From a virus, in IMG/VR virus record IMGVR_UViG_3300020595_000074, positions 1-40,262 of that record: a stretch of DNA of 40,262 nt, one strand, 5' to 3'. The notes under the pieces were generated by a model. That model did not search any database. It was not told where the DNA came from and worked only from the letters and a program-made list of their open reading frames with translations. Position 1 is the stretch's first letter; the number at the start of each line of letters is the position of its first letter. Of the stretch, positions 1 through 40,262 are shown one piece after another. The position numbers and the translations under genes were made by a program.

Positions 1-484
1 CCCTCTGGATCTTATCCATTAGTTTTTCCTCGAGCTCTTTCATAGCGCCACTTTGTGAAACCCTAACACGTTCACGTTGATTTTCAAAGCGAACTTCTGC
101 GTTATCTATCATAGTACGAACCTTGTCCTCTGATTCACGTACCATATCTTCTACACGATCCGTTTGCTTTTCAATGCTAAGAATGTCAGAACGTAATCCA
201 TTTTTGATGTCCCGGCTGTATTCTACAGACTCTTCAACCTTTTCAGATATGCCCGTTACCTTCGCATCCATCACATCCATTGCTTGTTGGTATTCCCCTA
301 AGTCAAGTCCTGCAACTTCCTCGATCTTTTGGTACATGACGAAACCACCGTACAAGCCACCTACGACCGTAGACAAAAACGCCAGTATAGCCATGATTGA
401 ACCAAACGACATCTTCATGCCACCAGTCTTAAACTCACGATCTGCAAGTCCATCAATGTTATTTGCTATCTTGGTAGTATCCAT
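1..484 (-). CDS. Membrane-anchored coiled-coil protein, partial (C-terminus off left edge)
   Basis: The first 161 residues are visible and the frame is still open at position 1, so this is a 5' fragment. A hydrophilic N-terminus of about 25 residues is followed by one hydrophobic segment (around residues 26-48) and then a long charged heptad-like region rich in E, K, V and R that looks like a coiled coil. The topology fits an inner-membrane anchor with a long helical domain, and N-in with a periplasmic coiled coil is possible. The ATG overlaps the stop of the upstream gene as TAATG, so it belongs to the same transcript as the exported-protein cluster. An i-spanin-like lysis role or a virion helical protein are both conceivable; I do not recognise the family. 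Confidence 0.75.
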   Translation of the reverse strand, partial: MDTTKIANNIDGLADREFKTGGMKMSFGSIMAILAFLSTVVGGLYGGFVMYQKIEEVAGLDLGEYQQAMDVMDAKVTGISEKVEESVEYSRDIKNGLRSDILSIEKQTDRVEDMVRESEDKVRTMIDNAEVRFENQRERVRVSQSGAMKELEEKLMDKIQR

Positions 485-882
485 TAGTTTTCAAACTCCA
501 TCTCTCCACCGGCGTTCTGTAGGTTCTTTAGTGCTTCTAGCTCATCGCGTAGTTTTTGTATCTCTAACCTACGTTGCGCTAGCTCTATTTGATAAAGGTC
601 GTCACAGTTAATACGAGCCTTGGGCTTGTCTAATGGAATAACTATCCTTGCGTATACACCTATGTCTTTGCCACGACTGCTAGTATCTAAACCTGATAGC
701 ACACCTGTTACGCCATACTCTAAGTTTACGCCTCCACCGACAGCGTTACTGCACCGTGTACTACCCGTTGAAAACGAATCCGATTGGTAGTTCATTGGCG
801 GGCTTGGCAAAGCAAGCGAAAGAGAGCTGTTGTCGGCCACAACAGAACTTGATAAAACACAAAAAGCTAACGCTAATCTCAT
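484..882 (-). CDS. Exported protein with C-terminal helix, unknown function
   Basis: 132 aa from an ATG that overlaps the previous stop as ATGA; a longer reading from 909 is possible but would put charged residues ahead of the signal peptide. The N-terminus MRLALAFCVLSSSVVA reads as a Sec signal peptide with cleavage after VVA. The mature part has a Ser/Pro-rich start, a Gly-rich beta-like middle (EYGVTGVLSG, DIGVYARIVIPL), two cysteines that could form a disulfide, and a C-terminal charged helix (about residues 95-125) likely to form a coiled coil. It resembles hypothetical proteins I recall next to portal genes in marine phage contigs. Function is unknown; export to the periplasm is the only supported statement. 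Confidence 0.72.
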   Translation of the reverse strand: MRLALAFCVLSSSVVADNSSLSLALPSPPMNYQSDSFSTGSTRCSNAVGGGVNLEYGVTGVLSGLDTSSRGKDIGVYARIVIPLDKPKARINCDDLYQIELAQRRLEIQKLRDELEALKNLQNAGGEMEFEN

Positions 883-1268
883 GCAGGTTCTCCGTCTAGC
901 CTTGAGCATATTGTAGAAGAAACAAGTGTCCTGGATATATTAGTTTTCCTGACCTTTGAGGTTGTACATAGAAAGACTGCTTCGGGTAAATCTCTCTTCC
1001 TTATGTAGACATCAAAAGCTTTATGTTCTTTATAATCAACCTTCATAATTCTATACGGCGTAGAAAAAGGTATAGGCATCCAGTTTAAATCAAATAAATC
1101 GACCTGATAGTAATTTATTTCTTCCCTAGAGTTAAACAAAGACATTTCTACTTTAACTACGTTTTTGACGTGGGACATCTTTACTTCTGGATAAGCAGGC
1201 GTCATTTCGTGCGCGAACGCACTAGAAGCAGCTAACATACCTATTATGAGTAACTTACTTAGCGACAC
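879..1268 (-). CDS. Exported Ig-like, periplasmic-chaperone-like protein
   Basis: 129 aa if translation begins at the GTG at 1268, which places a standard signal peptide (KLLIIGMLAASSAFA) at the N-terminus; this GTG lies 13 nt inside the preceding gene. The open frame extends to 1334, but that extra part is antisense-like and not needed. The mature sequence has alternating beta-strand character with phrases such as VKVEMSLFNSREEINYYQV, FDLNWMPIPF and AFDVYIRKRDL. These resemble the first immunoglobulin-like domain of pilus chaperones (PapD type), but without the second domain. Two or three cysteines lie near the C-terminus. It follows a pilin-like exported protein, so a subunit-chaperone relation is plausible. 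The family assignment is inference from pattern, not a database hit. Confidence 0.6.
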   Translation of the reverse strand: MSLSKLLIIGMLAASSAFAHEMTPAYPEVKMSHVKNVVKVEMSLFNSREEINYYQVDLFDLNWMPIPFSTPYRIMKVDYKEHKAFDVYIRKRDLPEAVFLCTTSKVRKTNISRTLVSSTICSRLDGEPA

Positions 1269-1743
1269 AACTGGCCTGCACAACCGCAGTGTAGTTGCCT
1301 CCGGGAAACGGTTTAGCTGAACCGTACACAGCACTAGAAGCAGTAGAGAACCATGTTGACCCCGCGAGCGTAAGATTAAATATCGAAGTGTTATCTACGA
1401 CTACTTTAGCATCGTTATAAGCGGACATTCCTGACACAGACGTTTGTGTGACCGTCGTACTACCTGTCCACGCTAATGTGTCTGTTAATGTAGGGGAAGA
1501 ACTAAACGATGTTGGATGCGTTATGTTAGCTGTGTAGGAATCCGCAATGGATACATCGTATCTAATTACTGGCAATACGCCCCCGTCAGAAGGAGTAGTG
1601 CTTAACTTACTAGCAATCGGGTTTCCGTATACACCGCTTTTAGTTGTTTGGATAACACATTTGGCTTCTACACTCCCTGTAATATTTACAGTTGCGAAAG
1701 CTGGTAGTGCAACGAGTGAAAGTGTTGCTATTAGATACTTCAT
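1255..1743 (-). CDS. Exported pilin-like beta protein
   Basis: 162 aa. The ATG at 1743 is chosen because GAGG lies 6 nt upstream; the ATG at 1755 overlaps the previous stop (ATGA) and would add four residues. The signal peptide is MKYLIATLSLVALPAFA. The mature protein is small, Thr/Ser/Val/Ala-rich and beta-predicted, with one cysteine near the start (EAKC) and one at the end (QASC), the spacing expected for a disulfide that closes an Ig-like subunit. It has no charged C-terminal tail. This composition resembles fimbrial major subunits and some exported adhesins. It sits directly upstream of the chaperone-like gene. An exported structural subunit is the best guess; a surface-exposed receptor-masking protein is an alternative. 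Confidence 0.62.
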   Translation of the reverse strand: MKYLIATLSLVALPAFATVNITGSVEAKCVIQTTKSGVYGNPIASKLSTTPSDGGVLPVIRYDVSIADSYTANITHPTSFSSSPTLTDTLAWTGSTTVTQTSVSGMSAYNDAKVVVDNTSIFNLTLAGSTWFSTASSAVYGSAKPFPGGNYTAVVQASCVAK

Positions 1744-1751
1744 ATTAAACC

Positions 1752-2624
1752 TCATTTGTTATACTGCATATCGACCATCTTTTCATGCAGAATCTGTTGT
1801 GCCAAATTATTGCGAAGGGCTTTCTTGTTATCAGGTATCTCTGAATCAGCAAGACCAGGGGCATCAGCATACGAACCACCGTTAATAGATGCATTGTAAT
1901 ACATATTAAGATTAGTTTGTTGATTGATAGCCATAATAATCTGATCTTGTCCTTGCGTTTTAAATAGGGTCAACGCATTGGCAGATGCCGTCAGCCCCAT
2001 TTCAATCCTAGTTTCTTCTTCCTCTTCCTCCTCAGAAAGTATTAACTCTCCGTCTTCATCATACTGAAAGTCTGTGTCGGCGTCTATAGCGTCTACAACA
2101 GCGTCATCTTCCAGTGCATCATAGACTTCAATCACAGGAAGAACAGGCATGGGCTTTACATATCCTGGGCAGTTAGGATTGGACTGCGGTTCAAAGCACT
2201 CGTCGATCCTATAGTTATATATAACCACAGCATCTTTGACCGTACCTTTCCCTTCAATGTCAATTGAACCGTCACCCCATTTGGTAGCCGGAATGTTAGA
2301 AAGGGGAAAGGATTTAACAATTGTGTTTCCGGGAACTCCCGACCAGTCGTCGGTTTCTCGAAAGATATAGCCGTCTCCGCTAGCGTTCTTATTTCCAACG
2401 TGGACTTTCATGTCGTCTTCTGGGTTCTTGACCGTGGTGTATCTGTATAAAAGACCGTTTATATCTATACCTGGGATATCAGGCAGGACGGAACTCATCC
2501 CCCAGCTTAATGCTGTGGATGCGGCGTTCCCTGTTGCCCCATAGCTATAGGGATCACAAGAAGAGTAAGAAGGCCAAAGTGCTAATAATAACACTAAGAC
2601 CTGTTTTTGTTTCAACGTTTTCAT
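1752..2624 (-). CDS. Exported protein with acidic central region, unknown function
   Basis: 290 aa. The N-terminus MKTLKQKQVLVLLLALWP followed by SYSSC is a signal peptide. A lipoprotein reading is possible because a cysteine follows the hydrophobic core, but the lipobox is not canonical. The middle contains two nearby cysteines (DECFEP, NPNCPG) and a strongly acidic stretch with a run of seven glutamates around residue 200. The C-terminal third is helical and Gln/Asn-rich. The first 71 nt overlap the end of the upstream gene in another frame, and its stop overlaps the following gene as ATGA. No known fold is recognised. It is the largest member of the exported cluster and could be its scaffold or surface component. 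Confidence 0.7.
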   Translation of the reverse strand: MKTLKQKQVLVLLLALWPSYSSCDPYSYGATGNAASTALSWGMSSVLPDIPGIDINGLLYRYTTVKNPEDDMKVHVGNKNASGDGYIFRETDDWSGVPGNTIVKSFPLSNIPATKWGDGSIDIEGKGTVKDAVVIYNYRIDECFEPQSNPNCPGYVKPMPVLPVIEVYDALEDDAVVDAIDADTDFQYDEDGELILSEEEEEEETRIEMGLTASANALTLFKTQGQDQIIMAINQQTNLNMYYNASINGGSYADAPGLADSEIPDNKKALRNNLAQQILHEKMVDMQYNK

Positions 2625-3108
2625 TGAACATCTTTCTCATTGGATTGTTCTGATCTCTTTGTATTTCTTCTTTGACCGCTTCCATTTCCCATGCCAGTCT
2701 AGCTTTATCGCCTACCAACCCATCCTTGGGGCAGGGCGTCCCCGCGTTAAGCATGGCTTCAAACACTCTTTCGTCCTGACACATGACTGATACAGCAGCA
2801 ACTTTCATGCCCATATCGTACATAGTCTTGGCGTTCTTGAGCTTCTCACAGTTCATATCTCGTACAGTTCTACCCGCTGAAATACCAAGAATTTGTGTCT
2901 GCACCGCCCCCGCGACACCTACAGTACATAGGTCAGAGTTGCTTGCGCTAATCTGCGGAGAAATCGCAGAAGGCGGTGGACTGTTGATGGTAGTGTCCAT
3001 CGAACCATCAGAAGTAATCGTACTGTTTGTGTCAGTTCTGATTGTATCGTCGGCGGATACAACCCCGCCGATCATAATTAGTATCGCAGCTAAAAGACCG
3101 CGGGTCAT
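2554..3108 (-). CDS. Exported protein with C-terminal membrane anchor
   Basis: 184 aa. A clear signal peptide (MTRGLLAAILIMIGGVVSA) precedes a Ser/Thr/Pro-rich linker, then a helical domain with four cysteines (DLCTVG, DMNCEK, VMCQDE, TPCPKD) that could form two disulfides, a charged helix (EMEAVKEEIQRDQ) and a hydrophobic C-terminus (LSVIISTLAFLLFL) able to anchor it in the membrane. The phrase CTVGVAGAVQTQILGIS is one I recall as recurrent in marine phage genes beside portals. The ATG overlaps the portal stop by 4 nt, so it is co-translated with late virion genes. The role is unknown: envelope transit at DNA entry, superinfection exclusion or release are open options. Confidence 0.72.
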   Translation of the reverse strand: MTRGLLAAILIMIGGVVSADDTIRTDTNSTITSDGSMDTTINSPPPSAISPQISASNSDLCTVGVAGAVQTQILGISAGRTVRDMNCEKLKNAKTMYDMGMKVAAVSVMCQDERVFEAMLNAGTPCPKDGLVGDKARLAWEMEAVKEEIQRDQNNPMRKMFNENVETKTGLSVIISTLAFLLFL

Positions 3109-5630
3109 CTTCTTTCCATAGCCTGACGTTGCACGTCAATGCGCTCCCTGTTTACTTCGCTTCTCTCGTCAGCGATCTGTTCTTGGAGTTCTAATCTAGC
3201 GGAGTCAGTAGTAGCCTGCTGTTCTAGCTTCATCTGGTCAAGCTGTAGTTTAGCTTGCTCCATCTGTGCTTTCTGCGAAGCTTCCATCTCCTTGATTGCT
3301 AGCTCCTGCATACGGATAGTTACGAGCGGATCCTGCTCTGCGCCGCCCTCACCTTTGTATGTTAGTAGAGGCATAACCTCTTGTAGCAATTGTGATTCAA
3401 CCTGTGAAACTCGAGCTTCCACCTGATCTGGTGGCATTTGAGACTGTTGCATCTGCTGTTGCAGTTGAGCAATCTGCGACTGCGCCATCTCAGGAAGCAA
3501 TGCTCCTGCTTGAACTAGGTTTGTAATCTGAGCAATCTGTTGTTGTAGCTCTTGCATCTGCGCTTGTTGCATCTGCTGCATCTCCATTTGAACCATAACT
3601 CTGGCTTTCATACTGATGTGTTGGAACACATGACTGAAGATTGCCGCCAGAACTGCCGGTGTTTGTTGTAGTATATCAAGCTCGAGCATAGCCAAGTGAC
3701 TCTGAATATGCGCGTCGTGGTCCTGTTGAGGGAACGCTTGTGGTGTTTTACCACCAATCATAGCCGCATTCTCCGTAGCAGGGTCTTGAGGCATAGGCTC
3801 TGGAGCCGGTGGTAGGATCTCGTCGATATTCTGCACCTCTAATGCTTGATACATTCTTCTGTAAGCGGCATGCAGATTATGCATCTGCGGGTTAGACTGC
3901 GCCAGTTGGAGCTGTGTTTGCGCGAGTGTAACACGTTGCGACATGGAGAAGATGTTTGGGTCTGAGACTGGGAGGACGTCTACCCGAGCATCAAAGTCTT
4001 CTACTTTAACTTGCGCCTGTGCGCCCGCTACTTCGTAGGGGTACATAGGAGGGAGGTTTTCAGAGAAGATACGCGCCAGTAAACGAAACTCTGTTTTCTG
4101 AGCGTAGTGCAATCGTTTGTGAATCGCGGACATAACCTTCATCCCGCGTTCCAACATAGCTACTGTAGTCCCAACAGGAGTCTCCTGACCCATGTCCGAG
4201 ATCTGTTGATCGGCTAATGCAATGAACCGACGTCCGTCATTCACCAGTCCACCTAGTAATTGTGCAAGTGTACCTGATGGTTCCTTATATGGCAGAGGTA
4301 CAATAGCGTCTCTAATGCTTCCTCCTGGGGCGTCAATGTCTCTCCACTCTCCAGGCTGTAATGGCTCATCTGCGTTGCGTACACGCACTCCACGGGCTTT
4401 AAAACCGGCAGGGAGGTTAGCGAGTGTTCCTGCATCGATAAGCTGACGTAGGAGGCTCGTTGCCGCTCTGCCTAAACCACCAATCATGTGGATTAAACCA
4501 AAGCCGTAGAACCCAAGACCAGGCATGAACTTGTAGTGTACGAAGTACTGGCGTTTACGCTTGAAGATATCTTCCATCTCGTAGTTACGACGGATAGCTA
4601 GGATCGAACCAGACGAATCGTCTAGTGTAACGATGTATGGGAGCTTAATACCTGTAGGCTCTTGAGTCTCTGGATCCATGTCCTCGAACCCTTCGAGGTC
4701 TAAATCAACGTGCATTTCCAAGATATTAAGCACATCGTCGCTGTAATTCTTAGATAATCCCTCTAATTCGTTTACCTTCTGGCGGACTTGATCCTCTTCA
4801 ACATCCTCAGATGCAGACAGATCAACGTCACGATACATTCCTGCGTACTGCATTTTCACAACATCGTTGAGATCCATGCGTAAAACGTGGGTTACACGGC
4901 TAGCTGTTGCTAAATCAGATGCAGCGTATGAAACAACAAGGTCTTGTGCCGGAATAAACTTGGCTATAGCGCGTTGTTTCGTTGGATCGAAGTAAACTTT
5001 CTTAAATGTAGAACCTGATAGCGGCAAATAAAACAGCATCTGATCCATATCTGGATCGTACTCTTCCATGATCTCTGTAATCTGGTAGTTCATGAAATCT
5101 TTTACACGTCTAGCCTGCTCTTCGCGCTGACGGTCTTTAAGTCCCAGGACCGCGGTGCGTACTGGTCCGCCCGATGGCAGCAGTTCCTTGTAAGCCTGTG
5201 CTTGGAACTGGGTTACGCTTTCACTAATCATAGGATGCGTAATGCCAGAGGCTCCTTCAAACGGAGTAGAGCGATCTTCCGTCTTGATCCCCAATAGGTC
5301 TAGGCCGTTGGTGTATGCGTCTTCCCATTCAGAACGAGAGGACAAATCATCTTGGTACATGCTGCGAAGATCAGAGGACAATTCGCCCAGAACCCCGTCA
5401 TCTAGGAACTCTGAGAGGTTCGCGTCAAACGGAATAAGATCCTCTTGGCTCAGTCCTTCTAATCCGTTGAAGTCTATAGGCTGAACAGTTGCTCCGCCCA
5501 TCCCGTCTTCTATAATCTCGGCACCCCCTGGAAACTCCATCGGTGCGTCTACTGATACTTCTAGTTCGGGAAGTCCCGCTGTGTCGTCGAGGTCAAGACC
5601 TGATGCGACCATGTTAGGTGGTGTTGCCAT
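3105..5630 (-). CDS. Portal (head-tail connector) protein
   Basis: 841 aa, placed directly after TerL with a one-base TAATG overlap, the usual place for the portal. The N-terminal 130 residues are acidic. The core then contains portal-like phrases: a SRSEWEDAYTNGLDLLGI helix, TPFEGASGITHPMISESV and LPLSGSTFKKVYFDP, followed by DNVK/wing-type beta segments and a stem region near ATSLLRQLIDAG. The last 200 residues are Gln/Met-rich coiled coil (repeated QMQQ and QLQQ) ending in charged helices, which may form a long barrel. It is longer than typical portals of 500-750 aa, and the excess lies in that tail. The family call rests on context plus sequence style. Confidence 0.85.
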   Translation of the reverse strand: MATPPNMVASGLDLDDTAGLPELEVSVDAPMEFPGGAEIIEDGMGGATVQPIDFNGLEGLSQEDLIPFDANLSEFLDDGVLGELSSDLRSMYQDDLSSRSEWEDAYTNGLDLLGIKTEDRSTPFEGASGITHPMISESVTQFQAQAYKELLPSGGPVRTAVLGLKDRQREEQARRVKDFMNYQITEIMEEYDPDMDQMLFYLPLSGSTFKKVYFDPTKQRAIAKFIPAQDLVVSYAASDLATASRVTHVLRMDLNDVVKMQYAGMYRDVDLSASEDVEEDQVRQKVNELEGLSKNYSDDVLNILEMHVDLDLEGFEDMDPETQEPTGIKLPYIVTLDDSSGSILAIRRNYEMEDIFKRKRQYFVHYKFMPGLGFYGFGLIHMIGGLGRAATSLLRQLIDAGTLANLPAGFKARGVRVRNADEPLQPGEWRDIDAPGGSIRDAIVPLPYKEPSGTLAQLLGGLVNDGRRFIALADQQISDMGQETPVGTTVAMLERGMKVMSAIHKRLHYAQKTEFRLLARIFSENLPPMYPYEVAGAQAQVKVEDFDARVDVLPVSDPNIFSMSQRVTLAQTQLQLAQSNPQMHNLHAAYRRMYQALEVQNIDEILPPAPEPMPQDPATENAAMIGGKTPQAFPQQDHDAHIQSHLAMLELDILQQTPAVLAAIFSHVFQHISMKARVMVQMEMQQMQQAQMQELQQQIAQITNLVQAGALLPEMAQSQIAQLQQQMQQSQMPPDQVEARVSQVESQLLQEVMPLLTYKGEGGAEQDPLVTIRMQELAIKEMEASQKAQMEQAKLQLDQMKLEQQATTDSARLELQEQIADERSEVNRERIDVQRQAMERR

Positions 5631-7096
5631 TAATAATACTCCCGTTTACGGGGCCTCCATTCATCGTCTTCTGTGTCTTCTCCGTGAAGAGAGATAAATC
5701 CACCTCGACGGAAACGCATAAGTGCTAGTGTCATACTATCACAATAATCGTCGTTGTCACCATTAGGAAACGAAACAACTTCTTCAATCACTTCGTCTGC
5801 AAATTTCTTGTCGTCTGGTGCCCATACCATTCCCGCTTCAAATAGCGGTGCAACCATGTGCATCCTGGTCACCTTATCACTTCCTTTGCCTGGTGAGAAC
5901 CCCAATGCGGGTATTCCGCGCAATCTAAGTTCGTCAATGAGCGGTGTACCTGTCGCTTTCGCCTCTACCAACACCATATCAGGCTCCCAATACTCGTGTT
6001 CTTCGAAGGCAACCTCCTTGAGTTCGGGGAAATTCCACCGGCCACGCTGTGCATCTAGCAGAATTATGTTGTCTGCGCCGCCTTCTTCCGGTTTGAAGAT
6101 GCCCCACGTTGTAATCGCAGAGTAATCCGCTGTTTCCTTCTTGGAAAACGCTGTATCGTAGGACTGTAGGATGTAATCGATCCTAGGAATCTTCTCTTCT
6201 TCCCACGGATTCCACCATTCGCGCTTAATTATCGCCGATTCGGAGCCTGTGGGGTTCTGTTGCCACTGCGCGTTCCATTTGCCCACGGGCAGAGACGCTT
6301 TGATGGACAATAAGGCGTTCTTTTCCCAGAATTCTGGCCATAACGGCTTGTCACTAGGCAATATAGCAGGAAATTCCACAACTTCCCACTTGTCAGACAT
6401 GACATCACTGCCCTGTTGCGCCAATAATCTACCCGTTAAGTCCTTTTTACCCCATCGGGTCATAACAATTATGATTGCGCCCCCTGGTTGGAGCCGTTGT
6501 CGCGGTCCAGAGGTGTACCATTCGTAGGCATGGTCGAATGCAGTGGAGCTTAACGCATCTTGTTCCGAATGCGGGTCATCAATGACGAGTAAATCCGCAC
6601 CACGACCCGTGATGGCAGCGCCAACACCCGCCGCAAAGTACTCAGCACCCTTGTCCGTGCCCCACGTACCCGCTCCTTTGTTGTCTTCTTTAAGGTTTGT
6701 ATCCGGAAATATAGTCTTGTACTCAGGGTCATCGATCAAATCCCTCACTTTACGACCAAAACGTACCGCCAACTCAGTGTTGTGCGTCGCTTGGATGATT
6801 TTTAATTTAGGGTTTCTACCTAGAAACCAAGCAGGCATCAAGTAGCTTGCAAACTCAGACTTAGAATGCCGCGGAGGCATGTTAATAATCAATCGCTTGA
6901 GCTCTCCTCGTGCAACACGTTCAAGTTTTTCAGCGATGATACGGTGATGTTGCCCTTCAATGAAGTTATCGTACACATGATGGACGAAAGGCATGAAGTT
7001 GTCATGTGCTTGTTCGCGCAAATCTATGCGCTTCTTGGCCTCTGTTAAAGCCAAGATCTCTTTTAATGCTTCCTCTGGGAGGGCTTGTAAGTTCAT
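5630..7096 (-). CDS. terL: Terminase large subunit (packaging ATPase/nuclease)
   Basis: 488 aa. The N-terminal ATPase has a Walker A-like PRHSKS at residues 75-80 and a Walker B VIDDP near 171-175, followed by the coupling motif region (IIIVMTRWGKKDLTGRL). The C-terminal RNase H-like nuclease is marked by SYDTAFSKKETADYS, VEAKATGTPL and the late acidic motif DDYCDSMTLAL. Together they pump DNA into the prohead and cut the concatemer. Unusually, the small subunit is not adjacent but about 6 kb away in a separate minus-strand unit. The gene overlaps the upstream 500-aa gene by 4 nt (ATGA) and shares one base with the portal start. Confidence 0.95.
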   Translation of the reverse strand: MNLQALPEEALKEILALTEAKKRIDLREQAHDNFMPFVHHVYDNFIEGQHHRIIAEKLERVARGELKRLIINMPPRHSKSEFASYLMPAWFLGRNPKLKIIQATHNTELAVRFGRKVRDLIDDPEYKTIFPDTNLKEDNKGAGTWGTDKGAEYFAAGVGAAITGRGADLLVIDDPHSEQDALSSTAFDHAYEWYTSGPRQRLQPGGAIIIVMTRWGKKDLTGRLLAQQGSDVMSDKWEVVEFPAILPSDKPLWPEFWEKNALLSIKASLPVGKWNAQWQQNPTGSESAIIKREWWNPWEEEKIPRIDYILQSYDTAFSKKETADYSAITTWGIFKPEEGGADNIILLDAQRGRWNFPELKEVAFEEHEYWEPDMVLVEAKATGTPLIDELRLRGIPALGFSPGKGSDKVTRMHMVAPLFEAGMVWAPDDKKFADEVIEEVVSFPNGDNDDYCDSMTLALMRFRRGGFISLHGEDTEDDEWRPRKREYY

Positions 7097-8595
7097 GAGC
7101 GCCTAAGTGATGCTAATCCTACCGGTGTTTGTGCTGCAACAGTAATCGGTTGTGCTGTGGGTGTAGGTACTACGAAAGCAGGTTGTTGCCCAGGGACAAG
7201 TGACGGCAATGTAACCGGAGATACACTCGTGTAAGGCGACAATGCAGGGGCTGTATATGTTCCGCCGCCCGTGGTCGGTGCTTCTGGGAACGGTTGTTGG
7301 AACGGATCGAGGACACAGGCGTTTTCTTCGCTGTCAAATATGTATCCTTCTGGGCATGTAGGTTCTTCTGCCCCACCGTCTTCTCCGTCTTCTGCCCCTG
7401 CCCTTTGTCGGTCGTTGTTATCCGAACCATCTAACCGAGAGGGATCTCCCATTTCATAGACTCTAGTGTAGTCTTTCGCTTTTTCCGCATCAACCGTCTC
7501 GTCAAACACTTGAGCCGTATCACTGTGCTCACCCGTGTAATTGATGATATTCCCTGCCGCATCTACACCCAACGCTCCGATAACCTGTCCGTTATCAAAC
7601 ACAGGGACTTGTCGTTCCCCATCTCCGTAGTTTGTAAATACACTGGCCAAGAACCCTGGTTCATACTGACCGGTCAACTTCTCATAGGCACGACGCTGAT
7701 TCATATCCCCTAAGTAATCTAATCCTTGCCCCAATGGTGAAGCCTCAAACATTTTCCCAAGTCCACTGTCCCCAAACCGAGGTTGGTCTAATCTTGCTCC
7801 TAGGTCTTTAACAGCTTGCTCATATTGTTCTTTGCTCATGTTGCCTTTGTTGAGCATATCCACGGCGCGATCTGTCAAATTAGAATCCGTCGCCGTACTC
7901 TGGCCATACGGATCAATAGCTGCCGCAATGTTCTGACGCATCATACGTTCTTGGAAATCTACTTCGTCTTGCAAGTTCCTTGGACTACCAGGCATATTTG
8001 CAGTAGGGTCGTTTTTGAACTGTTCAGCAAACTTATACAAATCTACTTTAGCGTTCGGATCTAACCCTGACGTTATGCCGGCCTTCTTAACAGGGGAAGA
8101 GCCCGCAACCTTAGTCGTTGTGCCAGAACCAAAGCTGAGTGGCGATGTTGCAGAAACTGCCGCAGGTTCTGTGCCAAAAGTTAAGTTTGATGGAACCACG
8201 GGACTAGCTTTTGGAGGAGCCGTAATGTTAAGCTGGCTTTCTCTTCTGCGTAAAACGTCCTCGCCTTCACCTCCAAGATCCTTAGACACCAACTGAATAT
8301 TCTCTAACCGATCAAAAATATCTCTGTTATCATCTTCCGCTGCTCTTGTAGCCGGAGATACAACAGGTGCAGGTCTTGGGGCAGACATCACTGCCGCCGC
8401 TCCTTTGCGATCACTTCTATCTCTAGATGTATTAACTACCGGTGCAGGTGCAGGCTTGGGTGCAGATAAAACAGCCTGGGCTCCTTTGCGATCGGCTCTC
8501 GATCCACCGCCCCCAGATGATGATCCGCCGCCGCCACCAGAATCCCCGCCAAAAGCTATCTGAGGTTTTAAAAATGAAAATAATACGTTATACAT
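7093..8595 (-). CDS. Low-complexity virion-associated protein (500 aa), unknown function
   Basis: The sequence is mostly disordered-looking: a Gly/Ser-rich N-terminus, two copies of a DRKGAxAV(L/M)SAP(K/R)PAP repeat (residues about 35-50 and 62-77), helical middle segments, a small beta region (PVFDNGQVIGALGVDAAGNI), an acidic linker, and a Pro/Thr/Val-rich C-terminus. A short Cys pair CPEGYIFDSEENAC resembles a mini EGF-like loop seen in other marine phage proteins of this position. The ATG is preceded by AGGA at a good distance. It lies between the acyltransferase-like gene and TerL in the late operon, so a virion or assembly role is likely, but no enzymatic motif is visible. Confidence 0.7.
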   Translation of the reverse strand: MYNVLFSFLKPQIAFGGDSGGGGGSSSGGGGSRADRKGAQAVLSAPKPAPAPVVNTSRDRSDRKGAAAVMSAPRPAPVVSPATRAAEDDNRDIFDRLENIQLVSKDLGGEGEDVLRRRESQLNITAPPKASPVVPSNLTFGTEPAAVSATSPLSFGSGTTTKVAGSSPVKKAGITSGLDPNAKVDLYKFAEQFKNDPTANMPGSPRNLQDEVDFQERMMRQNIAAAIDPYGQSTATDSNLTDRAVDMLNKGNMSKEQYEQAVKDLGARLDQPRFGDSGLGKMFEASPLGQGLDYLGDMNQRRAYEKLTGQYEPGFLASVFTNYGDGERQVPVFDNGQVIGALGVDAAGNIINYTGEHSDTAQVFDETVDAEKAKDYTRVYEMGDPSRLDGSDNNDRQRAGAEDGEDGGAEEPTCPEGYIFDSEENACVLDPFQQPFPEAPTTGGGTYTAPALSPYTSVSPVTLPSLVPGQQPAFVVPTPTAQPITVAAQTPVGLASLRRS

Positions 8596-8598
8596 GTC

Positions 8599-9006
8599 CT
8601 AGCCACCTTTGTTCGGGTAAACACCGCTCCGTTGGCCACGATGCGACCAAACCTTTTTAACTTCCGGGAACTCCGAGACAAACATCCTACGAAGATCCCT
8701 ACAAAATCCTAATACACCAGAAGTGCCCTCGGGTGCAATCATATCAACAAAAACTAATTTGTCACCTGTTTCTCGACGAAAAATTTCAGGACCCCAATAA
8801 TCCCGCGTCTCAAACTCCTCATTCGTCATCCACGCCCAGGTCACAAACCCTGCACACGAACCACCCTCGTTATGCCAGATCTTATACTGACCACTCTCAA
8901 TCGCAGGCGATAAACGCCAAGCAATCGTACTCGAAGGAAAAGTCGAATAAGGGAGAACCGTGGTCCAAAGATCAACGCAATCGATGAAATCTGCTTGCTT
9001 CGTCAT
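8599..9006 (-). CDS. HlyC/RTX-type lysine acyltransferase-like protein
   Basis: 135 aa from the ATG at 9006; the frame stays open to 9102, but that part is AT-rich and adds an odd hydrophobic stretch. The core AIESGQYKIWHNEGG, GFVTWAWM and GDKLVFVDMIAPEG aligns by eye with toxin-activating acyltransferases (HlyC: AIRANQY, YCSWANL, KWFIDWIAPFG). In that family the enzyme transfers a fatty acyl group from acyl-ACP to lysines of an RTX protoxin. The family Asp matches D88. The catalytic His (HlyC H23) aligns without gaps to Y20, so activity or mechanism may differ. No RTX-type substrate is visible in the window. It is the first gene of the packaging operon, so a virion or lysis protein could be the substrate. 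Confidence 0.72.
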   Translation of the reverse strand: MTKQADFIDCVDLWTTVLPYSTFPSSTIAWRLSPAIESGQYKIWHNEGGSCAGFVTWAWMTNEEFETRDYWGPEIFRRETGDKLVFVDMIAPEGTSGVLGFCRDLRRMFVSEFPEVKKVWSHRGQRSGVYPNKGG

Positions 9007-9136
9007 AACAACCCCAAATGAAATTACATACAACATACTATAAACCCAAATGAAAATATAGTGGGCATTTTTTGGGCGGTCCTCGGTTCTTGGACATGGC
9101 AATGAAATTATCTGCGAATGAATTTACGAAACCAAT

Positions 9137-9167
9137 ATTATAGTACAAAATGTACTTCGTACTGTAC
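9137..9167 (-). promoter_or_regulatory. Candidate late promoter with GTAC cluster
   Basis: On the minus strand a perfect TATAAT (9142-9137) lies upstream of the packaging operon. It has no good -35 at 16-18 nt. Instead, four GTAC tetranucleotides lie just upstream (starting 9143, 9152, 9159 and 9164), as expected if an activator or phage factor replaces the -35. The rest of the 359-bp stretch 9007-9365 holds an AT-rich leader, a short GC-rich patch near 9180-9205 and the divergent early promoter; no further gene is seen there. Confidence 0.4.
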
Positions 9168-9275
9168 TTATATAGGGGGTTGGGGTCGGCGCGCAGACGC
9201 GACCTTAAAACGCAAATCAATAAGTAACCCCTTAAAGATTAAGTAAATTAATTTAATAAACTTGTGTATTAGTTG

Positions 9276-9304
9276 TTGACAAAGTGTAAGTTATAGCTTA
9301 ACAT
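9276..9304 (+). promoter_or_regulatory. Sigma70-type early promoter
   Basis: A perfect TTGACA at 9276-9281 is followed after 17 nt by TAACAT at 9299-9304 (4 of 6 consensus). It faces the AT-rich early gene block and lies about 60 nt ahead of its first start codon. An AAACAAAGGAA leader carrying the ribosome site sits between promoter and ATG. Confidence 0.6.
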
Positions 9305-9365
9305 CGAAGATGTTAAGGGGCAATAAATGCGTCTTACATTTAACTAAACAAAGGAAATAAATAAA

Positions 9366-9605
9366 ATGTATACTTATCAAATCAACTTCGAAGGTGGAAG
9401 AACTACAAACAACTTGAACAACTACACAAGTTTAAAAGTACTAAAAGAAAGCTATCTTCGATATCTTCAAAGCTTTGGCAAAGGTCGCAAGGTCGAAGAG
9501 GTTGTAGTAATGAAGCATAATAAAATTCATAGCTTTCGCAATGATGCCTTTGATATTGATCATAGCAAGCCTGTTGATCTTCATAACATACTATTTAATT
9601 TATAA
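9366..9605 (+). CDS. Hypothetical small early protein (79 aa)
   Basis: The first gene of the rightward early block, 79 aa, mixed alpha/beta, basic in the middle (SFGKGRKVEEVVVMKHNKIHSF). The start is supported by an AAAGGAA ribosome site 9 nt upstream in the sequence AAACAAAGGAAATAAATAAA, a leader type repeated before several genes here. No family recognised. Phage genes in this position are often host-takeover factors, but nothing in the sequence proves that. Confidence 0.6.
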   Translation: MYTYQINFEGGRTTNNLNNYTSLKVLKESYLRYLQSFGKGRKVEEVVVMKHNKIHSFRNDAFDIDHSKPVDLHNILFNL

Positions 9606-9621
9606 CTAAGGAGCTAAAACA

Positions 9622-9876
9622 ATGGCAAAAAAGATTGAAAGCGATCTAGAACTTGAAGCGATCGCACTAAAAGAAACATACGAGCAAGCATTAAAAGAAA
9701 TACGCGAGCAAGCATTAGCTCGCGGCTATGCTTTTCTAAAACCGACAGAGGGAAAAACCTTAACCCCCAACCTTGATTGGTGGCAAAAAAACAAGCCTAG
9801 GTCATGGCAGAAATACTGTGATAAGAAAAGCAAACCTTCACAAAGATTTACTTGGATCAGAACCGAGGCTAATTAA
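9622..9876 (+). CDS. Hypothetical small basic protein (84 aa)
   Basis: 84 aa: a charged N-terminal helix (residues 5-33, with the near-repeat EQALKEIREQALARG) followed by a Trp- and Lys-rich basic C-terminus (WWQKNKPRSWQKYCDKKSK). The composition would suit nucleic acid binding. It starts 17 nt after the previous stop behind an AAGGAGC ribosome site. It is followed by a perfect inverted repeat. Family not recognised. Confidence 0.6.
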   Translation: MAKKIESDLELEAIALKETYEQALKEIREQALARGYAFLKPTEGKTLTPNLDWWQKNKPRSWQKYCDKKSKPSQRFTWIRTEAN

Positions 9877-9883
9877 AACTTGT

Positions 9884-9914
9884 TGTCTCATTGTATATAA
9901 GGTACAATGAGACA
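9884..9914. repeat. Perfect 12-bp inverted repeat between early genes
   Basis: TGTCTCATTGTA (9884-9895) and TACAATGAGACA (9903-9914) are exact reverse complements around the 7-nt spacer TATAAGG. No T-run follows, so it is not a standard terminator. It ends 24 nt before the next start codon and could be an operator, an RNA hairpin that processes or stabilises the transcript, or a translational control element. Confidence 0.7.
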
Positions 9915-9938
9915 TTACTCAACAAAGGAAAAAACATT

Positions 9939-10313
9939 ATGGATATTAATTTAAATGAGTTCAAAAAGAACTTAGCACAATTCACAGGTTCGTTAAACCA
10001 TCACCGATTTAGTCCGTTATCTAAAAGCGCGCTTACTGATGGTTCAAAGTTTGTTGCCGATCAATTGCAAGCTTATTGGTTGTTTGACGCGATCGCGTCA
10101 CATATCGATTACGGCAACCTTGCAAAGCAAGATTTATATTGTAGCAAGCTTTCAAAATCTGACCACGGTTATAAACTTGAAATACAAGACGGTGACTATA
10201 ACGTACTAGCGTCGCAAAGTTTTGAATACACAGACTTTCCCTTGGATAGTATTGAAATTTGGACAGGTCGCGCCGATGGGTATCACGTTCACTATTTACC
10301 GACGGAGCACTAA
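9939..10313 (+). CDS. DUF6876-like family protein
   Basis: 124 aa from the ATG at 9939, which has an AACAAAGGAA ribosome site; a longer frame from 9891 would run through the inverted repeat. The sequence style (LNEFKKNLAQFTGS, TDGSKFVADQLQAYWLFDAIASH, EIQDGDYNVLASQSFEYTDFPLDSIEIW) matches the DUF6876 family as I remember it, a family of about 120 residues found in plasmids and phages with no known activity. Small antirestriction-like or regulatory roles are guessed for such proteins, but I see no catalytic motif. Confidence 0.65.
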   Translation: MDINLNEFKKNLAQFTGSLNHHRFSPLSKSALTDGSKFVADQLQAYWLFDAIASHIDYGNLAKQDLYCSKLSKSDHGYKLEIQDGDYNVLASQSFEYTDFPLDSIEIWTGRADGYHVHYLPTEH

Positions 10314-10315
10314 AC

Positions 10316-10879
10316 ATGGATTGGGACACATATATAACCGATCTAAGCATCCCCAAGAATTGGGGATGCACTAGCTATGGAAACGATGAATTGCCAAGTT
10401 ATCAACATAACGGCCTTCATATTTGGATAGATAGCCATGATCTAGAAGAACGCAAAAAGAATTCAAAAAGAATTTATGGGTTGGACGTGCTAGCTCCAAG
10501 GTTCTCAATATTTAATGCCGATGGATATAACTTCCTTGGACATTATGAAAACGATTTGCTTTCAACAGATGACTTTCAAAAAGTTATAGACTTTGTTGAT
10601 AGCTATAAGTTTTTAGAATTTGAACATGAAGGGGTTTGGATAACTGATCCCTTCATGGATGCAAGCGGTCGTTTTGCCGTCTGTCCGACGGAGCACTATG
10701 GGATAAACTTAGAATACCTATGCGATGTATATGAAGATTATTGCTCCAAGCAAAAGATTGATTGCATCGACGCGCAAGAATATTTGTTTGATCCGACACG
10801 ATTGACCGACAAGCAATACGATTGGATGCAACAATTCAGCGTAGCATGGGATAGAGCGCAAAAAAAGGAGGCTGAATAA
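10316..10879 (+). CDS. Hypothetical acidic protein (187 aa)
   Basis: 187 aa, starting two bases after the previous stop; the open frame reaches back to 10259 inside the previous gene, but the ATG at 10316 follows the CGGAGCAC region and gives a compact operon. It is acidic and rich in aromatic residues and Asp (DWDTYITDL, NFLGHYENDLLSTDDF, DVYEDYCSKQKIDCID). Strong negative charge with many aromatics is seen in phage DNA-mimic proteins, but this is only a compositional hint. The family is not recognised. It overlaps the next gene by one base (TAATG). Confidence 0.62.
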   Translation: MDWDTYITDLSIPKNWGCTSYGNDELPSYQHNGLHIWIDSHDLEERKKNSKRIYGLDVLAPRFSIFNADGYNFLGHYENDLLSTDDFQKVIDFVDSYKFLEFEHEGVWITDPFMDASGRFAVCPTEHYGINLEYLCDVYEDYCSKQKIDCIDAQEYLFDPTRLTDKQYDWMQQFSVAWDRAQKKEAE

Positions 10880-11145
10880 TGAAGGGAAAAATGAAGGACG
10901 GAACTAGGTTTTCTTATACACATAAGCAAAATTATAAAGAAAAGGACGGGTACAGGGGCACTGTATCCGCGACCATAATCGGGGTCGTTACTAAAACAAA
11001 CGCTGACAATTGGATCGAATGGGAACGTGTCGAACTTAAAGACGTCGTGAACGAACCCTCTTGGGGTTTTGACGGTATCAATGGTGGCGCGTGTTATGGT
11101 TTGGAAAACTTTCCGCGAACCATGTTAGATTTTACTATCATATAA
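10879..11145 (+). CDS. Hypothetical small beta-rich protein (88 aa)
   Basis: 88 aa, the last gene of the first early transcript, immediately followed by a strong terminator. A Lys-rich start (MKGKMKDGTRFSYTHKQN) leads to alternating beta-like segments (GTVSATIIGVVTKTN, WIEWERVELKDVVNE) and a Gly-rich loop. AAAAGGAGGCTGAATA supplies a good ribosome site inside the end of the previous gene. No family recognised. Confidence 0.6.
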   Translation: MKGKMKDGTRFSYTHKQNYKEKDGYRGTVSATIIGVVTKTNADNWIEWERVELKDVVNEPSWGFDGINGGACYGLENFPRTMLDFTII

Positions 11146-11151
11146 AACACC

Positions 11152-11181
11152 AACCTAGGCAGGAAAATGCCTAGGTTTTTT
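11152..11181 (+). terminator. Rho-independent terminator
   Basis: AACCTAGGCA and TGCCTAGGTT form a perfect 10-bp stem around GGAAAA, followed by a run of T to 11181. It ends the 9366-11145 early transcript. Confidence 0.92.
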
Positions 11182-11225
11182 GCCGTGGACGCGGCCGCTG
11201 CCGAACGTATAAAAAACAAACAAGC

Positions 11226-11293
11226 GCGCAGAGGCGCAGAGGCGCAGAGGCGCAGAGGCGCAGAGACAATAACAAAACAGAAGAGGCGCAGAG
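11226..11293. repeat. GCGCAGAG tandem repeat
   Basis: Five exact head-to-tail copies of GCGCAGAG occupy 11226-11265, and a sixth lies at 11286-11293 after a 20-nt A-rich spacer. The block stands out as GC-rich inside an AT-rich intergenic region and is not a coding repeat. A second cluster of the same unit lies at 12576-12669. Confidence 0.9.
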
Positions 11294-11303
11294 AATTATT
11301 TAC

Positions 11304-11331
11304 TTGCACCAGGCTTGTATTCTGTTAATAT
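11304..11331 (+). promoter_or_regulatory. Candidate sigma70 promoter for the DUF7227-like gene
   Basis: TTGCAC (11304-11309) and TAATAT (11326-11331) are separated by 16 nt, just ahead of the AAACAAAGGAA leader and ATG at 11367. It sits immediately after the GCGCAGAG repeat block and after the upstream terminator, so a fresh promoter is needed here. Confidence 0.45.
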
Positions 11332-11366
11332 GTAATCACTAATTTAATTAAACAAAGGAAAATATT

Positions 11367-12059
11367 ATGAAAAATGGTATCATATACAAGGGGCCTAGCC
11401 TATTGGATGGTAAACCTATCGTCGTTATTGCGACGTATTCCGACCGAAACACCAAGACCGGCAAGGTCGTGCAAACTTATATCTTGCGATCAGATATAGA
11501 TCCGAGGGACGCAAGCAAGAGCGGCGAGGACTATTCTATTTGTGGCGATTGCACAATGCGAGGTGAAGTTACAACCGACCCAGCGCGCAAGATTGCAAAA
11601 GGTCGTCGATGCTATGTTAACCTGGGACAAGGGGTCTTGATAGTTTGGAAGTCTTTTATTAAAGGAATATATCCGGCAGCCAATACTCAAAAAAATAGAA
11701 ATACTATTGGCCGTGATAGATTTGTTAGGGTCGGAACCTACGGGGACCCAGGTGCAGTACCCGAATTTGTATGGGACCAATTACTCGCAGAGGCGGATAC
11801 CTTCACGGCATATAGCCATCAATCCGGGTGGCGTCCCGATATCGCGATGCAGAGCGCGGACAATAAGCAAGAGGCCATCGACCATTGGAAAGCAGGTCGT
11901 CGAACGTTCCGAGTGATTGCGGATCTTGGGCAGCTAGATAAAGCAAAAGAGACACTTTGTCCTGCATCAAAAGAAGCAGGTCGTCGCGTTCAATGTACCG
12001 CTTGCAAATTGTGCAAAGGAATAACACTTGCAAAATCGGTCGCAATAGTAGAGCATTAA
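11367..12059 (+). CDS. DUF7227-like cysteine-containing protein
   Basis: 230 aa. The sequence MKNGIIYKGPSLLDGKPIVV, YSICGDCTMRG, GRRCYVNLGQ and VRVGTYGDPGAVPEFVW matches the DUF7227 type as I recall it, a family found in phages and plasmids of many proteobacteria. Cysteines at 59, 62 and 82 plus a C-terminal CPASKEAGRRVQCTACKLC cluster could bind zinc or an iron-sulfur cluster. The ACAAAGGAAAATATT leader gives the start. It forms its own transcription unit with a promoter upstream and a terminator straight after the stop. The biochemical role is unknown; nucleic-acid processing is only a guess. Confidence 0.7.
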   Translation: MKNGIIYKGPSLLDGKPIVVIATYSDRNTKTGKVVQTYILRSDIDPRDASKSGEDYSICGDCTMRGEVTTDPARKIAKGRRCYVNLGQGVLIVWKSFIKGIYPAANTQKNRNTIGRDRFVRVGTYGDPGAVPEFVWDQLLAEADTFTAYSHQSGWRPDIAMQSADNKQEAIDHWKAGRRTFRVIADLGQLDKAKETLCPASKEAGRRVQCTACKLCKGITLAKSVAIVEH

Positions 12060-12063
12060 ATCT

Positions 12064-12083
12064 AGGGGCAGCTTGCCCCTTTT
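12064..12083 (+). terminator. Rho-independent terminator
   Basis: AGGGGCA and TGCCCCT pair around GCT with four T after the stem, starting four bases after the DUF7227-like stop codon. Read-through to the next small genes remains possible because the T-run is short. Confidence 0.75.
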
Positions 12084-12104
12084 AATTAAACAAAGGAATA
12101 TATT

Positions 12105-12329
12105 ATGAGTGAAACAGCATTACAATCTTTAGAAAATGAGTTGAACGACGCGAGACTAATGGATCATACGTTCGACGATAAATGCGCCTATCATGCCAAG
12201 TTAATGGCACACCACTATAAAGATTTAATACCTATGAAACTTGATGAAACAGAAGAGGGTCGCAAGATTAACCAGGCTATTTGTGCAAAAATTTCTGCGG
12301 CTATGATAGAAAAATTCGGCGACATATAA
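12105..12329 (+). CDS. Hypothetical helical protein (74 aa)
   Basis: 74 aa, almost entirely helical by composition (ALQSLENELNDARLMDH, CAYHAKLMAHHYKDL, GRKINQAICAKISAAMIEK). It starts behind an AAACAAAGGAA leader of the same type as its upstream neighbours and ends directly against the next ATG. No family recognised. Confidence 0.58.
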   Translation: MSETALQSLENELNDARLMDHTFDDKCAYHAKLMAHHYKDLIPMKLDETEEGRKINQAICAKISAAMIEKFGDI

Positions 12330-12536
12330 ATGGTAAATAATTTTATGGAAGACTGTGCAATAAATTCTTACAAGGAAGAGTTTGAATATTTCGAGAAAGA
12401 AGGAGGTGATAATTTTATAAGTTTGTGTAAAGAGTTGTTTATTGAAGAAAATGGTAAAGAGGAAGCTCTTTTATTAAATTGGAATTGGATCCATAACCAA
12501 CTAAGGAAAGTAAATAAACCTCGAACCTGGGATTAA
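12330..12536 (+). CDS. Hypothetical acidic protein (68 aa)
   Basis: 68 aa, starting with no gap after the previous stop, so probably translated by coupling. It is acidic (EEFEYFEKEGGDNF, FIEENGKEEALLLNWNW) with three tryptophans, and its stop codon lies inside the stem-loop of the terminator that follows. Family unknown; reality rests on the tight junction and ordinary amino-acid composition. Confidence 0.5.
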   Translation: MVNNFMEDCAINSYKEEFEYFEKEGGDNFISLCKELFIEENGKEEALLLNWNWIHNQLRKVNKPRTWD

Positions 12537-12552
12537 CTTCCCAGGCTTTTTT
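12526..12552 (+). terminator. Rho-independent terminator overlapping a stop codon
   Basis: CCTGGGA and TCCCAGG form a 7-bp stem around TTAACT, followed by C and six T. It ends the second early transcript just before the convergent nuclease/TerS unit. Confidence 0.85.
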
Positions 12553-12575
12553 AAACGTGGCGCGAAAATCCAAAC

Positions 12576-12669
12576 GCGCAGGGCGCAGAGACAACAAAAG
12601 CGCAGGATCAAGGCGCAGGGCGCAGGGCACTAGAATATTTATCAATTAAAAGAGGGCGCAGAGCGCAGA
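12576..12669. repeat. Second GCGCAGRG repeat cluster
   Basis: About seven copies of GCGCAG(A/G)G or its truncated core lie here (starting 12576, 12583, 12600, 12613, 12620, 12656, 12663), several overlapping by one G. The junction GCGCAGAGACAA is shared with the block at 11226-11293, so the two clusters are related. The distal part runs into the 3' end of the nuclease gene and encodes its ALRP-type C-terminal residues. Confidence 0.85.
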
Positions 12670-13027
12670 ATACCTCATCCACGTTCTTGAAACTCGGTAC
12701 TTGAACCGCGGAGCACCCACCTCGTGCCAAATCCACCCCTTTTTCCCCTCCAAATAAAAGTAGTTGTCGGTCAGAGGCTCTCTTTACTAAGAAGAAACTT
12801 GACCCTCCTCGTGCCCAATATGCCATGTGCCAAGCGACTTGATGAGGCGAGACGGCGACCGCGTTGGATTTTGTAACCTTGAGTTCTAGCCAGAAGGGAA
12901 GACCTTCCCAGACAAGGTGAACGTCTGGAACACCACCTCCATGTTTGTTTTCAATCCTCGTTGCGAAGCACTTTTTCGGTAGGTTTTTTCGTATCGTGCT
13001 CCAAAAGTTCGCTTCCTGCCCACTCAT
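12608..13027 (-). CDS. PD-(D/E)XK nuclease (VRR-NUC/resolvase-like)
   Basis: 139 aa. The motif order is that of small PD-(D/E)XK nucleases: helix EANFWSTIRKN, RIENKHGGGVPDVH (P34-D35), then FWLELKV (E48-L-K50), and a downstream hydrophobic strand SSFFLVKRA. Such phage enzymes act as Holliday-junction resolvases or nickases during replication and packaging, with metal-dependent cleavage. The start at 13027 is needed to include the first helix, which makes a 77-nt overlap with the TerS gene. The C-terminus after about residue 125 is encoded by GCGCAG repeats and is probably not part of the fold. Pairing with TerS suggests a role in processing DNA for packaging. Confidence 0.8.
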   Translation of the reverse strand: MSGQEANFWSTIRKNLPKKCFATRIENKHGGGVPDVHLVWEGLPFWLELKVTKSNAVAVSPHQVAWHMAYWARGGSSFFLVKRASDRQLLLFGGEKGVDLARGGCSAVQVPSFKNVDEVFCALRPLLIDKYSSALRPAP

Positions 13028-13529
13028 CTTTTTCTCCCTCAGTTACGTCTTTATATGTTCCCTCGATCTCAAAAACTTGAGGGTATTTTTTCTGTAAATC
13101 TGCCAACCTACCTACGATTTCATCACGAGATAGTTGGTCAATAGTATTCACCTGCTCCCTTCGATCAACAGTCAAACCACCCAAAGCGGCGCGGATTTTT
13201 TCTGCGTTAATAGCTGCTGAGAATTGACCTGCTTCTTCTGCACCACTGGATAGTTGATGAAGTCTTTCAAGTTGTCCAATGGTCGTCACGCCATACCTAC
13301 GTTCCCTCTCGTTCCTTAAATCTTGGATATACTCCAATACATGAGGGTATTCCCTACCATTCAAAAGCTTTGAAGCTTGGTTGTTTGCTACATCGTGTGA
13401 ATAACCTGCTTTTCTGGCACATTCTGCATTGGAATATATGCCCTCCACTATGTGCCGGGAGAAAGTTATTTGTCTATTAGTCAGAGTTCGACCATGTTCT
13501 TTTTCTATTTTCTTTTTTGCAGAGCTCAT
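12951..13529 (-). CDS. terS: Terminase small subunit
   Basis: 192 aa from the ATG at 13529, which has GAGG 6 nt upstream; a TTG at 13556 falls inside a predicted promoter -10 and is rejected. The N-terminal half is a Terminase_2-type HTH domain (RTLTNRQITFSRHIVEGIYSNAECARKAGYS, VANNQASKLL, YPHVLEYIQDLR), which recognises the packaging site. The middle is helical for oligomerisation and the C-terminus is charged for TerL contact. It is separated from terL and transcribed with the nuclease. The nearby GCGCAG repeats are candidate recognition sites. Confidence 0.82.
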   Translation of the reverse strand: MSSAKKKIEKEHGRTLTNRQITFSRHIVEGIYSNAECARKAGYSHDVANNQASKLLNGREYPHVLEYIQDLRNERERRYGVTTIGQLERLHQLSSGAEEAGQFSAAINAEKIRAALGGLTVDRREQVNTIDQLSRDEIVGRLADLQKKYPQVFEIEGTYKDVTEGEKDEWAGSELLEHDTKKPTEKVLRNED

Positions 13530-13556
13530 TTGATCCTCGTTGTTCTTTAGGTACAA

Positions 13557-13583
13557 GTTATATCAAAGAAAGAGAGAGGGCAA
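13557..13583 (-). promoter_or_regulatory. Candidate promoter for the TerS/nuclease unit
   Basis: On the minus strand TTGCCC (13583-13578) and TATAAC (13562-13557) are 15 nt apart. The sequence TATAACTTGTACCT matches the plus-strand element TATAACTTGTTCCT at 13819 in 13 of 14 positions, with the same 15-nt spacing to TTGACC. The two promoters point outwards from a shared control region. Confidence 0.55.
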
Positions 13584-13614
13584 CTTCTCTATATAGGCGT
13601 TTTTTCTACAAGAA

Positions 13615-13768
13615 GTGTACTCAACGTACTCAAGTGTACTCAGGTCTGGGCTAGTTTGAAGTATATAAATATAGGGGTGAGTACGTTGAGGCCACTGAGT
13701 ACACCAAATATAAATTTAGTTTTCAAAAAAAAATAAAATCTCTGGGAAATGTGCCTATAGTGTACTCA
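13615..13768. promoter_or_regulatory. GTACTCA operator-like array in a divergent control region
   Basis: Six copies of GTACTCA occur: forward within GTGTACTCA at 13615 and 13760, CGTACTCA at 13625 and GTGTACTCAG at 13634, and reverse at 13678-13684 and 13696-13702. CTCAACGTACTCA (13620-13632) is a perfect 13-bp inverted match to 13678-13690, and GTGTACTCAG (13634-13643) a perfect 10-bp match to 13695-13704. The first three lie about one helical turn apart. The 336-bp stretch 13530-13865 holds no gene; besides this array it contains the two divergent promoters, a CCTATATA motif near 13590 and an A-rich tract near 13724. Confidence 0.75.
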
Positions 13769-13797
13769 CTGTAATCAACCCCTCTAAAATTATTTTC

Positions 13798-13824
13798 TTG
13801 ACCCATGGAGCAAGAACCTATAAC
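13798..13824 (+). promoter_or_regulatory. Candidate promoter for the 13866-17104 gene battery
   Basis: TTGACC (13798-13803) and TATAAC (13819-13824) are separated by 15 nt; using TAACTT at 13821 gives 17 nt. GGAGCAAG (13807-13814) and CTTGTTCC (13824-13831) form an imperfect inverted repeat over the -10, a likely repressor contact. Confidence 0.55.
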
Positions 13825-13865
13825 TTGTTCCTTACTACCAATTTAATCAAACTAAGGATATCAAA

Positions 13866-14084
13866 ATGAATTACGATACAACACCCCGAAAAATGAAGAT
13901 ACACAATATCAGCTCTCTAACTAAGTTTGAGGGAGGCATACCTGCCGGATATGACTTGGTTGTGTATGAACGTGGACAGAGTGCCGAGGACGGATTAATT
14001 CTGTACGGCTTTGATGAAGCTGAGATTTGGGGAGACGACTTCAAGTGTCCTCAGTATGCATTTCTTTTACAGGGAGAAGAATAA
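13866..14084 (+). CDS. Hypothetical protein (72 aa)
   Basis: 72 aa, the first gene after the control region, behind an AAACTAAGGATATCAAA leader. It is mixed alpha/beta with an acidic C-terminal half (DEAEIWGDDFKCPQ). It overlaps the next ATG by one base (TAATG). Family not recognised. Confidence 0.6.
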   Translation: MNYDTTPRKMKIHNISSLTKFEGGIPAGYDLVVYERGQSAEDGLILYGFDEAEIWGDDFKCPQYAFLLQGEE

Positions 14085-14617
14085 TGCCTAATCATTGTGA
14101 CCAAACTGTTTACCTTCATGGAGCTAGTAAAGTGGTGTATGAATTATACCAATATCTAAGCCCAGATCTTTGTAATGATCCTCGTTTTTGTAGTGTCATC
14201 TCACCTATGCCTCTGCAAGTTTTGCTTGATCCTGTGACTAAGAGGATGCATGGGCAACATGAGCTTGAGATCCACTCTGCTCACGAGTGGCGTAATGAAA
14301 ACTGGAATACCAAGTGGGATGTTTGTGAAGTTGAGATCGAGGATAAGATCGAGTTCAGCGAAGACAAGGACACCGCGTGGTTCACGTTCCGATGTTGGAC
14401 GGCTTGGGCACCACCTGTTCCAGTGTGGGACAAGTTGTTTGCCATGGGTATTGAAGTCCAAGCGGAATACGTTGACGAGGGCGGATGGTTCGAGGGCGAG
14501 TATGCCTTGGGTCAGGACAATTGTTGGAGGCCTGAGATCGAGGAGGAGGATGAAGAACTTGGCCTCGAGGACACCATAGATGTATTTAAAAACTTAATGA
14601 AGGAGACAATGGGATGA
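14084..14617 (+). CDS. YubB/DUF1281 ferredoxin-fold family protein
   Basis: 177 aa from the ATG that overlaps the previous stop; the frame open from 14027 lies inside the upstream gene. The pattern MPNHCDQTVYLHG, WNTKWDV, TFRCWTAWAPPVPVW and GGWFEGEYALGQD matches the YubB ferredoxin-like (DUF1281, Api92-like) proteins of phages and conjugative plasmids, where MPNWC-type starts, NWGTKWD and FxTAWxPP are the hallmarks. The biochemical role of the family is unknown. Length is normal for a single-domain member, followed by a very acidic tail. Confidence 0.75.
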   Translation: MPNHCDQTVYLHGASKVVYELYQYLSPDLCNDPRFCSVISPMPLQVLLDPVTKRMHGQHELEIHSAHEWRNENWNTKWDVCEVEIEDKIEFSEDKDTAWFTFRCWTAWAPPVPVWDKLFAMGIEVQAEYVDEGGWFEGEYALGQDNCWRPEIEEEDEELGLEDTIDVFKNLMKETMG

Positions 14618-14943
14618 TGCCGTATCAATTCTTAATCACATCAACAGGTTCGTTTCAACATGGAACCGAGCATGTTCAATACAAGGATCTTGCTCACGCA
14701 GAGGAGCTTCCAGAAAACTTTGAGGATGCATGTCACATGGCATATGATCATTGCAAAGATTGCACATCTATTCGTGTGCTTCGATTAGATCCCGACACCT
14801 TGACGTTTGAGGATTGCACTGAGCGAGTTGCATTCTTTGTGGCGCAAAACTTATTGGATCTCAGGGACGAGGAGTATGGTTTTCCTGAGTGGACACAAGA
14901 AGCGTTCGACGCGCTCGAGCCTGTATTGGAGGGGGATTACTAA
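14614..14943 (+). CDS. Hypothetical acidic protein (109 aa)
   Basis: 109 aa; its ATG overlaps the previous stop (ATGA). The sequence is acidic with scattered cysteines and histidines (ACHMAYDHCKDC, FEDCTERVAFF) that could bind a metal, though no known finger pattern fits. It ends TAATG into the next gene. No family recognised. Confidence 0.6.
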   Translation: MMPYQFLITSTGSFQHGTEHVQYKDLAHAEELPENFEDACHMAYDHCKDCTSIRVLRLDPDTLTFEDCTERVAFFVAQNLLDLRDEEYGFPEWTQEAFDALEPVLEGDY

Positions 14944-15143
14944 TGTCAAAGATACCTCAAGTTTACCGCGTGGTCGTCGAAGGATTGGTCAGTGAAGTAC
15001 ATTATGTCGAGGCGATTGGCGAGCACTATGCCTCGTCGGAAGCCTACTGTGAGTTCATGGCTAGAACGAAAGCTGTAACAGGTTTGGTTGTCCGAACTGA
15101 TATGGTTCCAGAAGAGGAGGTCGAAGAACATGTCGGATATTAA
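14943..15143 (+). CDS. Hypothetical protein (66 aa)
   Basis: 66 aa from the ATG overlapping the previous stop. It is alpha/beta with a strand-helix pattern (VYRVVVEGLVSEVHYVEAIGEH, SSEAYCEFMARTKAVTGLVVRT) and an acidic end. It overlaps the next start by 14 nt. No family recognised; the operon junctions make it likely to be real. Confidence 0.55.
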   Translation: MSKIPQVYRVVVEGLVSEVHYVEAIGEHYASSEAYCEFMARTKAVTGLVVRTDMVPEEEVEEHVGY

Positions 15144-15408
15144 AGTAAAATGTTTGACCACTGGCGATGTTTTGTCGTGGTCAATGGATCGAGTTCTTTG
15201 CGAAATCAATCGAGATCGCTCGGACGATTGGACGCCTTATGATGAAACAGATTGGCAAGAAGGTTGGTTTGAATGGGTGAGTGGTGAGTTCTATGTATTG
15301 CACCACGATACTCCTGCCTATCATGACATCAAAACTCTCACGGCGGACAGAATAGAAGCGGTGTTGGATGAAGTGTTTAGCAATATCTTTGGTGATTGCT
15401 ATGGTTAA
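15130..15408 (+). CDS. Hypothetical protein (92 aa)
   Basis: 92 aa from the ATG at 15130, which is preceded by GGAGG inside the previous gene. It begins with a beta-like VKCLTTGDVLSWSMDRV and has an acidic, Trp-rich middle (DDWTPYDETDWQEGWFEWVSGEF). High negative charge and several aromatics suggest a small inhibitor or mimic protein, but this is only composition. It overlaps the next gene by 8 nt. Confidence 0.55.
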   Translation: MSDIKVKCLTTGDVLSWSMDRVLCEINRDRSDDWTPYDETDWQEGWFEWVSGEFYVLHHDTPAYHDIKTLTADRIEAVLDEVFSNIFGDCYG

Positions 15409-15631
15409 ATTCTGGACAGTTCTTCTACTAACTTATCATGCAGGAACCGATGACCGAGAGCCGATGATCTCGAGCATCCTCCTGCCTTCCATGGAAATAT
15501 GCGGTGATGTGATGGACGACTTCTATCCGACGATCTTCGCGCATTATCCTGATAGCATGGCTCAATGCCTAGAAACCGCAGAGAAGTCTACAACTATGAC
15601 AAGTCCTCTGCCTAAATTAAGACCATTTTAA
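15401..15631 (+). CDS. Hypothetical protein (76 aa)
   Basis: 76 aa if the ATG at 15401 is used, eight bases before the upstream stop. The N-terminus MVKFWTVLLLTYHAG is mildly hydrophobic but has no clear signal peptide. Three cysteines are scattered. No family recognised. The least secure coding call in this battery, supported by the continuous overlapping arrangement. Confidence 0.45.
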   Translation: MVKFWTVLLLTYHAGTDDREPMISSILLPSMEICGDVMDDFYPTIFAHYPDSMAQCLETAEKSTTMTSPLPKLRPF

Positions 15632-15645
15632 AAAAGGAAACAATC

Positions 15646-15843
15646 ATGAATAAAGAAGAAATAAACGTGGTGCAAGTAGCACTAGATCACCTGCTCGAGA
15701 TGCAACAAGAACTGTTCGATGAGCATGCTCAGAAGAGCCGCAGTTCGTTGACTGTCAACGATTGGGATGAGATGGCAACGTTCTCACGTAGGATAGCTGT
15801 GATCAAAGGTCTTCAATACGATGTAACAGGAGGGAAATACTGA
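15646..15843 (+). CDS. Hypothetical helical protein (65 aa)
   Basis: 65 aa, helical throughout (INVVQVALDHLLEMQQELFDEH, WDEMATFSRRIAVIKGL), with a likely two-helix hairpin. The AAAAAAGGAAACAATC leader gives a strong ribosome site. Family not recognised. Confidence 0.55.
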   Translation: MNKEEINVVQVALDHLLEMQQELFDEHAQKSRSSLTVNDWDEMATFSRRIAVIKGLQYDVTGGKY

Positions 15844-15845
15844 AC

Positions 15846-16070
15846 ATGAGTATGTCCGCAAAGATTAAATTGTTTAGCCACAACGATAAGCTAATATCCA
15901 CCACTACTATAAGTGACGAACATTATGGACACCTTGATTGCGATGAGTTTGTGACGAACGCATGGAGGATGGCCGATAAGATGGCGTTCCACCTGTCAGA
16001 AGGAGACTTCTGGCGATTGAGTATGTCTGTCGATCTAGATGTGAGGGGAGAGTACCAATGTACCAAGTAA
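15846..16070 (+). CDS. Hypothetical protein (74 aa)
   Basis: 74 aa, two bases after the previous stop, behind AGGAGGGAAAT. It is alpha/beta with several His and Asp. The last 13 nt overlap the next gene. No family recognised. Confidence 0.52.
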   Translation: MSMSAKIKLFSHNDKLISTTTISDEHYGHLDCDEFVTNAWRMADKMAFHLSEGDFWRLSMSVDLDVRGEYQCTK

Positions 16071-16447
16071 CATGGAGCAGGGAACGATCTCTGCCGCACG
16101 ATATGGTCAGGAAGTTTGAGACATGGAAGGAGGTTCAGTCTTGGAAGGCTGACCTCGATGCTCGAGACGACGTCATGGATTGGACGATTGCTTTGATTGT
16201 CGATAGTAGGTTTGAAGACCAGGCTCGAGTGGATACTCACGCGGACAAAGAAAAATCTGCATTGATAACTAACATCTGTCGAGTTCTCCCTGACAATCTA
16301 ACCGACGAGGAAGTGCCCGCTGCCTTAATGACAATCGGCTCGGTCTATGCCAACTCACCCGAGGAAATGGCAGGATTATTTTGTCTGCTCCAGGAGATTA
16401 CTCAACGTATGCTTGAAACAAAACCCGAAGAAAGGACACATCACTGA
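16058..16447 (+). CDS. Hypothetical protein (129 aa)
   Basis: 129 aa with a start inside the end of the previous gene and a GGGGAGAG ribosome site. The N-terminal half is basic with Trp-containing helices (RKFETWKEVQSWKADLDARD) and the C-terminal half is a helical bundle (VPAALMTIGSVYANSPEEMAGLFCLLQEITQRML). It shares one base with the following ATG (TGATG). Unrecognised. Confidence 0.58.
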   Translation: MYQVTWSRERSLPHDMVRKFETWKEVQSWKADLDARDDVMDWTIALIVDSRFEDQARVDTHADKEKSALITNICRVLPDNLTDEEVPAALMTIGSVYANSPEEMAGLFCLLQEITQRMLETKPEERTHH

Positions 16448-16803
16448 TGGACGATCAGGAAAAAATCGAGAAGTACCAAGACATTTATAAAGAAGCTTGG
16501 GACAGGCAGAATAAAATCGACCGCAAAGAAAACCCTTTGGCTCGGGGACCATCGCCCATGACACGAAGGGCGTTGGACAATGCGAAACGCGGAACAAGTA
16601 CACGCATTCGCACAGATCAGGTGCCTTCAACTACGCTCGAGAACATTTCTCCAGAGGATCGCCCATTATCGAAGTCCGCAACACTGATTAACAACATGAT
16701 GCTGACAACTGACATGACTTTGCAAGAGATGTCGGAAGAACTTAGAACCTCGCGCCACTCTGTGAGCTACATCAAGAAACGCTACGGCTTGCCGCGAACT
16801 TAA
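16447..16803 (+). CDS. Small protein with C-terminal helix-turn-helix-like region
   Basis: 118 aa. The first 60 residues are charged and disordered-looking. The C-terminal 35 residues (TDMTLQEMSEELRTSRHSVSYIKKRYGLPRT) have the spacing of a helix-turn-helix: helix, tight turn, then a recognition helix RHSVSYIKKRYG. It may bind DNA as a phage regulator or bind TerS-type sites. The call is by pattern only. Confidence 0.55.
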   Translation: MDDQEKIEKYQDIYKEAWDRQNKIDRKENPLARGPSPMTRRALDNAKRGTSTRIRTDQVPSTTLENISPEDRPLSKSATLINNMMLTTDMTLQEMSEELRTSRHSVSYIKKRYGLPRT

Positions 16804-16822
16804 ATTAAATAGGAAAACAAAC

Positions 16823-17104
16823 ATGACTTTAAATAATGCATTCAATACCACCCCTTTCAATGTAATCATTGAAGATTTGAGCTACACGAACAGTGCCTTC
16901 GGTCAGAACGAACAGGGCGACGTCGTGTTCTTCAACAATCGCCTGGTCAACAAGCTTAATCTTGACCTAGGAGATATTGTCGTTGCACATTGCATCCCAA
17001 ACTACGAGGACAAGCGACACGAAACTCCTTGGAGAGCGATCCGAGTAACAAGTACCATGAAAGACGATGGGCAATTCGAGGACGTGGGCACCGAGAATGA
17101 GTGA
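16823..17104 (+). CDS. Small OB-like beta protein
   Basis: 93 aa behind an AATAGGAAAACAAAC leader. The middle section (SAFGQNEQGDVVFFNNRLVNKL, LDLGDIVVAHCIPNYEDK, TPWRAIRVTST) has the strand order and Gly positions of an OB/cold-shock type barrel, with FGQN and DVVFF recalling the RNP-like strands. This suggests nucleic acid binding. I have no specific family name for it. Confidence 0.55.
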   Translation: MTLNNAFNTTPFNVIIEDLSYTNSAFGQNEQGDVVFFNNRLVNKLNLDLGDIVVAHCIPNYEDKRHETPWRAIRVTSTMKDDGQFEDVGTENE

Positions 17105-17107
17105 AGC

Positions 17108-17136
17108 TTGCGCCCCACTACCAGATATCGTATAAG
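17108..17136 (+). promoter_or_regulatory. Candidate promoter ahead of the ribbon-helix-helix gene
   Basis: TTGCGC (17108-17113) and TATAAG (17131-17136; 5 of 6) are separated by exactly 17 nt, in the 55-nt gap before the 51-aa gene, which also has a perfect AGGAGGT ribosome site. Confidence 0.45.
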
Positions 17137-17159
17137 CTACCTACAAATAGGAGGTCATT

Positions 17160-17315
17160 ATGGCTCGAGAAAGAATGGAAGAAAACGATAAGCAGAAATT
17201 TCAGAACGTCGGCTTATTAAAAGAGGATCATGATTTGCTTCGCGAACTGGCGGAGCGGGAACAGAGATCCATGGCTAGGCAGCTATCGGTGTTAATTCGA
17301 AAAGCGGTTGCTTAA
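17160..17315 (+). CDS. Ribbon-helix-helix DNA-binding protein (51 aa)
   Basis: 51 aa: MARERMEENDKQKFQNVG, then LKEDHDLLRELAEREQRS and MARQLSVLIRKAVA. The strand followed by two amphipathic helices with LRELAEREQRSMARQLSVLIRKA is the Arc/MetJ/CopG pattern. Such dimers repress small phage or plasmid operons by inserting the paired strands into the major groove. AGGAGGT lies 5 nt before the ATG and a promoter-like element lies just upstream, so it may regulate itself and the PP-loop gene 3 nt downstream. It is a candidate ligand for the GTACTCA array. Confidence 0.75.
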   Translation: MARERMEENDKQKFQNVGLLKEDHDLLRELAEREQRSMARQLSVLIRKAVA

Positions 17316-17318
17316 AAA

Positions 17319-18122
17319 GTGAACCCGTACATTCTCCCTGACAATAATGTATTGATATCATTCAGCGGTGGTCGTACCAGTGGCTATATGTTACATCAAA
17401 TACTAGAAGCAAACGGGGGTTTGCCTGACACAACCAAGATTGTGTTCACAAACACTGGCAGAGAAGACGACGCTACACTCGATTTTGTTCGAGACTGTAG
17501 CGTTCGTTGGAACTGCGCCATTGACTGGCTTGAGTATAGAAGAGTTGATGGCAAAGTAGCATTCGAAAAAGTAAATCACAACAGTGCGAGTAGAAAGGGA
17601 GAACCTTTTGAGGCAGTATTGTCTAGCTCTGGGATTTTGCCTAACGTTTTTCGTCGTTACTGCACTCAAGAATTAAAAGTGAGAACCATAAAAAGATATC
17701 TTGTGTCCCTTGGATGGAAGAGATGGATAAACACTGTAGGCATCCGAGCGGATGAAGTACATAGGGTTAAGATTTCTAAAGAAAAAAGATGGACGAACTG
17801 GTACCCGTTGCACGAGGCTCAAGCTACGAAGAGCACTGTGATGGATTTTTGGAAGCAACAACCTTTTGATCTCCAAGTAAAACCTGGTTCGGGAAACTGT
17901 GTCGGATGTTTCTTGAAAAGTGAAGCGACGTTAGCATCGTTATGGAGGGAGAACCCCGAACATATGCAATGGTGGTCTGACCAGGAGAAGTTGAAGGAGG
18001 CCACGTTCCATCAGAAAAGAAGTTACGCTGAATTAGGATCGTTTGTTGATAGACAGGCTGATTGGATTTTTGAGGACGTGGATTACTTGTGCCAAGTAGA
18101 CGATGGAGAATGCACTGGATAA
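17319..18122 (+). CDS. PAPS-reductase-like PP-loop enzyme
   Basis: 267 aa from a GTG 3 nt after the previous stop. The N-terminus carries the PP-loop SGGRTS (residues 16-21) within VLISFSGGRTSGYML, then IVFTNTGREDDATLDF, both typical of the PAPS reductase/adenine nucleotide alpha-hydrolase family. Later motifs are YCTQELKVR (C115), GIRADEVHR and the pair NCVGC (C194, C197), with C258 and C265 near the end, so a metal or iron-sulfur site is possible. Phage members of this family are widespread and their substrate is unresolved; sulfur transfer to nucleic acid or assimilation of sulfate are options. It lacks the C-terminal ECGLH motif of true CysH enzymes. Confidence 0.8.
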   Translation: MNPYILPDNNVLISFSGGRTSGYMLHQILEANGGLPDTTKIVFTNTGREDDATLDFVRDCSVRWNCAIDWLEYRRVDGKVAFEKVNHNSASRKGEPFEAVLSSSGILPNVFRRYCTQELKVRTIKRYLVSLGWKRWINTVGIRADEVHRVKISKEKRWTNWYPLHEAQATKSTVMDFWKQQPFDLQVKPGSGNCVGCFLKSEATLASLWRENPEHMQWWSDQEKLKEATFHQKRSYAELGSFVDRQADWIFEDVDYLCQVDDGECTG

Positions 18123-18150
18123 ATAAATATTTATATGGTACTATAAAAAT

Positions 18151-18250
18151 AGAAACAAGCCGTCCTATTAGTTTTGTTAAAGACATAGTGCCTAATTAAT
18201 TGGTTTGTTTCTACTGAATTGCTCGGTTGGTTCCGCCTGTGTGACCGACC
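18151..18250 (+). ncRNA. Structured intergenic region, possible small RNA or 3' UTR
   Basis: Two stems precede the terminator. AGAAACAAGCC (18151-18161) pairs with GGTTTGTTTCT (18202-18212) with one G-U pair, enclosing a nested ATTAG/CTAAT. GGTTGGTT (18225-18232) pairs with GACCGACC (18243-18250) with two G-U pairs. A TATAAA at 18142 could start a short transcript. It may equally be the folded 3' end of the PP-loop mRNA. Confidence 0.4.
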
Positions 18251-18259
18251 ATCTAACTA

Positions 18260-18285
18260 AGCCCCCTTATGGGGGCTATTTTTTT
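18260..18285 (+). terminator. Rho-independent terminator between convergent units
   Basis: AGCCCCC and GGGGGCT pair perfectly around TTAT, followed by A and seven T. It ends the rightward transcript and overlaps the stop codon of the convergent 80-aa gene at 18276. Confidence 0.92.
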
Positions 18286-18518
18286 GCCTCAAACTTTGTA
18301 CCCTTTTTGCCTCGAGCTAGACGTTCGGGTTCTTTACTGTACCCTCGGATCTGAGTGACGTTATGACGTTTCATTTCTGTGAGGAGCGCATTAGCCACGC
18401 CAGGATCTAAACCTGCCAGATCTTCGAGAGCTTTGGTTGCGGTCTTATCGTTCATCCAACCTCTTCGTCGAGAGCAGAACGTTTCGATTACTTGATCGTG
18501 GGTTTTAGACTTAGCCAT
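18276..18518 (-). CDS. Hypothetical basic protein downstream of SNF2 helicase (80 aa)
   Basis: 80 aa, very basic, starting MAKSKTHDQVIETFCSRRRGW and ending in a Lys/Arg-rich tail (LARGKKGTKFEAKK). The helical middle (TATKALEDLAGLDPGVANALLTEMKR) looks like a small DNA-binding domain. It overlaps the helicase gene by 31 nt and is co-transcribed, so it may help the helicase on DNA. Family not recognised. Confidence 0.6.
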   Translation of the reverse strand: MAKSKTHDQVIETFCSRRRGWMNDKTATKALEDLAGLDPGVANALLTEMKRHNVTQIRGYSKEPERLARGKKGTKFEAKK

Positions 18519-19957
18519 TGTTTAGCCTCTTCTCCTAATACTTTAGCACCGATGTCTATCTTGGCGCGTAAAGCTTTAACTATCTGCTCATCTATACTAC
18601 CTTCACAGATCAGATCAATGTAGGTTACGTTATTCTTTTGACCAATCCGATGAGCACGATCCTCTGATTGAATGCGCGTCTCTAGATTGAAATCGTTTGC
18701 GTAGTATACCACGAGATTAGCTTCGGTCAAAGTCAACCCATACCCTGCGGTTGCAGGATTGCCCACGAAATATTTGAGCGGATGGTTGGGGTTCTGAAAA
18801 TTCTTAACGATATCATTACGATCATCGTCTGATGTGTCCCCGAAGTATGCGGCAGCCGAACCCTCACCGAACTTCTTGTTCAACATTTCTGTCATACCTA
18901 TGATGTCATGGCGGAACCTAGACCAGATGATTGCTTTACCATCGTGCTCGTTGATGATCTCTTCCAATGCATCCATTCTTTTGGATGGGAAGTACATCAT
19001 CTCACCTTCGTCTGTCTTCAGATGCCCAGACATAATCTGTTGAAGGCGAAGCATCTGTGTGATTACAGCAGGGGCAGTAGCCATCTCACCATTCTCGAGT
19101 AAAACCATGGCGTGTCTTCGGATCTGTTCGTACATGTTCAATTGTTCTTTGGTCATGCCAACATATCGAGCGGTGTATATTTTATCAGGGAGATCCAGAC
19201 AATCCTTCTTGAGTACCCGAAAGGAGAACATGTCTATTCTTTTGGTTAGCTCGTCTAGGTTTCTGAACCCAACAATCTGTTGGAAGGCTGTGTGCCCCAT
19301 GGTTCTACGTTGCACTACAGCATATCGACCTTGGAACGAGTAGTATGACTCGTGTCCCAAAAGCCCTGGTCTAAGGAACTCGCACTGTGAATAAATATCC
19401 ATTGGACTTTTTGTTACTGGAGATCCAGTTAATAGTCTTCTGTACTTGAAACCTGCGGCGATTTTCATTAAAGCTTTAGAGCGCTTGGCTTTGTGGTTTT
19501 TGATCGTGGTTGACTCATCAATAGCAATTAATCCGTTGTGACCGAGCGCACGAGCCATCCAGGTCCCTGCCTTCTGACCCTTGATGGAAGAGAACGCCTC
19601 GACATTCATAACAAATATAGTCAGGCCATCGAAGTCATCCTGGACCGAGCGCATTTCTTCTGTCTGTTTCTTATTGGGACCTGACACCCAACGAATCACT
19701 CGGTACTTCACATCATCAGACATATGCTCTGGTATTTCTTTTGAAACCCAGTTACGATACACTCCTTTGGGAGCGAGGACTAAAGCGAAGTCAATCTGTC
19801 TATCTTGATACAACATACCTATGTTATCTAAGAGGACTTTGGACTTGCCTGTCCCCATCTCCATGAACAGACCGAACTCTGGTCTGTCCCAACCAAACTT
19901 TAACGCATCGTTCTGATGGTTAAATGGTTTCATTTTAAATTTGTAGTTGACATCCAT
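18488..19957 (-). CDS. SNF2-type superfamily 2 DNA helicase/translocase
   Basis: 489 aa from the ATG at 19957, with GGAG 7 nt upstream; a GTG at 19960 is directly adjacent. Motif I is MGTGKS (about residues 34-39), motif II is DEST (about 147-150), motif III is LTGSP, and motif VI is QSEDRAHRIGQ (about 430-440), all standard for SNF2 ATPases. Phage SNF2 proteins remodel or unwind DNA during replication or recombination. It is transcribed away from the replication operon but adjoins it head to head, so both may be controlled from the 77-bp gap. The C-terminus is short, with no extra targeting domain. Confidence 0.9.
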   Translation of the reverse strand: MDVNYKFKMKPFNHQNDALKFGWDRPEFGLFMEMGTGKSKVLLDNIGMLYQDRQIDFALVLAPKGVYRNWVSKEIPEHMSDDVKYRVIRWVSGPNKKQTEEMRSVQDDFDGLTIFVMNVEAFSSIKGQKAGTWMARALGHNGLIAIDESTTIKNHKAKRSKALMKIAAGFKYRRLLTGSPVTKSPMDIYSQCEFLRPGLLGHESYYSFQGRYAVVQRRTMGHTAFQQIVGFRNLDELTKRIDMFSFRVLKKDCLDLPDKIYTARYVGMTKEQLNMYEQIRRHAMVLLENGEMATAPAVITQMLRLQQIMSGHLKTDEGEMMYFPSKRMDALEEIINEHDGKAIIWSRFRHDIIGMTEMLNKKFGEGSAAAYFGDTSDDDRNDIVKNFQNPNHPLKYFVGNPATAGYGLTLTEANLVVYYANDFNLETRIQSEDRAHRIGQKNNVTYIDLICEGSIDEQIVKALRAKIDIGAKVLGEEAKQWLSLKPTIK

Positions 19958-19981
19958 CACATATCTCCACTATTGTCTTCA

Positions 19982-20010
19982 TTACGGATAGCATGAGGCT
20001 ACCGCATAAT
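19982..20010 (+). promoter_or_regulatory. Weak candidate promoter for the replication operon
   Basis: CATAAT (20005-20010; 5 of 6) lies 17 nt after a poor -35, TTACGG (19982-19987), in the short gap between the divergent SNF2 and replication genes. GAGGT precedes the ATG at 20035. Confidence 0.35.
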
Positions 20011-20034
20011 GCAACCCTGAAGAGGTAAAAACTT

Positions 20035-20595
20035 ATGACTGATATATTTGAAGACATATTCGACGAAGCTGACGCAGTTAGCCAGATCGATACAGGAACT
20101 GGAAAGCAACTCAGCCAACTGGTTCGAAGCCTCCGCAACGTTGAGCAACAGATCGACGATACGGAGCAACATTTAAAAGCATTGAAGCAAGAGAAGCATA
20201 AGCTCTCTGTGGAGAACATCCCTGCGTTAATGGATGAGATGGGTGTGGAACGATTAGATGTAGACGGCATGTCCGTTGAGCGTCGTATGATCGTAGCTGC
20301 CTCTATACCTGTCGCTAATAAAGACGATGCGTTTGCATGGTTAAGAACCAATGGCCTAGATGATATCATCAAGAACGATATCACTGTGTCCTTTGGCAAG
20401 GGCGAAGACAATGTAGCGGGAGATGTCGTTGGCATGCTACAGAGTAAAGGTTTTGATCCCAAGACCAAGACCCACGTTCACCCATCCACATTAAAGGCGT
20501 TCGTTAAAGAGCGCATCACTGATGGCAAACCTATCGACCTCGATCTATTCGGGGCATTCATTTCTAACACCGCAGTAATCAAGAGGAAATCATAA
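20035..20595 (+). CDS. Coiled-coil replication-operon protein, unknown function
   Basis: 186 aa. An acidic N-terminus is followed by a coiled coil (LSQLVRSLRNVEQQIDDTEQHLKALKQEKHKL), then an alpha/beta domain with MSVERRMIVAASIPV, AFAWLRTNGLDDIIKNDITVSFGKGED and VHPSTLKAFVKERI. This architecture is common directly upstream of phage SSB-like genes, where it is annotated as hypothetical. The stop overlaps the SSB-like ATG by one base. Probably a partner of SSB or a replication mediator; this is inferred from position only. Confidence 0.7.
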   Translation: MTDIFEDIFDEADAVSQIDTGTGKQLSQLVRSLRNVEQQIDDTEQHLKALKQEKHKLSVENIPALMDEMGVERLDVDGMSVERRMIVAASIPVANKDDAFAWLRTNGLDDIIKNDITVSFGKGEDNVAGDVVGMLQSKGFDPKTKTHVHPSTLKAFVKERITDGKPIDLDLFGAFISNTAVIKRKS

Positions 20596-21389
20596 TGGCT
20601 AATGAAGTAGCAACGAAAAAAAATGCAGAGTTAAGCACAGACTTGATGGATGATATCCTAGAGTTTGCAGGAGAAGGTGCCGCGTTTGGTGCAGATGAGA
20701 TGCAGATCCCATTCATCCGTGCGTTACAGGCTCTGTCACCACAACTAAACAAAAAGAAACCTGAGTACATCGATGGTGCGGAGCAAGGAGATTTGTTCAA
20801 TACTGTCACTGGTCAGGTATGGAAGGGAGAAGAAGGGGTCACGATCATCCCCTGCTACCAAGTAACAAAGTATCTAGAGTTTACACCTCGTGATATGGGT
20901 GGTGGTTTCCGCGGAGAGATATCTCCAACCAATCCTGTTCTACAACAGACGACACGTCAGGGTTCCAAAGAACTGTTGCCGACTGGTAATGAACTGGTTA
21001 AATCTGATCAACACTATTGCTTGGTGTTGGATGGCGAAGGATCATTCCAACCTGCTGTGATCGACATGAAGTCTACGCAGTTGAAGGTCAGTCGTCGTTG
21101 GAAGACACAGATTGCAATGCAAAAGATCAAACACCCAAAGACTGGGCAGATGATTACGCCTCCATTGTTCGCAACAGAATGGAAGATTACTACTGTTGAA
21201 GAAAGCAATGACCAGGGTTCGTGGTTCAATCCATCCGTTGAGAAGGTGGGATTAGTTGGTGAACGTGACCTAATGCTCGAGGCAAAAGCTTTCCGTGACT
21301 CTGTCGCGGCAGGCGATGCGAAGGCTGTAGCAGAGGAGAGTGTGCCAACCTCTTCATCTGTTGAACAGGATGACAGTATCCCGTTTTAA
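20595..21389 (+). CDS. Single-stranded DNA-binding-like protein with SSB-type tail
   Basis: 264 aa. A helical N-terminus leads to a beta-rich core (EEGVTIIPCYQVTKYLEFTPR, HYCLVLDGEGSFQPAVIDMKSTQLKVSRRW, FATEWKITTVEES) of OB character. The C-terminus is a Ser/Gln/Asp-rich linker ending DDSIPF, nearly identical to the DDDIPF tip of bacterial SSB that docks partner proteins. It is preceded by the coiled-coil gene and followed by a hairpin and the primase. The role of coating ssDNA and recruiting replication proteins is well supported by tail plus context; the core family is less certain. Confidence 0.75.
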   Translation: MANEVATKKNAELSTDLMDDILEFAGEGAAFGADEMQIPFIRALQALSPQLNKKKPEYIDGAEQGDLFNTVTGQVWKGEEGVTIIPCYQVTKYLEFTPRDMGGGFRGEISPTNPVLQQTTRQGSKELLPTGNELVKSDQHYCLVLDGEGSFQPAVIDMKSTQLKVSRRWKTQIAMQKIKHPKTGQMITPPLFATEWKITTVEESNDQGSWFNPSVEKVGLVGERDLMLEAKAFRDSVAAGDAKAVAEESVPTSSSVEQDDSIPF

Positions 21390-21398
21390 GCAGTCCTA

Positions 21399-21441
21399 GG
21401 GAACGGACTAGACGGGCAGTCATTAGCCCGTTCCCTTTTTT
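21399..21441 (+). terminator. Terminator or attenuator inside the replication operon
   Basis: GGGAACGG (21399-21406) pairs with CCGTTCCC (21428-21435), followed by six T. An alternative smaller stem uses ACGGGC and GCCCGT within the loop. The two exclusive foldings could reduce rather than abolish read-through into the primase gene. Confidence 0.65.
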
Positions 21442-21456
21442 CACTAGGAGCAATAC

Positions 21457-22980
21457 ATGACACAGGCAGAACGACTACTCGCCGCATTCGTTGGAGCGAA
21501 ATCGGCACACGGCACAACTACAGTTGGCCGCATTGGCCGCAACGGTAAAGCCGAGTCCAAAAGTATGATCATCCGATCCCCTTTAACACTCGAACTGGTC
21601 CAGTCTCATATCGATGGGCAACAGGGCGTGGGTGCAATCCCAATCAACGAAGAGAATGTGTGTAAGTTTGCGGCGTTGGACATTGACGTCTACGATTTAA
21701 ACCACAATGAACTACAGGCAAAGATCCAGAAGCTGAAGCTTCCGTTGATGCACTGCCGATCCAAATCAGGGGGAGCTCACCTCTATCTATTCTTAAAAGA
21801 CTGGGTTCCTGCAGCTAACATCCGAGACTACCTGACTGAGATGTCTATAGCTCTAGGGTTCAGTGGCTGTGAGATCTTTCCAAAACAAGATACTATAATT
21901 GCAGAGCGTGGAGATGTAGGTAACTTTATCAACATGCCTTACTTCAATGCTGAGATGCCACAACGCTACGCATTCAATGCTAAGTGCGAAGCATTAGAAC
22001 TAGACGAGTTCCTCGATGCGGTCGAAGAGATCCGTGTAACAGAGTCCGAGCTTGAAGGTCTGCGTTTCTCTGGCAAACGTAAGTACTTCACCGATGGTCC
22101 GCCCTGCCTTGAGCATTTGTTTGCGGATGGTCCTATCGATACACCACGTAATACTTGCATGTATCAGTGCGGGATCTACGCTAAGTTATCTGAACCTGAT
22201 AACTGGAAGAGCAAGTTAGAAGAGTTTAATCGAACGCTGTGTACTGAGCCGTTACCTTCTCACGAAGTTATCAACCTAGGTAAATCCCTGGACAAGAAGG
22301 ATTGGGCGTACAAATGTAAAGAAGAACCTTTCAAAAGTTACTGTGATCCTACGCTGTGCGCTAGTCGTAAGCATGGGATAGGTAATGAATCTCCTGACAT
22401 GCCTAGTGTTGGCGGACTAACTATTATGTTATCCGAACCTAGAGTATACTTCATGGATGTTGATGGGTCACGCATACAGATTTCAACAGAGCAATTACAG
22501 AACCAAGTGCTTTGGCAACGAGCATGCATGGAGCAGATGAACATCATGCCTCCGACAGTTAAACCCCAGAAGTGGCAGCAGATGATTAACCAGTTGATGC
22601 AAGACGCTACTGTGCTTGAAGTTCCAGAAGAAGCCACAGTCAAGGGACAGTTCAAAGAGCATCTTAAATCTTATTGCACGAGCCACATTCGAGCGATGGC
22701 TCCCGAGGAGATGGAAATGAATAAACCATGGACAGATGACGGAGTTACTAAGTTTAAGCTCGAGGGTTTAATTGAGTATCTACATCACCGAAGATTTAAG
22801 GTGGACAATAGAGGTCATCTTATCCAGATGATCCGTGATATGGGTGGAGATAACACAAAAGTTAACATCCATAAGTCCGACGGCAGAAGGACAACACTTA
22901 GGTGTTGGCAAATACCCGCTTTCGAACAAGAAGAAATAGAATTATCAGTGAGGGAGATGAACAATGACATCCCATTCTAA
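21457..22980 (+). CDS. Archaeo-eukaryotic-type primase (TOTE-associated AEP family)
   Basis: 507 aa. The catalytic core shows FAALDIDVYD with metal-binding D75 and D77, then RSKSGGAHLYLFL with the S-x-H signature at 104-108, and GCEIFPKQDTI followed by GNFINMPYF, the pattern of AEP primases from TOTE-type systems. Residues about 205-310 hold a cysteine-containing PriCT-like helical region (PIDTPRNTCMYQCGIYAKL). The C-terminal part is helical and ends NNDIPF, which echoes the SSB tail. It would make RNA or DNA primers for the family A polymerase. The next gene starts 17 nt inside its end. Confidence 0.85.
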   Translation: MTQAERLLAAFVGAKSAHGTTTVGRIGRNGKAESKSMIIRSPLTLELVQSHIDGQQGVGAIPINEENVCKFAALDIDVYDLNHNELQAKIQKLKLPLMHCRSKSGGAHLYLFLKDWVPAANIRDYLTEMSIALGFSGCEIFPKQDTIIAERGDVGNFINMPYFNAEMPQRYAFNAKCEALELDEFLDAVEEIRVTESELEGLRFSGKRKYFTDGPPCLEHLFADGPIDTPRNTCMYQCGIYAKLSEPDNWKSKLEEFNRTLCTEPLPSHEVINLGKSLDKKDWAYKCKEEPFKSYCDPTLCASRKHGIGNESPDMPSVGGLTIMLSEPRVYFMDVDGSRIQISTEQLQNQVLWQRACMEQMNIMPPTVKPQKWQQMINQLMQDATVLEVPEEATVKGQFKEHLKSYCTSHIRAMAPEEMEMNKPWTDDGVTKFKLEGLIEYLHHRRFKVDNRGHLIQMIRDMGGDNTKVNIHKSDGRRTTLRCWQIPAFEQEEIELSVREMNNDIPF

Positions 22981-23179
22981 TAGACTACTGCGCGTAGGAG
23001 AAGTAGCTCAGATGCTAGGGGTATCCAAGTCCTACATCTACAAGTTGGTTGCTCAGAAGACAGACTTTCCGCAGCCAATAGTTCTAGGAGATGAGCACAG
23101 TAAGAGATCGTCAAGCCGTTGGGTTCTGACAGAGATCGAGGACTGGGTAAACTCTAGACCGAGGGGCAAGGATCTATGA
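22964..23179 (+). CDS. AlpA/MerR-like helix-turn-helix protein (71 aa)
   Basis: 71 aa: RLLRVGEVAQMLGVSKSYIYKLVAQKTDFPQPIVLG, a winged HTH of AlpA/excisionase type, followed by SSSRWVLTEIEDWVNSRP, the usual closing strand and helix. Members regulate phage operons or act in excision. With no integrase here, an operon regulator or DNA-architectural role is more likely. It overlaps the primase by 17 nt and the helicase by 4 nt. Confidence 0.8.
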   Translation: MTSHSNRLLRVGEVAQMLGVSKSYIYKLVAQKTDFPQPIVLGDEHSKRSSSRWVLTEIEDWVNSRPRGKDL

Positions 23180-24705
23180 TCGATAATTCTCTACTTATAC
23201 TGGGTCCTCCTGGTTGTGGTAAAACTTATCGGTTGATACAGGAGATTAAGAGCGCCTTAGATTCTGGGGTACATCCTTCTCGCATTGGTGTGATCTCGTT
23301 TACCCGAAAGGCTATCGAAGAGATGGTGTCTCGAGCTTGTGCTGAGTTCAACCTGACCCCCAAGGATTTCCCTTACATGAGAACCAGTCATTCGTTTGGG
23401 TTCAATGGATTGGGATTACAGCGTCAGGACGTTATGAGTGCCGAGGACTATGCTGTTGTTGGATCAGATCTTGGTCTTAACTTTGAAGGAGATGACAAGA
23501 CAAGTATCGATGATGGTGTTCAGTTACCTACCATCGGAGGATCTGGATCACAGTATCTACAGCTAGAGCATCGAGCGAGATATCGAATGGTTAATCTGGA
23601 AGAAGAGTTCAACCATGCGGCAAACAGAGAACTGTTCTACCCGAAGCTGTTGCAGTTGAGTCAACAACTGAGCGAATACAAATCTGCCATGGGCAAGTAT
23701 GACTTCGTGGATATGATAGAGAAGTACATCGATGTGGGAGATCCACCGAGCTTAGACTATCTATTCATAGACGAAGCCCAGGATTTCACACCGCTTCAGT
23801 GGGAGATGGCTAAGTTCATAGCTTCCAAAGCAGGGAGAGTAATTATTGCAGGGGATGATGACCAGGCTGTTCACAGATGGACGGGTGTTGATGTTGATTT
23901 GTTTATCAAATCTTCTGACAACGTGGAGCGTCTCACACAGTCCTATCGTATACCTAGATCAGTACATCGTTTGGCTAATGTTATATCCGAAAGGATAGGT
24001 GGCCGTTTAGAGAAAGAGTTCGAGCCTCGTGAAGAGGAGGGCATGGTTGAATACACTTATCATCTGGACTCTATCCCCTTCCAAGAAGGCACATGGACAG
24101 TGATGTGTCGAACAAACTTCTATGTAATAGAGCTAGCTAAATGGTTTCGTAAGTCAGGCTTTAAGTATTCTGTTCGTGGGTACCCTAGTATCTCAGACAA
24201 ATTAGTGGGCAACATCTTAACGTGGAACGATCTATGTCAGGATAAGTCCGTGGGCTTAGAACGGATTCGGCAGCTGTACTCTGCCTTGCCTAAACAAGGT
24301 AAGGATGCCAAGCTTAAACGTGCATCGTCCAAGCTACTGGATGCGTTAGATCCCGAGGCTTTGATAGGTATGGCTCAACTTCAAAACGATCTTGGTTTGT
24401 TATGTGGAGCAGAGAGTTCTGCGTATGATGTGTTGAAGGTCAGTACGTCTGAGAGAAACTACATCGAGGCTATAGAACGAAGGGGCGAGGGACTTCTATC
24501 TGCGCCAAGGATTAAGTTGTCCACATTCCATGCTATGAAAGGTGGAGAAGATGACAACTGCGTGGTGTACACTGCGTCTACTAAGGCATGCTATGAAACA
24601 CTGTTCCCAGAAGACGAGCATCGAGCATTCTATGTTGGGATAACAAGAGCCCGACAACGACTATACATATTACAATCCGATAACAAATACAGGTATACAT
24701 TATGA
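23176..24705 (+). CDS. UvrD-like superfamily 1 DNA helicase
   Basis: 509 aa. Walker A is GPPGCGKT (10-17), motif Ia is VISFTRKAIEEM, Walker B is FIDEAQD (197-203), motif III is IIAGDDDQAVHRWTG, motif IV is LTQSYRIPRSV, and motifs V-VI are STFHAMKGGEDD and FYVGITRARQRLYIL. This is the complete SF1A set for 3'-5' unwinding. It likely acts as the replicative or repair helicase, since no DnaB-type helicase is seen. It is shorter than UvrD, lacking much of the 2B domain. Confidence 0.9.
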   Translation: MIDNSLLILGPPGCGKTYRLIQEIKSALDSGVHPSRIGVISFTRKAIEEMVSRACAEFNLTPKDFPYMRTSHSFGFNGLGLQRQDVMSAEDYAVVGSDLGLNFEGDDKTSIDDGVQLPTIGGSGSQYLQLEHRARYRMVNLEEEFNHAANRELFYPKLLQLSQQLSEYKSAMGKYDFVDMIEKYIDVGDPPSLDYLFIDEAQDFTPLQWEMAKFIASKAGRVIIAGDDDQAVHRWTGVDVDLFIKSSDNVERLTQSYRIPRSVHRLANVISERIGGRLEKEFEPREEEGMVEYTYHLDSIPFQEGTWTVMCRTNFYVIELAKWFRKSGFKYSVRGYPSISDKLVGNILTWNDLCQDKSVGLERIRQLYSALPKQGKDAKLKRASSKLLDALDPEALIGMAQLQNDLGLLCGAESSAYDVLKVSTSERNYIEAIERRGEGLLSAPRIKLSTFHAMKGGEDDNCVVYTASTKACYETLFPEDEHRAFYVGITRARQRLYILQSDNKYRYTL

Positions 24706-25004
24706 AACGTACAGAAATCTTAGACACAGCCAAGGAATTAATCAGTGGACAGAGAGCCAAGGATTACGGGGATGCGTTTGATAACCACAGTCGTATAGCC
24801 GAGGGTTGGAATATAATTGTTCGTGGTGCTATACTAAGTCATGGTGAGGTCACTGAACAACATGTCGTACTAATGATGGACTGGTTGAAAACTTCTAGAT
24901 TACTAGAAACGATAGACCACCAGGACTCATGGATCGACAAAGCAGGGTACACTGCGTTGGGAGGAGAGTTCTCTGAACGAGCAGAAAAAGGAATCAGATC
25001 ATGA
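24702..25004 (+). CDS. DUF6378 family protein
   Basis: 100 aa: TAKELISGQRAKDYGDAFDNHSRIAEGW, VVLMMDWLKTSRLLETIDHQDSWIDKAGYTALGGEF. The GxRAxxYGDAxxNHxRIA and DSxxDxAGYxAL patterns are those of DUF6378, a small helical family common in phages, with residues reminiscent of MazG-like nucleotide hydrolases. A role in nucleotide handling is possible but not shown. It overlaps both neighbours by 4 nt. Confidence 0.75.
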   Translation: MKRTEILDTAKELISGQRAKDYGDAFDNHSRIAEGWNIIVRGAILSHGEVTEQHVVLMMDWLKTSRLLETIDHQDSWIDKAGYTALGGEFSERAEKGIRS

Positions 25005-25108
25005 GAGAGATAGATCGTTTGGCAGAGATGCTAGGACAGATGGAACAGGACATTCGCAACAGCAAATGGTTCAAGAAACTACTAAAGAAACTTAGGCTCA
25101 AGAAATGA
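25001..25108 (+). CDS. 35-residue basic peptide coupled to DNA polymerase
   Basis: MREIDRLAEMLGQMEQDIRN followed by a Lys/Arg/Leu-rich amphipathic tail (FKKLLKKLRLKK), 35 aa. Its ATG overlaps the previous stop and its stop overlaps the polymerase ATG, both as ATGA, so it fills the only gap between the two genes. It may be a true small partner or a coupling ORF that carries ribosomes to the polymerase start. Confidence 0.6.
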   Translation: MREIDRLAEMLGQMEQDIRNSKWFKKLLKKLRLKK

Positions 25109-27015
25109 GTACATTGTTTGGTAGCGATCTGCATCATCAGATTAAGAATGAGATGGATATGATTGACTCTGACTGGAACATTCCACCAGAGTTCCCTGAT
25201 CTAACGGGTTATAGCGAAGTCGCTGTAGATTTAGAAACCAAAGACCCCAACATTAAAACCCTAGGCCCAGGATGGGCGCGAAAAGATGGGCACATCATAG
25301 GCATTGCTGTGGCTGCCGGTGAATACAAAGGCTATTTCCCTATCAGACATGAGAACGGACACAACCTGGACCCTAAGTTTGCACTGAAGTGGTTGAAGAA
25401 ACAGATGTCTGTACCTGAGATGAAGGTGATTATGCACAACGCAACTTACGATGCGGGTTGGATGAGAGCCGAGGGCGTCGAGATCAAAGGTCGTATCATT
25501 GACACCATGATTACAGGCGCGTTGGTTGATGAGAACCGTTGGTCGTTTGGCCTAGACGCTATGGCTAGAGACTATGCGGGTATCCGTAAAGACGAGAAGA
25601 TGTTGAAGGCCGCCGCCAAAGCATGGGGCATCGATCCCAAAGCAGAGATGTGGCAGTTACCTCCGGCGTATGTGGGAGCGTATGCCGAGCGAGATGCTGT
25701 AGCCACGCTAAAACTCTGGCAGTTCCTAAAGGTTAAGCTAGAAGAAGAACAGCTATGGGAAATCTGGAACATAGAAACTGATCTGATCCCCTGTATGCTA
25801 GACATGCGAAGCAATGGTGTGCGTGTTGACCTCGACAAAGCAAGCAAGAACAAGAAGTTAATACGTGGCAAAGTAAAGGAACTACGCCGAGGGATTGAGA
25901 AGCAAGCAGGCGGAGACGTAGACATATGGGCGTCAGCGTCCATAGCTAAGATGTTTGATAAGTTGGGACTAGAGTACCCAAGAACAGACAAGGGCGCTCC
26001 CTCGTTCAACAAGGGCTATCTCAGTAGCCATCCATCCAAGGTGTGCCAGGACTTAGTTAAACTCCGTGAGTTTGATAAGGCAGACAGTACGTTTATTGAC
26101 AGTATACTACGTCACGAAACTGATGGGCGTATCCATACGGAGCTACACTCTACTCGTCGAGACGAGGGGGGCACAGTCACGGGGCGATTTTCTTCGAGCA
26201 ACCCAAACCTACAGCAGATTCCTGCCAGAGATAAGGACATCAAGAAACTGATCCGTGGTTTGTTTATCCCAGAAGATGGATATAAGTGGGGATCGTTCGA
26301 TTATTCTAGCCAAGAACCAAGATTGTTGGTACACTTCGCCGCCAGTGTTGGGGACATGCCAAGGCAGGATCTACTCGAGGACATCGTAGAGCAATACAAT
26401 ACTTCAGACGTAGACCTACACCAGATGGTTGCAGACTTAGCAGGCATCACTCGTAAAGAAGCAAAGGCCGTGAACCTTGGGATCATGTACGGCATGGGCG
26501 TTGCCAAGCTAGCCAATCAGATTGACGTTGATCCAGACACAGCCAAGGAACTATTGCAACAGCACCGAGACAAGGTTCCGTTTGTTAAAGCGTTGGCTGA
26601 GATGGCGTCTAGAAGAGCGGCAAGCAATGGTCAGATCCGTACCTTACTAGGACGTAAGTGTAGGTTTCATCTTTGGGAACCTCAGACATTTGGTGCAGGC
26701 AAACCTTTACCCCATGATGAGGCGTTGAAGGAATACGGCGGCGTCAACGGCACGGGTATCCGTAGAGCATTTACATATAAAGCATTGAACAGATTGATCC
26801 AAGGATCGGCGGCCGATCAAACAAAGAAAGCTATGCTTGATTGTTATAGGAAGGGATTTACTCCTATGCTTACAGTACACGACGAGCTTTGTTTTAATAT
26901 AGAAAGCCCCGAGCAGACCGCTCAGATCAAAGAGATCATGGAGACAGGGGTTAATTTAAAGGTTCCGTCTAAGATAGACGTAGATATTCAAGATGACTGG
27001 GGAGAAATAGAATGA
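25105..27015 (+). CDS. Family A DNA polymerase with 3'-5' exonuclease
   Basis: 636 aa. The exonuclease has VDLETK (D42, E44), HNATYD (N112, D116) and YAERDAVATLKLW. The polymerase has motif A DYSSQEPR (D399), motif B RKEAKAVNLGIMYG and motif C VHDEL (D593). No 5'-3' exonuclease domain is present, as in T7-type replicative enzymes. The residue equivalent to E. coli Phe762 is Leu458, within KAVNLG. It copies the phage genome, supplied by the primase and SSB encoded just upstream. ATGA overlap with the methyltransferase gene follows. Confidence 0.95.
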   Translation: MSTLFGSDLHHQIKNEMDMIDSDWNIPPEFPDLTGYSEVAVDLETKDPNIKTLGPGWARKDGHIIGIAVAAGEYKGYFPIRHENGHNLDPKFALKWLKKQMSVPEMKVIMHNATYDAGWMRAEGVEIKGRIIDTMITGALVDENRWSFGLDAMARDYAGIRKDEKMLKAAAKAWGIDPKAEMWQLPPAYVGAYAERDAVATLKLWQFLKVKLEEEQLWEIWNIETDLIPCMLDMRSNGVRVDLDKASKNKKLIRGKVKELRRGIEKQAGGDVDIWASASIAKMFDKLGLEYPRTDKGAPSFNKGYLSSHPSKVCQDLVKLREFDKADSTFIDSILRHETDGRIHTELHSTRRDEGGTVTGRFSSSNPNLQQIPARDKDIKKLIRGLFIPEDGYKWGSFDYSSQEPRLLVHFAASVGDMPRQDLLEDIVEQYNTSDVDLHQMVADLAGITRKEAKAVNLGIMYGMGVAKLANQIDVDPDTAKELLQQHRDKVPFVKALAEMASRRAASNGQIRTLLGRKCRFHLWEPQTFGAGKPLPHDEALKEYGGVNGTGIRRAFTYKALNRLIQGSAADQTKKAMLDCYRKGFTPMLTVHDELCFNIESPEQTAQIKEIMETGVNLKVPSKIDVDIQDDWGEIE

Positions 27016-28319
27016 AGTATGGATCAGTATGCTCGGGCATCGAGGCGGCGACTGCCGCTTGGCACCCACTGGGTTGGGAGCCACAATGGTTCAGTGAGGT
27101 TGACCCTTTTCCAAGTGCCGTGTTGCAACATCACTACCCACACATACCAAATCATGGAGACATGACCAAATTTAAGGAATGGAATAATGACAGAACAATT
27201 GAGCTTCTTGTTGGCGGGACACCATGTCAGTCCTTCAGCATCGCCGGACTTAGAAAAGGACTCTCGGACCCGAGGGGAAACCTCATGCTTACATATCTTG
27301 CAATGGCTGAACAATTTAAGCCCAAGTGGCTTGTCTGGGAAAATGTCCCCGGTGTCTTGTCCTCCAACGGAGGAAGGGATTTTGGTACCTTCCTCGGGGC
27401 GTTGGGGAAAATCGGGTACGGGTTCTCCTACAGAGTGCTGGACGCACAATTCTTCGGAATTCCACAGCGACGCCGACGTGTGTTCGTTGTCGGATGTTTT
27501 GGAGACTGGAGAAGTGCCGCAAGTGTTTTACTTGAGCCCGAAAGCATGTCGGGGAATCCTCCTCCGAGCAGAGAGGCGGGGCAAAGAGTTGCCCCAACAG
27601 TTACAGTCGGCCCTCCTTTTAGTCGCACAGGAAACTCCAGAGTAGAGACGGATGCTCTTGTCACATACGCAATGCCTGGAAATTGGATAGGTCGTAAGCC
27701 TGAGAACGGAGGCAACCAAGTAGAACCCTTTGTTGATCTGTCTCCTTGTCAAACGGCTACCGATGTCCACGCTGTTGTTACACCACGGAAAACAGGTTCG
27801 CACTGGGACGGTGATTTTCCGCACCCAACACTAACTCAGTCGGCTAAAGGGTCTGGCGGTATTGGTGCAAGCAATCAAGAAATATTTGGGGGGCGAGGTG
27901 CGGGTTTAGTGCCCGCTAGAATGAGAGGCTTCGGTGATTACATACAAGACGAAACAGCAAGCACGGTCAAAGCGCGTGATTATAAAGACGCTACAGATCT
28001 AGTCGCCGCTTCGAAAGCTACAGGTGAAACAACTCTGTCTGATGTGACGATGTCTCTTACTGCAAGCTATGGGCAGGGAGGCGCGGACTTAGCAACCAAG
28101 CCAATGGTCTGTTCCAGTACGGTCAGGCGGCTTACTCCTAAAGAATGTGAGAGATTACAGGGTTTCCCTGATGACTTTAGTAGGATACCATGGAGGAATA
28201 AAGAGCCAGAGGATTGCCCTAATGGCCATAGGTACAAGGCGTTAGGCAATAGTATGGCAGTTCCTGTCATGAATTGGATAGGGCGACGTATCGATATGGT
28301 CGAAAAAGGAGAACTATAA
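27012..28319 (+). CDS. C5-cytosine DNA methyltransferase
   Basis: 435 aa with the whole motif series: I GSVCSGIEAATAAW, IV GGTPCQSFSIAG (nucleophile C72), VI WENVPG (110-114), VIII FGIPQRRRRVFVVG, a long target-recognition region (about 180-365), IX RRLTPKECERLQGFPDDF and X YKALGNSMAVPVM. The phrase ETASTVKARDYKDATDLV is common in phage Dcm-type enzymes. It would methylate cytosine in phage DNA to resist host restriction. No matching endonuclease is visible. It shares its last base with the next ATG. Confidence 0.95.
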   Translation: MKYGSVCSGIEAATAAWHPLGWEPQWFSEVDPFPSAVLQHHYPHIPNHGDMTKFKEWNNDRTIELLVGGTPCQSFSIAGLRKGLSDPRGNLMLTYLAMAEQFKPKWLVWENVPGVLSSNGGRDFGTFLGALGKIGYGFSYRVLDAQFFGIPQRRRRVFVVGCFGDWRSAASVLLEPESMSGNPPPSREAGQRVAPTVTVGPPFSRTGNSRVETDALVTYAMPGNWIGRKPENGGNQVEPFVDLSPCQTATDVHAVVTPRKTGSHWDGDFPHPTLTQSAKGSGGIGASNQEIFGGRGAGLVPARMRGFGDYIQDETASTVKARDYKDATDLVAASKATGETTLSDVTMSLTASYGQGGADLATKPMVCSSTVRRLTPKECERLQGFPDDFSRIPWRNKEPEDCPNGHRYKALGNSMAVPVMNWIGRRIDMVEKGEL

Positions 28320-28528
28320 TGATCGATCCCAAGAAAGTAGAATCACTAGGCTTCCACCAAATGCACTCTATGCAGATAGAAGCGTTAATGAACTTTGTTA
28401 ATATGGGATTGAACCTCGCAGCTATGTGCGGTGACCAGGATATTATGGACGAGGCCGAAGCCGAAGCCGACGAACTGATTAGATTGTTCGGGGGCAACGG
28501 CGTTAGATTAAAGATTGAAAGTTACTGA
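28319..28528 (+). CDS. Hypothetical acidic helical protein (69 aa)
   Basis: 69 aa from the ATG overlapping the methyltransferase stop (TAATG); an earlier in-frame start lies inside that gene. It is helical with a repetitive EAEAEADEL segment. Its end overlaps the end of the convergent 1404-aa gene by 7 nt, leaving no room for a terminator between the two operons. No family recognised. Confidence 0.62.
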   Translation: MIDPKKVESLGFHQMHSMQIEALMNFVNMGLNLAAMCGDQDIMDEAEAEADELIRLFGGNGVRLKIESY

Positions 28529-31500
28529 TTATCCCTAGCGCGATTGGCTATCTCTTGGTTAGCAGCTTGAGAACCAAGATCCCCACCAAGTAACGAAGAC
28601 CCCATGTTTCTAGCTCGTTGAAGCAAGCTACCTTCTGGTTTTGGGGCAGATGCAGATACTGAACTACTATTAAGTAACGGTTGTACGGGGACAAAGTCTT
28701 GAACCGGAGCTACCTCAACTACAGGTTCTGGCACTTCGATAGGTACAGGCTCGTTAGCTACAGGGCGATCCACTGTCGGGTCTAACGGGAGGTTACGCAA
28801 TTGATTACGCAACTCGTTAATCGATTGTATAGGTAGTTGATTAAATGTACCAGTTCTACGAAGTTCTTTTTTGTTTTGTGAACTTAATTTAAACGGTTCA
28901 AACACACCTCGGAGTATGCCTTTGACACCACCAATGTTATTTCGTTTTAGTTCTCTGCGTATATCTGAATCCTTCATGCCCAATACTCTTAGGTCTTCAA
29001 TCATTCTAAAGTATTGCCTGTCATTTCTAAGTTTGGCTTCGTTAGCTTTTGCAAACCCATCAAATAAACTTTGTGGTGTAACATTGAAGTCATCTGTCAT
29101 GGTGTTGAAGATACGTTTAGCATCTGTCTGACCTTGAGATAAACGGTACCCTGCAAATCTTAGACCTTTCTTAGGGTCAAACTCTTGAGAAGAAAAGCCC
29201 GTGGACAATCGAGCAAGTTCTTTTTGCCAAGTTCTTTCACGCCCCATGTTGTCTTGAGGAGAGATGGCATCAATACCAAGACCGTCTCCTAACACACCTC
29301 TGACAAATCTACTAGGTTCTCCCGTAGTTACGTCGGCAGCTTTTAATATAGTTGGGATCATAGTGTCTGCAATATGCGCCGCTGATTTAAACGCCTTAGT
29401 TGACCAGGCTTCTTGGGGATTAAATACACGAGCACCCGTTTCTGTTTTACCTCCACGGTAAAATATATCAACAACAGCGTTTGTTAGAATAGCTTCGTCT
29501 AAGAAAGGAGCAAAGGCTTCGCCAAGAGTACCCGCTACAATATCAACCATAGCCGCACCAGGATCTCGTCCTTCTGCCATGGCATCGTCCGCTTCACTGA
29601 GCGCACGGTTAGCAAATCTAGATAAAACATCGTATGGGTTAGACGTACTGAAGTTTACATATTCAATTTTACCGTCTTCTGTTTTTCCTACAGGAACAAG
29701 AACAGAACCCTTCTGCCATGGTGCGCCAAAAGATCGTTTCATTGCATCCATCTCTTCTCTGGACACACCCGTTGTAGCATACGCAAGTTCAAGAGCGGCG
29801 ATAGGTACGATCGCTGTTGTAGAAATAAACCCTGTCAAACGACCACGTCCTCGAGATTGAATAGCAGGTATATCAGATGCCATATCATCTAGACCTTGTC
29901 GTACAATATTAAAACCAGTACGATACATCTCTGCGGGGAACGTAATAAAGTTTCCGAACGGTAACTTTCTACCCAACTGTACTAACTCTGAAGCACCTTT
30001 GTTGTAGTTAGGAACAGTGTCCCTAACAATTTGTGCGGCACGGTTCTTCACTAGGTCGTCCATGTCTATAACACCACGACTTACCAGTTCTTCAATAGTA
30101 GTTTCGCCTCGTCTAAAGGGCTGTAGTTTAGATAGCGTGTCTACGTCTACGTCCGAAAGGTTCTTAGTAAGATACAGAACCTGTTTTTCTAGGTTTACTG
30201 TACCCAATGCATTGCGTAACTTCGCTTGCTCTGCGTTGTAGTTAAAGTATTTCCAAAAATCATCTGAACCCTGGTAAGCTGACTCGAAGCCTTTGGCTAT
30301 TTTACCTACGCCTTTAGCAAGTTTGGTTTGCCCTGCTTTCCCAGACAAAGCTTCTACAAAGTTTTCTGGTTGATCACTTATCTTACCGATGCCCTTGTTC
30401 AAAGAGTCTTGAATCTCTCTTAACTCTGCGTTAGTTCCAAGAACCCCGCGCCTCTGAGCATCTGCTAGATCATCGAACAGCGCCTCGTCGCCTTTATTAC
30501 GAACGTTAGAAAGTACTGCTTTAGTTGCATCTCTAAGATTGCCTCCTCTACCAAACACAGGCATGTTGCCATTTGCTGTAGCAAAAGCCAAAGCTGTAGT
30601 AAAGTTTCTCACCTGTGTGATAGGAGACAGAACTGTTTTACTGTATTGGGACAGACCCTTGGCTTTAAGAGCCGTGTTCCACGTACCTCGGAGCAAGCTT
30701 GTGCCAAACGAATCATTCCCAATCACAGTCTGCGTTAGGTTTTTGTATACAGCCTCGGGAACAAAGTACCCGTTTAAACTGCCCCATCCGCTGTTCTCTA
30801 TGACGGCCTCCATCTCCTCTGCTTGCTTGCTTGCAGATTGAACAGTCGTAGGCTTGCCTTTAACCGCATCATTAGCTCCTCCGCCTAGTTTTACATACCC
30901 CTGTTGAGACAATACTTTTTCTTGCTGTTCGGAGGTTGCTTTTCTAAAGAACCGACCGATACCACTGTTGCTATCTGCTAATTTAGCTACGGTTGCAAAG
31001 TAATCATCCACCGCAGTGAACTGAGCCAAGTCTGCAATGGTGTTTAGATACGCGCCTCTTGGGTCATCAATTTCTCCCATTAGTTTTTTCAAGCCGTCAT
31101 CAAAACTTTTAGTAGACATAAACATGCCCGTGTCTAATCGATCTCTGGCCGCTCTACCCGTACTCATCTTGCCACGGTTTCGTATAGTGTACTTACTAAG
31201 GAACTCATCTCTAGCTCTGGCCGCCGCCGCTGGAGTTACCTTACCGTTGACTATTATTTCTAACGTATCTCCTGATCCAGTTTTAGTTAAACCGTTAGCT
31301 TCAAGAAACACTTTGTTAAAAGTTGTGTTTTCTAAATCTTTCTTGGCGGCATCAGTTAATTGTTTAGCAGTGGCTTTTTTGTTTTTAGTAAAATAATCAT
31401 CCCCTGCTTTAATGCCCTCTGCTGTAGGCGTAAAGTTTTTCTCTTCGAACACTTTATACTTTCTTCGAAGATAGCTTCCTAAATTGTCTCGAATAACATC

Positions 31501-32736
31501 GTCAATGCTCTGCCCTGTAGCAGTGGTAAAGTTATTTCTTTTTAAAAAATCTGTATCCAAAACATCATTTGTTAAAGAATCAATGTGTTTTCGCATTCGT
31601 AACGCATTAGGACGAACGGCTTTAGGTATTCTTTTTAAATACTGTGCTTTGTCCTTACGATCTTTCTTAGTCAAATAATCCAAGGTATCATTTAAGATAT
31701 CAGCTTTTGATATTACTCCGTCATCTGTAGGAAGTTTAGGTAACAGATCATCAATTGCTGTGTCAAAATCATTAAGAATACGTTCCGCCTTTTGAATAGC
31801 AGGTCGCACAGCACCATCAAGAGCTAGTCTTTTCTCTGCAACCTCGGTGGGTAAAGCCCCACGATAACGGGAAAAAGCTAAACCATCAGCTAAAACCTTT
31901 TTGAATCTGCTTAGTTCATTCCCTGTTTCTGACGCACGTTCAAAAGTACGTTGATCTATCAAGTCATCTATGCTTTGACCAACAGCATCAATCTTTCTCT
32001 TAGTAGCTGCCGCAATATCTTTTGTTATTTGAGCGTCACCTATTGTTTTCCCTGCCGCAGACAGAACACCTTGAGCAGCTAAACCAACACCACTACCTTC
32101 TATGGAAACTCTAGCTCTATTAGCTAAACGAGCAAGTGCCCTTTCAGACCCTTCAAGCCCAATCAAATCTGTAGTTTCAGTAGGGCCCATTTCAACCCAG
32201 TCACCTATCGTAGTAGTGTCATCTCCAGATACAACAAACTCTGTACCTGTTAATGCGGCTAGTTCTTTCCCCGCTTGGTTAAACTTTTGCTTCTTAGTCA
32301 AAGGTTGTTTTGGACCGATGAGCTTGGATCGAGCTAAACGCGCCCCCTTACCAACCTTTGATGCCACGCCTACACCAGGAACTACAAACTGAGTAATTAC
32401 TTCAGCGCCCTTTCCTACAATACCCTCGGGATCAATCCCTGCCGCATCACGGAGATCCTGCCCTGCTTGGTACACTCTGTCGGCATAATTTGTTTCGCCG
32501 CCTAAATCTAACAACGTTCCGCCTAGTCCTATGACGCCTTCACCAATACCTATAACACCTGACGCAATTCCTTCTCCTAGTTCCCTGATCAGAGAACCCT
32601 CTAAAAATTGTTGATCATCTTCGGGTACAAACACATCGTCACTGGTTTGATCTTCTGATAAAGTAAAAACGTTGTTGTCTGGTACAAACACATCGTCACT
32701 GGTTTGATCTTCTGATAGAGTAAACTCTTCTTCCAT
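28522..32736 (-). CDS. Large internal-virion-like protein (1404 aa)
   Basis: The largest gene. After an N-terminal duplicated 15-residue acidic motif comes a Gly-rich amphipathic stretch (ELGEGIASGVIGIGEGVIGLGGTLLDLGG, written here in parts: residues about 50-80), then over 1000 residues of helix-rich sequence. The recognisable piece is SQYSKTVLSPITQVRNFTTAL (about residue 690), which recurs in large marine phage virion proteins. The size, position at the end of the late operon and helical content fit an ejected inner-core protein like T7 gp16. No transglycosylase motif is seen. AAAGG precedes the ATG. Confidence 0.65.
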   Translation of the reverse strand: MEEEFTLSEDQTSDDVFVPDNNVFTLSEDQTSDDVFVPEDDQQFLEGSLIRELGEGIASGVIGIGEGVIGLGGTLLDLGGETNYADRVYQAGQDLRDAAGIDPEGIVGKGAEVITQFVVPGVGVASKVGKGARLARSKLIGPKQPLTKKQKFNQAGKELAALTGTEFVVSGDDTTTIGDWVEMGPTETTDLIGLEGSERALARLANRARVSIEGSGVGLAAQGVLSAAGKTIGDAQITKDIAAATKRKIDAVGQSIDDLIDQRTFERASETGNELSRFKKVLADGLAFSRYRGALPTEVAEKRLALDGAVRPAIQKAERILNDFDTAIDDLLPKLPTDDGVISKADILNDTLDYLTKKDRKDKAQYLKRIPKAVRPNALRMRKHIDSLTNDVLDTDFLKRNNFTTATGQSIDDVIRDNLGSYLRRKYKVFEEKNFTPTAEGIKAGDDYFTKNKKATAKQLTDAAKKDLENTTFNKVFLEANGLTKTGSGDTLEIIVNGKVTPAAAARARDEFLSKYTIRNRGKMSTGRAARDRLDTGMFMSTKSFDDGLKKLMGEIDDPRGAYLNTIADLAQFTAVDDYFATVAKLADSNSGIGRFFRKATSEQQEKVLSQQGYVKLGGGANDAVKGKPTTVQSASKQAEEMEAVIENSGWGSLNGYFVPEAVYKNLTQTVIGNDSFGTSLLRGTWNTALKAKGLSQYSKTVLSPITQVRNFTTALAFATANGNMPVFGRGGNLRDATKAVLSNVRNKGDEALFDDLADAQRRGVLGTNAELREIQDSLNKGIGKISDQPENFVEALSGKAGQTKLAKGVGKIAKGFESAYQGSDDFWKYFNYNAEQAKLRNALGTVNLEKQVLYLTKNLSDVDVDTLSKLQPFRRGETTIEELVSRGVIDMDDLVKNRAAQIVRDTVPNYNKGASELVQLGRKLPFGNFITFPAEMYRTGFNIVRQGLDDMASDIPAIQSRGRGRLTGFISTTAIVPIAALELAYATTGVSREEMDAMKRSFGAPWQKGSVLVPVGKTEDGKIEYVNFSTSNPYDVLSRFANRALSEADDAMAEGRDPGAAMVDIVAGTLGEAFAPFLDEAILTNAVVDIFYRGGKTETGARVFNPQEAWSTKAFKSAAHIADTMIPTILKAADVTTGEPSRFVRGVLGDGLGIDAISPQDNMGRERTWQKELARLSTGFSSQEFDPKKGLRFAGYRLSQGQTDAKRIFNTMTDDFNVTPQSLFDGFAKANEAKLRNDRQYFRMIEDLRVLGMKDSDIRRELKRNNIGGVKGILRGVFEPFKLSSQNKKELRRTGTFNQLPIQSINELRNQLRNLPLDPTVDRPVANEPVPIEVPEPVVEVAPVQDFVPVQPLLNSSSVSASAPKPEGSLLQRARNMGSSLLGGDLGSQAANQEIANRARDNQ
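32623..32724 (-). repeat. Tandem 45-bp duplication in the 1404-aa gene
   Basis: FTLSEDQTSDDVFVP occurs at residues 5-19 and 24-38. The two 45-bp DNA copies (32680-32724 and 32623-32667) differ at one base, so the duplication is recent. Confidence 0.95.
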
Positions 32737-32753
32737 GACTAAGCCTTTGTTTA

Positions 32754-34394
32754 TTATACTTGTTTAACGTTATACGTTTGTCCGTCTACACCTAAAAACT
32801 TAGACTTTCCCGCTTGTATAGCGGCAAAGTTTCTTTTTGCATTTGTGTTTAACTCTCCAGCACCTGCCGTTGTTGTCGCGGCATTTGCACTGGAAGGAAC
32901 TAAACTTGCAATAGAAGCAGTAGCCGCTTCCGTAGCTGCTTGTGTGGCTTCCTCCATGGACTTCCCTAGTTCAGTGGTCTGGTATTTAAAAGCGTCCGTG
33001 AAAGTTTGTCGATACAGTTTCATAGACGGTGACTCTCCAGGGGTTTTGCTTCCTGCGGAGATGTTGGCAACATCAAGTCTGTTTTGCCTAGTCAAGTCGT
33101 TCTGTTCTTTATCAAATGCCCGTTTCATAGCTAGCTTATTAAGTTCTTTTTCATCCGCTTTTTCTGTGGCTCTCTGACCTTGGATCATCTCCGTTCCCTT
33201 TAAGAGTCCTTTAGAGATGTTAGTTAAAGCGTCAGGGCTTTCGCCAGAAGCTATTTGAAAACCGACCATAGCCATGTTCATCCAGAACTGCTGCTTCTTA
33301 TCATCGTCAGGTTCCTCACCCATCATGTCATTTAAAAGTTTACGTTGAGCCGCAACTTTTTCTTTGGGCGTCATGTCTTTCGTATCTATGCCCGCAGCAT
33401 CTAACGTTCCTTCTGAGACGATGTCCCCCGCTTTATCAGGGTTTTTTGAAAGCTCAAACTCTATCTTTTCAATTGTGTTCTCGGGGGACAGCGTTACGAG
33501 CTCTTCACTAATAGAATCTAATTTAAGTTGAGACATAGCTAAATCTTCATCTGCTATTCTTTGCGCTTGGTCTTTTTCTCGGGCGCGTCTCTCCGCAAGT
33601 TTGCGTTTTTTATCATCATATTTTCGGCCGCCCATAATTCGAGCAACCTCATTGTCATATTCAAAATCGTCTGCCCCACCAAAGTATTGTTCTTCTCGAG
33701 CTCGAAGTGCTGCTTCGTCGCCACGTTTGTCTCGATTGCCTTCTGCTGCCGGAGCAAAGATTTCATCTATTCTTTCCATCAAGCTAGCTTCGTCATCGTC
33801 AACAGAAGCCGTAGGAATAGTCTCTGTTGAGAAATCCATTGCTGTTCTACCAGGACCACGGCGCGCTCGGTCGTCATCAGACGTATCTAAAAGCTCCGCG
33901 GAGTTAACGTTGATCCGTTCTGGCGCAATCTCTGGTTCACTAAGTATTTCTGCGCTAGCTAATGGTATATCTAGAATAGCAGGAGCCTCGTCATCGGCAT
34001 CTCCAAGAGGCAAATTACTTTCAATAATATTTTGTCCTCTTTCTTCTCGCGCTGTTTTTGCGTTTGGGGCAAAGATTTCATCTATCTTTTGCATAATACC
34101 ACCAGAACCGTTGTTTATGGTTTCTATTACCTGTCGGTCTTGTTCGGTAAACGGTTCATTATTGCGAATTTTCTTCATTATGTCTTCGCGTAAACGCTCT
34201 AAAAAACTAGGCTGTGGATCTACACTAAACGTCCCTGTTGCACCAGACGCATCCGTAGTAACCGTGCCACCAGGAGCAAACCGCTGTGTGGCATCGACCA
34301 TCTCAGGAGATGAAGCTAGTATGCCGCCCATGTTTGCTAGCTTGGCACGAGCATTACGGTTCACAAACATCTTTCGGTTCAACACGTTGTTCAT
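32754..34394 (-). CDS. Virion-associated disordered/helical protein (546 aa)
   Basis: 546 aa from the ATG at 34394, which has GGAGGA 6 nt upstream; the TTG at 34415 is rejected. The protein is charged, with repeated phrases IMQKIDEIFAPNA and LMERIDEIFAPAA (two copies of a short helix motif), a long acidic middle and Ala-rich helices near the C-terminus (EATQAATEAATASIASL). It is one of the three long genes closing the late operon; an internal core or ejection protein is likely. No enzyme motif is visible. Confidence 0.65.
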   Translation of the reverse strand: MNNVLNRKMFVNRNARAKLANMGGILASSPEMVDATQRFAPGGTVTTDASGATGTFSVDPQPSFLERLREDIMKKIRNNEPFTEQDRQVIETINNGSGGIMQKIDEIFAPNAKTAREERGQNIIESNLPLGDADDEAPAILDIPLASAEILSEPEIAPERINVNSAELLDTSDDDRARRGPGRTAMDFSTETIPTASVDDDEASLMERIDEIFAPAAEGNRDKRGDEAALRAREEQYFGGADDFEYDNEVARIMGGRKYDDKKRKLAERRAREKDQAQRIADEDLAMSQLKLDSISEELVTLSPENTIEKIEFELSKNPDKAGDIVSEGTLDAAGIDTKDMTPKEKVAAQRKLLNDMMGEEPDDDKKQQFWMNMAMVGFQIASGESPDALTNISKGLLKGTEMIQGQRATEKADEKELNKLAMKRAFDKEQNDLTRQNRLDVANISAGSKTPGESPSMKLYRQTFTDAFKYQTTELGKSMEEATQAATEAATASIASLVPSSANAATTTAGAGELNTNAKRNFAAIQAGKSKFLGVDGQTYNVKQV

Positions 34395-34395
34395 A

Positions 34396-35400
34396 TTATT
34401 GTCCTCCGCCGCCAAACATACCTGTCTGACCTAGACTATATAGACCACCCGCTAGACCTGCAAACTGTGAGATTGCACTCGGGCTAGGTCTTTGCTGATT
34501 TGTAAATGTAGACTGAGACGTCGGCATCCCTTGGAATATATCTGAGTAGAAGCCCAACTGTTGATATGGTTGCATAACATTCTGGTACTGAGTCTGACGT
34601 GCCGCATCCATCTCTGACTGCTGTTGCTGTTGTTCTTGTCCACCAAGACTTGATAACGTATTGATATCGTTGATGTTTAATCCTTGGAACGCCTCGCCTA
34701 GTTTAGCCTGTTGCATACCCAAGCTACCAAGTCCTGCGCCTAATTGGCCATATTGACTTGCGCCTTGCATTTGAAGTTGTGCTCCAGCTAATCCTGCTTG
34801 CCCTGCCGCTTGCGCTCTAGCTAACTGCTGTTGCTGTGCTTGTCCGTAACCAGACTGACGTAAGTTCGCAGCTGTGCGCGCTTGTGTTTCTAATGTGTTT
34901 CTGTTTTGCTCTGCCGCTTGAATACCTTGACGTGATCCACCAAAAGCGCCTGCGCCTACGGCTTGTGCCGCCAGACCTTGCTGTTGTATCTGACCCTGAC
35001 GAGCTATATCCTTCATGCTTTGCTGAACAACCGCATCTTCATACGGATTCATGTATGCCTGCGCCGCGTTTGGATTAAGTATGTTTGCCGCTGTTTGTTG
35101 ACCAACTTGCCCAGCAGAAGTAGTAGCCGCAGCCAAAGGATTAAACGCCTGTTGTGTAGCCGTAATTCCAGAACCGAGGTTCTGTGCGCCCGCTTGTAGC
35201 ATTGGAGCATATGCTCCTACACCCTGAGTAGCTAGGCTAGTAGCTTGTTGTTGCATCGGACTTCGCCCTGCAACCTGATATCCTGGTAGAGTATAGTCTT
35301 GCTTGCCAAGAGCTTGACCCCTATCAAGGATCTCCTTCATGTACTTCTTCTGCCATTCTGGTAAGTCGGTTACCGAAGTGCTAGTGTAGTTTTCAACCAT
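34396..35400 (-). CDS. Gln/Ala/Gly-rich virion-like protein (334 aa)
   Basis: 334 aa with very high Gln, Ala and Gly content (QQQGLAAQAVGAGAFGGSR, QLARAQAAGQAGLAGAQLQ), mostly helical, plus a Tyr-rich start (PEWQKKYMKEILDRGQAL) and a Gly-rich end. Proteins of this composition sit upstream of large ejection proteins in many marine podovirus-like genomes. It overlaps the upstream gene by 8 nt and ends one base before the next ATG. A structural, possibly DNA-ejection role is inferred. Confidence 0.65.
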   Translation of the reverse strand: MVENYTSTSVTDLPEWQKKYMKEILDRGQALGKQDYTLPGYQVAGRSPMQQQATSLATQGVGAYAPMLQAGAQNLGSGITATQQAFNPLAAATTSAGQVGQQTAANILNPNAAQAYMNPYEDAVVQQSMKDIARQGQIQQQGLAAQAVGAGAFGGSRQGIQAAEQNRNTLETQARTAANLRQSGYGQAQQQQLARAQAAGQAGLAGAQLQMQGASQYGQLGAGLGSLGMQQAKLGEAFQGLNINDINTLSSLGGQEQQQQQSEMDAARQTQYQNVMQPYQQLGFYSDIFQGMPTSQSTFTNQQRPSPSAISQFAGLAGGLYSLGQTGMFGGGGQ

Positions 35401-36022
35401 GTTGGTTACCCTTCATCTTTCTAACTTCAGCAAACATTCTAGCTGCTTCCGCTCCGCGTGTTCCGTTTGCCGCGCCACCAAGGCGCATTCCTGCTCGTTT
35501 CATGTTTCCATCTGGATCCATGTTAGCCAGATCTTTACCTGACAAAATAACTTCCCCGTTACCTACAGCGATTTCCTCAACAGGGCGACCGTTCTGCGTG
35601 ATAACTCCTGGTATTGAATCGCTCGTCACAGTCCCTGGACCTTGGATCAAGCCTCCCCCTGCAAACTGCATTAGTCCACCAGTTGCCGCTGATTGATACA
35701 CAGGTTTAATTGCAGAGGCTTGGGCTTCTTTAGCCTCTACCATCTTGTCGTGGACATCTCGTTCTTCTTCTGTGGTAAATGCAGGGGCTCTGCCATCAGG
35801 ACCAGTGTATCTAGATTTAAACAGGTTTTGATCCCAACCATCTTCTTGACTAGGACCTTTGTTCCACTTAGCCATCCGTTCTTCGTTAGCTGCCGCTCCG
35901 TCATCGTCATCGTCAAACAGCTTGCCAACGAGAGCTCCAATCCCTGTAGTCGCTAAGAGGCCACCAAGGCCAGGAGCTATCGCGTTGCCTATAAATCCAC
36001 TGATTAAATTACCTAAACCCAT
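35393..36022 (-). CDS. Gly-rich virion-like protein (209 aa)
   Basis: 209 aa. The N-terminus is Gly-rich and hydrophobic (LISGFIGNAIAPGLGGLLAT), able to enter a membrane, then an acidic run of five Asp. The second half contains GLIQGPGTVTSDSIPGVI and EVILSGKDLANMDPDG, a motif pair (GPGTGTSDSIPA plus a GEfVm-type strand) that occurs in many phage tail and virion proteins. A membrane-active virion protein is plausible. It shares one base with the zinc-ribbon gene start region upstream. Confidence 0.65.
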   Translation of the reverse strand: MGLGNLISGFIGNAIAPGLGGLLATTGIGALVGKLFDDDDDGAAANEERMAKWNKGPSQEDGWDQNLFKSRYTGPDGRAPAFTTEEERDVHDKMVEAKEAQASAIKPVYQSAATGGLMQFAGGGLIQGPGTVTSDSIPGVITQNGRPVEEIAVGNGEVILSGKDLANMDPDGNMKRAGMRLGGAANGTRGAEAARMFAEVRKMKGNQHG

Positions 36023-36249
36023 TACGCCTCACCTACTATCTGCTCGGGCATTGTAACCACGATCGTTGTACTGCGCCGCTCGGATCCTGTCCATGGTTCA
36101 CCGCAGTCAGGGCAGTTACCACTTGGGTAGGATGCAATCTCTTCTGGCGTATCGACTGCGTTTTCGCAGCTTACACAATGCACTATATCAGAACTTGTAG
36201 AAGGTTTCCACTGTGTACCGTTAGGCATTTGAATTATTTGATCACTCAT
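36022..36249 (-). CDS. Small zinc-ribbon protein (75 aa)
   Basis: 75 aa with two CxxC pairs, CVSC (25-28) and CPDC (46-49), the spacing of a zinc ribbon, and no other domain. It lies between late structural genes with 1-4 nt overlaps on both sides. It could bind DNA or protein during virion assembly or late transcription. The zinc-ribbon call is strong, the role unknown. Confidence 0.7.
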   Translation of the reverse strand: MSDQIIQMPNGTQWKPSTSSDIVHCVSCENAVDTPEEIASYPSGNCPDCGEPWTGSERRSTTIVVTMPEQIVGEA

Positions 36250-36530
36250 GTTATCACCACCGTTACTGTTCCTACTGAACTAGCTGCCGAAACGCTTCCT
36301 GAGTAGGTATCACCCTGTCGAATGATTTTCAAAAAGCCATTTGCCTCGAATACATCCCCTAAGTCTAGCGTATTTGCCGCGCCATCGCTAGGTATTCCTT
36401 GTAAATTTACTATAGGACTACGCTGTTCGTCAATGAAGTTGTCCAAGGTCCGTGCTAATTGGTTAACATATGCCGCGCTATACTCCAAGGGAGCAATAGG
36501 AATTATTTGTCGGACGATCTTTCTGGTCAT
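36246..36530 (-). CDS. Small late protein (94 aa)
   Basis: 94 aa: a helix (EYSAAYVNQLARTLDNFIDEQRS) followed by beta-like Gly/Val/Ser segments (LKIIRQGDTYSGSVSAASSVGTVTVVIT). This helix-plus-strand form recalls short tail or fibre adaptor proteins. It overlaps the nozzle-like gene and the zinc-ribbon gene by 4 nt each. No family name. Confidence 0.6.
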   Translation of the reverse strand: MTRKIVRQIIPIAPLEYSAAYVNQLARTLDNFIDEQRSPIVNLQGIPSDGAANTLDLGDVFEANGFLKIIRQGDTYSGSVSAASSVGTVTVVIT

Positions 36531-38398
36531 CTACGACCATCAGGACGCATATCCAGTCTTGGTGCGCCTAATCTCCACTTAACCCCTGTTGTATCACTAG
36601 ATACTTTCAAGCTCATCTGCCTTCCACGTAGTCTCATAAACAATTGTTTGGTGTAATTATCCGTGCCAGATACAACGGATGTTCTAATAACATCGCCGCT
36701 ATCTGAGCCTTGGCCTGCCGCACTGCCGTTGTAGTTACGTGCAGCCATAGTAAATTCTACTTCTGGTGCCGCAGCTGTTGACTGGCTAAAGTTTAAATCA
36801 GGTATAACCTTGTTGATCAGCATAAAGTGATCGCCGTCACCTATGTCAAAGTCTGATGACTGGACGTATGCGTCTATAGCAGACGCGGGAGTTGTGCTTC
36901 CATCATCCAAACCATTCTCCTGGTTATACAAATAGCTATCTACCCCTGCCGCTTGTGGGAACGAACGTTGCCCTGCCGCTCTGTCATTCCATGCAGTACG
37001 AGCTAATTTACCATACACCCAAGTCTGCTCGAGGTAGTTGTATACAACGTAGCTATCAATTTCATCGCTAGAAGCAGAGCAATAGTACCACCAAACCTCA
37101 CTTTGGCTAGCCAGGCTCCCTGCGTGAAACTTAAACGATTGGTTTCTATTGAGATCATCAAACACATACTGGCGTACAGTACAGGGAATAGGTTGAATAC
37201 GACCATCGTACATGTAGAAGTTCTCTTGACCCATCCAGTAAACGATGTCGTTGACACTGATTGCAGTGTTAGGTCCGGCAATTCTAATGTTGTCACCCAA
37301 CATAGCTGTACCAAATGTGTATGGTGGTCCCAAGAATTGTAGGCTGTGCAGCGTATGGTCTGTCCAAATTAGGATCTGACGACTTGTTCTAACTGCTGTT
37401 ACAATCTCTGAGCCTTGTGATAGACGTAAATCCCCTGCCGTATTGGTAGCTGTAGGTGTCCAATCAGTTAAACTCTCTTGACTTGACCATCGGATCAACA
37501 ACGGATCTTGCTGTGTTTCACCCAATGGGTTTGCACCAAAGCAGATAACGTGGCGATCTGTTTCTGACACCAGTACCTTACGCGCTACAGTAGGGACATT
37601 GGAAGCACCGGCTAACGAACTTAGAGCCACGGCTCTTGTGTTTGTTGTGCCTGTAGCGTCCCAATAGAATATCTGCCCGTCTGCAATATTCATGATGAGG
37701 TCTTCGCCAAAGTCATCTGCAAACCAAAGACGTAACGTATTACCGGCTAAAGAACCTGCACCAGAGCCCCAGGTGAAACGACCCCAGGTCCCTGCACCCC
37801 ACCCTGGACCAAGGATCGTGGTGTTTAGACCGATATTAATTTGATATGCTGCTTCGACTGATGATCCACCGCCCGCTGTACTACCAGAAGAGGCTGATCC
37901 ACCTGTGTTTACTCTGTAGGAGTTAGCATTAACTACCTCTGTAACTACCTGTTCTTTGTTTAAGTTTGCCGTGGTCAGCCCGTCAAAGGCTGTAGCACCA
38001 GAGAACGTAACGTATGAACCAAGAGTTACGCCATGCCCAGTGTCTGTAACTGTGATAACACCTGATCCTGCTCCACCTGTTGTGTTAAATGGGTTAGCTC
38101 CAAGGGTCACGGTTCGACGAATAGGCGTTATATCATAGAGCGCGCCTGAGTCTTCTAAGTATGCTTTCTTCTCTGTGCCCAGGAACAACAGGTTCTCTGA
38201 GGCTAGAGTTACAAAGTCATGCATGCAGCGGCATGTTCCAAGGAACGCGGACGCCCCTACCTTGACCCAACCACCTATGCGCTCGACAAAGCCAGAGCGG
38301 AAACGTATTTTGTCTCCGTCATACCAACCACCTTCGTTTGAGTAATTGGTTCCTTCTCGGTTAAGACCAGCTCGGAATACTAGCTTTGTTAAAGGCAT
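36527..38398 (-). CDS. Tail nozzle / DNA-stabilisation-like protein (623 aa)
   Basis: 623 aa, beta-rich and Gly/Thr/Trp-rich, beginning LVFRAGLNREGTNYSNEGGWYDGDKIRFRSG (in parts: residues 5-35), followed by beta-propeller-like repeats with GTWGRFTWGSGAG, RLWFADDFGEDLIM and IRWSSQESLTDWTPT. The start pattern (GLNREGTNYSNEGGW) and blade-like repeats resemble P22 gp10/T7 gp12-type nozzle or stabilisation proteins in marine phages. It would close the portal exit and connect to the tail needle or fibres. The family call is by resemblance; the position next to the fibre supports it. Confidence 0.7.
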   Translation of the reverse strand: MPLTKLVFRAGLNREGTNYSNEGGWYDGDKIRFRSGFVERIGGWVKVGASAFLGTCRCMHDFVTLASENLLFLGTEKKAYLEDSGALYDITPIRRTVTLGANPFNTTGGAGSGVITVTDTGHGVTLGSYVTFSGATAFDGLTTANLNKEQVVTEVVNANSYRVNTGGSASSGSTAGGGSSVEAAYQINIGLNTTILGPGWGAGTWGRFTWGSGAGSLAGNTLRLWFADDFGEDLIMNIADGQIFYWDATGTTNTRAVALSSLAGASNVPTVARKVLVSETDRHVICFGANPLGETQQDPLLIRWSSQESLTDWTPTATNTAGDLRLSQGSEIVTAVRTSRQILIWTDHTLHSLQFLGPPYTFGTAMLGDNIRIAGPNTAISVNDIVYWMGQENFYMYDGRIQPIPCTVRQYVFDDLNRNQSFKFHAGSLASQSEVWWYYCSASSDEIDSYVVYNYLEQTWVYGKLARTAWNDRAAGQRSFPQAAGVDSYLYNQENGLDDGSTTPASAIDAYVQSSDFDIGDGDHFMLINKVIPDLNFSQSTAAAPEVEFTMAARNYNGSAAGQGSDSGDVIRTSVVSGTDNYTKQLFMRLRGRQMSLKVSSDTTGVKWRLGAPRLDMRPDGRR

Positions 38399-38402
38399 TC
38401 GG

Positions 38403-39788
38403 TTAAGCCTCCAATGCTTCTACCCTAGTCTTTAGGGATGCTATTTCTGTTAATGCTTCTTGTAGTGCGGCTGTAAGTAATGGCACTAGTTTGCTTTGGT
38501 CTATGCCTTGGTAATCAGGGACAGATTGTGTACCCATGACAGCGGCTGTAGTCTCACGCCATTGCTGTCCATCCTCTAATGTTTCTGGCTGTTCAGCATC
38601 TGCGCTGTGTATAACTTCATCTACTGCATCAACATCATTACCATCACCATCAACGTAAGCCTCTGTAGCTGGAGTATAGATGTCACCTGTAGCTGGAGTT
38701 ACTTCGTACTCTTCGTCCATCATTGCATCTTTAGCGCCAGTGATTGCTTCTGGTACTACTGTTGCAACTTCGTGAGCTAAGAAGCCATCTACGAGTGTAT
38801 TAGTTTCATCAGCTATAAAGTTAAATCGTTTTACATCTAGTTGATTAACTCTTGCAGATGCACCTGTTAGGTCTACTACGTTTTCTTTTAGTCTGTAGTC
38901 TGAAGATGTGTTGTAGGATGTAGCTGAACCCGACCATGTTATAGTACCAACTGCCGTATTGTCCACCCTACGAAAAACGAGGCCATAACCCCCATCGTTG
39001 CCATTCCTAAAGGTAGCACAATGATGTCCATTTCTACCAGATATCTGTAGTTTACCAGCGTTAGCTGTCTCTGTAGTTTGACCCACCAACAAGTTACCTG
39101 ACGAGTCGATGCGTAAATTTTCACTTGAGCCATTACCATTAGTAATCGTAAAAGTACCTGTGCTAGAGGTATTTCTAAATTCTATATTCCCACCAGATGA
39201 AGGGGCGAAAGTAATAGGTACATTAGCACTTGCTCCAGTACCAACATGGAGGATAGACAACGGGTTACTGTCACCAATACCAACGTTGCCTGAGTCTAGC
39301 ACATACATTTTATCAACGCCGCCAGAAGCAAGCCGCAACATACCATTAGCATTTGCATTTATTCTTGCGCCAGTAGTACCAGATGTTATAGGCGTAAAGT
39401 TTCCATAATTAACGCCTGTTGTTATTCCAGTAGAGCCTGTCACTGTGCCAGTTACGTCAACGCCTGTTGATGTTGTGGCTAGTTTTTGTGAGCCTGCGTA
39501 ATAAAACTCATTTGCGCCGCTTGTTATAAACTTGGCTTTAACTGAACTGCCGAATTGATCTCTAATGACTAGGTTTGTGTTACCATCAATAAACAAGTCA
39601 CCAGTACCAGTATCTTGAATATAACTATTACCCCCATCATGGTAAATCTGTAAGTCATCACCAGCACCGAATATGGCTTTACCATTATCTGCGAAGGTAG
39701 CGTTTCCGGTGACCGTGATCCCCGTTGCACTGGTCGTTAGCTTCTCTGAAGTGCCATTATAGAGTGCGTCAATTGTTGAAACTGCCAT
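38403..39788 (-). CDS. Tail fibre with S74 intramolecular chaperone domain
   Basis: 461 aa. The N-terminal 290 residues are beta-helix-type repeats (LQIYHDGGNSYIQDTGTGDLFI, KLATTSTGVDVTGTVTG, SGNVGIGDSNP). The C-terminus holds SSDYRLKENV (catalytic Ser296 and Lys301 of the self-cleaving S74 type), then FLAHEVATVVPEAITG and the closing coiled coil EALTEIASLKTRVEALEA. The chaperone trimerises the fibre and is released by autocleavage. This is the likely receptor-binding protein. A GC-balanced unit ends 4 nt before the nozzle gene. Confidence 0.92.
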   Translation of the reverse strand: MAVSTIDALYNGTSEKLTTSATGITVTGNATFADNGKAIFGAGDDLQIYHDGGNSYIQDTGTGDLFIDGNTNLVIRDQFGSSVKAKFITSGANEFYYAGSQKLATTSTGVDVTGTVTGSTGITTGVNYGNFTPITSGTTGARINANANGMLRLASGGVDKMYVLDSGNVGIGDSNPLSILHVGTGASANVPITFAPSSGGNIEFRNTSSTGTFTITNGNGSSENLRIDSSGNLLVGQTTETANAGKLQISGRNGHHCATFRNGNDGGYGLVFRRVDNTAVGTITWSGSATSYNTSSDYRLKENVVDLTGASARVNQLDVKRFNFIADETNTLVDGFLAHEVATVVPEAITGAKDAMMDEEYEVTPATGDIYTPATEAYVDGDGNDVDAVDEVIHSADAEQPETLEDGQQWRETTAAVMGTQSVPDYQGIDQSKLVPLLTAALQEALTEIASLKTRVEALEA

Positions 39789-39792
39789 TTAT

Positions 39793-40005
39793 TTATTCCT
39801 CTTTTTGACCCTCTAGTGAGGATGCTAACATATTTACAAACGCTTCGCGACCTACATTTAATTGATCCACGTTAAACCGTGCGTTGTCTAGCTTCCTGCC
39901 CAAATCGTTAATATGATTTAATGCAATCTGTTGTTCTTGCGTGAACTCATCCACGTTGTATTCTTTTTCATTGATTGTAATGAGGTTCTTTTCATTTTTA
40001 CCCAT
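39793..40005 (-). CDS. DUF6447-like small protein (70 aa)
   Basis: 70 aa from the ATG at 40005, with GGAG 6 nt upstream; an ATG at 40017 contains that ribosome site and is rejected. NLITINEKEYNVDEFTQEQQIALNHINDLGRKLDNARFNVDQLNVGREAFVNML (in parts) follows the DUF6447 pattern: a short strand pair then two helices with FxxDQLxVGRxAF. These proteins are frequent next to fibre genes in marine phages. Function unknown. Confidence 0.75.
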   Translation of the reverse strand: MGKNEKNLITINEKEYNVDEFTQEQQIALNHINDLGRKLDNARFNVDQLNVGREAFVNMLASSLEGQKEE

Positions 40006-40029
40006 TGTAATCTCCATTTAGTGTTTAAA

Positions 40030-40262
40030 TTAAGAAGCGGTGTATCCGTTTCCTGCTGTGATAGCCGCATTAGATGCAGTCATACTTTCATCTGTCCAGT
40101 AATCTTTAGCAACCATTAGTTCTAGGTGTGCTACGTTACGATCCACACAGTCTTGTCTGTCTGCCGCATCATCATCTGCCATAGCATTACCTGCTATCAC
40201 GTCATTGATAAGTGCAACTGAGTCACCCATTGCTGAGTAGTTCTGTGCGATTTGTTCTGCTG
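40030..40262 (-). CDS. Small late protein, partial (N-terminus off right edge)
   Basis: 77 residues are visible. The frame stays open to the right edge and reads AEQIAQNYSA before the internal Met at 40230, so the true start lies outside. Acidic with MADDDAADRQDCVDRNVAHL and LMVAKDYWTDESM, and Ala-rich at the end. I recall similar small proteins beside capsid or fibre genes in marine phages. Role unknown. Confidence 0.65.
   Translation of the reverse strand, partial: AEQIAQNYSAMGDSVALINDVIAGNAMADDDAADRQDCVDRNVAHLELMVAKDYWTDESMTASNAAITAGNGYTAS

Follow-up and report, generated by a model that had tools for sequence, protein, structure and literature searches.

What does a phage build with a run of late genes whose products all carry Sec signal peptides? 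The question is raised by the virus record IMGVR_UViG_3300020595_000074 of IMG/VR, which we analysed over its 40,262 nucleotides (hereafter, the window). A first-pass annotation had described five signal-peptide genes in a row (starts at 3108, 2624, 1743, 1268 and 882), followed by a membrane/coiled-coil gene. All five open reading frames (ORFs) are present, the fourth with a GTG start, and the gene that follows them (CC) encodes an N-terminal transmembrane (TM) segment and a coiled coil. The features are:

P0005 ("A"), 2554..3108, minus strand: 184 aa; signal peptide, four conserved cysteines, hydrophobic C-terminal tail overlapping P0004
P0004 ("B"), 1752..2624, minus strand: 290 aa; signal peptide, beta-rich N-terminal part, Glu-rich linker, C-terminal ...DMQY
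P0003, 1255..1743, minus strand: 162 aa; signal peptide, unstructured N-terminal strand, then a predicted beta-sandwich resembling a fimbrial pilin
P0002, 879..1268, minus strand: 129 aa, GTG start; signal peptide, predicted single PapD-like chaperone domain
P0001, 484..882, minus strand: 132 aa; signal peptide, C-terminal helix
CC ("C"), 2..484, minus strand: predicted N-in single TM segment and periplasmic coiled coil; truncated by the end of the window
Portal protein, 3105..5630, minus strand: phrog_1216, E 6.6e-45; upstream neighbour in the window, not a member of the block

The genes of the block overlap one another. The overlap between P0005 and P0004 is of 71 nt in 58 of 66 loci and of 74 nt in seven. 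In relatives where CC is complete it has 169 aa, with the N-terminal TM segment and the coiled coil, and ends in ...NPLAD.

The products are exported and conserved

The five consecutive genes (minus strand, 3108-484) encode cleavable-type Sec signal peptides, as judged by ORF inspection and a simple sequence rule (not SignalP). Each has n-, h- and c-regions (a slash marks the cleavage site): MTRGLLAAILIMIGGVVSA/DD in P0005, where the site is of the signal peptidase I type, ...LWPSYSSC/DPYSYG in P0004, MKYLIATLSLVALPAFA/TVN in P0003, (V)SLSKLLIIGMLAASSAFA/HEM in P0002 and MRLALAFCVLSSSVVA/DNS in P0001. The rule gave a high score to all five. Its other matches in the window were the TM segment of CC and ORFs that were antisense or mostly weaker. 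Applied to the 81 ORFs of a near-complete relative, it once more picked the block, the TM segment of CC and a few weak matches. The non-exported neighbours, i.e., portal, holin, lysin and EF-hand gene, did not satisfy it. Around 95% of the homologues did so (46/47, 47/52, 48/50, 39/41 and 42/42 for the five families). Except in P0004, where the two were about equal (0.73 vs 0.78), the first 20 residues were more divergent than the remainder (0.45-0.69 vs 0.74-0.90 in the other four families). Signal peptides are retained despite sequence divergence, which we counted in favour of a late envelope module. Export of the block products to the host envelope is well supported.

The mature parts of the five products contain even numbers of cysteines (2/2/2/2/4), and pairs of them are invariant in P0003 (C29 and C159), P0002 (C101 and C121) and P0001 (C44 and C93). 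Purifying selection on all six genes is strong (dN/dS 0.06-0.11). Between near-identical genomes (L014), conservation was 98% for P0005, 75% for P0003, 73% for P0002 and 99% for CC. We ruled out P0004 and P0001 as lipoproteins: the cysteine at the cleavage site of the former, and those near the cleavage site of the latter, vary among homologues. No convincing lipoprotein gene or o-spanin lipobox was found in the window or in the lysis flanks, and the 55.7-kb relative G005 had no convincing lipoprotein gene, its two lipobox matches being implausible.

A chaperone-like and a pilin-like protein, and no usher

The five products had no meaningful direct match in Pfam, NCBIfam or PADLOC, and only chance-level matches among PDB sequence profiles; tblastn searches of P0002, P0003 and P0004 against the phage collection returned none. 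Matches to PHROG families were found for P0005 (phrog_20531, with homologues in pelagiphages and roseophages), P0003 (phrog_25895) and P0001 (phrog_37374, the family of Vibrio phage pVp-1_0079). P0005 has 552 relatives in IMG/VR. The public label "OmpA family" on a CRP-810 relative had no Pfam support and was set aside.

Predicted structures were more informative for two products. The AF2 model of P0002 (129 aa) is one seven-strand domain with the fold of PapD-type chaperones, and its best Foldseek matches are the fimbrial chaperones FaeE, DraB, Caf1M and FimC (E 1.5e-4 to 1e-3, probability 1.00). The model of P0003 has a pLDDT of 88.7, low before C29 and about 95 in the sandwich. Pilins head its list of Foldseek matches, with the PapG pilin domain, FimF, CfaB and CsuA/B among the best (probability 0.93-1.00). 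The similarity is weak: no pilin match has an E value under 3e-3, and TM does not exceed about 0.5. Against viral models it had one match below 1e-3, to an uncharacterised phage protein. These models make a chaperone-pilin-like pair well supported, P0002 being a probable one-domain PapD-like periplasmic chaperone and P0003, with the weaker match, a putative pilin-like subunit.

The resemblance is to chaperone-usher fimbriae, notably the archaic Csu/SCPU type (PapD_N PF00345, SCPU PF05229). In both, pilin-like and PapD-like genes are adjacent, and P0003 shares the apparently unstructured N-terminal strand with alternating conserved residues ahead of the first cysteine. Profile similarity is weak but cross-specific: P0002 matches PapD_N (E 6.5e-4) rather than SCPU (0.39), and P0003 matches SCPU (0.004) rather than PapD_N (0.62). 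Unlike these fimbriae, the block has a chaperone without the expected second Ig-like domain, the extra gene P0001, a phage lysis-operon setting and no usher. None was seen on inspection of the ORFs of the window and of the near-complete relative G005. The lack of an usher leaves no known route across the outer membrane, which counts against a device acting there.

The block is linked to lysis genes and not to the portal

The position beside the portal, remarked upon in the first-pass annotation, holds in the window but is not a general feature: of 127 loci, only 32 have the portal next to the block. The link to holin and endolysin, by contrast, is near-constant. As the upstream neighbour varies, we dropped portal linkage as a functional clue. 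In relatives, the block is followed immediately by an EF-hand/two-TM gene, a GTA_holin_3TM holin and an endolysin. Of the 84 distinct alleles for which 3 kb or more of downstream sequence is available, 79 have both a holin and an endolysin in the first 3 kb past CC. The endolysins are of two unrelated types (63 GH19-like and 47 GH108) and the genes upstream of the block differ between relatives, so that block and lysis cassette travel together. The five remaining alleles count against a role in lysis. In the diverged contigs L217, L227 and L254 a structural gene follows CC instead of lysis genes, and in many relatives the block lies near tail genes. In phage lambda, lom and bor encode outer-membrane proteins near the lysis genes, and operon position does not amount to function.

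Co-evolution analysis separates P0005, P0004 and CC from P0003, P0002 and P0001, which points to two co-evolving sub-modules. P0005 and CC, at opposite ends of the block, keep a partial correlation of 0.56; CC adjoins P0001 in all 138 distinct alleles, and P0001 constantly adjoins P0002 and P0003. The first set also occurs in pelagiphages, roseophages and one T4-like phage, where its coiled-coil protein ends in "NPL"; CRP-810 gp51 and CRP-207 gp73, labelled "lysozyme", look like homologues of CC. The trio P0003-P0002-P0001 stands beside holin and endolysin genes in T5-like Vibrio phages. In pVp-1 and Brizo it precedes holin and M15 endolysin, as the block precedes lysis genes; the uncharacterised pVp-1 genes 0077-0079 (phrog_25895, phrog_25455 and phrog_37374) are the homologues, in the same order. 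pVp-1 differs in lacking P0005, P0004 and CC, in place of which comes a small lipoprotein gene. Since the trio-bearing Vibrio phages encode this possible o-spanin, the trio need not replace spanins. The trio is also carried, among housekeeping genes, by the chromosome of Fulvimarina pelagi, which counts against a role in lysis; this genome has no usher (PF00577), while the E. coli control was positive.

Comparison with spanins (Rz/Rz1, u-spanins) shows a shared location with holin and endolysin, an i-spanin-like topology of CC (by inspection, with predicted orientation) and, as in Rz/Rz1, two exported genes overlapping out of frame (P0005/P0004). The block differs by its five exported proteins instead of one, by the lack of lipoboxes and by having no detected sequence similarity to known spanins. 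The C-terminal hydrophobic tail of P0005 recalls u-spanins, but its cleavage site is of the signal peptidase I type, without a lipobox.

Proposed function and alternatives

Export signals, gene coupling and the position before holin and endolysin make it well supported that the block is exported and lysis-linked. The first-pass proposal of something built in or on the host envelope thus stands as regards export; of the options it listed, a filament is backed by the folds of P0002 and P0003, and a release device by the lysis genes. Our results suggest a hitherto undescribed device built in the host outer envelope at the end of infection. We tentatively favour, at somewhat less than even odds, a late Sec-exported periplasmic/outer-membrane device in which an usher-less pilin-chaperone pair would help open the outer membrane at lysis; the breach itself we infer. 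P0002 would hold P0003 in the periplasm by donor-strand complementation. Once released, P0003 might use its free N-terminal strand to polymerise or dock. The acceptor or anchor would be P0001, a partner that is small and exported and has a conserved pair of cysteines. A link from the inner membrane to the outer layers may be provided by P0005, P0004 and the inner-membrane-anchored coiled coil of CC. Made just before lysis, the assembly would take the place of lipoprotein spanins and breach or weaken the outer membrane. The fuller version, a new mode of opening the Gram-negative outer membrane in which beta-strand-linked polymers or a spanning complex, assembled in the periplasm by the usher-less P0003/P0002 and P0001, coupled to the P0005/P0004/CC bridge, rupture the membrane and replace spanins in abundant marine phages, is unlikely as it stands.

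The main rival, itself somewhat doubtful, is a surface coat or receptor mask: P0003 and its partners, on the infected cell or its debris, would block superinfection or the loss of progeny to receptors. The lipoprotein Llp of phage T5 acts in this way. In its favour are the presence of the trio in T5-like Vibrio phages, the relatively high variability of P0003 and P0002 between near-identical genomes, folds that suit surface structures and the tail genes near the block in many relatives; yet purifying selection acts on all six genes, the tight link is to holin and endolysin and not to receptor-binding genes, and there is no usher or other known outer-membrane exporter.

An extracellular fibre that mediates adhesion between cells, or between cell and phage ("sibling capture"), is improbable. 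The idea draws on an analogy with the curli (T8SS) clusters of pelagiphages and Melnitz, which are likewise Sec-exported multi-gene blocks in marine phages. Roles in aggregation have been suggested for such clusters (PMC7029224, PMC9599517), and one in lysis timing for that of Melnitz (PMC9004378). The fold class does form fibres, but the lysis-operon position would leave a fibre little time to act, and the block has no CsgG, CsgF or usher-like pore. Its folds and gene order also differ from those of phage curli. The CsgG pore and the curli-repeat subunit had no match in Pfam, PHROG or NCBIfam; the Pfam and NCBIfam scans agree with the absence of a CsgG-like member, already remarked upon from the sequence. 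We rejected a curli system; the block has no homologue of CsgG, CsgF or CsgA.

Least probable are virion or injection components that merely resemble exported proteins, e.g., ones packaged in the particle and released into the periplasm on entry. The genes are late, with the portal as neighbour in the window and tail genes as neighbours in relatives. Against this reading stand the five signal peptides of cleavable type, most of which change quickly in sequence, the even cysteine numbers and a trio shared with a bacterial chromosome and unrelated T5-like phages.

Significance

Around 13% of surveyed phage genomes, many of them marine, have no recognisable spanin, and how these phages get through the outer membrane is a standing question; the survey names inner-membrane proteins of type I and outer-membrane proteins as possible substitutes (PMC6139136). 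The block offers a concrete, conserved candidate with defined genes for this step. In the literature that we searched, neither a phage-encoded pilin-chaperone pair located in a lysis operon nor a one-domain PapD-like chaperone lacking an usher was described. The block would define a minimal fimbria-like system common to phages and some marine bacteria. Marine viral contigs carry the family in abundance, so its function bears on the release of bacterial carbon by phages at sea.

Organisation and genomic context of the block

The minus strand of this 40.3-kb viral contig holds the late genes, in the order terminase, portal, five genes encoding predicted Sec-exported proteins (P0005 to P0001), and a membrane/coiled-coil gene (CC).

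Genes of the block
3108-2554, minus, P0005
2624-1752, minus, P0004
1743-1255, minus, P0003
1268-879, minus, P0002 (GTG start)
882-484, minus, P0001
Cut by the window end, minus, CC, membrane/coiled-coil gene

Several starts are preceded by ribosome-binding-like sequences. Successive genes are typically spaced by +8, -11, -4 and -1 nt across loci, and P0005 and P0004 overlap out of frame (by 71 nt in 58 of 66 loci, by 74 nt in seven). These tight spacings and the overlap point to one coupled operon.

Scanning IMG/VR with P0005 produced 552 relatives, mostly metagenomic contigs of one broad clade, and counts therefore overstate independence. Leaving aside loci cut by contig ends, the six-gene order was the same in the large majority of the 80 retained loci. 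The window stops at CC; in the relatives the next genes encode an EF-hand protein with two TM segments, a holin (PF11351, E 7.9e-24) and a GH19-like or GH108 endolysin. Holin and endolysin were both present in all 110 loci of the first set whose sequence extends 2 kb or more beyond CC, and in 79 of 84 distinct alleles (3 kb or more downstream) once duplicates were removed and diverged groups added. Exceptions include L217, L227 and L254, where a structural or other gene takes the place of the lysis genes after CC. The first-pass annotation had linked the block to the portal: the two do adjoin in the window, but the upstream neighbour varies among 127 loci (portal in 32, tail fibre in 9, other genes in 86). 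A near-complete relative has a 1660-aa tail fibre on one side of the block and the lysis genes on the other.

Otherwise related phages differ in the endolysin type that follows the block (GH19-like in 63 loci, e.g., L019 and L033, vs GH108 in 47, e.g., L003). The EF-hand/two-TM protein, possibly a calcium-sensing partner of lysis, lies ahead of the holin in most relatives (e.g., L019:9144-9464) and was also found in roseophage CRP-207 (L089:3870-4226).

Export signals and selection

The earlier claim of five consecutive signal-peptide genes held. With a simple n/h/c-region rule all five scored high, and 222 of 232 homologues satisfied the rule; other matches in the window were the transmembrane segment of CC and ORFs that are antisense or, for the most part, weaker. 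The rule again singled out the block in a 55.7-kb relative, plus a few weak matches. The first 20 residues were less similar than the mature part in four of the five families (0.48 vs 0.90 in P0005) and about equally similar in P0004. Such retention of the rule while the residues diverge is what selection on export, rather than on sequence, would look like. The mature products have even sets of conserved cysteines (four in P0005, two in each of the others), as expected for an oxidising periplasm. Median dN/dS was 0.06-0.11 in all six genes.

Two sub-modules

Pairwise distances over 46 distinct haplotypes split P0005, P0004 and CC from P0003, P0002 and P0001 (the trio), with partial correlations of 0.52 for P0005-P0004, 0.56 for P0005-CC, 0.45 for P0003-P0002 and 0.69 for P0002-P0001. 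Since P0005 and CC lie at opposite ends, physical linkage alone is insufficient to account for their correlation. The split is imperfect, given the cross-group values of P0002-CC (0.40) and P0001-P0004 (0.34).

Relatives of P0005 occur in pelagiphages HTVC115P, 202P, 033P and 023P, in Baldr, T4-like Mosig, roseophages CRP-207 and CRP-810, and others. In nine such records inspected, the P0005 relative is followed by a further gene, large and with a signal peptide in most of them, and by a protein with a TM segment and a coiled coil whose C-terminus reads '...NPL(x)'. The second gene of HTVC115P (gp53; L084:7455-7578) has an annotated start without signal peptide; an upstream in-frame start adds one and overlaps the first gene (gp54), like the arrangement in the window. 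For gp51 and gp53 of CRP-810 (L087) and gp73 of CRP-207 (L089), the sequences do not bear out the database annotations 'lysozyme' and 'OmpA family'; these proteins look like CC and P0005 relatives.

The trio was found without the other sub-module in Vibrio phages pVp-1 and Brizo (phrog_25895, phrog_25455, phrog_37374), where its gene order is unchanged and genes for a small lipoprotein, a holin (phrog_860) and an M15 endolysin lie downstream. P0003 matches phrog_25895 at 1.3e-7 and P0001 matches phrog_37374 at 3.3e-9. P0002 aligns end to end with pVp-1_0078 (P 0.003, low probability alone), a match supported by gene order. The chromosome of Fulvimarina pelagi carries the trio amid housekeeping genes, plus a second P0003-like gene; the trio was present in one further genome of 385 alphaproteobacterial genomes sampled. 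The Fulvimarina operon (L327:4057-5854) combines two pilin-like genes with a one-domain chaperone-like and a P0001-like gene, in a genome where a search for an usher found none.

AlphaFold2 models of P0002 and P0003 were compared by Foldseek. That of P0002 has seven strands (core pLDDT 82-86), lacks a second chaperone domain, and matched the fimbrial chaperones FaeE, DraB, Caf1M and FimC (E 1.5e-4 to 1e-3, prob 1.00, TM ~0.5), followed by MSP domains of the same superfamily. The P0003 model (mean pLDDT 88.7) shows a disordered stretch before C29, with alternating conserved residues (A17, I21, G23, V25, A27), then a rigid sandwich. Its best matches were the PapG pilin domain, FimF, CfaB and CsuA/B, interspersed with bacterial adhesin domains, at E values of 3e-3 and above, so that its modelled pilin-like fold is suggestive only. 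Independent profile comparisons were cross-specific, P0002 with PapD_N and P0003 with SCPU and not the reverse, at weak absolute values.

Other genes in the window

8599-9057, minus, HlyC-family gene (RTX toxin acyltransferase, PF02794, E 2.5e-10)
17319-18122, plus, PAPS-reductase-like protein
27012-28319, plus, C-5 cytosine methyltransferase
38403-39788, minus, tail protein with Peptidase_S74 chaperone domain

The HlyC-family gene adjoins a gene for a Gly-rich late protein (7093-8595). Pelagiphage HTVC115P gp46 is also of the HlyC family (E 1e-15).

Proposed function

Among the readings considered, we tentatively infer that the block acts in breaching the outer membrane at lysis. This ranks first because the window, the lysis flanks and the near-complete relative yielded no convincing lipoprotein gene, because CC has the predicted topology of an inner-membrane spanin, and because a survey of spanins reports phages lacking them and suggests that type I inner-membrane proteins or outer-membrane proteins might stand in for spanins (PMC6139136). 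Second-ranked and less probable is a surface coat or receptor mask; it would fit the observation that P0003 and P0002 rank with the more variable products of near-identical genomes (e.g., L014), and adjacency to lysis genes is no proof of a role in lysis. An adhesive fibre or virion parts are less likely still.

By membership the block falls outside chaperone-usher systems (P0002 is a one-domain chaperone, and no usher was seen in the window or the near-complete relative), spanin pairs (no product has a lipobox) and curli, the lack of a CsgG-like member noted at first pass extending to CsgF and CsgA. We found no published description of such a block in the open-access literature. At most, it works like a mixture of a chaperone-usher system and a spanin pair. 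Its identity as a late envelope module situated beside the lysis genes, in which a pilin-like subunit and its chaperone are joined with a bridge-like set, is well supported.
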